Shown: positions 1 to 64,000 of the stretch, piece after piece
How the letters are laid out: the number at the start of each line of letters is the position of its first letter
Numbering within the stretch: position 1 is the first letter of the stretch
NCBI GenBank assembly: GCA_945288535.1
Contig: CALYQQ010000002.1
Span: forward strand, 1 to 64,000
Reading direction: 5' to 3'
Length of the DNA: 64,000 bases
Source: an uncultured Enterobacterales bacterium
Lineage (GTDB): Bacteria > Pseudomonadota > Gammaproteobacteria > Enterobacterales > CALYQQ01
Translations under genes and position numbers: made by a program
The notes under the pieces: generated by a model
The model's input: the letters and a program-made list of their open reading frames with translations, nothing else
Told to the model about the DNA's origin: nothing
The model's database searches: none

Positions 1-240
1 TCCTATACCTCCTATACCTCTTATTTACTATCATTAATATCAATAAGTGTAGTTAACTTACAAATTACTTTTTCATATTGTGATCATATTATGTTCTATT
101 TTAGTATATATTTAAGCAAATAATATTTTTTAATAAGAGGTGAGTGTCAATATAATATTTTATTTACTTATTAATAAAAAATCTATTAAAAATAGATAGA
201 TGAATTATTAGACACGTAAAAGCAGCTCAGTTTAAAAAAA

Positions 241-271
241 CCGCCTGCGCGAATTATCACAGGCGATTTTT
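241..271. terminator. Bidirectional terminator after lpxL
   Basis: A GC stem (CGCCTG at 242-247, CAGGCG at 259-264) is followed by a T run on the plus strand and preceded by an A run, so it also gives a U-tailed hairpin on the minus strand. It lies just past the lpxL stop. The 240 bases before it are AT-rich and hold no gene that I can see; bases 1-20 carry a short direct repeat of TCCTATACC. Confidence 0.8.
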
Positions 272-299
272 TACGGTGCTCGAGACGTAATAATAAATG

Positions 300-1250
300 T
301 CAATTATCTATTTGATAAAATGATTCTTGTCCTTCAGGACGCGTTTTAAAGCGACGATGTAACCACATATATTGTTCAGGCGCTAACATAATTTCTTTTT
401 CAATAAGCCTATTCATATAAGCGGCAGCCATTACTTCATCGTCGAGTGGGAAATCATGTGCCTCTTCAGCGATATGCAATGTATAACCTTGATAGCCAGC
501 ATCACGAATAGTAACAAAAGGGATTAGTGCTGGAGAATGTCCCATGCGCATTAATATACTTGTTCCAATGGTTGTCGCAGCTTCTTTTACTGCAAAAAAA
601 GGCACAAAAACACTATTTTTAGGACCATAATCGTGATCGGGTGCATACCAAAGTAGTTCACCTTTTTTTAGTGCAGCGATCATTCCTCTAATATCACGAC
701 GATTTAACATATATTTATTACTACGTAAACGTCCTTTCGTTTGTAGCCAATCCATTAATGGATTATCATGGGGTCGATAAACACCTACGCCTGGTGATAT
801 CATGCCCAATGCTCTTGCACCTAGCTCTAATGTTAGAAAGTGCATACCTAATAAGAGAATACCTCGTTGCCCTTTAATTTTAGTGATATTTTCCACACCA
901 GAATAATTAATCCATTTTTTTATTCTTTTATCTGACCAAAACCAAGCCATGCCAGTTTCAAAAATTGCCATACCTGTAGATTCAAAATTATGGATTAAAA
1001 GTTGCTGAATTTGCTCGGTATTATAGTGAGGAAAACAGAGTTCCAGATTGCGTTTAGCAATAGCAGCACGCCGTTTACAAAGACGTAAAGATACGTGTCC
1101 AAGCCGGTATCCAATAAACCGTATTATTGGATAAGGTAAACTTACAATAACATAAAGTAAACCGATGCCTAGCCAAGTGATCCAATATTTAGGATGAAGT
1201 AAGTTATAACTAAATTGTGGATATACATGATTATTTGTCATAGTGTTCAT
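300..1250 (-). CDS. lpxL: Lipid A biosynthesis acyltransferase, LpxL/LpxP type
   Basis: This enzyme transfers a secondary acyl chain (lauroyl, or palmitoleoyl in the LpxP variant) from acyl-ACP to Kdo2-lipid IVA at the inner membrane. The protein has the expected length (316 residues), an N-terminal membrane-anchoring segment around residues 25-45, and the catalytic HX4E box as HFLTLE at 137-142. It is close to E. coli LpxL through most of its length, including the C-terminal [13 protein letters not shown]. It is divergent from hldE, another LPS gene, with about 120 bp between them. LpxL and LpxP are hard to separate from sequence alone, so the acyl-chain choice is open. Starts at residue 1 or 4 are both possible; neither has a strong ribosome site. 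Confidence 0.92.
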
Positions 1251-1370
1251 ATACGATATTACAGAAAAATTCGTTAGGCATGCAATTTTTTAGTAAAAGC
1301 GCGCTATCTAACAGTATATAATAAAGGCATTTAAACAGTTAAATCTATCTATTAATAATTGGAGTATGGA

Positions 1371-2801
1371 ATGAAGGTGACTTTACCGGCCTTTTCCCAA
1401 GCGGATGTTTTAGTCATTGGCGATGTTATGTTGGATCGATACTGGTCTGGTCCAACTGATCGTATATCGCCGGAAGCACCAGTCCCCGTGGTTAAAATTA
1501 ATGGCATAGAAGAACGTCCTGGTGGTGCGGCAAATGTGGCTGTAAATATTGCTTCTTTAGGTGCTCAAGCTCATATTATTGGCTTTACTGGCAAAGATGA
1601 AGCCGCTCAAATATTAATAAGTAAACTTGAATCAGTAAAAGTAAAATGCCATTTTGTAACTTCCGAGCTACATCCAACTATTACGAAACTGCGTATTCTT
1701 TCTCGTCATCAACAACTACTGCGCCTTGATTTTGAACAATCTTTTTATGGAATGGCTGCTACTCCAATTATAGAACAGATGGTAGCAATTTTACCGACTA
1801 CTGGAGCAATAATTTTATCTGATTATGCTAAAGGCGCATTAGATGCCGTTCAATCTATGATTAAACAGGCGAAACAATACGATGTTCCTGTTTTAATTGA
1901 TCCAAAAGGAACTGATTTTAAACGATATCATGGCGCTACACTATTAACTCCAAATTTAGCAGAATTTGAAGCGGTTGTCGGTAAATGCCATAGTGATGCA
2001 GATATTATTAAGCGTGGTCAACAGCTAATGAGTGATCTTGATCTAAGCGCATTATTAGTAACACGTTCAGAACAAGGAATGACATTATTACAAAGGGATA
2101 AACCTGCATTACATCTGCCAACACAAGCTCAAGAAGTTTATGATGTGACCGGCGCGGGTGATACAGTTATTGCAACCTTAGCAGCAGCCCTTGCTGCTGG
2201 GACACCATTAGATGAAGCCTGTTTCCTTGCCAATGCAGCGGCCGGAGTTGTTGTTGGTAAATTAGGAACGTCAATAGTCACGCCTATAGAATTAGAAAAC
2301 GCCATTAGAGGAAGAACTGAGTTAGGTTTTGGTGTTATAACAGAACATGAACTAAAACAAGCCGTAAAGGCTGCTCGTATGCGTGGTGAGCGTATTGTAA
2401 TGACAAATGGGTGTTTTGATATTTTACACGCAGGTCATGTTTCCTATTTAGCTAATGCAAGGAAATTAGGTGATCGATTAATTGTCGCTGTTAATAGTGA
2501 TGAATCTATAAAACGTTTAAAAGGAAAACAACGGCCTATTAATCCACTTGCGCAACGTATGGTTGTTTTGTCTGCGCTTGAATCTGTAGACTGGGTTATT
2601 GCATTTAATGAAGATACACCACAACGTCTAATTTCGACGATTTTGCCCGATATTTTAGTAAAAGGGGGGGATTATCGGCCTGATGAAATTGCTGGTAGCC
2701 AAGAAGTATTAGCGGCTGGGGGGCAAGTTAAAGTGCTTAATTTTGAAGAGGGTTGTTCTACGAGTAACATTATTAATACCATTTTAACGCAGAATCAGTA
2801 A
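1371..2801 (+). CDS. hldE: Bifunctional heptose 7-phosphate kinase / heptose 1-phosphate adenylyltransferase
   Basis: HldE carries out two steps of ADP-heptose synthesis for the LPS inner core. Residues 1 to about 318 form the PfkB/ribokinase-type kinase, with the sugar-kinase signature VTGAGDT and its catalytic Asp near 264. Residues from about 340 form the nucleotidyltransferase with the HAGH motif at about 353-356. The chosen ATG has a GGAG six bases upstream and gives 476 residues, matching the E. coli enzyme (477); a longer reading from a TTG at 1359 has no support. Neighbouring lpxL is divergent, so this pair serves outer-membrane lipopolysaccharide. Confidence 0.97.
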
Positions 2802-3114
2802 GCCATGAGAATTTAATCGAAAAGCGAAAAATAGTTGGGCTTTATCTAAAAAATAAGATTATTTACCTTATTTATTCAGTATATGCTTGCTATATCTTAA
2901 TGTACCTTACAATTTTAAGGTGTAGCAAGTGTATAAATACGACTAATTTTATTTTTAATGCGTAAATAAACTTGTTTTATTGTGCCAAGTAAATAATCAT
3001 CATCAATAACAATATTTTTTCTAGGCAATGAGTACTGCTCTGGATAAATAATTATATTAGTTTTTATTTATCTATTATTTATAAGTGGTTATATGTTACA
3101 TAATTCCATCATAA
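2802..3114. other. AT-rich spacer between hldE and ubiK
   Basis: No coding potential stands out here. In E. coli this interval holds glgS, yqiJ and yqiK; no remnant of them is recognisable. Confidence 0.5.
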
Positions 3115-3145
3115 ATAACGCAGAATACGATATGTTCTGCGTTAT
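3115..3145 (-). terminator. Terminator after ubiK
   Basis: An 11-bp perfect stem (ATAACGCAGAA at 3115-3125, TTCTGCGTTAT at 3135-3145) with a 9-base loop lies directly past the ubiK stop. Read on the minus strand it is followed by a T-rich stretch rather than a pure T run. Confidence 0.65.
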
Positions 3146-3155
3146 CAGGCCATGA

Positions 3156-3425
3156 TTAATTATCTTGATCGTTGTGTTGTTGATGAAGTTTAGTTTCTAA
3201 CTCAGCGAGCTGATGTTCTAATTGTGCTAGTTTTTCTCGAGTACGTAGTAAAACGTGTGTTTGTACATTAAATTCTTCACGTGTAACAAGGTCAAGTTTA
3301 CTTAGCTGATTATGTATTACTTGTTTTAATTTCTTTTCGACATCTTCACCAAAGTCACGAAGATTTTTAGGTAGAGCTTCTTGTACTTTTCGCGTAAATT
3401 CTTCAATTTTTTTAGGGTCAATCAT
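3156..3425 (-). CDS. ubiK: Ubiquinone biosynthesis accessory factor UbiK (YqiC)
   Basis: UbiK is a small accessory factor of the UbiJ-UbiK complex that supports ubiquinone synthesis, probably through lipid binding. The start MIDPKKIEE at 3425 has an AGGA seven bases upstream and matches the E. coli N terminus; an upstream in-frame start at 3452 would add nine residues without family support. The 89-residue product has an amphipathic N-terminal half ([11 protein letters not shown]) and a C-terminal coiled coil from about residue 52 ([19 protein letters not shown]), as expected for the family. Position next to ribB matches E. coli. Confidence 0.93.
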
Positions 3426-3603
3426 AGCCTGTCCTTTTATTGTATGACTCAAATAGCCACATAGAATTTAACTCATAGAGTTACATTATTTTACGATTGT
3501 TGCAAATCTTGTCGAAATTGGAGAGATTATTTTATCATCAATACTTTTAATTAATTATCTGAGGTTATTGTCAGTAAACAATGTAAACGGTATAGTAAGC
3601 TGT

Positions 3604-3818
3604 ACTTATTCTCAGGGCGGGGCGAAATTCCCCACCGGCGGTAACAATAATAGCTTAAGTTAATTTATTATTTATTTTAATCATTATTTTACGTATGCAA
3701 CGTAAAAATATTCTTGGTTATTATTGAAGCCCGCGAGCGCTTATTATTTATAATAAGGTCAGCAGATCTGGTGAAATACCAGAGCCGACGGTTATAGTCC
3801 GGATAGGAGAGAGTAACA
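3604..3818 (+). promoter_or_regulatory. FMN riboswitch (RFN element) of ribB
   Basis: The conserved RFN blocks are all present in order: CTCAGGGCGGGGCGAAATTC and CCCACCGGCGGTAA near 3611-3644, AGCCCGCGAGCGC near 3728-3740, CAGCAGATCTGGTGAAATACC near 3761-3781 and GCCGACGGTTATAGTCC near 3784-3800, closing with GGAGAGAGTAAC. FMN binding would repress ribB. The variable arm (3645-3726) is much longer than in E. coli and contains a nested hairpin. The leader continues about 105 bases to the ribB start and includes CCCTGATTCTGGTAA. Confidence 0.97.
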
Positions 3819-3923
3819 ACAAAACATAGAATAGAGCTTCTATGCCACGGTTATCGATCTTATGATCAACTCCTACAAATATGCCCTGATTCTGGTAACA
3901 CAATTATTGATGAGGATTTTACC

Positions 3924-4568
3924 ATGGATCAGATACGATCTTTTGAAAACCAAACTGCGATTGAACGAATTGAACATGCTATTACCGCTTTACAGGAAGG
4001 GCGTGGCGTTATGGTGCTTGATGATGAAGATCGAGAAAATGAAGGTGATATCGTTTTTGCTGCTGAAAATATAACGGTTGAGCAAATGGCTCTAACTATT
4101 CGTCATGGGAGTGGTATTGTTTGCCTTTGCTTGACAGAAGAAGATTGTCAGAAACTTGAATTACCTTTGATGGTACCTGTCAATTCCAGTCGTTACCAAA
4201 CAGGATTTACTGTGACAATTGAGGCTGCACAAGGGGTTTCTACGGGGGTTTCTGCTGCAGATCGTGTAACAACAATTCGTACGGCTATAGCTGATAATGC
4301 AAAACCAACTGATTTAAATCGTCCTGGCCATGTTTTCCCATTACGCGCGAGAAATGGTGGTGTGCTTGTTCGAGGCGGTCATACGGAAGCTTCTGTCGAT
4401 TTGGCTCGTTTAGCGGGTTTAAAACCTGCAGGTGTCCTTTGTGAATTAACGAATGATGATGGTACCATGGCTCGCGCCATTGAAGTTATTCATTTTGCTG
4501 AAAAGCATCATATGCCTGTTATCACTATTCAGGATCTTATTGAGTACCGCAAAATCAAAGGTTGTTAA
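3924..4568 (+). CDS. ribB: 3,4-dihydroxy-2-butanone-4-phosphate synthase
   Basis: RibB converts ribulose 5-phosphate to 3,4-dihydroxy-2-butanone 4-phosphate plus formate, supplying the four-carbon unit of riboflavin. The 214-residue protein keeps the acidic metal-binding loop [10 protein letters not shown] near residues 33-42, the IRHGSGIVC segment, and the RPGHVFPL and RGGHTEA motifs, and ends close to the E. coli length (217). It is a stand-alone RibB, not fused to GTP cyclohydrolase II. A GAGG precedes the ATG. Expression should be controlled by the FMN riboswitch directly upstream. Confidence 0.98.
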
Positions 4569-4702
4569 TTAAGTCACTATAAATATTTTTATTGAATTAA
4601 CTAAAAAAGAATAATTAACATAGACTGAATAGGGTATATAGGATATCCCTAAATCGCATTAAGTGTGGTTATCAGAGTATTAATTAGATTATGTTGTAAT
4701 AG

Positions 4703-4731
4703 AAAAAGTGCGTGCAGGTAGGCCTGCACGC
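4703..4731 (-). terminator. Terminator after ygiC
   Basis: A 9-bp perfect GC-rich stem (GCGTGCAGG at 4710-4718, CCTGCACGC at 4723-4731) with a 4-base loop is followed on the minus strand by ACTTTTTCT. It ends the ygiBC transcript and separates it from convergent ribB. Confidence 0.85.
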
Positions 4732-4759
4732 GGTTAGAACATTAAATTTTTGTATTTAT

Positions 4760-5923
4760 TTAATCAATAATAGCATGAGGATAAAAGCGCGATAGATCTT
4801 GTGTTATCGGCGATTTATCTTCCCGAATACAAAGACCACAAGGTTGATCATCTACTAGCCAACTGCCTACAAGGGTATGATTACCGTCAAAAACAGGTAA
4901 TGGATGATAAGCCTGAATAATTGTTCCTTCCTCACCGTAAGGTCCATCGACACTATGAGTTTCTCGGCCATTTTCAATAATTTGGATATTGGCACCTTCT
5001 CTAGAAAATAATGGTTTACGCACATATCGTGACATATGTGGATGGAAACGATCATCAGAAAAATAAGCTTCCAGCAAATTTGGATGGTTAGGAAACAGCT
5101 GCCATAACATAGGTAACAAAGCTTTATTAGAAATAATACTTTTCCAACCTGGTTCAAACCAACGAACGCCACAATCTGTTATTTTTGTGGAAAAATCCTC
5201 ACGAAACATAAATTCCCAAGGATAGAGCTTAAATAAATTGACAATTATTTGATTATTTAAATCAGTAAATTGACCTTTTTCACCTAAACCAATATCGTTA
5301 ATAAAGACAAATTCACTTTCTATACCTGCATCTAGAGCACAATCTTGAAGATATTGAACTGTTCCCCGATCTTCCTCAGTATCTTGGCAGCAAGAGAAAT
5401 GCATAAAATGAATATTGTACGCCTCTTTTAGATGTTGAAAGCGTTCGATTAAACATTCCTGAATATTATTATATTGATCGGTATCTGTAGGTAAATTACC
5501 GATATTAATTTGATCTTCTAGCCAAATCCATTGGAAAAAACTACTTTCATACAATGAGGTAGGCGTATCTGCATTATTTTCTAGCAGTTTAGGAGGATGA
5601 ATACCATCATAGGCAAAATCTAACCGAGAATAAAGCGAAGGTTGAGAGAGTTGCCAAGATGAACGGACAAATTCCCAGCAATGTTTAGGGATTTGAAAGC
5701 GCGTTAATAATTCTTCGTTATTAACAACTTTATCTACAACCTCTAAACACATCTGATGGATTTCAGCCGTCGCCTCTTCAATTTCTTCAATTTGGGCTAA
5801 AGTAAATTGATAATATGCATCCTCACACCAATAAGGTTCACCATACATAGTGTGAAAATTAAAACCATATTCAATGGCTTTTTCTTGCCAATTAGAGCGT
5901 TGTTTTATAGGAATGCGTTTCAT
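4760..5923 (-). CDS. ygiC: YgiC, glutathionylspermidine-synthase-like ATP-grasp protein
   Basis: This 387-residue protein is close to E. coli YgiC (386 residues) over its full length. It belongs to the glutathionylspermidine synthase C-terminal-domain family, an ATP-grasp carbon-nitrogen ligase fold without the amidase domain of Gsp. The N-terminal signature [14 protein letters not shown] and the substrate-side [11 protein letters not shown] segment are present, as is the C-terminal GSWLVDDQP. The substrate of YgiC is not established. It follows ygiB by 12 bases on the same strand, an arrangement shared with E. coli. Confidence 0.93.
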
Positions 5924-5935
5924 TAACCAGCCTTA

Positions 5936-6595
5936 TTAACCACCAAAAGAACGATGGGTACTTGAAGAAGAGCGACTACTTGCCACGGTTGTGGCAGAAG
6001 ATGCTTTTGCTACAGTTCGACCGAATCCACCACGTGTCGTTGTTGTCGTTGTTGCTGGCTTTGGTCTAAACACATCTTTATTCACATTAACGGAACGTCC
6101 CATTGATGAAGCACCAGCGACTTTTCGACCAGAAGCATCAACAAAATTACCTTTAGTCGCAGTGCCACTAAATAATGGTGTATTAGAGAATATACCACTA
6201 GATAAACGACCAAACATATAACCCGCCATTAACGGCATCCAGGATGAATTACTTTGATTAACATGTGAATTTGTTACATTATCCGATTGGGGGCTAGCTA
6301 TACAGGCCTTTTCGCTAAACTCTTCAATACAGGCTTCACGACTCGCATATTTGGGGGCAGTTTTTTCCGCTTCTTTTATTGCTTGTTGATAAGATTCAGT
6401 ACACTCGTTAACCATTGATGGATTTTTTTGGATACATTGCTCAGCATTTTGATATAAAGTAACTGTTTCGTCCGTTTTATCTTGACAACCGGTTAAAAAT
6501 AACGCTGTGCTAATAGCTAATGCTAAAGGAGCAATGGTATAACAGCGTAATGCTTTTCTAAACATACTATGATTAATATCTTTTGTTTTTTTCAT
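5936..6595 (-). CDS. ygiB: YgiB, DUF1190 lipoprotein
   Basis: A predicted lipoprotein of about 219 residues matching E. coli YgiB (DUF1190). The N-terminal hydrophobic segment ends in the lipobox LTGC (Cys about residue 37 from the MKKTKD start). The mature part has the conserved YQNAEQC, TAPKYASREACIEEF and FWMPLMAGYMFGR-like (SWMPLMAGYMFGR) blocks. The C terminus is a low-complexity Thr/Ser/Arg tail with TTTTTTRGGFG. In E. coli the pair ygiBC lies downstream of tolC; no tolC is seen upstream here. Function is unknown; membrane or envelope role is inference. Confidence 0.92.
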   Translation of the reverse strand: MKKTKDINHSMFRKALRCYTIAPLALAISTALFLTGCQDKTDETVTLYQNAEQCIQKNPSMVNECTESYQQAIKEAEKTAPKYASREACIEEFSEKACIASPQSDNVTNSHVNQSNSSWMPLMAGYMFGRLSSGIFSNTPLFSGTATKGNFVDASGRKVAGASSMGRSVNVNKDVFRPKPATTTTTTRGGFGRTVAKASSATTVASSRSSSSTHRSFGG

Positions 6596-6601
6596 TGTCA
6601 T

Positions 6602-7136
6602 CGCTATTTTCTCTTTTCTTATCGAAAGGGTGAAGTATTGGGATAACCATACTGTTTATTATTAGCTATTTTATACAATAGAGCGTTATTTTATAAAACA
6701 GAAAATGCGTTGGCACTCTCCCAAAATATACAACAAGTGCTTTATTTTTTAAATAAGTTTTTATAATTTACAAAAATAAATTTAAATAAATTATTTATAA
6801 TAATATCAATATAATATCTAAAAATTATTTTATAAAAATATATTTATTAAAATAATTAAATTATAATAACGTAATGATATTTATATTATTATATAAAAAT
6901 AACAATATATTATTATTAAAATAATAATTAAATTAATTCTATTTATTAGAAGATTATCTCATGATTGAATATTTATTTTACTTTGTTTAGTAATTAATAT
7001 AAAGAATTAAATAAAATTACTGACCATATATATAATATCAACGCTATTTTAGTGATTATAATGCGATATTATATGAATAGCGTAAGCTAATTTAATACTA
7101 ACGCGATAGTAAATGTATTGCTGAGTGAGGATTAGT
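6602..7136. other. Very AT-rich spacer upstream of ygiB and prpF
   Basis: About 535 bp, with 6720-7020 almost purely A and T in short homopolymers. No open reading frame or RNA gene is supported. It must hold the divergent promoters of ygiBC and the prpF-like gene. The place of tolC in the E. coli order is occupied by this spacer. Confidence 0.5.
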
Positions 7137-8276
7137 ATGGAAAAGGCTATAAAATGTTTATGGATGCGGGGTGGCACCAGTAAAGGCGGTTGTTTTTTAG
7201 AATCTGAATTATCTAATGATATTACTCTACAGAATCGCTTATTAAGCAGGATTTATGGCAGCTTTGATATTTCTGGACGCCAAATCGATGGGATGGGTGG
7301 CGCAACATCAACAACGAGCAAAGCTGTCATTGTTAGCAAACGTCAAGGAGAGCCAAATGGTGTTAACTATACTTTTGCTCAGATAGATATTGCTACTGAT
7401 CTTATCGATCGTAAAGGTAATTGTGGCAATATGTCAGCAACTGTTGGTCCGTTTGCTATTGAAAATGGCTTGATCGACATTATCACAGAACCAGTGACAC
7501 AGGTACGTATTTTTAATACCAATACCCAAAAAACGATAATAGCCCATGTACCGGTAAAAAATGGTAAAGTTATCTACCAAGGAGATTACGCCATTTCAGG
7601 TGTTCCTGGTACGGCAGCCAAAATTCGGCTTGATTTTTTACAACCGGGAGGTGCAGTAACGCATAAATTATTACCAACAGGCCACGTTATCGATCATATT
7701 TCACTGATAAAGGGTGAAACTATTACAATATCCATTGTTGATGCCACGAATCCTGTCGTATTTGTACAAGCAAAAGATCTTGGGTTGACGGGAAGCGAAA
7801 TGCCAAAAGTAATTGATAATCAATCCGCGTTACTAGCAAAAATGTTGGCTATTCGCGAAAAGGCCTCTGTATTATCAGGAATAGCAAGCACTATAGAAGA
7901 GGCGCGAGCTATTCCCGCGATACCAAAATTTTGTCTTATTGCTGAACCTGCTGACTACACAGCTGTAACTGGAGAAAAAATAACTATAAAGCAAATTGAT
8001 TTACAAGCAAGAATGCTCTCAATGGGAAAATTACACCCAGCACTTGCTATTACAGGAGGTATCTGTATTGGTGTTGCTGCTAAAATTCCAGGAACATTAG
8101 TTAATCAGATTGTGACCGAAGCTTCTGTCAACGACGAAATTCGTATTGGTCATTGTAGTGGTATTTTAGCGGTGGGGGCTCGCGTTCAAGTAAAAGAACA
8201 AATAGAAGCATTATGTGGAACAGTGTTCAGAACAGCACGCGTATTGATGCGTGGTGAAGTTATTATTGAAGATTAA
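7137..8276 (+). CDS. PrpF-family isomerase
   Basis: A 379-residue protein of the PrpF family (diaminopimelate-epimerase-like fold), which includes 2-methylaconitate isomerase and 4-oxalomesaconate tautomerase. The family N terminus MRGGTSKG is present near residue 10, followed by the GGATSTTSKAV segment and the GNCGNMSA segment near residue 100. No methylcitrate-cycle genes (prpB, prpC, prpD) or aromatic catabolism genes lie nearby, so the substrate cannot be named. The ATG at 7137 is preceded by GTGAGG; an upstream GTG at 7125 is part of that site. The gene looks intact. Confidence 0.85.
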   Translation: MEKAIKCLWMRGGTSKGGCFLESELSNDITLQNRLLSRIYGSFDISGRQIDGMGGATSTTSKAVIVSKRQGEPNGVNYTFAQIDIATDLIDRKGNCGNMSATVGPFAIENGLIDIITEPVTQVRIFNTNTQKTIIAHVPVKNGKVIYQGDYAISGVPGTAAKIRLDFLQPGGAVTHKLLPTGHVIDHISLIKGETITISIVDATNPVVFVQAKDLGLTGSEMPKVIDNQSALLAKMLAIREKASVLSGIASTIEEARAIPAIPKFCLIAEPADYTAVTGEKITIKQIDLQARMLSMGKLHPALAITGGICIGVAAKIPGTLVNQIVTEASVNDEIRIGHCSGILAVGARVQVKEQIEALCGTVFRTARVLMRGEVIIED

Positions 8277-8469
8277 ATAAGTCTGTATAATGTCTATATA
8301 TATATTAATTTATAATTATACTAAATTAACCCACTATCTGTTTAGTTAGAGTTGCTTTTTTATTTGTGATGGCATAGTGTTTTGTTCAATTATGTAATAT
8401 TTACACAACATAATATCATAACGCTACATTACTATTAAAAATTATTCTAATCAAAAATGGAGTTATAGT

Positions 8470-9148
8470 TTGTTGTATCGTGTACCTGCTTCAACCCATG
8501 AAATCTATCAATAATTACAATATATACCACTATTAGATGGACTTTCTAAAAAAACAGTACAAGGATTAGTTAAAGATTGTTATCGCGCCTCTTTTACATC
8601 AGATACGTTTCTTTTTCAGGAAGGTAATGAAGTAACCTTTTGTCCTTTCATTGAATCAGGAAAAGTAGAAGTATTTCGAACTAGCTACGATGGTAATGAG
8701 AAAATTTTTGGTTTATTTTCAGTTGGTAAAGTAATCGCACTAGCAGCAATTTTTATGCCATATGGACGTTATCCAATGACGGCAAGAGCTAAAACAAATG
8801 GTCAAGGATGCAATTACGTCCATATCCTTTCGTCCTACAGGTTGCTAAACATAGTTTAAAACTATCACTGCCTTCAACAAGATTGATTGGTTAACATCAA
8901 GCTCAGCCGCTGAGTGTTTAGCGGCTTATTTGTGTGAATTGCAAAAAAACCAAGGCACATCACAATTCGATATACCATTAACACGTACGTAATTAGCAGC
9001 AATTTTAGGCGTACGTAGTGAAACACTTAGCAGGATCCTGACAAACTGGCAACGTCAAAAAGTTATTAAGTATACAGGTAAACATATTAGTATTATTAAC
9101 AGCCACTATTTGAATCAACTCGCTTTTGCTGCAATACGGCCATTTTAA
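8470..9148 (+). pseudogene. Decayed Crp/Fnr-family transcription regulator
   Basis: Reading through the damage gives a cyclic-nucleotide-binding-like domain (FTSDTFLFQEGNEVTFCPF, then GKVEVFRTSYDGNEKIFGLF) in one frame and a winged-helix C terminus (LAAILGVRSETLSRILTNW, QRQKVI) in another. There is a TAA at 8512, a frame change near 8860, and another TAA just before LAAILGV where Gln is expected. The ATG start is not recoverable. It ends about 20 bases from the nrdG stop on the opposite strand. It is a dead regulator of the oxygen- or NO-responsive family, but the exact ortholog is not clear. Confidence 0.8.
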
Positions 9149-9166
9149 TTAAGCAAATACAATAAA

Positions 9167-9634
9167 TTAACGTAAACGATGAATAATTTGATTACTGCTT
9201 CCTCGCCATATCAACGCAGGATCAGCTAATCGTTTATCAAAACGGCCATCAATTAATACATTAATTAAATCGACAATTTGCATTTGTTCACAGGTTAATT
9301 CATTTAATTGATAACCTGTCCATAACCAAATCGTTTTATCAGTAGGACATTCTGCGCGTACACGCTTTATTAAAGAAAGGATCTCAGGTACATTAGCCGG
9401 ATGAAGTGGATCGCCACCTGATAAAGATAATCCTTGACGAATAATAGTGTTATCATTCAGATCGGCAATAATTTGATCAGCCAATTCTGTTGTAAAAAGA
9501 TGGCCTGAATCAGTCCGCCAGGTACTTTTATTATAGCAACCTGGGCACTTATGAATGCATCCAGAAACAAATAACGTGCAGCGTGTTCCTTCACCATTGA
9601 CGACATCAACAGGATAATATTGGTGATAATTCAT
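9167..9634 (-). CDS. nrdG: Anaerobic ribonucleotide reductase activating protein
   Basis: NrdG is the radical SAM activase that generates the glycyl radical on NrdD under anaerobic conditions. The 155-residue protein has the 4Fe-4S motif C26, C30 and C33 (CIHKCPGC), and the LSGGDPL segment typical of SAM binding. Length matches E. coli NrdG (154). It lies downstream of nrdD on the same strand, 85 bases away, with a strong hairpin in the gap. Confidence 0.97.
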   Translation of the reverse strand: MNYHQYYPVDVVNGEGTRCTLFVSGCIHKCPGCYNKSTWRTDSGHLFTTELADQIIADLNDNTIIRQGLSLSGGDPLHPANVPEILSLIKRVRAECPTDKTIWLWTGYQLNELTCEQMQIVDLINVLIDGRFDKRLADPALIWRGSSNQIIHRLR

Positions 9635-9662
9635 AATATTAAGTATTAATAATCATAATTAA

Positions 9663-9699
9663 TTAACAGAAGCATCATTAATGATGATGCTTCTGTTAA
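9663..9699 (-). terminator. 16-bp perfect hairpin between nrdD and nrdG
   Basis: Arms at 9663-9678 and 9684-9699 are perfectly complementary with a 5-base loop. It lies in the 85-base nrdD-nrdG gap. Past it on the minus strand comes TTAATTATGATTATT, which is T-rich but not a clean U tract. It may be a leaky terminator or an mRNA-stability hairpin that lowers nrdG relative to nrdD. Confidence 0.55.
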
Positions 9700-9719
9700 T
9701 GGGTAGCAGTAAAGATAAA

Positions 9720-11858
9720 TTAGCCCAATACACCATTTTTCAAATGTTTTACACGGCGTTTTACTTCAGCTTGTTTACCCGCATTAAAAGGACGTGCGTC
9801 AGGACTCCCTAAATAACCACAGACACGGCGAGTAACGGATACTTTTGCCGAATCATGGTTGCCACATTTGGGGCAAGTAAAACCTTTACTGGTACATTCA
9901 AACTCACCAGTAAAACCGCATTCATAGCATTCATCAATAGGCGTATTCGTGCCGTAATAAGGAACACGTGTGTAGCTGTAATCCCAGACATTTTCTAATG
10001 CTTTAATATTGTGTTGAATATTAGGATATTCGCCATAACAAATGAACCCACCATTTGCTAAGGCTGGATAAGGCATTTCAAAATCAATTTTTTCATAAGG
10101 ATTGACTTTCTTTTCAACATCAAGATGGAAACTATTGGTATAATAGCCTTTATCCGTTACACCTTCGATAACCCCAAATTCAGCAGTATCGAGTCGACAA
10201 AAGCGATCACATAAATTTTCGCTAGGTGTACTATATAAGCTAAAACCGTAACCAGTTTCTTTTTTCCACACTTCGGTCGCATTTCTTAAATGCTGAACAA
10301 TTGCGATAGCTTTATCACGTAACATCTCATTATCAAATAAATGTTTTTTGTTACCAAATAAAGCTATGATTGTTTCATGAATACCAATATAACCTAAAGA
10401 AATAGAGGCTCGGCCATGTTTAAATATTTCTGATACATCATCATCAGCCTGTAAACGAACCCCACAAGCGCCTTCCATATAGAGAATCGGAGCAACACGT
10501 GCTTTAACACCATTTAATCGTGCAATACGCGTCAATAAAGCTTTTTTACATAATTCTAAACGTTTATCGAGTAATTTCCAGAACCTCTGTTCATCATGAT
10601 TAGCTTCAATTGCAATTCTTGGCAGATTTAAACTGATGACGCCTAAGTTGTTTCTACCATCATGGTATAATTTACCATTTTCTTCATAGACACCTAAGAA
10701 ACTACGGCAGCCCATTGGCGTTTTAAAGGATCCAGTCACTTCGACGACTTTGTCATAATTCAAAATATCTGGATACATCCGCTTAGATGCGCATTCTAGT
10801 GCTAATTTCTTGATATCATAATTGATATCACCTTCTTTATAATTAACACCATCACGAATAGAAAATACGAGTTTAGGAAAAACTGCTGTCTTACGGTTTT
10901 TACCAAGCCCTTTAATGCGATTGTCTAGAATGGAATGTTGAATCAAGCGTGATTCCCAACTGGTTCCTAAACCAAAGCCGAAAGTAACAAAAGGTGTTTG
11001 GCCGTTGGCTGTATGTAACGTATTTACTTCGTACTCTAGTGACTGGAATGCATCAAAACATTCTTTTTCTGTACGTGATTTAGCATAGTTTTCGGGTTGA
11101 GGAATATTCCATTCTTCAGCCACTTTACGATGTTTTTCATAACTGGCAACAACATAAGGTGCTAATACTTCATCAATACGATTGATGGTTGTTCCGCCAT
11201 AGATATGACTCGCTACTTGTGCTATAATTTGTGCAGTTACTGCAGTAGCGGTTGAGATTGATTTTGGTGTTTCAATCTCAGCATTCCCCATTTTAAATCC
11301 ATTGGTCAACATACCTTCTAAATCAATCAGCATGCAGTTAAACATAGGGAAGAAAGGAGCATAATCTAAATCATGGTAGTGAATTTCACCACGTTGATGT
11401 GCACGAACAATATCACGTGGCAGTAAATATTGTTGAGCATAATGTTTAGCAACAATACCCGCTAAAAGATCGCGTTGTGTCGGAATAACTTTACTGTCTT
11501 TATTGGCATTTTCATTTAAAATGGCCAGGTTAGTTTGTTCAATTAATCCGCGGATCTCTTGATTTAGTCGCCCATTTTTTTCACGAGCTATATCACGATC
11601 ATGGCGATATTCGATATAAGTACGAGCAAGTTCCTTGTAAGGTCCGGACATTAACTGATTTTCTACAGCTTTTTGAATATCATTTATATCAACATGCTGG
11701 TTTTTCTCTATTTGTTGACTTACGTAACGGGCAACATCTTCACAATATTTATCATCGCGAATTTTTGCAGCATATGCTGCACGTTTGATTGCTTCCTTTA
11801 TACGATTTTCATCAAAGGATGTTTGACAACCATCCCGTTTTATGACTACAGGTTTCAC
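9720..11858 (-). CDS. nrdD: Anaerobic ribonucleoside-triphosphate reductase
   Basis: NrdD reduces ribonucleoside triphosphates to deoxy forms without oxygen. From the GTG at 11858, which has GGAG eight bases upstream, the product is 712 residues, the same as E. coli. It has an N-terminal ATP cone (VIKRDGCQTSFDENRIKEAI), the catalytic barrel, the C-terminal zinc site (CYECGFTGEFEC, CPKCG) and the glycyl-radical motif RRVCGYLGS. The upstream region carries two NrdR boxes. An open extension to 11918 has no ribosome site and no family support. It forms an operon with nrdG. Confidence 0.98.
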   Translation of the reverse strand: MKPVVIKRDGCQTSFDENRIKEAIKRAAYAAKIRDDKYCEDVARYVSQQIEKNQHVDINDIQKAVENQLMSGPYKELARTYIEYRHDRDIAREKNGRLNQEIRGLIEQTNLAILNENANKDSKVIPTQRDLLAGIVAKHYAQQYLLPRDIVRAHQRGEIHYHDLDYAPFFPMFNCMLIDLEGMLTNGFKMGNAEIETPKSISTATAVTAQIIAQVASHIYGGTTINRIDEVLAPYVVASYEKHRKVAEEWNIPQPENYAKSRTEKECFDAFQSLEYEVNTLHTANGQTPFVTFGFGLGTSWESRLIQHSILDNRIKGLGKNRKTAVFPKLVFSIRDGVNYKEGDINYDIKKLALECASKRMYPDILNYDKVVEVTGSFKTPMGCRSFLGVYEENGKLYHDGRNNLGVISLNLPRIAIEANHDEQRFWKLLDKRLELCKKALLTRIARLNGVKARVAPILYMEGACGVRLQADDDVSEIFKHGRASISLGYIGIHETIIALFGNKKHLFDNEMLRDKAIAIVQHLRNATEVWKKETGYGFSLYSTPSENLCDRFCRLDTAEFGVIEGVTDKGYYTNSFHLDVEKKVNPYEKIDFEMPYPALANGGFICYGEYPNIQHNIKALENVWDYSYTRVPYYGTNTPIDECYECGFTGEFECTSKGFTCPKCGNHDSAKVSVTRRVCGYLGSPDARPFNAGKQAEVKRRVKHLKNGVLG

Positions 11859-11900
11859 GAGATATTCTCCAGAGTGTAGATATGATATTAATGCGCAAGA

Positions 11901-11930
11901 AGAGGCGAGCATACACATGGTAACGCCTCT
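11901..11930 (-). promoter_or_regulatory. Leader hairpin upstream of nrdD
   Basis: A 7-bp perfect inverted repeat (AGAGGCG at 11901-11907, CGCCTCT at 11924-11930) lies between the NrdR boxes and the nrdD start. It has no T run, so it is not an obvious terminator. Confidence 0.4.
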
Positions 11931-11933
11931 TTA

Positions 11934-11981
11934 GCACTACATATGGTGATGTTTAAACAATATTAATACTATATATTGTAT
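11934..11981 (-). promoter_or_regulatory. Tandem NrdR boxes of nrdDG
   Basis: Two 16-bp sites resemble the NrdR consensus ACACTATATATAGTGT: GCACTACATATGGTGA at 11934-11949 (12 of 16) and ATACTATATATTGTAT at 11966-11981. Their start-to-start distance is 32 bp, about three helical turns, as is typical for NrdR box pairs. Repression of nrdDG by NrdR is therefore likely. nrdR itself is not in the window. Confidence 0.8.
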
Positions 11982-12141
11982 TTTAGCAAAAAGAAAGTTC
12001 AGCTGGTAACTTTTTTGTTTTTACCAAAGCACAAATAAGTGGAGGTGTTTGTTTTTCAATCAAAGAATGGTGTTTTATAAAGGAAATAAAACCAAGTACA
12101 GGATAATGCACTCAGTTTTATGAATCAACAAGAATAATAAA

Positions 12142-13023
12142 TTACTTACCGTATTTGCCTAATACTTTTTCATAGGATTGCTGGAATTGGCGTGCGTTCC
12201 AGTCGCCATCAAATAGAGTATAGACGATGTACTTACTTTCAAGTGCTTTCGCATCGTTATCGCGTGTTGATGGTTTTAATGCCATTGGATTCCATGCTTG
12301 AGTTGCTTGCGTATCCGTTATATCTTTAAAGGCAATCTGTGGGATAGGATTAAATTCGTTATCTACATAGCGAATTCCTTTTAGCTCTGATTTTGGATAA
12401 GGCGGATAATTAATGCTTAAACCACTTTTTGCGGGTAAGACAGACTGACCAGGTTTCCATTGTGAATTTAAGTGATCAATAACTTCAACAACATAATCGG
12501 CTACGATGGGAACATATTCATGTGAACTTTTAAAGCCTGTCTCAGCTTCTTCCCAACGTGCGCCAACACTTGCGGCAATTGCAGGAATACCTTCACGTAC
12601 GGCACGTGCAGCTGCACCAACTGTACCTGAATTGAATTGAGCAATACCTACGTTTGGCCCATCATTAACGCCAGAAATAACGAGATCAGGTGGATTATCT
12701 TTTAATAAACCATATAAGCCAAAAAGAAGTGCGTCCGAAGGAGTTCCAGGGAAACAGTATGTTCTTTCTGATAGTTTTTCAATTGGGAATGTTTTTCCTG
12801 GTTTAAATGTGATAGCTGTACCAATACCACTTTGGTTGACTGCAGGGGCACTTGACCAAACTTCATAACCTTTCGCTGTTAATTTATTTTTTAATGCTAT
12901 AATACCTGGTGCTTTACATCCATCATCATTGACAAGTAAGATCCGCATAGGGCGCTCTGCGGCATTTACAGCAAAACTACTCGTTAATGCTAAAGCTAAT
13001 GCACTAAATACAATTTTTTTCAT
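12142..13023 (-). CDS. Exported SurE-type 5'/3'-nucleotidase
   Basis: A 293-residue SurE-family metal-dependent nucleotidase with an N-terminal signal peptide (MKKIVFSALALALTSSFAVNA, cleavage expected near residue 21). SurE metal ligands are kept: D33 and D34 in LLVNDDG, S65 in NQSG, and N120 in SGVNDGPNVG. The classical SurE is a cytoplasmic protein of about 250 residues encoded beside pcm, so this is a periplasmic paralogue. Its ATG overlaps the treC TGA as ATGA, so it is translationally coupled and belongs to the trehalose operon. It may release phosphate or nucleosides from periplasmic nucleotides; a link to trehalose 6-phosphate is inference. Confidence 0.88.
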   Translation of the reverse strand: MKKIVFSALALALTSSFAVNAAERPMRILLVNDDGCKAPGIIALKNKLTAKGYEVWSSAPAVNQSGIGTAITFKPGKTFPIEKLSERTYCFPGTPSDALLFGLYGLLKDNPPDLVISGVNDGPNVGIAQFNSGTVGAAARAVREGIPAIAASVGARWEEAETGFKSSHEYVPIVADYVVEVIDHLNSQWKPGQSVLPAKSGLSINYPPYPKSELKGIRYVDNEFNPIPQIAFKDITDTQATQAWNPMALKPSTRDNDAKALESKYIVYTLFDGDWNARQFQQSYEKVLGKYGK

Positions 13024-14693
13024 TTTACTACTCCTATAGTTAAAACGAAGAGTGCTTCATAAGGTGATAACAGTAAATTCGGCGTTAATTCATTGCGTGG
13101 ATAATTTGCTAATAAAATTGAGGCATTGGTTAGGTCAATATCATCAGGTAATATATATGGTTGCGTCTCTGCGGAGAGATTAGCAATCACATAAAGACGG
13201 GTATCATCCCATTGACGGACATAACACCATAGCGATGAATGCTCAGCATTTAAGTCTTGATAGCGACCTAATGTAAAAATAGGTAATTGTTTGCGTAGAG
13301 CAATAAGTTTTTGGTAGCAAAAGAAAATAGAATTTTTATCTTCAATTGCTTGTTGTGCGTTGATCTCTTTATAATTAGATGCTGTTTTTATCCAAGGAGT
13401 ACCTTGAGTAAAACCGCCATTAGCAGAACTATCCCATTGCATTGGCGTTCGGCTATTATCACGCGATTTCTGTGATAAAATGGCAAGAATTTTTTGCTCA
13501 TTTATCCCTTCATCTTTAAGATGTTGCCATGCATTTAAACTCTCAATATCTCTATAATCATGTATAGTATCAAAGTTAGGGTTTGTCATACCAATTTCTT
13601 CACCTTGATAAATATAAGGAGTACCTTGTAAACCGTGTAAAACCATAGCTAACATTTTGGCTGAAGGTATTCGATATTGCTGATCATCACCAAAGCGGGA
13701 AACAATGCGTGGTTGATCATGATTACACCAAAAGAGTGCATTCCAACCTTTTTGGTACATACCTTGTTGCCACTGATTGAAAAGCGCCTTTAATTGAATA
13801 AAATTGGGTTTTGCATAGGTCCATTTTTCGCCATTTAGATAATCTACTTTTAAATGATGAAAATTAAACACCATAGATAATTCTTTACCGTCAAGTTGAC
13901 TATAGCGTTGACAATGTGCTAATGAGGTCGATGACATTTCGCCAACAGTCATTAACGTTCGTGGCGTAAAAACATCACGATTAAATTCTTGAAGATAACT
14001 ATGGATATTTGGCCCATCTGTGTAGAATTGGCGGCTATCGATATGCGGATCATCATAGAATTGTTCAGGCTTAGAAACCAAATTAATCACATCTAAACGT
14101 AAACCATCGACACCTTTATCCGCCCAAAACTCACATACTTTTTTTAATGCTTCTCTGACAGGAGGGTGTTGCCAATTGAGATCGGCTTGTTCTACTGCAA
14201 ATAAATGAAGGTAATATTGCCCACTTTCTGCATGCCATTGCCAACAACTTCCTCCAAATTTTGATTGCCATTGTGTCGGTGGATTGCCATTTTCATCAGC
14301 ATCACGCCAAATATAAAATTGGCGATATTCACTCTGTTTATTTTGAGAGGCAATAAACCAGGGATGTTCGGTAGACGTATGGTTAAAGACCATATCCATG
14401 ATAATTCGAATACCACGTTGATGGGCTTGTATAACCAATTCATCAAAATCCGCCATACTGCCATATTTTTCATCAATTGAGTAATAATCAGAGATGTCAT
14501 AACCGTTATCGATTTGTGGCGAGAGATAGATAGGTGTTAACCAGATAGCATCAATACCAAGTAATGTGAGGTAGTCAAGTCGCTTTATGATGCCACGTAG
14601 ATCCCCTGTGCCATTCCCCGTAGTATCCTGAAAACTTTTAGGGTAAATTTGATAAATAGTACCATTTTGCCACCAAGGAAAAGAATTATTCAT
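13020..14693 (-). CDS. treC: Trehalose-6-phosphate hydrolase
   Basis: TreC is a cytoplasmic GH13 enzyme that splits trehalose 6-phosphate, the product of TreB transport, into glucose and glucose 6-phosphate. The 557-residue protein shows the family regions in order: DMVFNHTS near 100, the nucleophile region GLRLDV with D201, the acid/base E252 in TVGEMS, and CNHDQPR further on. It lies 119 bases downstream of treB and overlaps the exported surE-like gene by four bases. Length is close to E. coli TreC (551). Confidence 0.96.
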   Translation of the reverse strand: MNNSFPWWQNGTIYQIYPKSFQDTTGNGTGDLRGIIKRLDYLTLLGIDAIWLTPIYLSPQIDNGYDISDYYSIDEKYGSMADFDELVIQAHQRGIRIIMDMVFNHTSTEHPWFIASQNKQSEYRQFYIWRDADENGNPPTQWQSKFGGSCWQWHAESGQYYLHLFAVEQADLNWQHPPVREALKKVCEFWADKGVDGLRLDVINLVSKPEQFYDDPHIDSRQFYTDGPNIHSYLQEFNRDVFTPRTLMTVGEMSSTSLAHCQRYSQLDGKELSMVFNFHHLKVDYLNGEKWTYAKPNFIQLKALFNQWQQGMYQKGWNALFWCNHDQPRIVSRFGDDQQYRIPSAKMLAMVLHGLQGTPYIYQGEEIGMTNPNFDTIHDYRDIESLNAWQHLKDEGINEQKILAILSQKSRDNSRTPMQWDSSANGGFTQGTPWIKTASNYKEINAQQAIEDKNSIFFCYQKLIALRKQLPIFTLGRYQDLNAEHSSLWCYVRQWDDTRLYVIANLSAETQPYILPDDIDLTNASILLANYPRNELTPNLLLSPYEALFVLTIGVVK

Positions 14694-14812
14694 TATTTTA
14701 TTTAATTACCTTAATTGATTAATGAGAATGTCTATTTTTCATTTACACTATTATGATGTTAACTACATTTATCTTTATAGCGATAACCTTCTTTAATTTA
14801 CATCTATAAATG

Positions 14813-16234
14813 CTATTTTATGGCCAAGGTGCCTTTTGCATATTTTTGTTTATAAATCATTATGGTTAATAAAATAGGTACACTAATGGCGATAATCATC
14901 GCAATTGCATAGATCCCCCAATATGCTACCTTAATCGACAATATACCTGGCAAACCACCGATACCAATACCATTGGCAAGAACACCGGCGAATCCACTCA
15001 CAAAACTAGCTAAAGCAGATCCAATCATGGCACATAACATAGGGAAACCATATCGTAAATTTATGCCATACATCGCAGGTTCGGTAACCCCAAGATAAGC
15101 TGCAATCGCAGCGGGAACGGAAACTTCACGCTCATTTATTTTTCGGCTGACCAAAATAATCCCCATAACAGCAGACGCTTGCGCTATATTGGATAGTGCG
15201 ATCAATGGCCATAGAGGCGTACCACCTATGCTATTCACCATTTGCATATCAATGGCCATTGAAGTTTGATGAACACCGGTAATAACTAAAGGTGCATATA
15301 AAAAGCCAATCAAGGCTGAGCCTATAGGAGCGAAGCTTCCCGTTAAAACAGCTTTAACAATAAAAGCTACGCCATCACCAATCATCCGGCCAAAAGGACC
15401 AATTAATGTATGGGCTAAGATCACGGCAAGCAACAGTGAGGCTAAAGGAACAATGACAAGATAAAGGTAATCGGGGATAATTTTTTTCAAGCGCGTTTCC
15501 AGCCAACCGAGTGTTAGCCCTGCTAAAATAGAAGGAATAACTTGCGCTTGATAACCAATTTTTTGAATTGTAAACCAACCAAAGTCCCATACATCAGCAA
15601 CTTTACCATCAGCAAGTGCATAAGAATTCATTAATTGAGGTGATACTAGTGTGATCCCTAGAACAATACCTAAAATCGGAGATCCTCCCATTTTTTTGAC
15701 TGCAGACCAACAAATTCCTACGGGTAAAAAATGGAAAATAGCTTCGCCAGGTAACCATAAGAAATCATTGACGGCTTTGCAAAATGGGTAGCAATTAACG
15801 AGAGTCTTACCGTCGACGATAGCTATGCCTTCCAGTACATTCCTAAATCCCAGGATCATACCACCAGCAATTAATGCGGGTAATAACGGAAAGAATATTT
15901 CAGCTAAATCCGAAATTAATCGTGATGCTAACCCCATATTTTGTTTAGCAGCACGCTTGGTTTCTTCTTTATTAGCTTCTTTTATTCCAGTATATGAAGT
16001 GAGTGCTTGATAATAATCATCAACATTGGTGCCAATAACGACCTGAAACTGTCCTGCATTGGTAAAACAGCCTTTCACAGCTGCAATAGTTTCAATTTCT
16101 TTTGGTTGTGCAATTATCGGATCGTTAAGTACAAAACGTAAGCGAGTTAAACAATGACTGACACTAACAATATTATTTTTTCCGCCAACGAGCTCAATAA
16201 GTTTTTCAATATCTTTTATATTTACTTTAGACAT
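14813..16234 (-). CDS. treB: PTS trehalose-specific EIIBC component
   Basis: TreB imports and phosphorylates trehalose. The 473-residue protein, the same length as in E. coli, has an N-terminal EIIB domain with the phosphorylated Cys28 (SHCLTRLRF) followed by a hydrophobic EIIC transporter domain of about ten membrane segments. There is no EIIA domain, so it would use the glucose-type EIIA in trans. It is the first gene of treB-treC-surE-like, behind a TreR operator and a CRP site. Confidence 0.97.
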   Translation of the reverse strand: MSKVNIKDIEKLIELVGGKNNIVSVSHCLTRLRFVLNDPIIAQPKEIETIAAVKGCFTNAGQFQVVIGTNVDDYYQALTSYTGIKEANKEETKRAAKQNMGLASRLISDLAEIFFPLLPALIAGGMILGFRNVLEGIAIVDGKTLVNCYPFCKAVNDFLWLPGEAIFHFLPVGICWSAVKKMGGSPILGIVLGITLVSPQLMNSYALADGKVADVWDFGWFTIQKIGYQAQVIPSILAGLTLGWLETRLKKIIPDYLYLVIVPLASLLLAVILAHTLIGPFGRMIGDGVAFIVKAVLTGSFAPIGSALIGFLYAPLVITGVHQTSMAIDMQMVNSIGGTPLWPLIALSNIAQASAVMGIILVSRKINEREVSVPAAIAAYLGVTEPAMYGINLRYGFPMLCAMIGSALASFVSGFAGVLANGIGIGGLPGILSIKVAYWGIYAIAMIIAISVPILLTIMIYKQKYAKGTLAIK

Positions 16235-16311
16235 AATTTTTTATCTTATTTTTCTTATTTGCTGAAAGGGAGCTTATTTTATAAGCATAAAATCATATTA
16301 GCTTGATCAAA

Positions 16312-16327
16312 ATGGGAACGTTCCCAT
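16312..16327 (-). promoter_or_regulatory. TreR operator
   Basis: The perfect 16-bp palindrome ATGGGAACGTTCCCAT lies about 80 bp upstream of the treB start. Its core GGGAACGTTCCC matches the known TreR-type operator. TreR bound here would repress treBC until trehalose 6-phosphate accumulates. Confidence 0.85.
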
Positions 16328-16329
16328 AA

Positions 16330-16345
16330 TGTGAATGTAATCACA
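16330..16345 (-). promoter_or_regulatory. CRP binding site upstream of treB
   Basis: TGTGA-N6-TCACA is perfect here (TGTGAATGTAATCACA) and starts three bases past the TreR palindrome, on the promoter-distal side of treB. This fits cAMP-CRP activation of the trehalose operon. Confidence 0.85.
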
Positions 16346-16474
16346 CAATTTCTTTTTATTTATTGGTTAATTTTAATCTAGGAAGTTATGGTGATAATGC
16401 AAAAAAGGGTAAAAGGATGATTAGATGAACAAAATCTATTTATTATAAGTGTGGCATGCTAAAAGCAAAAAATC

Positions 16475-17449
16475 TTAATAAGGGAGATCAATAAGTTGGC
16501 CTTCTACAATTTTACGGACACCTGAGGATTTACCGGTAAGTAATTGTAATAGAAGAGCTACGGCTTGATGACCAGCTTGTTTATAACCGGGATCAATAGA
16601 TAAAATATTCGGAAAAAGAAAATGGAGTAGGCTATTATTGCCGATACTACAAACTTGAATATCTTTATAATCTTGTTGTTGTAAATATTTACACGCACCT
16701 AATGCAATTGTATCAGTCGCACAAATAAGTGCCGTCATGTGGCAAGTAAGGACTTTTGGGGTAAGCTGATAACCTGTTTGTAAACTTAATTCACCAAGCT
16801 GGCTATAGTGTGGTAAACCGTGTTCATGGCAAATAGCGGAATAGGCTTGATAACGTAACTGACCTGTAGAGATATCCTGTGGGTTAACACCAATATAGCC
16901 TATATGATAATGGCCATGATTAAGTAACCAATCCATTAATTTTGCTATTAAATTATATTCATTATACGTTACTGATGAAAAGCCCTGATGTTCTCGTGCT
17001 ATTAAAATAAGTTTTTCTTTCCATACGTCTAATAGCTGATAATTTAACTCACTAAAAGCAAAGAAAATAAGTCCGTCAATATTGCGGCGTTGTAACATGG
17101 TCAAATTTTCAGCGACAATACTATTATTAAATTGACTCTCGATCACAATGGGGGCATAACCATGTTGTAATAATGAGGATAACATGGCTTGTACCACTTG
17201 ATGTTCTGAATAAGAATCAAGGCGAGATACCATGATACAAACAACTTTATCGCTTATGCCGCGCAATGCTTGTGCTGATTTTGATGGAATAAAGTGATAC
17301 TGTTGAATAACAGCCTCGACTTTTTTGCGGGATTGTTCACTAACGTTGCCAGCGCAATTAATCACTCTTGAAACCGTAGATTTACTGACGCCACTGAGTT
17401 GAGCTATATCTTTAATAGTTAGACGCGTTTTTGTTATTTTAGTGGACAT
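16475..17449 (-). CDS. treR: Trehalose operon repressor, LacI family
   Basis: TreR is a LacI-type repressor that binds trehalose 6-phosphate as inducer. The N-terminal helix-turn-helix reads TIKDIAQLSGVSKSTVSRVI, followed by the hinge (KSAQALRG) and a periplasmic-binding-protein-like domain with the family MVSRLDS, RRNIDGLIFF and CATDTIALGA blocks. The exact start among two nearby ATGs (17458 or 17449) is unsure; both are a few residues longer than E. coli TreR. It lies upstream of treB on the same strand with its own 240-bp spacer. Confidence 0.93.
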   Translation of the reverse strand: MSTKITKTRLTIKDIAQLSGVSKSTVSRVINCAGNVSEQSRKKVEAVIQQYHFIPSKSAQALRGISDKVVCIMVSRLDSYSEHQVVQAMLSSLLQHGYAPIVIESQFNNSIVAENLTMLQRRNIDGLIFFAFSELNYQLLDVWKEKLILIAREHQGFSSVTYNEYNLIAKLMDWLLNHGHYHIGYIGVNPQDISTGQLRYQAYSAICHEHGLPHYSQLGELSLQTGYQLTPKVLTCHMTALICATDTIALGACKYLQQQDYKDIQVCSIGNNSLLHFLFPNILSIDPGYKQAGHQAVALLLQLLTGKSSGVRKIVEGQLIDLPY

Positions 17450-17458
17450 AACTGCCAA

Positions 17459-17849
17459 TCAATCCTTAAATTAAACTTATAATGATTATCAGTGCTCACT
17501 TTTTCTTGATTATGCAATAGCGTTATCGTTAAAGGCTGAACTTTATATAACTAATCATTATCTGATGATATTAAGTGTATTATACCAGACAATTTAATGA
17601 ATAAACTTTATTGAGCCTTATAGTAACGTATTATATTAGCTTAAATTAGCGTTGTATTATGCTATTAGTTTGTCATTATATCCGTATAATCGAAAAAACA
17701 AATTGGATTAGCCAGTAATATCATGAAGTTATATTTATTGTTAACAAATAAGATACAATCCTTCAATAATATTCTAGTCACTTTGTGCTAACCCAAATCA
17801 ATAATCATGATCTCCATCAGCAAGGCATTAAGCTACGAGTTTTTAATTT
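17459..17849. other. Spacer between treR and ygiQ
   Basis: About 390 bp between divergent treR and ygiQ. It must hold both promoters. I see no further gene or strong operator. Confidence 0.5.
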
Positions 17850-20084
17850 ATGAGCAAAATTAGTCTTATTCAACCCGAACGAGAAATTTTTTCCTATCCA
17901 CCTTATTGGGCATCTTGTTTTGATACTGCACCTTTTTTGCCTATGTCGCGTCAGGAACTGGATCAGTTAGGTTGGGATAGTTGCGATATTATCATTATTA
18001 CAGGTGATGCTTATGTTGATCATCCCAGTTTTGGTATGGCTATCGTTGGTCGTTTTCTTGAAGCTCAAGGATTTCGTGTTGGTATCATTGCACAACCTGA
18101 TTGGACGAATCTAGATGATTTTATGAAACTGGGGCGACCAAATTTATTTTTTGGTGTAACAGCTGGAAATATGGATTCAATGATCAACCATTACACGGCA
18201 GATCGTAAATTACGCCATGATGATGCTTATACACCGGGGAATAAATCAGGAAAACGCCCCGATAGAGCAACATTAGTTTATACACAACGTTGTAAACAAG
18301 CGTATAAAGATGTTCCCGTCGTACTTGGGGGGATTGAAGCTAGCTTGCGTCGCGTGGCACATTATGATTATTGGTCAGATACTGTACGTCGTTCAGTATT
18401 AGTTGATTCTAAAGCAGATTTGCTTATTTATGGTAATGGTGAGCGTCCATTAGCCGAAATAGCGCATCGATTAGCCCATGGCGAGTCGATAAGTACAATT
18501 AATGATGTTCGCAATACTGTCGTTATATGCAAGCAGGCATTGCCTGGCTGGAGTGGCGTTGACTCTACACGACTAGATAAACCAGGCAAAATCGATCCGA
18601 TTCCTCATCCTTATGGAGATGATTTACCTTGCGTTGATGAAAATAGTCCATTTGCAAAACCTGCTTTATCAAAAGGAGGAAAAGAGGGAACCCCCATTAT
18701 TGTGCAACCTGCAAAGCCGAAGCCTTGGGAAAAAGTCTATGTTTTATTGCCTTCATTTGAAAAGGTAAAATCAGATAAGATAATGTATGCACATGCATCA
18801 CGTATTTTGCATCATGAAACTAATCCAGGGTGTGCTAGAGCGTTGATGCAAAAACATGGTGAACGTTATATTTGGGTTAATCCACCGGCAATTCCATTGT
18901 CTACAGAAGAAATGGACAGTGTTTTTGCATTACCTTATCAACGCCTTCCTCACCCATCTTATAATGGAGAACGAATCGCTGCGTATGAAATGATTCGCTT
19001 TTCTGTCAATATTATGCGTGGATGTTTTGGTGGATGTGCCTTTTGCTCAATAACTGAACATGAAGGGCGTATTATACAAAGTCGATCAGAAGATTCAATT
19101 ATTCGTGAAGTTGAAGCGATCCGTGATAATGTTCCTGGATTTACCGGAATTATTTCTGATTTAGGTGGTCCTACAGCAAATATGTATATGTTGCGCTGTC
19201 GCTCACCAAAAGCTGAGCAAAGCTGTCGACGCTCATCCTGTGTTTACCCTGAAATTTGTAAACATATGGAAACAAATCATGAGCCAACCATAAAACTTTA
19301 TCGACGCGCAAGGGAATTAAAAGGGATAAAAAAAATATTGATTGCGTCAGGTGTTAGGTATGACTTAGCTGCAGCTGATCCTCGTTATATCAAAGAGTTG
19401 GCTATGCATCATGTTGGTGGTTATTTAAAAATAGCACCCGAACATACGGAAAAAGGACCACTATCAAAAATGATGAAACCGGGCATGGCAAGCTATTATC
19501 GTTTTAAAGAATTGTTTGATACTTATTCAAAACAAGCAGGAAAAGAACAATATCTTATTCCTTATTTTATTTCTGCTCATCCTGGGACGCGTGATGAAGA
19601 CATGATTAATCTTGCGTTATGGCTAAAACGAAATCGTTTCCGTTTGGATCAGGTACAAAATTTTTATCCATCCCCTTTAGCAAGCTCTACGACCATGTAT
19701 TATAGTGGTAAAAATCCGTTAGCTAAAGTCGATTATAAAAGCGAAGATGTGGTTGTTGTTCGCGGTGAACGTCAGCGACGTTTACACAAGGCATTATTAC
19801 GTTATCATGATCCTCATAATTGGCCGCTTATTCGTGCTGCATTAAACGAACTGGGATTAACGCATTTAATCGGTAATCGTAAAGAGTGTTTAGTGCCTGC
19901 TGCATCACTTGCAGAACAACGTAAACTAAGGAAAACATACAATTGTCATTTACAACCGGCATTAACAAAATATACAGGACATGTGACCTTAAGAAACCAG
20001 AAAAGACAAGCGAATCACGCAAAAGGTCAAGGAAAACTAAAATCTAAATCTATTTCGGGTACAGGTAAATGTTCTACAAAATAA
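17850..20084 (+). CDS. ygiQ: YgiQ family radical SAM protein (UPF0313)
   Basis: A 744-residue radical SAM protein close to E. coli YgiQ. The N terminus has the family DUF3362-type context with [12 protein letters not shown] and [11 protein letters not shown] (cobalamin-like binding region), then the radical SAM motif CFGGCAFC about residue 395, then the C-terminal part with HPGTRDEDM and [13 protein letters not shown]. The basic C-terminal tail (residues about 715-744) is low complexity. The reaction is not known. The ATG has only a weak ribosome site. It is followed by its own terminator. Confidence 0.95.
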
Positions 20085-20113
20085 GAGAAAGTAATTGATT
20101 ATTAGCGTTAGAA

Positions 20114-20145
20114 AAAACGCGTAAACTTGATAGGTTACGCGTTTT
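20114..20145 (+). terminator. Terminator after ygiQ
   Basis: AAAACGCGTAA at 20114-20124 pairs perfectly with TTACGCGTTTT at 20135-20145. The trailing T run ends the ygiQ transcript. Confidence 0.8.
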
Positions 20146-20204
20146 AGAATATAAGATAAAATAGATCCAATGATTTTTATCGTAATGACAAAAAGGGATA
20201 AAGC

Positions 20205-20728
20205 GTGAAATTATTGTTTTTAGATACAGGTACAGGAAGACCCTACAAAGAGTGAAATGTACAGCTATAGTACTTAATCTCCAACAAGAAATAGGACAGT
20301 TGTAATTGTTTGATTGTGGAGAAAGCACACAGCATCAACTGATGCATCGCAATATTAATATAAATAGACTGAAAAATATCTTTATTACTCACCTGCATGG
20401 TGATCACTTATTTGGTTTACCTGGTTTATTATTAAGTTTGTCATTAGTTGGCAATAGTGAGGGGATGACGCTGTTTGCTCCTGCCGGATTAAAGAAATAT
20501 ATTGAAACGTGCTATTTGATTAGTCAGACATTCCTAAATTATCCTTTGTACATTATTAAAATTGCAGAAGGTACAAATTTTAATAATAATTTATTTACAG
20601 GAGAAGCTACTATATTACAATATCGCATATTTTGTTATGGTCATTGTATTGATCGAGACCTTCCGTTTCAAGTCGAAATTATTTTAGCGGGAATGCTCTG
20701 CCAAAAAATGGAAGAAAAAATGAACTAA
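20205..20728 (+). pseudogene. rbn: Decayed and truncated RNase BN (tRNase Z family)
   Basis: The reading starts with a GTG at 20205 as VKLLFLDTGTGRP, meets a TGA at 20253, continues in another frame as TAIVLNLQQEIGQL, meets a TAA at 20303, and then stays open for 140 codons. The open part holds FDCGESTQHQL and the zinc motif HLHGDHLFGLPG of E. coli ElaC/RNase BN. The product would end near residue 170 of about 305, so the second half with the remaining metal ligands is gone. Two stops, a frame change and the truncation make this non-functional. Confidence 0.88.
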
Positions 20729-21394
20729 CCTGGCAGAAGAGATCAAGTTAACAGTAGTAATATGCTATCTTAATATTTTTCTTCGTTTAATGTTTTAGCT
20801 TAATTTAGTATTGGATTACTATAATTAATTTAGTTATCTAACGATATAAGATTATTAATTTAACATAATCATTGACATAATTTTAAAACTAACTAAAAGT
20901 TAGTAATAACGTAATTATAGATAACTAAAGATAGGAAGTAATTTATTTTTGGCAATAGAGCATTGGTCAATATGATAAATTAAGTTAACGTATATCTAGT
21001 TAAAATGGATAAAGTGGTTAAACCATCCTTATAAAATAGAAAAGATTATAGCTTATCATTATTACTTGAGAATACTCTCTGAATTTACTCCTTCTATATT
21101 ATTTAACCTTATTTTCATAAGAAAATAGAAGGTTATTAGAGTACACATAATAAACAACAATCAATAAGTATAATCTTTATATAAATAATACATGGCGTTA
21201 TTAATTCGTTGTGTGATAAATGGCGTATCTTTATTAAAAAATAATAAGCTATATTGATCTTATTTATTAAACTAATTTTAATGATATATTAATAATGGTT
21301 ATACAATAAAATAAAAATTACCTAAACTAAATTAAATAATAAAAAGAATAGATATTAGAATAAAATAAAAATCGTATAATAAGAATTCATACAA
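20729..21394. other. AT-rich non-coding stretch
   Basis: About 665 bp of AT-rich sequence between the rbn pseudogene and the L,D-transpeptidase gene. No gene or RNA is recognisable. The missing 3' half of rbn is not found here. Confidence 0.45.
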
Positions 21395-22267
21395 TTATCT
21401 TACAACATATTTGCGTCCTTGAACGCTTATATTTGGTACGCGTCGTTGTGATTGGAATACATCATACGCAGGTTTAAGTTCTTTCCAAAAAGCATAGTGA
21501 GCAGAATCTTTATATTTTTCCATATTGGCATCTTCCATTATGAACGGGAAGATATGAATTGGAATTTGTGATTGACCGCTGCCTAAAGCTTGGCTAACCA
21601 GAGCATAGATTTCTTCAATACCAAGATCTGTCATAGCGTAGCAACCAATAGATTTGCAATCACCATGGATCATAATATAGCTGCCTGTATAACCATTAGC
21701 GCGATCATATGCATTAGGATAACCAATATTAAATGAAAGATGATAGCGACTATTAGGATTTAACATATTTTTGCGCGTTGCATAAAACCCTTCTGGGCTT
21801 TTCTCATCTCCAGCAACCTTTTTAGGGCCTAAACCACCAGAAAATGTACAGATTTCCCATGTTTTATACAATTGAAAATTTCTACCTTTACGTTGATACC
21901 AAAGTTCTAAAAGCCCCTCCTGCTTAAATAATCTTAAGTAAAGATTGTCGCCTGGAACAGGCTCATTAGCCGTACTTATCGTCGCTACTTTTTGTACTAT
22001 TTTAGGTTTTTTAACTGCTGGTTGAGGTTTAACAACAGGTAAAGGGGGTTTTTCAATAATCAGTTGTTGCTGTTGTTCCGCTCTATCATCTTCAGGATCA
22101 GTAAGCAGATCAGCTTCAATAACTAAATCATTATTAATTATTCTTGGTTTTAAGCGATATTCGAGCAGCTGTTTATCCATATAATAATTGAATACAGCTG
22201 CCGATGAAGGGCTGGATAAAAAGACAGAAGTTATTATAAAAATTATTCTATTAAACTTTATCGCCAT
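21395..22267 (-). CDS. yafK: YafK/DpaA-type L,D-transpeptidase-fold protein
   Basis: The C-terminal 200 residues match E. coli YafK (DpaA), a YkuD-fold enzyme that detaches Braun lipoprotein from peptidoglycan. The active-site region MIHGDCKSIGCYAMTD with the catalytic Cys is intact, as are YSGGLGPK-like (FSGGLGPKKVAGDEKSPEGF) and NIGYPNAYDRA blocks. The N terminus has a hydrophobic signal segment (FNRIIFIITSVFLSSPSSA) followed by a linker of about 80 residues rich in Glu, Gln, Pro, Lys and Val that E. coli YafK lacks. The start at 22267 places the signal at the N terminus; a longer start at 22306 is possible. Confidence 0.85.
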   Translation of the reverse strand: MAIKFNRIIFIITSVFLSSPSSAAVFNYYMDKQLLEYRLKPRIINNDLVIEADLLTDPEDDRAEQQQQLIIEKPPLPVVKPQPAVKKPKIVQKVATISTANEPVPGDNLYLRLFKQEGLLELWYQRKGRNFQLYKTWEICTFSGGLGPKKVAGDEKSPEGFYATRKNMLNPNSRYHLSFNIGYPNAYDRANGYTGSYIMIHGDCKSIGCYAMTDLGIEEIYALVSQALGSGQSQIPIHIFPFIMEDANMEKYKDSAHYAFWKELKPAYDVFQSQRRVPNISVQGRKYVVR

Positions 22268-22810
22268 TGTATTTAACCAAATACCAGGGACAAAACGTCC
22301 TGTCATTAATATGAATATCTAAACCAAACATGAGTATGTTGCTACATATATATTTACGAAATAGTACTATATAATCGAAAAGAATCGCTACTTATATAAA
22401 TCCTGTCAAACACTTTATACAAATTAACTATGCAGAAGGATAAGCCATGATTAACTATTATTTTATATTTTAAATTTGTTTTGACTGCCGATTAAACACA
22501 GATCATTTTATATTATTCGTGATTATATAACGTTTCATTGTTAGGATCAATTTTAGTCACATATAACTAATTTATAAAATAAGTTAAGTTTTATAAAATC
22601 AAACTAATACTGATAAATTTTTTTAATTTATAGATAAAAAGAGTGATAGTTATTTTAAATTATTAATTATCAAATAATTTAAAAATAACAAATAAATAAT
22701 TTTTATATAAATAATTAACCAATAGTGAAATAAAAATATTTTTTGTTGTTAAATAAAAAATTAAAAAAAAGAAAAAATTAACTGATTAAATGTATTTATA
22801 ACATGCTCGA
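22268..22810. other. AT-rich spacer before the SorC-family gene
   Basis: About 540 bp with long A and T runs and no supported gene. It leads into the octanucleotide repeat at 22811. Confidence 0.45.
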
Positions 22811-22858
22811 TATGAACATATGAACATATGAACATATGAACATATGAACATATGAACA
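22811..22858 (+). repeat. Six tandem copies of TATGAACA
   Basis: Six perfect, uninterrupted copies of the 8-bp unit TATGAACA lie 94 bp upstream of the SorC-family regulator. Each junction creates GAACAT, the same half-site that appears as an inverted repeat upstream of tal. It could be an autoregulatory operator array or a slipping microsatellite in the promoter. Confidence 0.95.
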
Positions 22859-22951
22859 AATTGATTACTTTAGATAAAAATAAATATCTCTTATGGTATA
22901 GAGACGTATTTTCAATACGTATGATCAGTCCTTTATGGGTAGAATAACTAT

Positions 22952-23920
22952 ATGACGTTGTCTGAAAAAGATCGTGAAAATGAATTAATTACTGAAATTG
23001 CGGTAGCTTATTACGAACATGAGAAAACACAAGAAGAAATTGCGCATAAATTTGGGTTATCCCGAGTAAAAGTCGGGAGGTTACTAAAACGCGCCAGAGA
23101 AGAAGGTATTGTTGAAATTAATGTTCGTTATCATCCTGTATTTAGTTCTCAAATTGAACAACAACTTATACAACGTTTTGGTATAAAACGGGCATTAATT
23201 GCAGTCGATCATCAAGATGAAAAAGAGCAGCGTCGACAAGTTGGTTCTTTGGTAACAAATTATTTATGTAATACATTGAAAAATGGCATGATTGTTGCTA
23301 TAGGACAGGGGCGCAATGTTGCAGCTGTAGCAAACCATATAGGTATTTTTCCTGAGCGTCAATGTCGCTTCGTTTGTGGTATTGGTGGGACGCATCGTAC
23401 CGGTGAAAATATAGATGCCGATCATATTTGTCGTCAATTAGCCAAACAATTTAATGCGATAAGTGAAACACTTTATGCACCTGCCTATGTTGAAAAACGT
23501 GAGCTAAAAGAAAGTTTTATGCAAAATCGGGTGATTAAAGAAACGCTAGATCGTGGACGAAAAGCGGATATTGCTCTTGTAGGTATTGGCGATATGAATG
23601 TTAACTGCTATATGGTTCAACTGGGTTGGTTTACTCCACAAGAAATCATTGATGCTAATATCAATCAAGGCGTTATCGGCGAAATAGCTGGTTATGGTTT
23701 TTTTAACATACACGGAGAACCTGTTGATACAGTAATGAATGATCGTGTTATTGGTTTAAGCGTAGAAGAATTAAGGAAAATTCCATGTGTTATTGCTATC
23801 GCATCCGAAAATACAAAAGCAACTGCTATATTAGGTGCATTACGATCAGGAGTTATTGATGTTATTGCAACTAGTGCAACGAATGCTAGAACAGTGTTGA
23901 ATTTACAGCAGAATCATTAA
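22952..23920 (+). CDS. SorC-family sugar-binding transcription regulator
   Basis: A 322-residue regulator. The N terminus has a helix-turn-helix of the type KTQEEIAHKFGLSRVKVGRLL (about residues 29-49). The rest is the SorC/LsrR phosphosugar-binding domain, with ALIAVDHQ, VAIGQGRNVAAVA, GIGGTHRTGENIDADH, ALVGIGDM and an AIASENTKATAILGALRSG C-terminal region. Such proteins usually bind a phosphosugar and act as tetramers. It is followed on the same strand by tal and tkt, 400 bp away, suggesting it regulates them, with a pentose-phosphate-pathway sugar phosphate as a possible effector. This is inference. Confidence 0.88.
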   Translation: MTLSEKDRENELITEIAVAYYEHEKTQEEIAHKFGLSRVKVGRLLKRAREEGIVEINVRYHPVFSSQIEQQLIQRFGIKRALIAVDHQDEKEQRRQVGSLVTNYLCNTLKNGMIVAIGQGRNVAAVANHIGIFPERQCRFVCGIGGTHRTGENIDADHICRQLAKQFNAISETLYAPAYVEKRELKESFMQNRVIKETLDRGRKADIALVGIGDMNVNCYMVQLGWFTPQEIIDANINQGVIGEIAGYGFFNIHGEPVDTVMNDRVIGLSVEELRKIPCVIAIASENTKATAILGALRSGVIDVIATSATNARTVLNLQQNH

Positions 23921-24015
23921 TATAAACTTACAACATTTACTTTATATTATTTGTTCCAGCTTATTATAAAATAAAAGATTATTCGTGAGCTTATCTTTTG
24001 ATAACGTAATTTATC

Positions 24016-24044
24016 GAACATTAACAAATGTTCTCTCTATGTTC
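24016..24044 (+). promoter_or_regulatory. GAACAT half-sites upstream of tal
   Basis: GAACATT-AACA-AATGTTC forms a perfect inverted repeat at 24016-24033, and a further ATGTTC lies at 24039-24044. The GAACAT core equals the junction sequence of the TATGAACA repeats before the regulator gene. This is a candidate operator for the SorC-family protein. The rest of the 400-bp spacer shows no gene. Confidence 0.5.
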
Positions 24045-24320
24045 CTTTGAGCATTAAGTTAACTTCTGATATTATTTTTCGATAATGCACGGATTGGCTA
24101 TCTAGCTTGATAGGATGTTTCTTCATTAATAAAAGGATCTTCCACTTTGGATACGTCCGCAGTTTATTTTACCCTATTCACATCTCTTTATGACTAGCGG
24201 GCGAGTGACATATCCGGCAATCATTGTCTGTTTAATTTGGCTATATACGTAAATTATGTTGCGTATTTTTATTAAATAAAAAGTCGTACTTATAAAAATT
24301 TTATATTGAGGCAAATTATT

Positions 24321-25271
24321 ATGAACCAGCTAGATCAATTGAGAAATTATACTGTTGTTGTCGCTGATACGGGCGACATTGATTCTATTCACCAATTTTC
24401 TCCAGAAGATGCAACAACTAACCCTTCATTAGTATTAAAAGCTGCACAATTACCTCAATATAAACATTTGATTGATAATGCCATTTCTGTAGCTAAACAG
24501 AAAGGAGGAAGTAAACAAGAACAATTGACAAATGCTTGTGATCAAGTGGCAATTAATATTGGTTGTGAAGTGTTAAAATATATTCCTGGCAGAGTATCGA
24601 CAGAAGTTGATGCGCGTTTATCTTTCGATCAGCAATTGTGTATTGCTAAAGCGCGTAAGCTAATTAGTTTATATCAACAGGCTGGTATCGATAAATCACG
24701 CATTTTAATCAAGATAGCCGCGACTTGGGAAGGTATTCGCGCAGCTGAAGTATTAGAAAAAGAAGGGATCAATTGTAATCTAACATTACTTTTTTCTTTT
24801 GCTCAAGCGCGAGCATGTGCAGAAGCTGGCGTTTATCTAATTTCTCCGTTTGTTGGTCGTATTTATGACTGGTATCAGACTAAACAAAAGAGCGATGATT
24901 ATAATGTCGACCAAGATCCTGGTGTGATCTCGGTATGTACTATATACAACTATTATAAACAGCACGGTTATAAGACAATTGTTATGGGGGCAAGTTTTCG
25001 TAAAAAAGAGCAAATTTTAGCACTGGCGGGTTGTGATCGTTTGACAATTGCACCAGCGTTGTTACAAGAACTTACAGGATCTACCGTAAAGATTGAACGT
25101 CATTTAATATCGAAAGAGAACATAGATCCTCGTCCTACACCAATAAGTGAGGCTGAATATCGGTGGCAGCATAATAGTGATGCTATGGCAGTAGAAAAAC
25201 TGGCTGAGGGTATTCGCCTATTTGCAGCCGATCAGGAAAAATTAGAGGTAATGTTAGCCAATTTATTATAA
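24321..25271 (+). CDS. tal: Transaldolase
   Basis: Transaldolase moves a dihydroxyacetone unit between sugar phosphates in the non-oxidative pentose phosphate pathway. The 316-residue protein has the Schiff-base Lys131 ([13 protein letters not shown]), the [10 protein letters not shown] strand, and the GCDRLTIAP motif. Length equals E. coli TalA and TalB is one residue longer; mixed similarity prevents a firm A/B call. The ATG at 24321 has TGAGG nine bases upstream. It is 85 bp ahead of tkt on the same strand, like talA-tktB in E. coli. Confidence 0.96.
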
Positions 25272-25356
25272 TGTAGCGTATTCTTTGCTTGACATTGTTT
25301 ACCGACTCAGGCAAAAGAAAATAAAATAACTTATTATTATTGCTGGAGAAAATATA

Positions 25357-27363
25357 ATGTCTGTCACGATAACATCATCGAAACAATTAGCTAATGCTAT
25401 TCGTGTGCTCAGTATGGATATTGTACAAAAAGCAAAATCAGGTCACCCAGGTGCACCAATGGGAATGGCTGACATTGCAGAAGTATTATGGCGTGGCTTC
25501 CTAAAACATAATCCGGCTAATCCAAACTGGGTTAACCGTGACCGCTTTATCCTATCAAATGGTCATGGTTCTGCATTACTTTATAGTTTATTACATTTAA
25601 CAGGATATGATGTTTCGGTTGAAGATTTAAAGCAATTTCGCCAGTTGAATTCTAAAACGCCAGGTCATCCTGAATATGGTTATACTGCAGGTGTAGAGAC
25701 CACAACAGGTCCTTTAGGACAAGGTTTGGCTAATGCTGTTGGTATGGCCTTGGCAGAAAAAACATTAGCAGCGCAATTCAATCGCCCTAATCATATTATT
25801 GTTGATCATTTTACTTATATATTTATGGGTGATGGTTGCTTAATGGAAGGGATTTCGCACGAAGCCTGTTCTCTCGCAGGGACGCTCAAACTAGGTAAGC
25901 TTATTGCATTTTATGATGACAATGGCATTTCTATCGATGGCGAAATTGAGGGTTGGTTCACTGACGATACCGCAAAACGCTTTGACGCTTATGGTTGGCA
26001 TGTTATTAGTGACATCGATGGTCATAACCCACAAGCAATACAAGCAGCTGTTGAGCAAGCACGCGCTATTACAGATAAGCCTTCTTTATTAATGTGTAAA
26101 ACTATTATCGGTTGTGGTTCACCTAATAAAGCAGGATCACATGAATGTCATGGTGCACCCTTAGGTGATATTGAAATTGAGGCAACGCGTAAAGCGTTAG
26201 CCTGGGCGCATGAACCATTTGTTTTTTCTAAAGAAATTTATGATGGCTGGAATGCAATAGAGGCAGGTAAAAAAGCCGAGCAAGCATGGCAATCACAATT
26301 TGCTGCATATCAGGATAATTATCCAGAGCTCGCGGCCGAATTTATGCGTCGTATTAATAAGACATTCCCTGAAAACTGGCAAGAAAATGCTAAAAAGTTT
26401 ATTCATCATTTACAGGATAATCCTGAATCTATTGCTAGCCGTAAAGCATCGCAAAATGCATTAGAAGCTTTTGGTAAGTTACTACCTGAGTTTATTGGTG
26501 GATCAGCTGATTTAGCACCAAGTAATTTGACTATGTGGTCTGGCTCTAAACCGATAAACGAAGATAGCGCGGGTAATTATATCCATTATGGGGTTCGTGA
26601 ATTTGGTATGTCCGCCATTATGAATGGTATAGCACTACATGGTGGATTTATCCCTTATGGTGCTACTTTTTTGATGTTTATGGAATATGCGCGTAATGCT
26701 GTGCGTATGGCAGCATTAATGAAAATTCGATCCATTTTTGTTTATACCCATGATTCTATTGGATTAGGTGAAGATGGCCCAACGCATCAACCTATTGAAC
26801 AAATAGCGAGTTTACGTTTAACACCCAATATGAGTACTTGGCGTCCTTGTGATCAGGTAGAATCTGCTATTGCCTGGCAATATGCTATTGAGCGTACTGA
26901 TGGCCCAACCTCATTAATTTTTTCACGGCAAAATCTAAAACAACAAGATCGCACATCGACACAGCTAAACAATGTATATCGAGGCGGATATATATTAAAA
27001 GATTGTGAAGGACAGCCAGAACTTATTCTGATTGCTACAGGATCAGAAGTGGAATTAGCTGTCATTGCTTATGAACAACTCACAAGTGAAGGTAAAAAAG
27101 TACGCGTCGTTTCTATGCCGGCGACTGATGTATTTGATAAACAATCGGTTGAATATAAGGAAAGTGTTTTACCTTCAGCCGTAACTGCTCGTTTAGCCAT
27201 AGAAGCAGGTATTGCTGATTTCTGGTATAAATATGTTGGGTTAAAAGGTCGTATCATTGGGATGCATTCATTTGGTGAATCAGCACCGGCAGATATCTTA
27301 TTTAAAGAATATGGATTTACTGTAGAAAATGTTGTTTCCCAAGCTAAAAAATTAGTTGAATAA
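25357..27363 (+). CDS. tkt: Transketolase
   Basis: Transketolase transfers two-carbon units using thiamine diphosphate. The 668-residue protein has the [15 protein letters not shown] terminus, the ThDP-binding GDGCLMEG near 155-162, the catalytic Glu region VREFGMSAI near 410, and the [15 protein letters not shown] signature. Length is in the usual range (663-670). The ATG is preceded by CTGGAGAA. It is in an operon with tal; together they link glycolytic and pentose phosphates. A hairpin downstream ends the unit. Confidence 0.97.
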
Positions 27364-27399
27364 TTCGGCTCATTTTATTTGTCATTTATGATGCTGTTT

Positions 27400-27433
27400 T
27401 TACTCCTGGGAAAATTGGTATTCTCAGGAGTAA
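27400..27433 (+). terminator. Probable terminator after tkt
   Basis: TTACTCCTGGGAA pairs with TTCTCAGGAGTAA with one G-T wobble, 37 bases past the tkt stop. The tail TTATTTCCTTAT is only moderately T-rich. Confidence 0.6.
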
Positions 27434-27885
27434 TTATTTCCTTATCTTTATAATTAATCCCTTCTTTTAGCTAATTGACCATCTAATGTTGTGATATCAA
27501 CACATAGAATATACGTAATACATAGTTAACTTACTGTATAATAAAGAATAATTTTTTTTGCTATATATAAACAATCATAAAAAAGTAATAAATTATAGAT
27601 ATTATTAATCAACATAAAATTCTTTTTAAGAAGAAAGCAAGTTATCACTATGATAATAGCGACCCTTAATTTGTTTTATTTACAGAAAATCAATATCTAA
27701 TTTGATAAATAACTGTTTATTTTTTTTCTTATATTAATGATTACTCAATATGACATATAGATAAAATAACTTCATGTAAAGTAAAATGAATTTTTTATTA
27801 TGGAACAATAATAATCACCTGTATATATCTTATTGTTTTATAAAATAAATCATACTGTTTTAAAAATAAGAATAATATGATTTAG
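27434..27885. other. AT-rich non-coding stretch upstream of malP
   Basis: No gene is supported here. In E. coli malT stands upstream of malPQ; neither malT nor a recognisable fragment of it is seen in the whole 27.4-28.6 kb interval. Confidence 0.45.
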
Positions 27886-28171
27886 ATGTTCTTGGGTCAG
27901 TATTATGTATTAAAGGTTATGAAGATGATTTAGCAATGATGAATACGACTCCATTTGCAAGTGATTCTACTATTTTATGCAAAATGACTATTATACTCGT
28001 GATGTTAAGAAACAAATCCATCGTGAAATTGTTGATATTCCTGGCCCAGTTGCTGTATTTCCTTTCTCTGTCATAAACGCTTTTTCTTTGGTGAATCACC
28101 CTGCTTAGGTCAAGATGGTTTACATTTTTATACGGAAAGTAAATGTGTCACCTGTCGTTGATTTGATAAAG
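27886..28171 (+). pseudogene. Unidentified decayed protein-coding remnant
   Basis: Protein-like stretches follow each other through frame changes: CIKGYEDDLAMMNTTPFASD, then YYTRDVKKQIHREIVDIPG followed by PVAVFPFS, then RFFFGESPCLGQDGLHFYTE and CVTCR. The paired cysteines at the end recall a small metal-binding site. I do not recognise the family. The stop codons and shifts show it is dead. A search of the three-frame translation would be decisive. Confidence 0.4.
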
Positions 28172-28560
28172 ATAAAATAAAATGGGATAAGTTGTTTAAT
28201 AGAATAACATCATTTAATTAGCTGAATTTAAAGATATTAGATTTTCAATTAACATAACAATCTCAAAAAGTCGATTAGAAATACCGACTTTTTGAGCTTT
28301 TATTATAAAAATATGCAGTTAGTCAAAAAATGCGAAATTAATGACTAATAACCAATCGATTCTCACAAATAGCTCATAGTTAGCAGCAAGCATTCTTGTC
28401 ATAATCACAGTGTTACATACCGCGAATAAAATTAGTAACTAATTAACCCTATGCTTTAATGTAATAGCAAAAATAAGATTTGCTACGCTTTATAGATATA
28501 GATTATTTCTTTACGTCTATTTGAGGATATCAATAGTAGACAGTTACAGCAAAGATTGAA

Positions 28561-28587
28561 CGCCAAGACTACGCAGTAGTATTGGCG
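28561..28587 (+). promoter_or_regulatory. Hairpin just upstream of malP
   Basis: CGCCAAGACTAC at 28561-28572 and GTAGTATTGGCG at 28576-28587 are inverted with one mismatch and a 3-base loop. It ends 16 bases before the malP ATG, directly beside the ribosome site. It may be an operator or a translational control hairpin. No MalT boxes are seen in this leader. Confidence 0.55.
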
Positions 28588-28603
28588 ATATAGAGATTGG
28601 CTT

Positions 28604-31012
28604 ATGAACCAGTTAATTTTTGATAAGATCATTTTTCGTCATTCACTTGAACGTCAATGTAAATATCTTGGGTTAACATGTACAAGTGATATGACAACCA
28701 AACAGTGGTGGCATAGTATTACTCATGCTGTTCTTGAGCAGATGTTGACAGTTTCCTCCCCTTTGCCTAATCCAAATAAACGTCATGTCAATTATCTATC
28801 AATGGAATTTTTAATTGGCAGATTAACTAGTAATAATCTAATTAATCTAGGTTGGTATCAGCAGGTTGATACTATAGTCGCCGAGATGGGGGGCAAACTT
28901 ACTGATATTCTTGAGCAAGAAAGGGATCCCGCGTTGGGAAATGGTGGACTTGGACGATTAGCTGCATGTTATTTAGATTCAATGGCAACATTAGGCCAAA
29001 CAGTTACTGGTTACGGATTAAATTATCAATATGGGTTATTTCGTCAATCATTTGTTGCTTGCCAACAAGTGGAGAATGCCGACAATTGGCAACAAGAAAC
29101 TTACCCTTGGTTTATCCAACGTAATACGCCTACGGTTAATGTGCATTTCGGTGGCAAAGTAACTCAGGATCAACAGGGAAATTTTGTATGGTTACCCAAG
29201 TTGACATTACTAGGCACAGCGACTGATTTACCAGTCATAGGCTATCATAATCCAATAATACAATGCCTGCGATTATGGCATGCATCACATCCTAATCCCT
29301 TTAATCTGCAAAAGTTTAATGAAGGTGATTTTTTAAATGCAGAGTGCAATAGCATCGAGGCGGAGAAATTAACAAAAGTACTTTATCCTAATGATAATCA
29401 ATTGGCCGGAAAACAATTAAGATTAATGCAACAATATTTTCATTGTGCTTGTGCTATCGCTGATATTCTTGAGCGCCACTATAAAGCAGGACGAACAATA
29501 GAAACATTAGCAGATTATGAGGTAATACAGCTTAACGATACTCATCCTACTATTGCCATCGTTGAATTATTGCGTATATTGCTCGATGACTATCATCTTG
29601 AGTGGGGAACGGCTTGGCATATTACCCGTCAATGTTTTGCTTATACCAATCATACCTTAATGCCAGAAGCACTTGAGTGCTGGGATACTTCTTTAGTTAA
29701 CCAATTGTTACCACGCCATCTATCTTTAATTCGTGACATTAACAAACAATTTAAAAAAGAAGCCTATCAACATTGGCGAGCACAACTTGCTACCTTATGG
29801 CCAAAAATTGCAATTATTTATAAGCGACAAGTCAGAATGGCTAATCTTTGTGTAGTAGTATGCTTTGCCGTGAATGGTGTAGCCAAATTACATTCCGAAT
29901 TGATTATTCGTGATCTGTTCCCTGAGTATTATCAATTATGGCCAAACAAATTTTATAATGTGACCAACGGGATTACACCTAGACGTTGGATAGCACAATG
30001 TAATCCCGAACTAAGTCAACTAATTAGTCGTGTACTCAATACCACAACTTGGATCACTGATTTAAATCAGCTTCATCGTCTAAAAGCATTTGCAGATGAT
30101 AGCGATTTTATTTATGCCTGGCGGCAAGTAAAACATAGAAATAAACAACGCCTAATTGATTATGTCGCAAAAACACTAAATATTTCATTAAACTCTAGTG
30201 CTCTTTTTGATGTACAGATAAAAAGATTACATGAATATAAACGTCAGCACTTAAACTTATTGCATATTTTAGCTCTTTACCAACAACTAATACATCACCC
30301 ACAAATAGATATTGTACCACGCGTCTTTTTCTTTGCGGCTAAAGCTGCCTCGGGCTATGCCGTAGCAAAAAATATTCTTTATGCAATTAATTGTGTTGCA
30401 GAAAAGATTAATACTGATCCTATTGTAGGCGATCGATTAAAGGTCATTTTTTTGCCTGATTATCGTGTTTCTTTGGCTGAGCTAGTAATTCCTGCAGCCG
30501 ATTTATCAGAGCAACTTTCTACTGCCGGAAAAGAAGCTTCAGGAACAGGTAATATGAAGCTAGCACTTAATGGTGCATTAACCATTGGGACATTAGATGG
30601 TGCTAATATTGAAATTAAAGAATCGGTTGGTGAGCAAAATATTGTTATATTTGGCAATAATGTGGATGAAATCAATGAACTAAGAAAAAATGGTTATCAG
30701 CCTTATGATTATGTTAACCAAAATCCTCTTTTAAAATCAGTTTTACATCAATTAGCTGACGCACGATTTTTTAATCAGAAAGACAAACACGCATTTAAAC
30801 CTATGCTTGATAGCTTATTAAAGGCAGGGGATCCCTATTTTGTATTAGCAGATTTTGTTGATTACTGTCAGGCGCAACAACGTATAAATATGTTATTTCA
30901 AGATCAACAGGATTGGACTCGACGCACAATTCTGAATTGTGCTGGCTGTGGTTTGTTTAGTTCTGATCGTGCAATACAAGATTATCAACGTTTGATCTGG
31001 CATATAACATGA
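28604..31012 (+). CDS. malP: Maltodextrin phosphorylase
   Basis: MalP releases glucose 1-phosphate from the non-reducing end of maltodextrins or glycogen with pyridoxal phosphate. The 802-residue protein has the glycosyltransferase family 35 features: YLSMEFLIGR, LGNGGLGRLAACYLDS, NDTHPTIA, NVTNGITPRRWI, and the PLP lysine in GTGNMKLALNGALTIGTLDG. Length is near E. coli MalP (797) and the gene is intact. It lies 56 bp upstream of malQ. A glycogen phosphorylase GlgP role cannot be excluded, but pairing with malQ supports malP. Confidence 0.93.
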   Translation: MNQLIFDKIIFRHSLERQCKYLGLTCTSDMTTKQWWHSITHAVLEQMLTVSSPLPNPNKRHVNYLSMEFLIGRLTSNNLINLGWYQQVDTIVAEMGGKLTDILEQERDPALGNGGLGRLAACYLDSMATLGQTVTGYGLNYQYGLFRQSFVACQQVENADNWQQETYPWFIQRNTPTVNVHFGGKVTQDQQGNFVWLPKLTLLGTATDLPVIGYHNPIIQCLRLWHASHPNPFNLQKFNEGDFLNAECNSIEAEKLTKVLYPNDNQLAGKQLRLMQQYFHCACAIADILERHYKAGRTIETLADYEVIQLNDTHPTIAIVELLRILLDDYHLEWGTAWHITRQCFAYTNHTLMPEALECWDTSLVNQLLPRHLSLIRDINKQFKKEAYQHWRAQLATLWPKIAIIYKRQVRMANLCVVVCFAVNGVAKLHSELIIRDLFPEYYQLWPNKFYNVTNGITPRRWIAQCNPELSQLISRVLNTTTWITDLNQLHRLKAFADDSDFIYAWRQVKHRNKQRLIDYVAKTLNISLNSSALFDVQIKRLHEYKRQHLNLLHILALYQQLIHHPQIDIVPRVFFFAAKAASGYAVAKNILYAINCVAEKINTDPIVGDRLKVIFLPDYRVSLAELVIPAADLSEQLSTAGKEASGTGNMKLALNGALTIGTLDGANIEIKESVGEQNIVIFGNNVDEINELRKNGYQPYDYVNQNPLLKSVLHQLADARFFNQKDKHAFKPMLDSLLKAGDPYFVLADFVDYCQAQQRINMLFQDQQDWTRRTILNCAGCGLFSSDRAIQDYQRLIWHIT

Positions 31013-31068
31013 TAAATGATTAGGTAATAATTTTTATACCAAATTGAAATAATAATAGGGGGAACGCA

Positions 31069-33117
31069 ATGAATATTAATTTTACCGATGCTGAAGGTAA
31101 TCCAAATGGGATCAGTAAAAAAACGCATTCATTGTTATTAAAAGCGAGTGCAGTCGTCAATCAGACTGATACGTCACCTATTGCTCCAGTATATGTTTTT
31201 ACTCAAGGTCAATATTATTTTATTCCAGTAAAATTACCTAGTTTTAATTGGCAGCTCTGTTTGGAAAATAGTGAAATAATTAAAGGTACACATACACAGT
31301 CTACTGAGTTCATATTGAGTGCGACATTGCCCGTTGGTTACCATCGATTAGTAATTAATAATAACGATAAACAGTGGACATCTCCTATCATTATTGCACC
31401 AGAAAAATGTTATCAACCTGATAATATTGCTAATGGCGAGCACATCTGGGGAGTAACACAACAATTATATACACTGCAAAGTAAAACAAATTGGGGAATA
31501 GGTGATTTTACTGATTTAAAGCATATGATCTGTTATGTTGCCAAACATCATGGGGCCTTTGTTGGGCTTAACCCCTTACACGCCTTATTTCCCGCTTTAC
31601 CTGAAGACGCAAGTCCATATAGTCCGTCATCGCGTTGTTGGTTAAATATTATCTATATTGATGTTAATGCTGTACCCGAATTTACCGAATGTAAACAAGC
31701 GAAAGAATGGTGGTTATCAAGTGAGGTACAACAACAATATATTATGTTAAGACAGAATCGATGTGTAGACTATCAAGGGGTAATGTCACTTAAGCTACAA
31801 GGATTGTGGTTAGCATTTTACTATTATATTGGATTGAGTGAGGCACATCCTCGAAAACAGGACTGTAATCGTTTTATTTCACTCGGCGGAGAAGATTTAA
31901 AACGATTTGCTGTTTTTAATGCATTACACCAAGAGCTACTTAATAAAGATAAGCGTTATACATCTTGGCAAAATTGGCCAGAAACTTACCAAACTTATGA
32001 TAGCCCTGAAGTACAATTATTTATTCAACAGCATCAACCTGAAATTCATTTTTATTTATGGTTACAGTGGTTAGCGCATGAGCAGTTAACAGAATGTAAT
32101 CAGTTAACAGAAAAATTAGGTATGCCTATAGGGCTTTACCATGATTTAGCTGTAGGTGTTGCAAACGGAGGAAGTGAAACCTGGGGAAATAAATCACATT
32201 ATGTCATGGATGTTACTATCGGCGCACCACCGGATTTGCTTGCTCCGCAGGGACAAAACTGGTTACTCGCACCTATGAATCCAATAATCATGAAACAACA
32301 GGCTTACCAACCATTTATTCAATTATTACGTGCCAATATGCGTTATGGTAAGGCGTTACGTATTGATCACGTCATGGGATTATTACGGTTATGGTGGGTC
32401 CCCAAAGATCATACTGCGGATCAAGGAGCCTATGCGATTTATCCTGTAGATGATTTATTATCAATTTTAGCATTAGAAAGCCAGCGGAATCAGTGTATGA
32501 TTATTGGTGAAGATTTGGGAAATGTACCTGATGCAATTATAAGTAAACTCGATCAAGCTGCCGTCTTCTCATATAAAGTACTCTTTTTTGAACAAGATAA
32601 ACAACATCATTTTATAGTGCCTGAAAAATATAAAAGACATGCTATGGCAACTGTAACAACGCACGACTTACCAACAGCCGTAGGTTATTGTCAGATGGCT
32701 GATTTAACACTCGGTGAAAAATTAGGAATATATTCAAATAAAAACGTATTGAATAAATTAAAAAGAGAACGCCGCCTAATTAGAAAGCATTTAGTAGATA
32801 GCTTGTTAAAATACCACTGTATTGATGGCATTTTACCAGAACAGGATACAGATAAAATAACGATGTATCAATTAATTAAAGGATTATATTGTTATATAGC
32901 TAAAAGTAGTAGTTTATTAGCGGCTATTCAGCCGGAGGATCTTTTATTAATGGAAATGCCGGTAAATATACCAGGAACTAATAAAGAATATCAAAACTGG
33001 CGTAGAAAACTCATTAAATCCTTGGAAGACATTATTGATGACAAAAGTATTGCAACTATTTTACAGGCAGTGCAGCGAAATCGCAGTAAGTTATCTAAAA
33101 GAAAAAATACAACCTGA
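31069..33117 (+). CDS. malQ: 4-alpha-glucanotransferase (amylomaltase)
   Basis: MalQ disproportionates maltodextrins, giving longer chains for MalP and free glucose. The 682-residue protein is of GH77 type with a ~130-residue N-terminal extension as in E. coli (694). Family regions are SPYSPSSRCWLN, LRIDHVMGLLRLWWVP (catalytic Asp), IIGEDLGNVP (catalytic Glu) and VTTHDLPTAVGYC. The ATG is preceded by AGGGGGAA. It forms an operon with malP. The start and end look intact. Confidence 0.95.
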   Translation: MNINFTDAEGNPNGISKKTHSLLLKASAVVNQTDTSPIAPVYVFTQGQYYFIPVKLPSFNWQLCLENSEIIKGTHTQSTEFILSATLPVGYHRLVINNNDKQWTSPIIIAPEKCYQPDNIANGEHIWGVTQQLYTLQSKTNWGIGDFTDLKHMICYVAKHHGAFVGLNPLHALFPALPEDASPYSPSSRCWLNIIYIDVNAVPEFTECKQAKEWWLSSEVQQQYIMLRQNRCVDYQGVMSLKLQGLWLAFYYYIGLSEAHPRKQDCNRFISLGGEDLKRFAVFNALHQELLNKDKRYTSWQNWPETYQTYDSPEVQLFIQQHQPEIHFYLWLQWLAHEQLTECNQLTEKLGMPIGLYHDLAVGVANGGSETWGNKSHYVMDVTIGAPPDLLAPQGQNWLLAPMNPIIMKQQAYQPFIQLLRANMRYGKALRIDHVMGLLRLWWVPKDHTADQGAYAIYPVDDLLSILALESQRNQCMIIGEDLGNVPDAIISKLDQAAVFSYKVLFFEQDKQHHFIVPEKYKRHAMATVTTHDLPTAVGYCQMADLTLGEKLGIYSNKNVLNKLKRERRLIRKHLVDSLLKYHCIDGILPEQDTDKITMYQLIKGLYCYIAKSSSLLAAIQPEDLLLMEMPVNIPGTNKEYQNWRRKLIKSLEDIIDDKSIATILQAVQRNRSKLSKRKNTT

Positions 33118-33227
33118 ACTACATATCTATATGAACTACCATCATCACTAATAGGTCAATAATGTGTATTATTTCATCAATTAACATAAAAAATGTTGGA
33201 ATGAATACTCTTTTATCACTATTTTAT

Positions 33228-33255
33228 TTGACTTCATTATAGGGCGATTTATAAT
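33228..33255 (+). promoter_or_regulatory. Promoter of the tRNA-Lys gene
   Basis: TTGACT at 33228-33233 and TATAAT at 33250-33255 are separated by 16 bp, and the tRNA begins 13 bases after the -10 hexamer. Confidence 0.7.
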
Positions 33256-33267
33256 TATCTTTATTCT

Positions 33268-33343
33268 GGGTCGTTAGCTCAGTTGGTAGAGCAGTTGACT
33301 CTTAATCAATAGGTCATAGGTTCGAGCCCTATACGACCCACCA
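33268..33343 (+). tRNA. tRNA-Lys(CUU)
   Basis: A complete cloverleaf with acceptor GGGTCGT/ACGACCC, the D arm AGCTCAGTTGGTAGAGC, anticodon loop CTCTTAA (anticodon CTT) and T loop GGTTCGAGCC, with CCA encoded. It resembles the E. coli tRNA-Lys, but that has anticodon UUU. Its last 26 bases are repeated at 36383-36408, marking it as a prophage attachment site. Confidence 0.96.
33318..33343 (+). repeat. Prophage attachment repeat, left copy (tRNA 3' end)
   Basis: The 26-base tRNA-Lys 3' segment from AGGTTCGAGC to GACCCACCA matches 36383-36408 at 24 of 26 positions. This is attL of the P2-like remnant, inside an intact tRNA. Confidence 0.85.
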
Positions 33344-33364
33344 GATTTAACTAATAAAATAATT

Positions 33365-33391
33365 AAGCCTGCTAACTTAGCGGGCTTTTTG
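33365..33391 (+). terminator. Terminator after tRNA-Lys
   Basis: AAGCCTGCT at 33365-33373 pairs with AGCGGGCTT at 33379-33387 (one wobble), followed by TTTTT. It lies just inside the prophage side of the attachment site. Confidence 0.8.
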
Positions 33392-33452
33392 CTATGCAGG
33401 GAGGTAAATGGCAACAAAGTAGTGACAGAAAAATAGCCAAAAGGAATTTGTT

Positions 33453-33984
33453 ATGTTCAAAATTTGTTATGTTCAAAAGAGTTCTAGTTCTCTCTGCTTA
33501 ATTCTTTTCTTTTTCTTCTCTTGCCTATGAAGTCATCGACATTCGAGACACTTCTATCATGGGCGTAGCCGGGCTAATGTGACTCTTGTTGATGAAACGG
33601 CAACTACCCGCGATTTAAGGCTCAATGTTGTTAAGCAAACTATTGAAGATATTCTTAAAGATGCTCCGATCATGGTAATTGCTGTCAATTTGATTGCCTC
33701 AGAGGATTTATTAGGCGCTGGCGGGTATGTGAGGCAGGATAACTATTTTGATGATGGCTGTGGTTTTTCAGGTAAAGACTGTAACGATATTCAGTTAGAC
33801 ATAAAAGCCGGTGATATAAAACTAACTAAAAAAACAAATCCAGATTTGGGTGGAAATAGTTAAAGTGGGTAATGAGTTAGAAGAAAAAGGCATTTTTGAT
33901 GATGCTACACTAGAAAAACAGGTGGCAAAAAATCTCAGGATAAAACAAAGCGAAGTGAAAGTATCTCGCATAGAATTGAAATAG
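33453..33984 (+). pseudogene. Decayed exported cargo protein between ogr and att of the P2-like remnant
   Basis: From the second ATG (33469) the reading is a signal-peptide-like MFKRVLVLSA, stop, FFSFSSLAYEVIDI, then a frame change into TLVDETATTRDLRLNVVKQT and onward to GGNS, a stop at 33861, and a continuation KVGNELEEKGIFDDATLEKQ to a final TAG at 33984. A 16-bp tandem duplication (ATTTGTTATGTTCAAA) doubles the start region out of frame. I do not recognise the family. Position between ogr and att is where P2-like phages often carry accessory genes, so a secreted or envelope cargo protein is a reasonable guess. Confidence 0.6.
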
Positions 33985-34011
33985 TGTAAGCCCACCACAC
34001 TGGAGGTTTTT

Positions 34012-34218
34012 TTATGCCACTGAATTAGCCTGAATATGTCTCAGGACAGCTTCAACAAGCTGTGGGGTTACGATAAAGCGGACATAGGTTTCATGTGCAA
34101 TAAAGGTATGACCATAATTCACATTTTTGCGCGGGTAATAACGTTCTCTGGTGGTGATTGATATTTCACTGCTGCTTCTGGTGTGGGCAGGTTCGCCACA
34201 TAATTGACAACGCATCAT
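34012..34218 (-). CDS. ogr: Ogr/Delta-type late gene activator, damaged zinc finger
   Basis: A 68-residue protein matching P2 Ogr in length and pattern (CQLCGEPAHTRSS, TTRERYYPRKNVNYGHTF). P2 Ogr binds zinc with C4, C7, C30 and C35 and activates phage late promoters. Here C4 and C7 remain but the positions of C30 and C35 are Arg and Tyr, so the zinc site is broken and activity is unlikely. The frame is open. Gene order ogr-D-U-T matches P2. Confidence 0.85.
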   Translation of the reverse strand: MMRCQLCGEPAHTRSSSEISITTRERYYPRKNVNYGHTFIAHETYVRFIVTPQLVEAVLRHIQANSVA

Positions 34219-34291
34219 AATGTAACTCTCTCCATTCTTCTTATGAGACTTAATATAATAAATTAATCACAAAATATCTCATAAATTATCA

Positions 34292-35333
34292 TTAACTAAC
34301 ATTTTGAGATTCATTTAATCTTGATTCCAGCTCAATTGAAGATGTGAAACCAGAATCATTTAATTCATGTTTGATGGCTTTTATCAGCCAGTTTTCATTA
34401 TCAATATCATCTTTAAATCCGCTGACCTTAATCGGGACTTCCGGAAATAAGTCAGGCCGAGCCTGAACAAGCTTAATGCTAAATTCTAATTGGCCTCGTT
34501 TAAGTTGTTCATATTTGGCTTTGGCTGCTCTGCAGGCATACTCTTTACTGACATACTGGTGATGAAGAACAAAGATATTATCATTATTGTCATTGTTATC
34601 TTCACTGCCAGCCGTTATGCTCCCGCCTTTTTTGTTGCGGTATTTAAATAATTAGCCTTCACTATACCGTAATTGTCACGATCAGCCAGAGAGTAATAAT
34701 AACTATCACCAGTCGTTTAGGTAATAGTCAGCTCTGGCAGGGGGTGGCCGCTGGTACCCACCACCTGACCGGGAGGAAAAAATAACAATTTTGCCCTTTT
34801 TGATAGCCGTAATGGCATTATGCTCTGTTGCCAGTCTGGTCAAAAAATTACAGTCACTTTCAGTCTGGTCAATATGCTTAATAGCAATATTGGCCAGTTC
34901 GTCACTTATCACATAGGCAAGGCTATTCTTTTCTGCACTGCCTTTGACGATATTTTTTAGTATTGTGTTATGAAATGCTTTTTTCACAGCGTACATTCAT
35001 GGCGTTTTTAAAGTCAGCACTGCGACCACGCAGGGTGATAACATCTGGTGAGCCTGAATAAATCACTTCATCAACAATGAGGTGACCTTTATCAATTAAA
35101 TTTTGTCCTGCCCAGCCAAGATTTAATGATAACTTTACGCACCGGCGGGGCAGTTTTAGTTTACCTTCTGCATCATCAAGGGTGATATCTAACTGATCAA
35201 CTTCAAAACCGCAATTGTCGATGACTGACAGTGAAATGAACCGGTCACTAATACGCCGGGTTATATCCGAATCAGTATCCTGCAGGGTAATTTTGAATGC
35301 CGGGGTTAAGCTTTTTGATACAGACGTCAGCAA
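34292..35333 (-). pseudogene. D: P2-type late control gene D, frameshifted
   Basis: The N-terminal part (34968-35333) reads FKITLQDTDSDITRRISDRF and PRRCVKLSLNLGW with VDEVIYSGSPDVITLRGRSA. A frame change near 34985 leads to the middle part (34706-34996) with HIDQTESDCNFLTRLA. The C-terminal part is open without a start near 34292-34600, reading KEYACRAAKAKYEQLKRGQL and IKVSGFKDDIDNENW. Together they cover P2 gpD, a tail-fibre-side hub protein. At least two frame changes and stops make it non-functional. Confidence 0.9.
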
Positions 35334-35381
35334 GGTTAAAGGATTTGTTATAATAACCCCGCTAGCCGTTCTGTTAAGCCG

Positions 35382-35762
35382 CTAAATAAACTTCTTAATC
35401 CGTTTTAACTGAATAGTAAATTCAATCATGCGGGCAGTGCCGCCTTTGAAAAAGTTGGCTTTAGTTTCGTTTATAGATTCAATGATAAACCTACCATATA
35501 TTGCGCCGCTACGCTCAATTAGCGGCCATGTTTTGCCCTGATCTGCTATCAGCTCTAAGGCTGCCAGTAATAGTCTACAACCGGTAATTTCCGGTATTAA
35601 TACACCGGATAGGGTTATCTGGTCATTGTCCCGACCGGTAGATTGCAGCACAGGGATGCGGCTGGTGAGGTTATTTGCCGGATAACGCCATGCTTTACTA
35701 TACTCAATGGTTTGATAAGGTAAGGTTTTAAGCGTGAAAACAAACATACCAAGTATCATCAT
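35382..35762 (-). CDS. U: P2-type tail protein gpU, C-terminally shortened
   Basis: A 126-residue protein similar to P2 gpU, the tail terminator, starting MILGMFVFTLKTLPYQTIEY and containing DQGKTWPLIERSGAIYGRFI. It ends about 30 residues early compared with P2 U: a TAG follows KKFI, and the sequence beyond resembles the lost tail in a broken frame. It lies between T and D remnants as in P2. Probably not functional. Confidence 0.85.
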   Translation of the reverse strand: MMILGMFVFTLKTLPYQTIEYSKAWRYPANNLTSRIPVLQSTGRDNDQITLSGVLIPEITGCRLLLAALELIADQGKTWPLIERSGAIYGRFIIESINETKANFFKGGTARMIEFTIQLKRIKKFI

Positions 35763-35772
35763 TTTCTGTTAC

Positions 35773-35945
35773 CTATTGGATATCGGTTAGTAGTGAACGC
35801 TGGCGGGCACAGTTAGCCTGTTGCGCTTTCTCAAAAGTGCATTTGAATATCGTCAGAATATCGGCATCTTGCTTATTCACTTTTATATTGATTTCAGTTT
35901 GTGAATTATCGTTATACTGGTTGTTTTTGGTTGGCGCAGCCACCG
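35773..35945 (-). pseudogene. T: C-terminal end of P2-type tape measure gene T
   Basis: The open end reads VAAPTKNNQYNDNSQTEINI, KVNKQDADILTIFKCTFEKA, then a TAG at 35773-35775, directly before gpU. Position just before U and the composition fit the C terminus of gpT. Its upstream part is missing: the sequence joins directly to the sheath fragment near 35945, showing an internal deletion that removed FII, E and most of T. Confidence 0.6.
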
Positions 35946-36400
35946 GTGTGTAATATAACCATTACTGATAAGTTCGCGAAATTTAGCATTAATACCATCA
36001 ACAATATCATTGATTAATACCGCTGACATGGGCTTATCAATCGCCCATAGATGTGCATCAGCAATTGTATTAGCTAGGATCTGTACGTACGTGTATAATT
36101 TTCAAAGGCAAAAAGCGGCTCATCAGAGCAGATACGACTTCCCCAGAAGCGGAACCCATCAGCGCGGATTAAGGTAGTAATATCATTAGCATTCAATAAT
36201 CCTGCATCAGTATTAGGATTTTGTAGATCCCAGTAAACGTCTTTGCTAATTCCAGTAACACCATTAATACCAATATTTGATAGTGTTTTATGCCAACCTA
36301 TTTTCTGATCAATTTTGGCACGAAGTCCAATTGATCGGGCTGTTGCATAAGCATATTCTTGTCGATTCTCAATACTGTTCCAAGGTTCGAGCTCTATATG
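35946..36400 (-). pseudogene. FI: Internal fragment of P2-type tail sheath gene FI
   Basis: Reads [59 protein letters not shown], then after a frame change ANTIADAHLWAIDKPMSAVL and GINAKFRELISNGYI. This is the C-terminal half of the P2 contractile tail sheath. The 5' end runs straight into the right tRNA-Lys att copy, so its apparent start codon is artefactual. The 3' end is fused to the T remnant. Confidence 0.88.
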
Positions 36401-36408
36401 ACCCACCA
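36383..36408 (+). repeat. Prophage attachment repeat, right copy
   Basis: AGGTTCGAGCTCTATATG plus ACCCACCA, 24 of 26 identical to the tRNA-Lys 3' end. It abuts the FI fragment, so everything between mid-FI and the integrase side of the phage has been deleted up to this copy. Confidence 0.85.
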
Positions 36409-36409
36409 A

Positions 36410-36993
36410 AATTAATCAAAAAAATCAAAGCGTTATATTTCGCAATATAGCCTTTTCTTTTTTACCATTATCAAATCGTGTTATAAATATGTGCTGATTG
36501 CATGCTCCAGTCTACGACAGGAACTGTTCGCCCGACAAAGCCGGCCATATGATGGGTTAAGTGTATGCAATAGAAAACCAACTAACATAGGTAGTCTTAT
36601 ATTCGAACAATTACATGATAGGGATTGGAATAATAAAGTTTCCATGATTTGCAATTCGCCCGATTGTTTTTTTAAGTTATATACATTTATGCTAGTATAC
36701 AATATTAGTTGTCTTATTAAACAATAATGTTGCATGTGAAACGCCTGTTTTTTACGTATCTTCCTATTGTTAATAGAACAGCTACTTTTTCTTTACATTA
36801 CATTGTGTCTATGGTTAATTACATTGACACATTTTCTGGTCATTCTAATCTATTTAGCTTGTTATCTACTCATAAAATCCAATTACTATTTTATTCTATG
36901 AGTATAAATGTTTAAAATGATAAAAACTAATCTACTAACCTAACAACCTGGTGATAAATCGCCTATTTAACTTTTAAGTATTTAATTATTAAT
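36410..36993. other. Gene-poor stretch right of the P2-like remnant
   Basis: A weak T-rich hairpin near 36430-36470 may be the original tRNA terminator. Overlapping open frames of about 80 codons exist on both strands at 36481-36735, but neither resembles a known family or has a ribosome site. I see no supported gene. Confidence 0.4.
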
Positions 36994-37977
36994 ATGGATA
37001 CGCCAGATCTGATCTCGATTATTATACCAGCTTATAATTCAGAGAAATTTATAGTAAAAACAGTCAAATCCATTAGCGCACAATCATATACCAACGTTGA
37101 AATTATTATTATTAATGATGGTTCTATTGACGGTACAGAAACGGTAGTCGCGCAACTGCAATTAGAAGACGATAGGATCAAGCTTTTTTCTCAACATAAT
37201 TGTGGTATTGCAGCGGCTAGAAATAGGGGATTACATCACGCGAGTGGTGAATTTATCGTATTCATTGATAGTGATGATGATATCCACCCAGATTTTTTGC
37301 AAAAAATGATGAACCGACAAAAGCAAACCGCGGGTGACGTTGTTTATACGGGATTTATGAATGTTATGCCGAAAGGCAGTACACCAAGAATAAGTGATTT
37401 TAGAGAGAAAAATCAATTAATTGGCTACCTTGAACAAAAGTCATTAGTTCATATAGGCTGTTTTCTAATTAGAAGAGCATTTTTATTTAAAAATGACTTA
37501 TTTTTCAATGAAGCGCTGAGAACAGGAGAGGATATCTTATTTATTTGCTCTCTGTTTTGTCTTACCACAGCTTATGCTGTTCCTGAATATCTTTACTATT
37601 ATCAATATCGCGCTGATTCCATAATGAATAGTCAATGGACGAGGCAGCATTATCAACTAGATATTCAAGCTTGGGTTAACGTACAGCACTATCTCTCACA
37701 ACACTATTTTCAACAGGATAGAAAATCGATTCTTGATTTATTAGAAACCAAGTTGCTTTATTATCGCTTGAGATATTTATGGTTATTATTGCGTTCAAAT
37801 AGACATGTTGAATTGTATGAACATCTTGAGAATGGTTTTCTTTCTTATCCTATTGAAGCGATAACACTTTTACCACGCAAATATGTGTATCGAAAAAAGA
37901 TTATTGAATCGAAAAAACGCTGGCTTTGGAAAACAATCACATTTGTACCAACAAAACAAAATATTATAGACAATTAA
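36994..37977 (+). CDS. Family 2 glycosyltransferase
   Basis: A 327-residue GT-A fold glycosyltransferase. The N terminus has ISIIIPAYNSEKFI, the nucleotide-binding INDGSIDGT, the N-terminal acceptor segment GIAAARNRGL and the metal-binding DSDDD near residue 94. A GEDILF motif near 180 supports an inverting GT2 of the capsule/LPS/exopolysaccharide type. No other polysaccharide gene is adjacent. Substrate cannot be told. The C terminus is basic and aromatic, perhaps membrane-associated. It is intact though flanked by decayed DNA, and may serve LPS core or surface-sugar decoration. Confidence 0.88.
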   Translation: MDTPDLISIIIPAYNSEKFIVKTVKSISAQSYTNVEIIIINDGSIDGTETVVAQLQLEDDRIKLFSQHNCGIAAARNRGLHHASGEFIVFIDSDDDIHPDFLQKMMNRQKQTAGDVVYTGFMNVMPKGSTPRISDFREKNQLIGYLEQKSLVHIGCFLIRRAFLFKNDLFFNEALRTGEDILFICSLFCLTTAYAVPEYLYYYQYRADSIMNSQWTRQHYQLDIQAWVNVQHYLSQHYFQQDRKSILDLLETKLLYYRLRYLWLLLRSNRHVELYEHLENGFLSYPIEAITLLPRKYVYRKKIIESKKRWLWKTITFVPTKQNIIDN

Positions 37978-38537
37978 TTGATGTACTAGGTATTAGTAAA
38001 TAATTAAATATATTGTTAATTAATATAATCTAATTCATTCAATGATCTAACTCGTTTAATTGCATCAGTAGACCTGGTGCACTATTCTTTTTTACTATTG
38101 CATGTTTAGTAGAATTATTAGAAACAATAGCGTTATTAATTACAATAAATCGTTTGATAAAGAGTAATATGCTATTTATAGCAATAACGCAATTTATATG
38201 ATAACGATATTATGTATAATCTCTGCTTATCCATCAATAAATCATTTGAATAAATGTAGTTATGTGCATAAAATATATAGTAATTCTTCTTTGATACTAG
38301 TCAATAAGTATTTATGAATAGATTGCCCCTTCTTTATTTTTTTATTATAAAGTGATCAGAATCTTTTATTTAATTAAATGTGATTTACCTCATTATTTAT
38401 AGCATTACACTCTATTCGTTAATATATAAATAGAATAGAATCATGATAAATAAAATCAATAATTGAAAATCTTTTATTTCGTTCTTATTTTGATATATAA
38501 AATTCAAAAATATAGAATCAATAAGCGGGAGAGTAAT
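37978..38537. other. AT-rich spacer upstream of the YidA-type gene
   Basis: About 560 bp, rich in A and T, with no gene, RNA or clear remnant. It should contain the promoter of the downstream phosphatase gene. Confidence 0.45.
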
Positions 38538-39353
38538 GTGACAATTAAATTAATTGCAATTGATATGGATGGCACATTATTAAATAGTAATCACGAGATT
38601 AGCAAACGGGTTAAACAAGCGATAACGTCTGCTAGACAGCAAGGCGTCTATGTGGTTTTAACAACAGGCCGTCCTTATATAGGGGTCAAATCTTATTTAC
38701 AACAATTAGGAATTCAAAACGATGATGAATATTGTATTACCTATAATGGCGCTCTTGTTCAACAGGTGGTAAGTGGTACACCTGTGATAGAAAATACATT
38801 AAACTATGAAGATTATTTATATTTTCAACAATTATCTGAATCGCTTGGCGTTCATTTTCATGCATTTGATTTTACTGATCTTTATACACCCAATCGTTTT
38901 ATTAGCCCTTATACTATACGCGAAGGTTATTTGACAGGTATCCAGGTTATTTTTTGTCCTGCCGAGGAAATGGATCCTCATATACAATTGCCTAAAGTAA
39001 TGATGATTGATGATCCTGCATTACTTGATGCTGCTATTAAAAAAATTCCTGAAGATGCTTTTCAAAAATATACTTTATTGAAAAGCGCTGATTTTTTTCT
39101 TGAAATATTAAGTAAAAAAGCTGATAAAGGTATCAGTGTAGCTAAGCTTGCTGAACGATTAAGTATTGATCGTCAACAGGTTATGGCCATTGGTGATCAC
39201 GCTAATGATTTACCTATGGTTAGCTATGCTGGCATAGGTGTCGCTATGGCAAATGCTATTGATGAAGTAAAACATGTCAGCCAATATATTACAACGTCAA
39301 ATGATGAAGACGGTGTAGCTCTGGCAATTGAGAAATTTGTCTTAAATAACTAA
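38538..39353 (+). CDS. yidA: Cof-type HAD sugar-phosphatase, YidA-like
   Basis: YidA hydrolyses sugar and other small phosphates. The GTG at 38538 gives 271 residues against 270 in E. coli and has GGGAGAG upstream; an upstream TTG would add 25 unsupported residues. HAD motif I is DMDGTLL with nucleophile D9, motif II is TTGRP, and motifs III and IV are the Lys in KADKG and GDHANDLPM. The match to E. coli YidA is strong (CITYNGALVQ, LKSADFFLEIL, GVAMANAI). It stands alone in the spacer-rich area. Confidence 0.93.
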   Translation: MTIKLIAIDMDGTLLNSNHEISKRVKQAITSARQQGVYVVLTTGRPYIGVKSYLQQLGIQNDDEYCITYNGALVQQVVSGTPVIENTLNYEDYLYFQQLSESLGVHFHAFDFTDLYTPNRFISPYTIREGYLTGIQVIFCPAEEMDPHIQLPKVMMIDDPALLDAAIKKIPEDAFQKYTLLKSADFFLEILSKKADKGISVAKLAERLSIDRQQVMAIGDHANDLPMVSYAGIGVAMANAIDEVKHVSQYITTSNDEDGVALAIEKFVLNN

Positions 39354-40142
39354 AACGCTATCATAGTTATCTAAAAATAAAGTATCGATGTTATTAGAAT
39401 AATGAAGACATCTGTTATCAATTATATGCCATAGTATTGTATTATGAAGTGTAGTTGCTTAATTTCATTTTACGATTAATAACGACTCACGATGCTACCA
39501 TCCTAGAATCGACTGAAGATCATCACATATATGAATAAGTTCAACACATTTTCTTAGGTATTCATTTAGTATCGTGTTTATTGATGTCTTTACGGAATAT
39601 CATATTTACTTTATGCGATATCGGCTAAGGTGTACATTACATTCAGCTAAAACGGTATTTTAGATCCTCAAAATTTCTTTTTGCGCCACAAAAAAGCTAC
39701 TATTTAAAAATTATCCTCTAAATAATGTATTTATTGAAAAGATCCCATCATTATTTTTAGTATGCTAATTACATATCTTTTTAAACCATACTAATTAAAT
39801 AGAGAAGTTTAGTGAGGTCTAGATGGTGAATAATATGGATATGTTTGCGGACTAATCAATTATTGACGAGCATGTAAATTGAGTAGAAATAATATTACAG
39901 AATCAGCGTAAAATTGAAAAATAGCTTATTGCTAAGCATATGATTAAAGGATATGCACTTGGCATGTTCTTTCTTAATTAACGATTCGTGCTCGTATACG
40001 TCAGTTAAATTACAACTTAACCTAGGAGTGCGTATTCAACCTTATATATTATCTTTAGTTTTACTTGATGTTTAGAAAGAAAGTAATGAAATATAAGAGT
40101 AGTTTTTAAGAATAAGATCATTTTGCCATTAAATGAAATAAT
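39354..40142. other. Gene-poor stretch between yidA and tRNA-Ser
   Basis: Contains a low-confidence decayed frame at 39823-40014 (separate entry). Otherwise no gene can be supported. Confidence 0.4.
39823..40014 (+). pseudogene. Possible short gene with nonsense mutations only
   Basis: One continuous frame, after a GTGAGG, reads MVNNMDMFAD, stop, SIIDEHVN, stop, VEIILQNQRKIEK, stop, LIAKHMIKGYALGMFFLN, stop, RFVLVYVS. Each stop can come from one transition in a Gln, Arg or Trp codon, and there is no frame change. The composition is protein-like, but I do not recognise it and it may be chance. Confidence 0.3.
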
Positions 40143-40230
40143 TGGCGGAGGAGGTGAGATTCGAACTCACGGTGGGTCTCCCCACGGCGGTTTTCAAGAC
40201 CGCTGCCTTCAGCCACTCGGCCACTCCTCC
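40143..40230 (-). tRNA. tRNA-Ser(UGA)
   Basis: A class II tRNA of 88 bases with encoded CCA. On the minus strand it starts GGAGGAGTGGCCGAGTGGCT, has the anticodon loop CTTGAAA (anticodon TGA), a long variable arm CGTGGGGAGACCCACCG, and the T loop GTTCGAATC. Confidence 0.96.
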
Positions 40231-40555
40231 GTAACGCCACGCAATATAAAACAGTATGCATCAATTGTAAACCCCTACTTTTACCAGAAAACATGATAAA
40301 TGCCTATATAATAAGCAAACAATATTAATTTATTTATAAAAGTCATTAATTACTATCTTAAAACATATTTTGAGTTTACTTATTGTTCAGCAAGATCTAA
40401 ATGAAATGGTTATTAGCGAGAGAATAGATTTTATTGTTGAAAACGACCATAATGACTAATTTAATTGCTCCTTATTATCGTCACTCGTTTGAGAAAGGCA
40501 AATAGAGGGTAGTAAATAAGTTTGGTAAAACTGGACATGTTAAAGTGCATTTTGG

Positions 40556-40577
40556 TAAAAAACCCGGTTAAACCGGG
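40556..40577 (-). terminator. Minus-strand terminator
   Basis: CCCGG at 40563-40567 and CCGGG at 40573-40577 form a hairpin (extendable to CCCGGTT/AACCGGG) followed on the minus strand by TTTTTT. It could end transcription coming from the tRNA-Arg side before tRNA-Ser. Confidence 0.7.
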
Positions 40578-41066
40578 CAAGGGAGACATCAGTGTTATAA
40601 TTATTCTGTTATGAATAGTGTTCTTTTTCCCTTAATATTACAAATTTTCCGATTATTCTTTCGATATGCATCGCAAATATATAGTTGCTATTATTAATTT
40701 ACTGATTTATCTATATAATCGAGTAGGCGATTGCCTCATTATATATTGCTAATCAAGTACTAGAGTCTGGGGATAGATAGCGTTAATATTTTTTATCAAC
40801 ATAGATAAGTAAATATTCAATACAACGATATCAGAAGTGATATTATTTTTATCTTGCTGGCTATCAAATCGACGTTCAGGAAGTTATCTATAGGCAATCC
40901 TTGTCAACTATTTCGCCTATTCATCTGGATATTGGATTTCTAAATATTATATTTTTATTATTCCTGCTACAAAATATCTATAAAGGAAGATAGCAATAAA
41001 TATTATTAAAATAACCAATATAATGTATTTTTAACTGGTTGTTGTAATTAGTTTTATTGTCAATAT

Positions 41067-41113
41067 TGGGTAACATCCTGACAGTAAATATAATTTACCC
41101 AAAATTTACCCAG
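41067..41113. promoter_or_regulatory. TTACCCA repeats, possible integrase arm sites
   Basis: TTACCCAA at 41095-41102 and TTACCCAG at 41106-41113 are direct repeats 11 bp apart, with an inverted copy TTGGGTAA at 41067-41074. They lie 115-160 bp past the 3' end of tRNA-Arg, beside an integrase remnant. Arm-type integrase sites are a guess from spacing. Confidence 0.35.
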
Positions 41114-41227
41114 AAAAGTTACTGGTTGTCAACGGATAGATAAGAACGTTTACGAACGTAACTTTTAGATAATACTATGTATTATTTGGATTTTGTGAAC
41201 GGTTAAAAACGGTGGTGAACTTCGAAA

Positions 41228-41302
41228 TGGCGTCCCCGACAGGAATCGAACCTGTAACTAGCCCTTAGGAGGGGCTTGTTATATCCGTTTAACTACGGGA
41301 AC
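41228..41302 (-). tRNA. argW: tRNA-Arg(CCU)
   Basis: A 75-base tRNA with CCA. On the minus strand it reads GTTCCCGTAGTTAAACGG at the 5' end, has the anticodon loop CTCCTAA (anticodon CCT), and the T arm CAGGTTCGATTCCTG. It is close to E. coli argW, which is a prophage integration target, and an integrase remnant lies beside it. Confidence 0.95.
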
Positions 41303-41475
41303 ATTGTTTGTCTTATTTAAATCTTTTTCCTATGTTATCTCTTAACATTGTTTAAAATCAACTTTTTTATCTTTTTTATTTCATTTTCTCCCCATAATTT
41401 GGGTTTTTTTGCTTATTTCGTTTACTTGTAATTGAGTACATAATATAAAAAAGCATGTGTACAGAATATAATACT

Positions 41476-42636
41476 ATGGCATTAAGCGATACAAAGTGAC
41501 GAACTATACACAACAAACCTTACAATGGAAAACCAGAACTAACAGATGGTGACGGCTTGAGTGTAAGAATATCACCTCATGGCGTTACTGCCTTTCAATA
41601 CAGATATCGATGGCAAAGAAAACCTGTCAGATTAACTATCGGTAAATATCCAGCAATGTCGTTAAAAGATGCAAGAATTATTGTTGGGCAAATGCGTGAA
41701 CTATATACAAAAGGGCTTAATCCTAAAATATACTTTTCTGAGGAAGTGAGTGAGGCAACATTACAGTATTGGTTAGATAAGTATGTTTCAACATTGAGAT
41801 CTAATACACAGATGCTTTATAAATCAGTTTTGTACAACTCAATGCATACAGAATTTAAGTCCGTGCCAATATCTAATATTTCGATTTCCTCATGGGTGAG
41901 TTTTTTTGATAAACAGGAAAAAGCGAACCCTAAAAAAGCTAGAGTTCTTCTGGTGCAACTTAAGTCCATGCTTAATTGGTGTATGAGCCGTCAATTCATT
42001 GCATCCTGTGAAGCTATGAAGCTCTCATCTAATAGCGTGGACAAGGGTGCAAATGCTGGAAGCAGAGTATTAACATATTATGAACTGGCAAAGATTTGGA
42101 CAGCTCTTGAAAAGAGTAAAATTGTATCCTCTAATAAAATTTTACATCAGCTAATTTTATTATATGGGTGCCGTTTATCTTAAATGCGCTTAGCCCTTGC
42201 TGATGAATTTAATTTAAAGGATATGATCTGTACGACGCCAGCGAGTCATTCGAAAATGGGGAAAATTATTTGAAGACCCATTTTTAAGCAAGTAGAACCG
42301 TATATTGAAAAATTGTTAGGTTTTGGTAATGATGTTCTATTTTTTGGACAAAACTTTGATAAACCAATTGATTTGTCTTCATACAATCTTTATATGAGGA
42401 ACTTACGCAAAAAAATTGACATTCCTGAATGGCGTACCGACGATTTTAGGCGTTCTCTGTCTACCAATTTATCCAACGAAGGAGTCATGCCCCATATTAC
42501 AGAAAAAATGTTGGGACATGAGCTTCGTGGGGTAATGGCGATATATAACAAACATGATTATTTGACGGAACAAATGCAATCATATGAGCTATATGCAGAT
42601 AAAATATTGTGGCATGTTAAACGGCTCTCCGATTAA
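41476..42636 (+). pseudogene. P4-type tyrosine integrase killed by nonsense mutations
   Basis: A single unbroken frame from ATG at 41476, interrupted by TGA at 41497, TAA at 42181 and TGA at 42274. The N-terminal domain reads PYNGKPELTDGDGLSVRISP, GVTAFQYRYRWQRKPVRLTI, GKYPAMSLKDAR (DUF4102 type). The catalytic domain shows YGCRLS (first Arg), DDFRRSLSTNLSNEGVMPHI, LGHELRGVMAIYNKHDY (second Arg and Tyr). In the HxxR box the usual His seems to be Asp. It is read away from tRNA-Arg, on the 5' side of that tRNA. Confidence 0.92.
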
Positions 42637-42856
42637 CTGAGCCGTTTTCAATCGACCCAAATATGGCCATTTTATTATATTTAGCTGGATAGTTTAAAAT
42701 CGGTTTAGAAACCCCGTATTTTTTAGGCATCATATAGGGTTGTTTTTTACCAAGCAGCTCAATTACATCTATTTCTGTTAACAACTCAATATTTTGATTT
42801 TGTATTTTACCTCTAAAAATTTCCCACCAAATATAGCAGAAATAATTTATTAGCAT
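42617..42856 (-). CDS. Small hypothetical protein in the second phage remnant
   Basis: A 79-residue open frame (start MLINYFCYIWWEIFRG, middle LLTEIDVIELLGKKQPYMMP). The segment EIDVIELLGKKQPYMMPKKYG looks like a real protein, perhaps a small DNA-binding or phage regulatory protein, but I do not recognise it. It overlaps the upstream frame by seven bases, and its 3' end overlaps the integrase end. It could be part of a single broken gene with 42850-43065. Confidence 0.4.
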   Translation of the reverse strand: MLINYFCYIWWEIFRGKIQNQNIELLTEIDVIELLGKKQPYMMPKKYGVSKPILNYPAKYNKMAIFGSIENGSVNRRAV

Positions 42857-43065
42857 ACAAGTAACGACAACTGGCCAGTTTCAAAATGTGTGCCTGATAT
42901 TTCTTTACCGTTTTCAATAGTATTTTTAATGTTAGTTTTCATTGGAGTACTAATTGTAGCCACATTCACAAACGCATCCAGAAGTAATTTTTCATTATCG
43001 ATAATAACCACAACACATTTCTTACGGATCGTGAATGTATTATAGTCGGCTTTTACCTTAATCAA
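42850..43065 (-). CDS. Small hypothetical protein in the second phage remnant
   Basis: A 71-residue open frame reading MIKVKADYNTFTIRKKCVVV, KLLLDAFVNVATISTPMKTN and HFETGQLSLLVC. The family is not recognised. It overlaps the next gene by seven bases on the same strand, suggesting coupling or a frameshifted single gene. Confidence 0.4.
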   Translation of the reverse strand: MIKVKADYNTFTIRKKCVVVIIDNEKLLLDAFVNVATISTPMKTNIKNTIENGKEISGTHFETGQLSLLVC

Positions 43066-43082
43066 TCCCGCTATGTCTAAAC

Positions 43083-43420
43083 ATTATTTAACCTGTTTTC
43101 CAGTTTTCTGATGCATTCTTAATCATAAAGATGTGAGTTTGTAGGCGATCCATTTCATTTTTATACATCTCTACTAAGTAGCCGACTTGATGGGAAATAA
43201 ACATATAGAAATTAAGTTGATCACCTAATTCCCCACTAAACCGTCCTGGGTATCTGCTATTATTTTAAGTGTTAATTCATCCCCTTGATCAGCCATCTCT
43301 TATAACGTTGCTATATTATTGGCTAATTGTATTTTGCTACTTATGATGATATCTCTTTAGCTTTTAATTCATCTTGACGTGCATCCCTTATTTCGGATAA
43401 ATGTCCGATCCGATCTGATA
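43083..43420 (-). pseudogene. Decayed phage-type hypothetical gene
   Basis: Minus-strand reading gives RISDRIGHLSEIRDARQDEL, then KIQLANNIATL, MADQGDELTLKIIADTQDGL, and in another frame NFYMFISHQVGYLVEMYKNE, MDRLQTHIFMIKNASENWKT and a TAA. Several stops and a frame change show it is dead. No family is recognised. Confidence 0.45.
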
Positions 43421-44201
43421 CCCTAGAAACCGCGGAGATTCATCTGTCCTAGCTACATGGAACGATGTGATGAGACGTGATGGTTCATCTGGTTATTCTA
43501 GGTCAAAGATCTGGTTATATTTATTCTCAATATGGGGGAGGGTGTTCGACTGACAAATTATTATGTTAATTCGAATGTATCATGCGCAAGTTTATAAGGC
43601 ACTCGATTAATCAAGAAAGTCTATGATGCAATGTTTGGATCGCCAATAAACAATATGCTAGAAACACAGAACTTAGAGAAGAAGGTGTTATTTGTTGACA
43701 ATATTATAGCTAAAACATTTAGTAGCAACACTGAACTCAATAGTGTGATTCGTATTATTGCAAAACAGCACTGGTGCAATAGATACAGCCGGACTGATAT
43801 TATTGAGTGCGTAGGGAAGATCACCAAAACAGTCTCATGCACAAGCCATCGCTAGAGCGTGTATGTTGGTGTTTAGACATAGTTGAAGCAATATTTATAA
43901 CGCCATAAGATATTAAATTAAAAGAATATTAATAAATAAGTTTTAATCAATATAGCGATATTAAAGTTAGCTGCATAATATAGTTAATAAGTAGCATCAA
44001 CTGATAAACTTGCCACTGAGTGGATTTTGTTATTTTCAAAACAATGAATTGTTTTATGGAAAATTTTAAGCAGCTTGTAAAGAAAGGGGAGGATATTATT
44101 AATTAGGAAAATAATGGATTCATTAAAGGATGTTTTTAAGGTGTAATCAGTACTCCTATAGAGTTTTATTATTTAGATAAGGCGTTTTTGATACATAAAA
44201 T
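43421..44201. other. Unassigned stretch in the phage remnant
   Basis: Two overlapping frames of about 74 codons run in opposite directions at 43621-43855; the plus one reads GSPINNMLETQNLEKKVLFV. Neither is recognisable, and no ribosome site supports either. Confidence 0.3.
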
Positions 44202-44516
44202 TTGTCAAAGAATAATTATGACCATTACAGAATGGCTCTTTTAATAAAATCAGGACTGGCAAATAAAGAAATTTTGAAAAAGATAATTGAAATAGCCCTT
44301 AAAGCGTATGTTAATAAATTAACATTACAACAAACGCAAGAATTGGCAACAACTCAGGCCGCTAAAATAAATGGTGGAATGATTGTTAAACAACGATTAT
44401 TTACTGGAGTTGATATAGGCAATATTCTGGCATCCAGATTTGCAGTTAAATTTACACTAACTTTATCCGTTGCGTTATTCTTACATTTGGATGCTATGTC
44501 ATCCAGAACGATATAG
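44202..44516 (+). CDS. Hypothetical protein, possible gene remnant
   Basis: A 104-residue open frame from a TTG: NNYDHYRMALLIKSGLANKE, then QELATTQAAKINGGMIVKQR, and a hydrophobic C terminus GNILASRFAVKFTLTLSVAL. Together with the membrane segment at 44697-44899 it could have been one membrane-active phage protein. I do not recognise the family. Confidence 0.4.
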   Translation: MSKNNYDHYRMALLIKSGLANKEILKKIIEIALKAYVNKLTLQQTQELATTQAAKINGGMIVKQRLFTGVDIGNILASRFAVKFTLTLSVALFLHLDAMSSRTI

Positions 44517-44696
44517 ACTTCTATAGCATTAAGCATGAGAAATCCAAAGCGTTATAATCAATTAATTAGATTGGGGGAACCTAGATTTATTATATTTTCT
44601 ACTTGAGGATATAACAAAGCAGTTTGAAGAAGCCACACTATCTAGATTCAACTAATAAGAATGCCTTTAATAAGGTTACACAAGAAGTTATTTAGT

Positions 44697-44899
44697 TGGT
44701 GCAATTAAGCGTATCCGCAACAGAATTATTGATAGAACGATTAGGGGATTTAGTGGTGCCATTTTGGGCTTAGGTGTATTAATATCTTTATATTTCATCT
44801 ATTTTTATGGCACCATTGGTTGGTTTTATGCTTTATGTAGTTTACTGCTCTTTCCTGTATCTTATTATCTATATAAAATAAGCCAAAAAATTTCATAAC
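44697..44899 (+). pseudogene. Small two-helix membrane protein fragment
   Basis: An open frame with no start codon at its head reads GAIKRIRNRIIDRTIRGFSG, AILGLGVLISLYFIYFYGTI, GWFYALCSLLLFPVSYYLYK and ends ISQKIS. A basic stretch is followed by two membrane segments, as in holin-like or small toxin proteins. It sits between other phage fragments and ahead of a dead lysozyme gene, so a holin role is possible but unproved. Confidence 0.35.
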
Positions 44900-45075
44900 G
44901 ATTTTTGACTTCATATTATTTTAAACGCCCAATTCCAAACCTCAGCAGACTACAGGGCATTTTTATACGCCAACGTAATCATCATTTATAGACTTATAAA
45001 TACATGATCGTAATTAATATAACCAAGCGCAATTGCTCGTTTTTTATTTCTTTCAATCGAGGGCAGGAATAAAGA

Positions 45076-45437
45076 GGGTAATGTAATCAATTCTGATACA
45101 ACCGATAAATTATTACGGACTGCTCTAGTTAATTTTGATAAAAATATCAATCGTATAGTCAACGTAAACGTAACATAAAATCAATTTGATGTACTCATGT
45201 CATTAGTATTTAACATTGGTGTACGCACGTTTAGTCCATCCACGTTATTACGACTACTAAATAATGCTGAATATCTGTAGTAGCAAATCAATTCGATAAG
45301 TAGCATCACGCTAAAGGACAGGAATTGCTTAGTTTTGTACACCGTTACCAAGTTGAAATGAAAATCTACCTGATTATAGTTACTATGCCTGGCCACATGC
45401 TACCGTTCGAAAACTGCAAAAGAAGATATAGTAAATG
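45076..45437 (+). pseudogene. Decayed GH24 phage lysozyme
   Basis: The reading INSDTTDKLLRTALVNFDKN, stop, NQFDVLMSLVFNIGVRTFSP, STLLRLLNNAEYL, stops, then in the next frame ANQFDK, stop, HHAKGQELLSFVHRYQVEMK is the C-terminal two thirds of a lambdoid-type lysozyme. The N-terminal part with the catalytic Glu is not seen. Three or more stops and a frame change make it a pseudogene. Confidence 0.8.
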
Positions 45438-46526
45438 AAAGGAGAAAGAGGACGTTAAATCTTATCTATCTTTCATTTTAGGGCCGCCATCTTGGTCAAA
45501 TTTTTATCCCCTCAAAAGATGGAAGTTAATTTGGTGTTTTTATAGCTAGCGCGCCAGTCCGTTTATAAATAAAATTTGTCGTTACCCATAGGTAATTATC
45601 TATATTAATTAATATACTGGTTATTTAATAATAAATAACCTAATAATAATTATTAAAATATATAAAAATATAATGAAAATAAATTTATAATAGGTTGAGT
45701 TTATATATTAATGATAGTTCTATTTTTTAAAATAATCTTTTAAAGATAGCTAAAATACTTAAATAGAAATAACATCTATTTATTATTTTTTCATTTTAAC
45801 AGACTAATAAATTAGTTATATTAACGAATAATATTATAAATGAAACTTAATAAATTATAACCCTTCTTTTTTAATCATGTTAGATAGTTAATATAATTAA
45901 AAAGATAGATATAAACCAATTTATAATTACCATTATTTTGAAAATAAATTTTATTTACTGGATAATTATTGGAAGGTAATAAAAGTAGTAGATATCATCT
46001 ATAATAAATTAAGCATAGCATACTGGAAAACCAAACCGACTAATACCATTGCTACATAAACCATTATTGTTAGATCATTTAATTATCATGAGCTTTTTTT
46101 GTACAAATAAGATAAAAGGAAGTAAATATCTGTAAATAGTATGACTAAATAATCGATAATAACATTAGTCAATCAGTAAATTTTTTGTGCGTTGATTTGT
46201 TTAAGTATAAGACGTATAAACAAACTGACTAAAAAAATTCACAAGCATATAGCACATATAACTATTTTGATATACTTTTATAATAATTACCTTAATCTCA
46301 GAAGCAGTAAACTAATGCAATTCATCGTATTATTGAAGGAAAAATATAAGCAGTATTGCCGATTAATTGAATGGTGACGCCTATATTTATGGCAAACAAG
46401 ATAACATACTCCATTTTAAGGAGAAAAATATTTTTATGGCGACATAGTGTATAGAATAAAAATAATTTTAGGATGAGTAATGCGATATTAGGATGATATT
46501 TGAATAATTCAATCAGGATTAGGACA
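45438..46526. other. AT-rich non-coding stretch
   Basis: About 1.1 kb with long A/T runs between the lysozyme remnant and mlaA. A chance open frame at 46192-46377 has no family signal. Nothing else is supported. Confidence 0.45.
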
Positions 46527-47309
46527 ATGAAAAAAACTAAGCAATTATATTATGTAATTGGTTTTGGCATTATAGGACTTTTGTCGGGCTGTAGTAGCAG
46601 TAATAATGATTCGACTAATGTTTCTCCATCACGCTCTGATCCATTCGAAAAATTTAATCGTACGATGTTCGATTTTAATTTCAATGTATTAGATGCCTAT
46701 ATTTTGCGGCCTGTTGCCGTAACCTGGCGAAATTATATGCCTAAACCTGTGAGAATTGGCTTAGTCAATTTTACGAATAATTTAGGTGAACCTGCTAGTA
46801 TGGTGAATAGTTTATTGCGTGGCGAACCTAAACAAGCAGTAAATCATCTTAGCCGTTTTTTAATTAATACCAGCGTAGGCGTATTAGGTTTGGTTGATGT
46901 CGCTTCTGTGGCCGATGATGAACTTGCTGAAACCCAAAATGTTCGTTTTGGTAGTGTACTCGGTCATTATAATGTTGATTATGGCCCTTATGTAGTTGTG
47001 CCTTTTTATGGTTCAGCAACGCCTAGAGAAGATATTGGCGGTATTGTCGACTTACTTTATCCAGTATATAGTTTAGTTACTGCTCTGCCAGGTATTGGAT
47101 TATATTTGCTTAATGGTATTGAAACCCGTGCCAGTGTTTTAGATCAAGATCAATTGGTTAGAGGTTCAACAGATCCTTATGTTTTTATGAAGGAAGCTTA
47201 TTTCCAAAATCATGATTTTAAAGCTCGTGGTGGCGAACCTTCTACAACAGTTAATCCAAATAGTTCAACGATTCAAAGTTCTATTGATGAAATAGATAGT
47301 CTTGATTAA
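46527..47309 (+). CDS. mlaA: MlaA outer-membrane phospholipid-retention lipoprotein
   Basis: MlaA (VacJ) extracts misplaced phospholipids from the outer leaflet and passes them to the Mla system. From the ATG at 46527 the 260-residue lipoprotein has a signal ending in LLSGC (Cys22), then SDPFEKFNRTMFDFNFNVLD, LGEPASMVNSLLRGEPKQAV and YGPYVVVPFYGSATPREDIG. A start 27 bases upstream is less likely. Length is near E. coli MlaA (251). A strong terminator follows. Confidence 0.96.
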   Translation: MKKTKQLYYVIGFGIIGLLSGCSSSNNDSTNVSPSRSDPFEKFNRTMFDFNFNVLDAYILRPVAVTWRNYMPKPVRIGLVNFTNNLGEPASMVNSLLRGEPKQAVNHLSRFLINTSVGVLGLVDVASVADDELAETQNVRFGSVLGHYNVDYGPYVVVPFYGSATPREDIGGIVDLLYPVYSLVTALPGIGLYLLNGIETRASVLDQDQLVRGSTDPYVFMKEAYFQNHDFKARGGEPSTTVNPNSSTIQSSIDEIDSLD

Positions 47310-47332
47310 TGAATAATTGATCTCGTTAAATA

Positions 47333-47364
47333 AAAACGGGCAATAGTTAATGTTTGCCCGTTTT
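47333..47364. terminator. Terminator between mlaA and the BON gene
   Basis: AAAACGGGCAA at 47333-47343 pairs perfectly with TTGCCCGTTTT at 47354-47364. With A and T runs on both sides it can serve both converging genes. Confidence 0.85.
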
Positions 47365-47395
47365 GTAAAAATTAGTCTGAAAAGGATTAATTTAA

Positions 47396-47704
47396 CTATT
47401 TAATTAACAAATCATTATGTACTTGCATAACGCCTTTTACTTCTTTTGCCGCATGGATCGCTAGGTTAGCCTCTTCTTGAGAACGTACAAAACCGCTTAA
47501 TTGTACTTTGCCTTTAAAGGTTGTTACAGTAATCTGTGTTGAATTAATCCCTTTTTCTGCAAGTAAAGCAGTTTTAACTTTGGTTGTAATGACGGAATCA
47601 TCAAGATACCCTCCCGTACCTTCAGAGGTAGGTGTTGGTGAACATGCTGCTAAAACTAAAGAAAAGGTGAATGCTGTTGTGAAGCTAGCCAATTTTTTAA
47701 GCAT
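47396..47704 (-). CDS. Single-BON-domain lipoprotein
   Basis: A 102-residue predicted lipoprotein. The signal ends in LVLAAC (Cys21), followed by a short linker and one BON domain (DDSVITTKVKTALLAEKGIN, GKVQLSGFVRSQEEANLAI, VKGVMQVHNDLLIK). Proteins such as OsmY and DolP have two BON domains, so this is a shorter relative. The start at 47704 has AAGGAG seven bases upstream. It is likely to sit at the envelope and respond to membrane stress; no precise role can be given. Confidence 0.9.
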   Translation of the reverse strand: MLKKLASFTTAFTFSLVLAACSPTPTSEGTGGYLDDSVITTKVKTALLAEKGINSTQITVTTFKGKVQLSGFVRSQEEANLAIHAAKEVKGVMQVHNDLLIK

Positions 47705-48060
47705 CAATGATCTCCTTATTTACTTTATGTTACATGCTATTTCATTAATATGATAAATAGTTAACTTTTGCCTATATAAATTAAGGTAACATCATAACAA
47801 CAACTATATTACAACTTAACGATAGGCTAATTTTTACCGTTATTATAAATCATGATAACTTACCTATAAATAAATCGCTACATACCAAAAACATAATGTT
47901 ATGTGGTTAGACAATTTAAGCACTTACTAATTGATCGTTTGGTTTATTTATTATACACATTTATCGTCTGTACAAATAATCAATTATTCATAAAGAGGTA
48001 AACGTTATGAAAATAAATTGAACGTCCATAACGGAAACATCAAAAACTAATTAATATGAT
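47705..48060. other. Spacer between the BON gene and fadL
   Basis: About 355 bp with no gene. A ribosome-site-like GAGG with a four-codon frame at 48007 is too short to matter. Confidence 0.45.
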
Positions 48061-49341
48061 TTAGAAAATATAATTGATATTAAAAGCATATAACCATGCC
48101 TTGCCTTTGACGTCAAAATTATAATCACTTTGATTAACCTTTTCCGTAAAAGAGATCTTTTTACCCATCATATAAGCAACACCAATATCAAACGAAGTTG
48201 CTCGGTTAAGATTCATTGTTGTTCCTGTTGTTAGCCAGTAACGATCTTGATCAGGAATAGAAATTGAATGGTTATTTTCTGGAATACGACTATCATCATA
48301 AGCAATGCCCGCGCGAAGTGTTACATCGTCAGTATAGTGATATGTTGTGCCCATTGACACGCGAATATTGTTTTTAAAGCCTTCATTTTTATAAAATAGG
48401 ATATCACCATTGTCTCGTCTGACACCACGTAGTTCAGTAAATTTATTCCAGCCACTATAAGTAAAACCATAATGAAGATCCCAACGATCACTCACTTTAT
48501 GCCATGCAGAAAGTTCCCAAATTTCAGGTAATTCAATTGATAACTTTCCGGCCACTATCTTGCCATTCGTTCCTTGTGGTAAGCCAGGTACAATGGCATT
48601 GACGGGAAGATGACTATAGTAATCGCCAGTAAAATCCATCTTCACCTTAGAGCGGTATGTAAGGGCAAAACGATTGTTATCATTTAAATCAATTAATAGC
48701 CCGGTATTCCAACCTATACCCCAGGTGTCGCCCTTAATCGAGGTAATAATTGTATTGCGAGCTATACCTATGGCTGAACCTAATTCTCCGGCATGGCGAA
48801 CAATTTTTGCTTTACCATAAACGGCATTTAATCCCAAACCAACGCTAAAATAGTCATTAAGTTTGTAAGCCGAAGACGCATTAAAATTTCCAGTAACTAG
48901 CTCTGTAGTACCACCAAGCATACCTGCTGTATAATTATCAGAAAACTTTGTTGACAATCCATAATATGATGTAGCTGAAAACCCTAATGCCATACGATTA
49001 TTTATAGGATGAATATAGTTGAAATTAGGTAACCATTCACTAGGGGCAATATTCTTATGCGATAAACTATTATTATAAGGTGATTTTCCAGTTACATTAA
49101 TATGAGGATCTGCATAGGTAAACCCCGCAGAAAAGGTAGGTTGATGAAAATGTGTCATTGCTGCAGGATTACGACTGAGGACTGTAGCATTATCAGCAAC
49201 CGCTGCTTCACCAGAAAATGCTCTGCCAAGTCCAGCAGCAGAATGTTCATTGAGCTGAAATCCAGAAGAATGTGCTTTAAAAGAAGAAGTAATAAGCAAA
49301 AGGCTTAATAAAGATATTTTTTTAAATTTATTTAATAGCAT
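48061..49341 (-). CDS. fadL: Long-chain fatty acid outer-membrane transporter
   Basis: FadL is a 14-strand outer-membrane channel for long-chain fatty acids. The 426-residue precursor has a signal peptide (LLSLLLITSSFKAHS), the hatch-domain N terminus SGFQLNEHSAAGLGRAFSGE, the NPA motif in SRNPAAMTHF, and a C-terminal aromatic residue (FNINYIF) expected for outer-membrane insertion. It is intact and a little shorter than E. coli FadL (446). It is divergent from yfcZ as in E. coli, but fadI and fadJ are missing nearby. Confidence 0.95.
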   Translation of the reverse strand: MLLNKFKKISLLSLLLITSSFKAHSSGFQLNEHSAAGLGRAFSGEAAVADNATVLSRNPAAMTHFHQPTFSAGFTYADPHINVTGKSPYNNSLSHKNIAPSEWLPNFNYIHPINNRMALGFSATSYYGLSTKFSDNYTAGMLGGTTELVTGNFNASSAYKLNDYFSVGLGLNAVYGKAKIVRHAGELGSAIGIARNTIITSIKGDTWGIGWNTGLLIDLNDNNRFALTYRSKVKMDFTGDYYSHLPVNAIVPGLPQGTNGKIVAGKLSIELPEIWELSAWHKVSDRWDLHYGFTYSGWNKFTELRGVRRDNGDILFYKNEGFKNNIRVSMGTTYHYTDDVTLRAGIAYDDSRIPENNHSISIPDQDRYWLTTGTTMNLNRATSFDIGVAYMMGKKISFTEKVNQSDYNFDVKGKAWLYAFNINYIF

Positions 49342-49732
49342 TATTATTCACAAGTTAGTCAAAATATCGTAGATGATAATTTCATCATCACCACATAAAG
49401 CGGCCGATTATAATGTCATTGTTATAAATAACAGATTAGACCAGAGCATAAAAGAGAAAAATATAGCAATATTATTAGTGAATTATTATGTAATACTTTT
49501 AATACATACACTTTTATTCTGATATATATAATAATATAATCAATAAGATAAACTAAAATAGGACTATTAAGAAAACAATACTGGTAGCATGTTGATAGGC
49601 AGAGTAAAATAGGGTGTTATAAGTTAATCAATGGTATTATAAAGATGAATTAACGATTAATGCACGTTATCTATTACAAATAAGTGATAGCATAAATATT
49701 AAGTTGTCGAGATTTTAGTTTGGGGGAAAATT
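49342..49732. other. Divergent spacer between fadL and yfcZ
   Basis: About 390 bp, AT-rich, with promoters for both genes expected. No confident FadR operator was found by eye. Confidence 0.45.
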
Positions 49733-50026
49733 ATGGCGGAAGTTGTTAAATGTGATGCAAGAGAATCTGCGACATGTTGTTGTGTTGATGTCGGCACAGT
49801 TATTGATAATACAGATTGTACAGCTACATATGAACGCGTATTTGCAACGCGACAGGATGCTGAATACGCTTTAGCACAACTCATTGAAAAAGCACGTACA
49901 GTAGAATCTGAACCCTGTCAAATTGATAATCAACTATCTGTTGTGGATAACGGTGTTAATTTAAAGGCAAATTTTACATTTTCATGTGAAGCTGAGATGT
50001 TAATTTTTCAATTAGGGTTACGATAA
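49733..50026 (+). CDS. yfcZ: YfcZ family protein (DUF406)
   Basis: A 97-residue protein matching E. coli YfcZ: CCCVDVGTVIDN, YERVFATRQDAEYALAQLIE and the C-terminal CEAEMLIFQLGLR. A GGGGGAAA precedes the ATG. Function is unknown. It lies 105 bp before sixA, whereas in E. coli fadI-fadJ lie between these two genes. Confidence 0.93.
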   Translation: MAEVVKCDARESATCCCVDVGTVIDNTDCTATYERVFATRQDAEYALAQLIEKARTVESEPCQIDNQLSVVDNGVNLKANFTFSCEAEMLIFQLGLR

Positions 50027-50130
50027 ACCTATTATTAAATAATATTAAATTGCCATATAAGCTTTTTTTGAAAATCACATTATGATGTTTAATTACGTAT
50101 ATGGCAATAGGTTTTGAAGGTAGATGAACG

Positions 50131-50601
50131 ATGCAAATTTTAATCATGCGTCATGGTGAGGCGCATTTTGATGCACCAAACGATAGCGAAAGGAAATTAA
50201 CGTCTACAGGTCAAACAGCCACATTAAAAGTCGCTAATTGGTTAGTAACAAAAACGCAGGGAATCAAGTATGTTCTTGTCAGTCCTTATACGCGAGCACA
50301 ACAAACATTAGCGATAATACGTAACATTTTACCCTTATCCACTAAAGCTGAAACGTTGTCTGAGCTCACACCCAATGGTGATGAAGACTATGTTGTTAGT
50401 TATTTACAGGCATTAGCTCATATCGAACACATTGATTCTGTTTTAATTGTTTCACATCTTCCATTAGTTGGTGATATCTTTCGTTTACTTTGTCCACAAC
50501 AATTATCCCCACTTTTTTACCCGTCAACTGTTGCCTGTATCGATTATGATCCTGTTAAACAGATTGGTGAGTTCCAATGGATTTATCACAGCGAATTCTA
50601 G
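50131..50601 (+). CDS. sixA: Phosphohistidine phosphatase SixA
   Basis: SixA removes phosphate from histidine phosphoproteins, in E. coli chiefly the nitrogen-related PTS protein NPr. The 156-residue protein has the phosphohistidine signature RHGE (R7, H8), the second Arg in SPYTRAQQT and the His in VSHLPLVG. It is slightly shorter than in E. coli (161). Downstream in E. coli is smrB; here an amidohydrolase gene and a permease gene intervene. Confidence 0.94.
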   Translation: MQILIMRHGEAHFDAPNDSERKLTSTGQTATLKVANWLVTKTQGIKYVLVSPYTRAQQTLAIIRNILPLSTKAETLSELTPNGDEDYVVSYLQALAHIEHIDSVLIVSHLPLVGDIFRLLCPQQLSPLFYPSTVACIDYDPVKQIGEFQWIYHSEF

Positions 50602-51088
50602 TATGCATTAGTATAGTTTTTGTCGGTATAAATACGTAATAGGTTATTTGAAAAATAGCTCATCAATATCATACTTAATAATAGGATGATTGTCGGTTTT
50701 TCAAAAAGATACTTATTAGGCGATGCAAGTATTAACTCATAGTTATTAATCGAGTTATTTCATTAATCTAGTATGTTATACAGTTATTACATCGACAAAC
50801 TTGTATTGCAAAAAAGATAAAAATAAGATGTATGAGTAATAATTAAAGCTATTCTAAAAATGTACTTATCTTCTCATATTAGTTATTCATATTATTAATC
50901 AATTAGCCTAAAAAATGACTTTATAAATCACTTTATCTTACTGACGAGCCTTATCTCACAGAAATCAAGTTAATAATAAAATGTTTGTAAGATGGGTTAT
51001 CATAGCGACTCGTTTGCGTTATTCGTGTTAATAATCAATTTATACGTCTGATAAACAACATCATCTCACTGATAAAGCGAAATAATTT
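50602..51088. other. Spacer between sixA and the amidohydrolase gene
   Basis: About 490 bp with no gene or RNA that I can see. Confidence 0.45.
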
Positions 51089-52405
51089 ATGAAAACATTA
51101 ATTAAAAATGTGCTTATCTTAACCATGGATGAACATTTAACCGTTTATCCGAATGGATACCTTATTTTTGAAAACACCGATATTCTTGCTGTAGGCAATT
51201 TATCGGAACTAGATAAGCATGATTGTCAGCAAGTTATCGATGGTAATCGTGCTATTTTGTTACCTGGCTTAATCAATACACATACACATGTGGGAATGAT
51301 CCCATTTCGCTCTTTAGGGGATGACGTCCCTGATCGTTTACGCCGTTTCTTATTTCCTTTAGAAAAATATATGACACCAGAACTCGCGTATTACAGTGCT
51401 AAATATGCAATTGCTGAAATGCAACTTGCCGGTGTAACAAGTTTTGTTGATATGTATTATTTTGAGGATGATATTGCACGTGCGACGGAAAAAATGTTTG
51501 CCAGAGCCATACTTGGGGAAACGGTAATTGATTTTCCCACATGTGATACTACAGAGGCGCATGGTGGACTCAATTATTGCCGCCATTTTGTTCCTAAATG
51601 GTTAGGCCATGAATTGATTACTCCGGCAATTGCACCTCATGCACCTAATACGAATAGTAAAAAGGCTTTAATCGAAGCGGCTAAAATGGCTGAGCAATTT
51701 AATGTTCCTATTACATTGCACGTAGCTGAGATGGATTATGAGATGGCACACTTTGCAAAAGAATATAATCAGACACCTGTTGAATATTTAGCTGATATTA
51801 ATTTTCTGAGTGAACGAGTTATTGCTGCCCATTGTATTCATTTAACAGAAAAGGACATCGCTATTTTGCAACGTTATCAAACAAAAGTCGCGCATTGTAT
51901 TGGTGCCAATACTAAATCAGCAAAAGGAGTTGCCCCCGTTAAAGAAATGCAGGCAAATGGGATTGATGTTGGCTTAGGTACTGATGGGCCAAGTAGTGGC
52001 AATACATTGGATCTTTTTAGTCAAATGAAATTATTTGCTAATTTTCATAAAACGACATTATGTGATCGTTCTGCTTATCCAGCAAGTGAAATTGTGAAAA
52101 TAGCGACTATCGGCGGAGCAAAAGTGATGGGTATGGCGAATAAAATTGGCTCACTACAACCGGGTAAAAAAGCCGATTTTATTATGGTAGAAACACAATC
52201 TGCTAATATGTTTCCTATATTTGATCCGTATGCTGCATTAGTATATTCAGCTAATGCAGCTAATGTTCAACACGTTTTTATTAACGGTGTTGAGGTAGTA
52301 CGTAATAAACAACTTTGCCATCATTCTTTATCAGCAATTAGGCAAGATCTTGATGACACTATGCAAGAATTTCGTCGACAGGCAGCCCGATTAGCTGCAC
52401 AATGA
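51089..52405 (+). CDS. Amidohydrolase of the MtaD/TrzA type
   Basis: A 438-residue metal-dependent hydrolase of the adenosine/SAH deaminase and chlorohydrolase group. Metal and catalytic residues are seen: H65 and H67 in NTHTHVGM, H211 and E214 in LHVAEM, H248 in AAHCIHL and D299 in GTDGPSSG. The C-terminal cap has GSLQPGKKADFIM. The nearest roles are deamination of 5'-methylthioadenosine or S-adenosylhomocysteine, but the substrate is not settled by motif. It converges with an APC permease; their ends are 25 bp apart. Start ATG has a GCGAAA context only. Confidence 0.88.
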   Translation: MKTLIKNVLILTMDEHLTVYPNGYLIFENTDILAVGNLSELDKHDCQQVIDGNRAILLPGLINTHTHVGMIPFRSLGDDVPDRLRRFLFPLEKYMTPELAYYSAKYAIAEMQLAGVTSFVDMYYFEDDIARATEKMFARAILGETVIDFPTCDTTEAHGGLNYCRHFVPKWLGHELITPAIAPHAPNTNSKKALIEAAKMAEQFNVPITLHVAEMDYEMAHFAKEYNQTPVEYLADINFLSERVIAAHCIHLTEKDIAILQRYQTKVAHCIGANTKSAKGVAPVKEMQANGIDVGLGTDGPSSGNTLDLFSQMKLFANFHKTTLCDRSAYPASEIVKIATIGGAKVMGMANKIGSLQPGKKADFIMVETQSANMFPIFDPYAALVYSANAANVQHVFINGVEVVRNKQLCHHSLSAIRQDLDDTMQEFRRQAARLAAQ

Positions 52406-52419
52406 TAAGTAGATTTTTT

Positions 52420-52446
52420 AGAGCAACATACTAAGGTTGCTCTTTT
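52420..52446 (+). terminator. Terminator of the amidohydrolase gene
   Basis: AGAGCAAC at 52420-52427 pairs with GTTGCTCT at 52436-52443, followed by T residues. It overlaps the end of the convergent permease gene. Confidence 0.8.
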
Positions 52447-53780
52447 TCCAACCACATTAGATCTGTACGAATAGGTGTAAATAACAAAAGTAGTATACCT
52501 ATAAATAACCAGCATCCGCCAATAATTTTAGCTGAAAATTGTATGGTCATCAAAACCGGTAACAAAACAATAATCCCCGTTAATGGCATAATAATGTTGG
52601 TAAAAAGAGAAAGAAAACCACGTTGTTGTTTTTTTATATAGAAATAGCCAATAAGAGAAATATGTAACATAATAAAAGCACATAACGCGCCTACATCGAC
52701 CAAAGATACTAGATGTTTAAGCCCATTCTCTTGGTTTGCTGCAATAGCAGCTAGTAACATATTAACGCCTCCGGCAAATAATAATGCATAAGTAGGGACA
52801 CCATTTTGTTTTCCAACTTTTGCCAATAAAGTCGGTAAGTGTTTATCTCTGGCCATACTAAATAATAAACGGGCAGATGCAGCCTGACCAACCATGGCTG
52901 CAAATGCAGCACCAATAGCTTTCATAAATGCTAGTGTCGAACCAAGCCATGGAGCGACTTGTTCATCAATAATAAGATAGAAAGCTTTACCTTGTAGTTT
53001 TACGTGTTGCTGTAAATCGCTGGCTGAATAGGGATTAATTAACGCAACCAAATAGGTTTGTAAGACAAATAATATACCAACAATAATAAGGCAGAGGATT
53101 GTTGCTTTACCGATTAATGATGCTTTCCCACAATTTTCTTCAGCAAAGGTTGCGATGGCATCAAAACCAAGATAAGAAAGTACAGCAATGGAAACAGATT
53201 TAAATATGGCAGACCAGCTAAAATATATACCTCCTGTAAAAGGCTTTAACCAATTCAAAGCTTGTTCTGTGTGCCATAATGTAAAACAGGTAAAAAGAAG
53301 AACAATTGTTAATATAATAACTTCGGCTAATAAAACGATAAAGGTTATTTTAGCAGATCGTTTTATGCCTATTAGATTAAGTGTAATAGTAATAAAAGCA
53401 GCTATAACAGTGCATAATCCAATAGGGGCACTTGGAAAAATAGCATTAATTGAAATGCCACAAAAAAGATAAGCAACTGCGGGAATAAATAGATAATCAA
53501 GCAGAAGCAACCAGCCAACTAAAAAACCTGCGGATGGAGTAATCCCCGCTGAACAATAAGCATAGACTGAACCAGCATTGGGTAACGCACGTGACATTTT
53601 TGCATAGGAATAGGCGGTAAATGTCATAATAAACGTTGCTACAAGATAAACTAAAGCAATAGCCCCATCACTTATTGCATAAAGGACACCAAATAAACCG
53701 ACAGGTGCTGCAGGGCCAATAAATAATAATCCCACAACGATTAAATCTCTAAAACGCATACTTCTATTTAATTTATCCAT
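52431..53780 (-). CDS. APC-family amino acid or amine permease
   Basis: A 449-residue membrane protein with about 12 hydrophobic segments. The first has the APC signature region VVGLLFIGPAAPVGLFGVLY, followed by ALPNAGSVYAYCSAGI and, mid-protein, LSYLGFDAIATFAEE. Ends with KEQP. The substrate could be an amino acid or polyamine; similarity to putrescine importers of the PuuP/PlaP group is suggestive. It converges with the amidohydrolase gene, so the pair may share a substrate, but nothing proves this. Confidence 0.88.
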   Translation of the reverse strand: MDKLNRSMRFRDLIVVGLLFIGPAAPVGLFGVLYAISDGAIALVYLVATFIMTFTAYSYAKMSRALPNAGSVYAYCSAGITPSAGFLVGWLLLLDYLFIPAVAYLFCGISINAIFPSAPIGLCTVIAAFITITLNLIGIKRSAKITFIVLLAEVIILTIVLLFTCFTLWHTEQALNWLKPFTGGIYFSWSAIFKSVSIAVLSYLGFDAIATFAEENCGKASLIGKATILCLIIVGILFVLQTYLVALINPYSASDLQQHVKLQGKAFYLIIDEQVAPWLGSTLAFMKAIGAAFAAMVGQAASARLLFSMARDKHLPTLLAKVGKQNGVPTYALLFAGGVNMLLAAIAANQENGLKHLVSLVDVGALCAFIMLHISLIGYFYIKKQQRGFLSLFTNIIMPLTGIIVLLPVLMTIQFSAKIIGGCWLFIGILLLLFTPIRTDLMWLEKEQP

Positions 53781-53955
53781 AACCTAATCTATCCGCATGC
53801 CATAATTTATTTATCATAGAGAAAGATGACGGAAATTTTAACAATAAAAAAATGCTATATTTATTCATTTTTATTATAACTAAAATGGTTAATTGGATGG
53901 CTATATTGCTAATAAGCTTAACAATAAATTAATAGATATCAGTAAGTTTTATGAT

Positions 53956-54345
53956 TTATACATTATTCTTACTGGTTGTTGATAACAATGAACTGTAATG
54001 ATTGAGTAACCACATTTTGATAACACGGATAATATATGTTTTTTCTTGTTCGCTTAGTGGTTGACCTTTGGCTATATGGTGCCATTTAGCAAGGCAGCTA
54101 CGGCAACATGTTGCTGTCGCATGTTGAGCAACAAAGACGGGATGGCCTCGCATAGGCGTTTGCTTGCCATCGTTGACAGGATATGCTGATGCAAGTCGTT
54201 TATTAATAAACTCATTTGCATGAATCAACAGAATATGTAGGCCTTTTTGTTGTAAATAAAGACTATCTTTACTATTTAGGCGAAACTTTCTGCGAAACGG
54301 TGACTTTTGTAAGTTATACCAGAGTTGATTAAGATCCTGATACAT
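53956..54345 (-). CDS. DUF4186 family protein
   Basis: A 129-residue protein with the DUF4186 hallmarks PVNDGKQTPMRGHPVFVAQH, ATATCCRSCLAKWHHI and a C-terminal helical part. The paired Cys with Trp and His suggest a small metal site. Function is unknown. It stands alone, with 175 bp to the permease gene. Confidence 0.85.
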   Translation of the reverse strand: MYQDLNQLWYNLQKSPFRRKFRLNSKDSLYLQQKGLHILLIHANEFINKRLASAYPVNDGKQTPMRGHPVFVAQHATATCCRSCLAKWHHIAKGQPLSEQEKTYIIRVIKMWLLNHYSSLLSTTSKNNV

Positions 54346-54636
54346 ATATTATGCCAATTAATGTTAACGATGTTAGGTATAAGGCGCATTATACTATCTG
54401 TCAAGTACACTAAATAAGAACATGGTATATTATTATCTATTCGCTATTCTGCAATAATGTATCTTGCAAATTTACAAAAAAATAGATAAATGAAAACTGC
54501 ATATATCGTTACTTAACCAGCATATCACGAGCACTTTCTATTTTATAATCCGCAATATGCCTTATCAAACTTAATATAAAATTCGGTAGTTACTGCGATA
54601 GATAATAAATATAATATAAAAAGACGATATAAATAC

Positions 54637-55191
54637 TTATTTGCTATTAACTGGATCTGAGTGCTCTTCCGGTAACTCAATTAATATTAATAATGCTGCA
54701 TTACCACCAAATTGTTTAGGTGCTTGATGAAACGCTTTAATACCTGGATGTTGAGCTAACCAAAATGGTAAATGTTTTTTTAGAATATTTTTACCATGAC
54801 CATGCATAATACAGGCACACGTAATAAGTTCTTGTTGGCAAGCTGTAATGAGCGCTGCAACTTCACGTTTTGCTTGTAATTGTGTTAAGCCATGTAAATC
54901 TAGAAATAGGTCGGGAATATAATCTCCACGACGCAATTTTTTTATTTCATAATGACTAATATCTTTACGTAAGTAATATACCGTACCTTGTTGATTGATC
55001 AAAGGTTGATATTCATCAGAAAAATAGAACTCAGCATTCTGTTGATCTAATTCATGGCGACGTTGTCTGATTTGTTTGCGATTAACTGGTTTTAACCATA
55101 TTCGAGTATCTTGTTTTAATTGTCGAGTGCCACAGACTGATTCTCTAAACAATTTGATATCTTCATCACTGAGTAATGCTTTATTTTTCAT
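54637..55191 (-). CDS. smrB: Ribosome rescue factor SmrB
   Basis: SmrB is a Smr-domain endonuclease recruited to collided ribosomes, where it cuts the mRNA. The 184-residue protein has an N-terminal ribosome-binding extension ([20 protein letters not shown]) and the Smr domain with [16 protein letters not shown] and [20 protein letters not shown]. Length matches E. coli SmrB (183). It is divergent from prmB, the same arrangement as in E. coli. Confidence 0.96.
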
Positions 55192-55434
55192 AGCAAGAAT
55201 ATATTTAATACGTATGGATTAACTTTATCTATTTACAGTTATGTATAGTATTTTACTGTAAATCATAACCGCTATTGTGTCAGGTAAATTATTCATAATC
55301 GGTTATTAATTTATATCTTAAGGAAGAGTGATCATGGCTTATCATAAAATTTCGTCAATTACTATGAGATTATGCTGATTTATCTGTAACTTCATGGCAA
55401 ACTACGAGGATAACATCGCGCAAGGGGTAGAAGA

Positions 55435-56361
55435 GTGAATATTTTAGTTGACGAAGCAATAAATGAATTAGTAACTATTCAGGATATGTTACGCTGGTCT
55501 ATGAGTTGTTTTAATTCAGTGTCTGTTTTTTATGGTCATGGTACAGATAATGCTTGGGATGAAGCGCGGCAACTGGTACTACCAAGTTTAAATTTACCCC
55601 TCGATTTTCCTTATGAGTTTTATAATAGCAAGTTAGTGTATTCTGAAAGACAATTGATCATAACCAGAGTATTACAGCGTATTAATGATCGAATTCCTGT
55701 TGCTTATTTGACGAATAAAGCTTGGTTTTGTGGCCTTGAATTTTATGTAGATGAGCGTGTATTAATACCACGTTCGCCTATTGGAGAACTGATCAATAAT
55801 AAGTTTGCTGGCTTATTGACCGAACAACCGGCATATATTCTTGATATGTGTACGGGAAGTGGCTGTATTGCTATAGCCTGTGCATATGCTTTTCCTGAAG
55901 CAGAGGTAGATGCAGTTGATATTTCATCTGAGGCATTAACTGTTACCGAAATCAATATTGATATGCATCAGCTGACTCAGCAGGTTATTCCTATTTGTTC
56001 TGACTTATTTAATGATCTTCCAAACATAAAATATGACCTTATTGTCAGCAATCCACCTTATGTTGATGCAGAAGATTTATCAGATATGCCACAAGAATTT
56101 CACTATGAACCTGAACTAGGATTAGCAGCTGGCCATGATGGTTTAGATTTGACCCGGCGTATTTTAGCACGTGCGGCAGATTACCTTAATGAAGATGGTA
56201 TCCTAATTTGTGAAGTAGGAAATAGCATGGTGCATTTAATTGAACAATATCCTGAGATCCCATTCAAATGGTTAACCTTTGAACGTGGTGGGGATGGTGT
56301 ATTTATGTTGAATTATCAACAATTACAAGAATGTAAAGTCTATTTTAATCGCTATCGCTGA
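55435..56361 (+). CDS. prmB: Ribosomal protein uL3 N5-glutamine methyltransferase
   Basis: PrmB methylates a glutamine in ribosomal protein L3 (uL3). The 308-residue protein has an N-terminal helical domain ([20 protein letters not shown]), the SAM-binding [12 protein letters not shown] and the substrate-binding NPPY of glutamine methyltransferases. Its GTG start follows AAGGGG. Length is near E. coli PrmB (310). It is upstream of aroC. Confidence 0.96.
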
Positions 56362-56437
56362 TAGTGATTATTTAATGGCGCGTTGCACTGGACATAAAAT
56401 AATAATGACTTTATTAATGAATAAGTAAGGAACTGTG

Positions 56438-57526
56438 ATGGCTGGTAACAGTATTGGTCAATTCTTTCGTGTAACAACGTTTGGCGAATCTCATGGTCCG
56501 GCATTAGGCTGTATTATTGATGGGATACCACCGGGACTACCCTTAAGTGAAGCGGATTTACAACAAGATCTAGATAGGCGGAAACCAGGGACATCACGCT
56601 ATACTACACAGCGTCAGGAACAAGATCGTGTTCGTATTCTTTCAGGTGTATTTAATGGTATAACGACGGGAACGAGTATTGGTTTACTCATTGAAAATAC
56701 TGATCAGCGGTCACATGATTATAATAATATTAAAGATGTTTTTCGGCCTGGACATGCTGATTATACCTATCAGCAAAAGTATGGAGTTCGGGATTACCGT
56801 GGAGGAGGACGTTCATCTGCCAGAGAAACAGCCATGCGCGTTGCGGCTGGTGCTATAGCTAAAAAATACTTAAATCAGCATTTTGGTGTTGTTATACGAG
56901 GTTGTTTAAGTCAGATGGGGGATGTTGTATGCCAAGTTGATGATTGGCAATATGTAGAACAAAACCCATTTTTTTGTCCAGATGCCTCAAAATTAACCGA
57001 ACTGGATAATTTAATGCGTGACTTAAAAAAATCAGGTGATTCTGTCGGTGCAAAAGTCACAGTAATAGCGGAAGGTGTTCCTGTGGGATGGGGAGAACCT
57101 GTTTTTGATCGTCTCGATGCAGATTTGGCTCATGCACTTATGAGTATTAATGCTGTGAAAGGTGTAGAAATCGGCGATGGCTTTACTTGTATAACAAAAA
57201 GGGGGAGTGAATATCGTGATGAAATAACGCCCGATGCTTTTTTATCAAATCACGCAGGAGGTGTTTTGGGTGGGATCAGTAGTGGCCAAACTATTATTGC
57301 ACACCTAGCACTCAAACCGACATCCAGTATTACCATTCCTGGACGCACGATTTCTGTCGAAGGAAAAGAGACTCACGTTATTACTAAAGGAAGACATGAT
57401 CCATGTGTTGGGATCAGAGCGGTGCCTATTGCTGAAGCCATGATGGCAATTGTTTTATTAGATCATGCTTTGCGCCATCGTGCACAATGTTCCGATGTCA
57501 AATCCTTAGCTTTTTCACCACGATAA
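56438..57526 (+). CDS. aroC: Chorismate synthase
   Basis: AroC makes chorismate from EPSP with reduced FMN, the last common step to aromatic amino acids and ubiquinone. The 362-residue protein has family signatures [40 protein letters not shown] and the [13 protein letters not shown] segment. The ATG at 56438 follows TAAGGA with six bases between; a GTG three bases earlier is less likely. It is followed by mepA after 10 bases, suggesting an operon. Confidence 0.97.
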
Positions 57527-57536
57527 AGGGACATAA

Positions 57537-58385
57537 ATGAAAAGGTGGATTATTACCGCATTATTAATCATTACACCTCTAAGTAGTTTTTCTGCTACTA
57601 CTCATGCTTTAACTCCTTGGCAGCGTATCAAGGCTCCCATAAAAGCATCACCACATGCAATAGGAGAAGTTAATAATGGATGTATTATTGGTAGCCAGGC
57701 TTTACCTTTGCAGAATTCAGCTTATCAGGTATTACGTGCAGATAAATTACGCTACTTTGGTCATCCAGATTTAATTAATTTTATTCAGCGAGTAACGCAA
57801 AAAGCACAAAAAGAAGAACTAGGCACTGTATTAATTGGTGATATGGCAATGCCTGCGGGAGGACGTTTTACCAGCGGTCACCGTAGTCATCAAAATGGTT
57901 TAGATGTTGATATATGGTTACAACTTACTGATAAGCGTTGGAGCGCACAGCAATTGAAAAAGCCAGTAGCAATAGATTTGGTTGATAGTAATGGTAAGCA
58001 AGTTATTGAAGCACACTGGACATCAAATATTACTAGGCTAATTAAATTGTCAGCACAAGATAACGCAGTTGCGCGTATTTTTGTTCATCCAGCAATAAAA
58101 CGTAAATTATGTGAAACTGCAGGTAATGAACGTCAATGGCTAAGAAAAATTAGGCCGTGGTTTGGGCATCGCGCACATATGCATATTCGATTAAATTGTC
58201 CAAAAGAAAGTAAAGAATGTATTGCTCAACCCATACCGCCTTATGGCGATGGCTGTGGTAGCGAATTAGCATCATGGCTAGAAGATAGCCATGCTTTACC
58301 AAGCGTAAAACCACAGGATCAAAAAGTGCCTTTACTACCGGCAACATGTCAGAAATTGGTTGATCATCATTTTAAGGTAAATTAA
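57537..58385 (+). CDS. mepA: Penicillin-insensitive murein endopeptidase
   Basis: MepA is a zinc-dependent periplasmic peptidase of the LAS family that cuts D-Ala-meso-DAP cross-links. The 282-residue precursor has a signal peptide (MKRWIITALLIITPLSSFSA), the zinc-binding HRSHQNGLDVDIW and HAHMHIRL motifs. Length is close to E. coli (274). It is part of aroC-mepA-yfcA and ends three bases before yfcA starts. Confidence 0.96.
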   Translation: MKRWIITALLIITPLSSFSATTHALTPWQRIKAPIKASPHAIGEVNNGCIIGSQALPLQNSAYQVLRADKLRYFGHPDLINFIQRVTQKAQKEELGTVLIGDMAMPAGGRFTSGHRSHQNGLDVDIWLQLTDKRWSAQQLKKPVAIDLVDSNGKQVIEAHWTSNITRLIKLSAQDNAVARIFVHPAIKRKLCETAGNERQWLRKIRPWFGHRAHMHIRLNCPKESKECIAQPIPPYGDGCGSELASWLEDSHALPSVKPQDQKVPLLPATCQKLVDHHFKVN

Positions 58386-58387
58386 GC

Positions 58388-59176
58388 ATGGAGTTATTCA
58401 CATTTACACCGGAAGTTTATGTATTGTTATTTACTGTAGCGAGTATTGCTGGATTTATCGATGCCATTGCTGGTGGTGGAGGATTGATTGTGATGCCTAT
58501 TTTATTGGCGGTTGGTATTTCACCTACGCAGGTTTTAGGAACAAATAAATTGCAATCAATGGGAGGAGCCTTTTCGGCCAGTCTTTACTTTGTTCGTCGA
58601 CGTATAGTTAACTTAAAAGAACAGCGCCAGCCTATTTTATTTGCCTTTATTGGTTCTATTTTAGGTGCCATCGTTATTCAGAGGGTAGAAAGTAGCTTCC
58701 TTAAAATGATGCTTCCTGTGTTAATCGTATCGGTCGGTTTATATTTCATGCTAACGCCAACTATAGGTAAAACAAATGGCGTACGCCGATTAACAATGTT
58801 ATCTTTTGCTCTTGCAATGGGCGGTGTTGGTTTTTATGATGGCTTCTTTGGCCCTGGGACAGGATCATTTTATGCACTAGGGTATGTTTTGTTATACGGA
58901 CTTAATCTGGCGACAGCAACAGCACATGCAAAAGTATTAAATTTTACTTCGAATATTTCTGCGCTTGTTTTTTTTATTATTGGCGGTAATGTGTTATGGG
59001 ATGTTGGATCGATTATGCTTATTGGGCAGATTATTGGTGCTCGATTTGGTGCGAATATGGTGTTAAGTAAAGGACAGCAGCTAATTCGTCCAATGATCAT
59101 CATTATGTCGTTGATCATGAGTAGCAAATTAATGTATGACAATTTTAGTAGTACATTTGCGACATGGTTTAACTAA
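58388..59176 (+). CDS. yfcA: TSUP family membrane protein YfcA
   Basis: A 262-residue TauE/SafE-type transporter with about eight membrane segments. It has the family GFIDAIAGGGGLIVMP and GFYDGFFGPGTGSFYALG repeats. Substrate is not established; sulfite, sulfoacetate and related organosulfonates are family precedents. It follows mepA by two bases and likely shares its transcript. Confidence 0.93.
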   Translation: MELFTFTPEVYVLLFTVASIAGFIDAIAGGGGLIVMPILLAVGISPTQVLGTNKLQSMGGAFSASLYFVRRRIVNLKEQRQPILFAFIGSILGAIVIQRVESSFLKMMLPVLIVSVGLYFMLTPTIGKTNGVRRLTMLSFALAMGGVGFYDGFFGPGTGSFYALGYVLLYGLNLATATAHAKVLNFTSNISALVFFIIGGNVLWDVGSIMLIGQIIGARFGANMVLSKGQQLIRPMIIIMSLIMSSKLMYDNFSSTFATWFN

Positions 59177-59365
59177 TGTTTAAGTTGATCTTTATTTTTA
59201 AGGACAAAGATCAACATATTCATCCATTATCTTATTGATTACAAGAAAAATAACACCATGAGAAAATATAATAATATAATGGGTTAGTTAAAAACGATCA
59301 TTGCTATTGTAAGATAAATATTAACGTATTCGATAATAAACTAATATAGAGAATATTCTAAGTTA

Positions 59366-60118
59366 TCACTTATAATGGTGTAGCATCGGGAAAATACCTT
59401 TTAGCATTTCTCGTTTCCGGCCAAATCCTTTTTGCTTCATGACCATAAAACCAGCATTCGATAAGCCTCTGCGCACGAAACCTGCGGCAGTAAAGGTAGC
59501 AAATGTAGAACCAGGTTGACTAAAGGATGCCATATGTTTAAATAAACTTTCTTGCCACATCGTTGGATTCTTGCTTGGTGCAAATCCGTCAAGAAACCAG
59601 GCATCTACGGTAGAATCGATTTGAGGTAAATATGTATTCACATCACCAAACCACAAATCAAGTTGAATATGTGCTTCATTAAAAATAAGTTGATGTTTGC
59701 CTGCGGTAGGTTGCGGCCAGGCGGTCTGTAATTGTGAGGCATAGGTATGCAATATAGGCCAAAATTGATGTGATTTAACTAAATCATCAAATTGCAAAGG
59801 ATACTTTTCAAAACTAATAAAATGTAATCTACTCGATGCAGAAGTGTGTTGCCTGTACTGTTTCCAGGCATGCCATAATGTTAAAAAATTAAGACCTGTA
59901 CCAAATCCAGTTTCTGCTACTGTAAATGTTGTCTGCGTATGAGTTTTGAATCTTTCAGGCAAATTATTACCCTCAAGGAATACATAACGCGTTTCTTCTA
60001 AGCCGTTTTCTTGTGAAAAATAAATGTCATCAAAATCTCGAGATACAGGTGTTCCTCTTTCTTGCCAATCGATTTGCGCTATTTTTAAATTATTATTAGA
60101 CATAGTATTATTTATCAT
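59366..60118 (-). CDS. mnmD: Stand-alone tRNA mnm5s2U methyltransferase domain (MnmD-type)
   Basis: A 250-residue SAM-dependent methyltransferase matching the N-terminal half of E. coli Mnm[21 protein letters not shown], the SAM motif [34 protein letters not shown], and [20 protein letters not shown]. The stop comes just after [10 protein letters not shown], so the FAD-dependent oxidase half of MnmC is absent. No remnant of that half is seen in the 190 bp before yfcA. The methyltransferase could act on the nm5 form of U34; the cmnm5 route would be blocked unless another oxidase exists. Confidence 0.92.
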
Positions 60119-60187
60119 CGTTATGATTTTTTTAATTTAATTTATTCATTCTATACTGATAATTACTGACAGTATAAATAAAATATT

Positions 60188-60204
60188 AGCAGATCGGACT
60201 TGTT
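60188..60204 (+). promoter_or_regulatory. Putative FadR site upstream of fabB
   Basis: AGCAGATCGGACTTGTT agrees at 13 of 16 fixed positions with the FadR pattern A(T/G)CTGGTCNGACCTGTT. It is adjacent to the FabR-type palindrome, the arrangement known for the fabA and fabB promoters, where FadR activates. Confidence 0.6.
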
Positions 60205-60205
60205 C

Positions 60206-60223
60206 AGCTTACATCTGTACGCT
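60206..60223 (+). promoter_or_regulatory. Putative FabR palindrome upstream of fabB
   Basis: AGCTTACATCTGTACGCT is an 18-bp inverted repeat with one mismatch (AGCgTACA/TGTACGCT). It begins one base after the FadR-like site. FabR repression of fabB is the expected role. Confidence 0.6.
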
Positions 60224-60296
60224 AAAATCATGACAATTATTCCACGTGGTACACGTCATACTTACCACAGATATAGGATACGAGGTAGGTTCTTAA

Positions 60297-61511
60297 ATGA
60301 AACGAGCAGTGATAACAGGTTTTGGTATTATTTCAAGTATTGGAAATAACCAACAAGAAGTATTAGCTTCTTTGCAGGAAGGTCGTTCAGGTATTACCTA
60401 TTCAGACGAATTTAAAGAAATTGGCATGCGAAGTCATGTATGGGGTAATATTAAGCTTGACGCAACCTCATTAATTGATCGTAAATTAGCACGTTTTATG
60501 AGTGATGGTTCTGCCTATGCTTATTTATCCATGCTAGAAGCTATTAAGGATGCTGGTTTAACGCCAGAAATGGTATCTAATGATCGTACTGGCTTGATCG
60601 TTGGCGCGGGTGTGGGTTCAAATAAAAATGCTGTAGTTGGTGCTGATGGTATGCGTTCTAAAGGGATCCGTGGTGTAGGTCCTTATATGGTTACACGCAC
60701 TATGGCATCTGGTGTATCAGCTTGTTTAGCAACGCCTTTTAAAATCCGTGGTGTAAATTATAGTATCAGCTCAGCTTGTGCAACATCATCACATTGTATT
60801 GGTAATGCAGTAGAATTAATTCAATTTGGTAAACAAGATATTATTTTTGCTGGTGGTGGTGAAGAGTTAGGCTGGGCATCATCTTGCCAATTTGATGCTA
60901 TGGGTGCTTTATCAACGCATTTTAACGATATACCAGAAAAAGCCTCAAGAACATATGATGCAGATCGCGATGGTTTTGTTATCTCAGGGGGAGGCGGTAT
61001 TGTTGTTATTGAAGAGCTTGAGCATGCTTTAGCACGTGGTGCACATATTTATGCTGAAGTTATCGGCTATGGTGCGACATCCGATGGAGCTGATATGGTT
61101 GCACCATCAGGTGAAGGTGCGGTTCGTTGCATGAAAATGTCACTTAATACAGTCGATACACCAATTGATTACTTAAACGTACATGGTACATCAACGCCTG
61201 TCGGTGATACAAAAGAATTAGAAGCGATTAGAGAAGTCTTTGGTGAAAATTCGCCTGCAATATCAGCAACTAAATCTATGACAGGCCATGCACTCGGTGC
61301 AGCCGGTGTACACGAAGCGATTTATAGTTTACTTATGTTAGAACATGGCTTTATTGCACCAAGTATCAATATTGAGCATCTTGATGAGAAAGCAAAAGGT
61401 ATGAATATTATTACCTCACCAATTAAACGCGACTTAAATACCGTTATGTCAAATAGTTTTGGCTTTGGTGGTACTAACGCAACATTGGTTATGCGTAAAT
61501 ATAAAGAATAA
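60297..61511 (+). CDS. fabB: 3-oxoacyl-ACP synthase I
   Basis: FabB (KAS I) elongates acyl-ACP and is needed for unsaturated fatty acids. The 404-residue protein has the active-site C161 in SSACATSSH, the His residues of HGTSTPVGD and [12 protein letters not shown], and the [11 protein letters not shown] terminus. Length is near E. coli FabB (406). The ATG follows GAGGTAGG. Upstream FadR-like and FabR-like sites support the classical regulation. Confidence 0.97.
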
Positions 61512-61529
61512 TTATCTTTTAGCAATTAT

Positions 61530-61553
61530 AAAAAGGCTCTAAAGAGCCTTTTT
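61530..61553 (+). terminator. Terminator after fabB
   Basis: AAAAGGCTC and GAGCCTTTTT form a stem with a 4-base loop and a T tail, 19 bases past the fabB stop. Confidence 0.85.
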
Positions 61554-61724
61554 ATATTTATGCTAAAACTAGGGGCATAAAATAATTGCTGTTTCTAGAG
61601 AATTAAATTTTAGGCTAATTGTAATAGTGCAAAATAAGACGTTACCGCTTTAACAAAAGCGTGTATGGCAGATAAAGTTATTGTTATTTTCATTATAGAA
61701 AAAGCTATTTTTCAAATATATCTG

Positions 61725-62777
61725 TTATTTATACCATTTTAAATTATCTAACTCGGCTAAATAACCAGAAATATCACCAATATTATTTTTTACCCACTCT
61801 TCGTTATAGTAAGTATCTAGATAACGCTCACCACTATCACAAATTAGTGTAACAATTGAACCACTTTCTTTATTTTCATACATTTCTTTAGCAATTTTTA
61901 ACCCTCCCCATAAATTAGTACCTGTCGAAGGACCAACTTTACGACCAAGTATGTTTTCTAACCAATAAATTGTGGCTATACTAGCTGCATCGGGAACTTT
62001 TATCATACGATCAATAAGAGAAGGAATAAACGAAGGTTCAACACGTGGGCGTCCAATTCCTTCAATTCTACTTGGGCCCGTTTCTATTTTTTGGTTATTT
62101 CTATTTTGATAATAATCGAAAAAGACAGAGTTTTCAGGATCAACAACTGTTAATTGTGTTTTAACGCCTTTATATATAATATATCTTCCTAATGTTGCAG
62201 AAGTCCCGCCTGTACCTGCACTCATTATAATGTGTTGCGGAATGGGATAGGGTTCCTCTGCCATTTGGCAGAATATGCTGTGTGCGATATTATTGGTGCC
62301 TCGCCAGTCAATTGCGCGTTCAGCATGCGTAAATTGGTCAATATATAAACCAGATAATTCTTCTGCTAATTGTGTGGATTTTGAATAAATTTCTGAATAA
62401 TGCTCGACAAAATGACATTTTCCACCATAAAATTCAATTAGCTCAATTTTTCGTTTGGTTGTACAATTTGACATTACTGCAATAAAAGGTAATCCTAATA
62501 ATTGCGCAAAATAAGCTTCAGATATTGCAGTGCTGCCGGATGAAGCTTCAATAATCGTGGTTGTTTCATTGATCCAACCATTAGATAAACTATAAAGAAA
62601 TAATGAGCGAGCGACACGATGTTTTAGGCTGCCGGTAGGATGACTGCTTTCATCTTTTAAATAAATGTGAATATTAGGAAAAATAGGTAAGTTTAGACGA
62701 ATAAGATGTGTATCTGCAGAACGCTGTATATCGGCGTTAATTTCCTTGATAGCGTGTTGGATCCATTTTTTAGTCAT
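61725..62777 (-). CDS. PLP-dependent cysteine synthase family enzyme
   Basis: A 350-residue fold-type II PLP enzyme. The cofactor lysine is K52 in PTGSLKHR, followed by the substrate loop EASSGSTAIS and the phosphate-binding SAGTGGTSATLGRY. The C-terminal STGTNLWGG and ICDSGERYLDTYY are as in cysteine synthases and cystathionine beta-synthases. It is divergent from decR, a cysteine-responsive activator, so an L-cysteine desulfhydrase role is more likely than synthesis; this is inference. The N terminus is longer than in CysK and CysM. Confidence 0.85.
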   Translation of the reverse strand: MTKKWIQHAIKEINADIQRSADTHLIRLNLPIFPNIHIYLKDESSHPTGSLKHRVARSLFLYSLSNGWINETTTIIEASSGSTAISEAYFAQLLGLPFIAVMSNCTTKRKIELIEFYGGKCHFVEHYSEIYSKSTQLAEELSGLYIDQFTHAERAIDWRGTNNIAHSIFCQMAEEPYPIPQHIIMSAGTGGTSATLGRYIIYKGVKTQLTVVDPENSVFFDYYQNRNNQKIETGPSRIEGIGRPRVEPSFIPSLIDRMIKVPDAASIATIYWLENILGRKVGPSTGTNLWGGLKIAKEMYENKESGSIVTLICDSGERYLDTYYNEEWVKNNIGDISGYLAELDNLKWYK

Positions 62778-62908
62778 AATATTTTATAAAGTTAGTTATA
62801 AATAAAGATGTTAATTTGTGTACAGATTAACTAAAAAAGTAGAAAAATTTATTTTAAATTTTGCTGTATTTATGAATATAAAGAGAATAAATCTCTAAGG
62901 TCTAGTGT

Positions 62909-63370
62909 ATGTTGGATAAAATAGATAAAAAGCTGTTAAATTTATTGCAGCAGGATTGCACCTTGTCACTACAAGTGTTATCGGAGAATGTAAATTTAAC
63001 CTCAACGCCTTGTTGGAAACGTTTAAAGCGTTTAGAAGATGACGGGTATATTCGCGAAAAAGTGGCATTATTGGATAGTGAAAAGTTAGGAGTGAGTTTA
63101 ACTGCATTTGTATTGATTAAAACACAAGAACATAGTAGTGAGTGGTATAATATGTTCGTTAATCATGTACAAGATTTTCCAGAGGTATTGGCCTTTTTCC
63201 GTATGGCGGGTGAATATGATTATCTGTTGCAAATTCAAGTTTCAGATATGAAGAGTTACGATAAATTTTACAAAAGGTTAGTCAGTGGTGTAAAAGGATT
63301 GAGTGATGTAACTTCTAGTTTTTCTATGGAGACAATTAAATATACAACTCAACTCCCTCTGTATGAATAA
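62909..63370 (+). CDS. decR: Lrp/AsnC-family cysteine-response regulator DecR
   Basis: A 153-residue protein very similar to E. coli DecR (YbaO), which senses L-cysteine and activates its degradation genes. The helix-turn-helix is [20 protein letters not shown], followed by the RLEDDGYI linker and the RAM ligand domain with [18 protein letters not shown] and [18 protein letters not shown]. The ATG follows TAAGG. It is divergent from the PLP enzyme with 130 bp between, a common arrangement for Lrp-type regulators and their targets. Confidence 0.95.
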
Positions 63371-64000
63371 AATATAATCGTATCTTATAAAACTGTTTTT
63401 ATTATTTTGAGATAACAAACTAATGAGCGGTTTACATTAAGTAATTGATTTTTTATTCAAATGGAGAATTAGTTATATCCTTATTAGTAGATTGGTTTTA
63501 TTTATAAATCCGTCAGGTAGGTTTTATATATTCTTGCTATATGACGGATATTTATTATGCATTTTTATACTAATTCATAATAAAAAAGTATAAATAAAAT
63601 ATGATATAAATTTTTATATAGATCTTTTTTAAAGATACTCGCTAAATAAAGCATAGAGTAGCTATAAATAACGAATTAAATTGAACGCAGCTGATTATCT
63701 TCTATCCTAAACATACTAATTAGAAATTGTAAAAAAATGAAAATATTTTTATATGCATAAATTAAATAGATAACATTAAGTTATTGTCTACTTTATCTAA
63801 TAGTTACAGCTATATTATGTAGGTATATCAAGATAAGTTATGACATTTAAATTTAACTTTATTCGTTATATTATATAGTTTAATTTTATATTATCTATTT
63901 ATATAGAATAATTAATTTCATATCTTTAATAGGCTATTAAAAACTTTATAAAATAGTATATTGTCTCACTAACTGCATGTTAAATAAACTTATATTGCAA
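63371..64000. other. AT-rich stretch after decR
   Basis: No gene is supported. An inverted repeat (ATCCGTCA at 63508-63515, TGACGGAT at 63542-63549) may be a weak terminator for decR. The rest is A/T runs. Confidence 0.45.

Follow-up and report, generated by a model that had tools for sequence, protein, structure and literature searches.

A predicted exported SurE-family phosphatase, very probably encoded by the last gene of a trehalose operon in an uncultured Enterobacterales bacterium

In this work we have investigated a surE gene which lies directly behind treC in the genome of an uncultured Enterobacterales bacterium, within a stretch of 64,000 nucleotides that we refer to as the window. 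The gene is very probably the last one of the trehalose operon, and its product, a member of the SurE family, carries a predicted signal peptide. Judging from the sequence of the protein and the neighbours of its relatives, we propose that it is a periplasmic phosphatase which would free glycoside phosphates for import by the phosphotransferase system (PTS), here recruited by treBC. With activity, substrate and location all deduced in this way, we give this reading a probability slightly below one half (about 0.48).

Anatomy of the trehalose operon

The genes treR, treB, treC and surE follow one another in this order on the minus strand, between positions 12142 and 17458 of the window (Table 1). 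TreR, TreB and TreC all pass the NCBIfam equivalog cut-offs and, together with an operator-type and a CRP-type site, they identify a trehalose operon; the treR reading frame as given starts with TTG, and an ATG is found three codons further in. Both sites, the CRP consensus TGTGAATGTAATCACA and the palindrome GGGAACGTTCCC, are situated between treR and treB, upstream of treB, which agrees with the TreR operator and CRP site to which a sequence-only reading of this DNA had assigned treB-treC and surE. The palindrome is probably the TreR operator, to judge from its position and from what is generally known of LacI-family operators. The treRBC operon of enterobacteria has the same three genes and a CRP site, and what differs here is the third gene behind treR, surE, which overlaps treC.

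The overlap, also described in that reading, consists of an ATGA in which the surE start codon and the treC stop codon are merged, and the ribosome-binding site of surE, seven bases from its ATG, is located inside the end of treC. A terminator scan found no terminator-like site at the treC–surE junction; it reported two weak sites inside treC and seven sites overall, against 4.2 expected. The terminator-like hairpin which follows surE is AU-rich, with few GC pairs and a weak U tract, and it is probably the end of the operon. Because of the overlap, the ribosome-binding site, the terminator-free junction and the hairpin after surE, we conclude that the operon very probably ends with surE, co-transcribed with the genes before it, so that the earlier view of an exported-type SurE as the third gene of treB-treC is well supported by the anatomy. 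Elsewhere in the window, an ordinary FMN riboswitch precedes a ribB-like ORF (3604–3818), and a tRNA gene lies beside a short ORF (41557–42183) whose product resembles the N-terminal portion of a phage-type integrase; the two together (41231–42183) may mark a decayed site of integration.

Table 1. Features of the trehalose operon and of the SurE protein, in window coordinates.
Feature	Position	Strand	Evidence
treR, LacI-family trehalose repressor	16475..17458	-	TIGR02405, 390 bits vs cut-off 357
CRP-type site TGTGAATGTAATCACA	16330..16345	.	perfect consensus; sole one in window, 0.08 expected by chance
palindrome GGGAACGTTCCC, probable TreR operator	16314..16325	.	single exact match in window, 0.00 expected by chance
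treB, trehalose PTS IIBC	14813..16234	-	TIGR01992, 663 bits vs cut-off 592
treC, alpha,alpha-phosphotrehalase	13020..14693	-	TIGR02403, 840 bits vs cut-off 799
AGGAG, surE ribosome-binding site, inside treC end	13031..13035	-	sequence
ATGA, surE start/treC stop overlap	13020..13023	-	sequence
surE, predicted exported SurE-family phosphatase, 293 aa	12142..13023	-	PF01975, TIGR00087, fold match
predicted signal peptide, residues 1-21	12961..13023	-	hydropathy and motif script
metal ligands D33 D34	12922..12927	-	conserved at the thresholds used (40 exported, 13 cytoplasmic proteins)
C36, first of conserved cysteine pair	12916..12918	-	residue comparison
metal ligand S65	12829..12831	-	conserved in exported and cytoplasmic relatives
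C90, second of conserved cysteine pair	12754..12756	-	residue comparison
metal ligand N120	12664..12666	-	conserved in exported and cytoplasmic relatives
15-bp hairpin 3' of surE, probable operon end	12086..12121	-	-15.3 kcal/mol, z = -3.87; terminator scan

The SurE protein and its exported relatives

The protein belongs to the SurE family both by its domain (PF01975, 5.6e-43, 147 bits against a cut-off of 22) and by TIGR00087 (151.6 bits, above the cut-off of 135.1), and its predicted model, a weak one with a mean pLDDT of 51, matches the fold of SurE crystal structures at 3.7e-13. The metal ligands of the family, D-D/S/N, are all present, as the sequence-only reading had stated. That reading had also noted a clear signal peptide, and we see the same: in the start of the protein, MKKIVFSALALALTSSFAVNAAERP, a charged n-region is followed by a hydrophobic core and by the cleavage motif VNA↓AE, and the N-terminus MKKIVFSALALALTSSFAVNA↓AERPMR holds the sole strongly hydrophobic stretch of the protein. 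The AQA↓AE of homologous proteins served to place the cleavage point, and the export call is one of hydropathy and motif, not of a trained signal-peptide predictor. On these grounds the protein is predicted to be secreted by a Sec-type signal peptide. The cytoplasmic SurE (UmpG), a 5'/3'-nucleotidase and exopolyphosphatase, shares with it PF01975, TIGR00087, the D-D...S...N site and the predicted fold, whereas the protein of the window adds the signal peptide, a cysteine pair, altered active-site loops and a sugar-operon setting in place of the fixed gene neighbourhood of the cytoplasmic type. It thus falls outside the classical cytoplasmic type, ten controls of which, all from one family of the order (f18, see below), have neither a signal peptide nor a trehalose operon around them.

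How widespread is the exported type? In a profile search of two families of the order it was found in 37 of the 392 genomes of the large family f18 and in 4 of the 44 genomes of family f27. A survey of 395 genomes of the order, which sampled f18 more thinly than the profile search, gave it beyond the window genome only in three f27 genomes, and 369 genomes across the class yielded, besides the genome itself, one weak match (G858, 35%) with no linked genes nearby. The one relative from a named bacterium is the SurE of Enterobacter sp. Bisph1, which is 56% identical to that of the window. In a quick tree, whose rooting is uncertain, the window SurE joins the exported clade on a long branch, as sister to the rest.

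Close relatives of the window SurE have the same N-terminal layout, many of them with AQA↓AE. The residues which are near-invariant in the clade and specific to it (C36, C90-F91-P92, D121, A128-Q129-x-N131 and R140) lie within the conserved motifs of the active site or next to them, and the loops are unlike those of cytoplasmic SurE. The window protein carries the signature of the clade, that is, the signal peptide, the cysteine pair in NDDGC...CFPGTP and the clade loop residues, and departs from it at a few columns, such as A38 and V125. The C36/C90 pair is kept in every intact first-copy exported SurE. Three second-copy paralogues (L083:6149-7042, L085:6287-7195 and L104:9334-10227) retain NDDG and a signal-like N-terminus and have lost both cysteines along with the NQSG motif; the joint loss fits a C36–C90 disulphide, and disulphides are a feature of secreted proteins. 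The exported SurE proteins form a distinct clade of a known family, and what is new in this clade is its predicted secretion and its tie to PTS glycoside operons. A mobile-element origin was considered and rejected: no relative was found by DNA in E. coli genomes or in viral contigs, and plasmids gave none with an identity of 60% or above. Other families of the order hold a separate group of exported-type SurE proteins (L122-L126), of about 332–364 aa and about 32–38% identical, which have signal-like N-termini and another arrangement of the cysteines (in several of them APC and YCVG or FCVG); as judged from the blast labels, their loci contain none of the linked genes.

Gene neighbourhoods of the exported phosphatases

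We have compared 41 non-redundant exported surE loci, the window included, with up to 20 kb around each, and counted neighbours within five genes. The commonest neighbour was an OprD-type porin (31 of the 41 loci), followed by PTS II (27 loci), a GH1 6-phospho-beta-glucosidase (26), the BglG antiterminator (21) and a signal-peptide-bearing histidine phosphatase (15). At least one of PTS and porin was present in 35 loci and neither in the other six. In the representatives scanned, PTS and GH1 were a beta-glucoside IIABC and a 6-phospho-beta-glucosidase. Two layouts dominate. In one, porin, surE, bglG, PTS and GH1 run in one direction, and in many loci porin and surE are 9–25 bases apart; in the other, the porin and the exported histidine phosphatase are divergent from surE-PTS-GH1. 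None of the ten cytoplasmic surE loci of f18 had a PTS, porin, GH1, BglG or histidine phosphatase neighbour (for PTS, 27/41 against 0/10, Fisher p about 2e-4, with kinship ignored); their flanking ORFs, of about 350 and 208 aa, agree in size with truD and pcm. The bgl/asc beta-glucoside PTS operons of enterobacteria likewise consist of BglG, PTS IIABC or IIBC, 6-phospho-beta-glucosidase and a porin, and to these the loci of the surE type add an exported SurE, an exported histidine phosphatase or both. In the open-licence papers searched we found neither a description of operons with these additions nor anything that connects SurE to the PTS operons for trehalose or beta-glucosides; a paper on Proteus mirabilis sugar transporters mentions treB and not SurE. 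At L095, L098 and L100, the few genes after the exported surE include one for a DsbD-like protein and two conserved ones of smaller size.

The linkage to porin, GH1 and BglG is thus usual in the clade and not universal, and the window locus, which has treB and treC instead of these three genes, is the only one of the 41 in which treC adjoins surE. The genome to which it belongs (2.52 Mb in 29 contigs) is the only member of its family in the set compared. Neither the exported histidine phosphatase nor the surE-linked porin has a close homologue in it. The single OprD-family protein of this genome adjoins an 889-aa ORF which we take to be a chitobiase, and is therefore probably a chitoporin; with the linked porin missing, other porins would have to serve. 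A second SurE of this genome, of the cytoplasmic type, is encoded on another contig (L110:14832-15590, G000:C23); by eye it is nearer to the divergent SurE of f27 than to the f18 type, and it has TetR- and AraC-like regulators alongside and no pcm-sized neighbour.

The exported histidine phosphatase, counted at 400 bits or more, is present in 18 of the 392 f18 genomes, and 16 of these 18 also have the exported SurE, compared with 37 of 392 overall. At L149-L156 the exported-type histidine phosphatase and an OprD-type porin form a unit of two genes, with neither SurE nor PTS present. The conjugative plasmid pACYC.E9L of Enterobacter mori (L158) carries a PTS IIBC, ascB, a LamB-type porin and an exported phosphatase of the same histidine phosphatase family, all in the same direction. 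Glycoside PTS genes therefore recur together with phosphatases of two unrelated families and with porins of at least two. Similar histidine phosphatases in two Gram-positive plasmid records were set aside, as they lie outside PTS operons.

A possible role in the use of phosphorylated glycosides

Could a secreted phosphatase be of use to a PTS operon? The operons for trehalose and for beta-glucosides are alike in that the glycoside enters unphosphorylated and gains its phosphate on entry. A glycoside which is already phosphorylated should not be imported as such by a PTS, and a periplasmic phosphatase would therefore make it a substrate. That two families of phosphatases, and two or more of porins, are found repeatedly with glycoside PTS genes is our main argument for a phosphorylated glycoside as the substrate. 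According to this proposal, phosphorylated glycosides would cross the outer membrane by a porin, the exported phosphatase would strip off the phosphate in the periplasm, the PTS would import and re-phosphorylate the free glycoside, and the phospho-glycosidase would split the product. The SurE protein would then be a secreted, metal-dependent phosphatase working in the periplasm, and across its clade the phosphatase partner of sugar-specific PTS operons. In the bacterium studied here, surE would be expressed as the third gene of treB-treC-surE under the control of TreR and CRP, and its substrate may be trehalose-6-phosphate or some other phosphate ester of trehalose set free by lysed cells, which would yield trehalose for TreB and TreC. 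Periplasmic glucose-1-phosphatase, Agp, of E. coli frees sugar for PTS import and so works like the proposed SurE, although Agp has a histidine acid phosphatase fold and no homology to SurE, and its gene lies outside PTS operons. Modular glucosides of nematodes have been detected mainly in phosphorylated form (PMC7641594). We found no evidence for trehalose phosphates as a common extracellular nutrient. This counts against our proposal, as do the nucleotides and polyphosphate on which known SurE enzymes act, the six loci with neither PTS nor porin nearby, and the lack of close homologues of the linked porin and histidine phosphatase in the genome studied here.

SurE is regarded as an intracellular nucleotidase, and the known enzymes act on (d)NMPs, 3'-AMP and polyphosphate (PMC8475336). 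With this family activity and an intact metal site, the protein of the window could also be a periplasmic 5'/3'-nucleotidase which takes phosphate or nucleosides from extracellular nucleotides and is expressed when trehalose signals a nutrient-rich host. The sequence-only reading leaned this way, and while its exported SurE-type enzyme with treBC stands by the anatomy, its supply of nucleosides or phosphate from host nucleotides during the uptake of insect trehalose is not what we favour. In the closest relatives the gene belongs to beta-glucoside PTS operons, accompanied by porins and in many cases by another exported phosphatase, which argues for a phosphate ester connected with the glycoside being imported; none of these neighbours is nucleotide-related, the active-site loops are unlike those of cytoplasmic SurE, and the sites upstream are of the TreR and CRP types. 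We therefore regard the nucleotidase as a live explanation, weaker than that of glycoside phosphates and on balance unlikely.

Two further explanations are less supported. Perhaps surE simply landed behind treC and is expressed there with no functional link to trehalose. The linkage of treC and surE in one genome only, the sole representative of its family, speaks for such an accident and also against the role in glycoside phosphate use. On the other hand, the exact ATGA overlap, the gene's own ribosome-binding site, the maintained reading frame and the ties of the same clade to PTS glycoside operons elsewhere make an accident improbable. We consider it a little more improbable still that the enzyme is a guard which acts on sugar phosphates lost from the cell, or from neighbouring cells, when the PTS overflows, and removes the phosphate to let the carbon be recovered. 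A phospho-glycoside intermediate is indeed common to the trehalose and beta-glucoside operons, and the operon anatomy suggests co-expression with a PTS, but the frequent pairing with an outer-membrane porin suggests an incoming substrate, and no efflux gene was seen to recur in the exported surE clusters.

If phosphorylated glycosides are indeed the substrate, the observations may extend beyond the window. It is conceivable, and we advance it tentatively as somewhat less probable than the role proposed for the SurE protein itself, that Enterobacterales carry an undescribed phosphoglycoside module consisting of an OprD- or LamB-type porin, one or more exported phosphatases (of the SurE clade, the histidine phosphatase family or both), a glycoside PTS and a phospho-glycosidase, and that the trehalose operon of the bacterium studied here captured its SurE from such a module. 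Dozens of genomes are concerned, in which the family models name the protein only as 5'/3'-nucleotidase SurE. If the proposal is true, it would explain how PTS bacteria feed on phosphorylated glycosides, and the SurE family would gain a second role beyond that of an intracellular nucleotidase.
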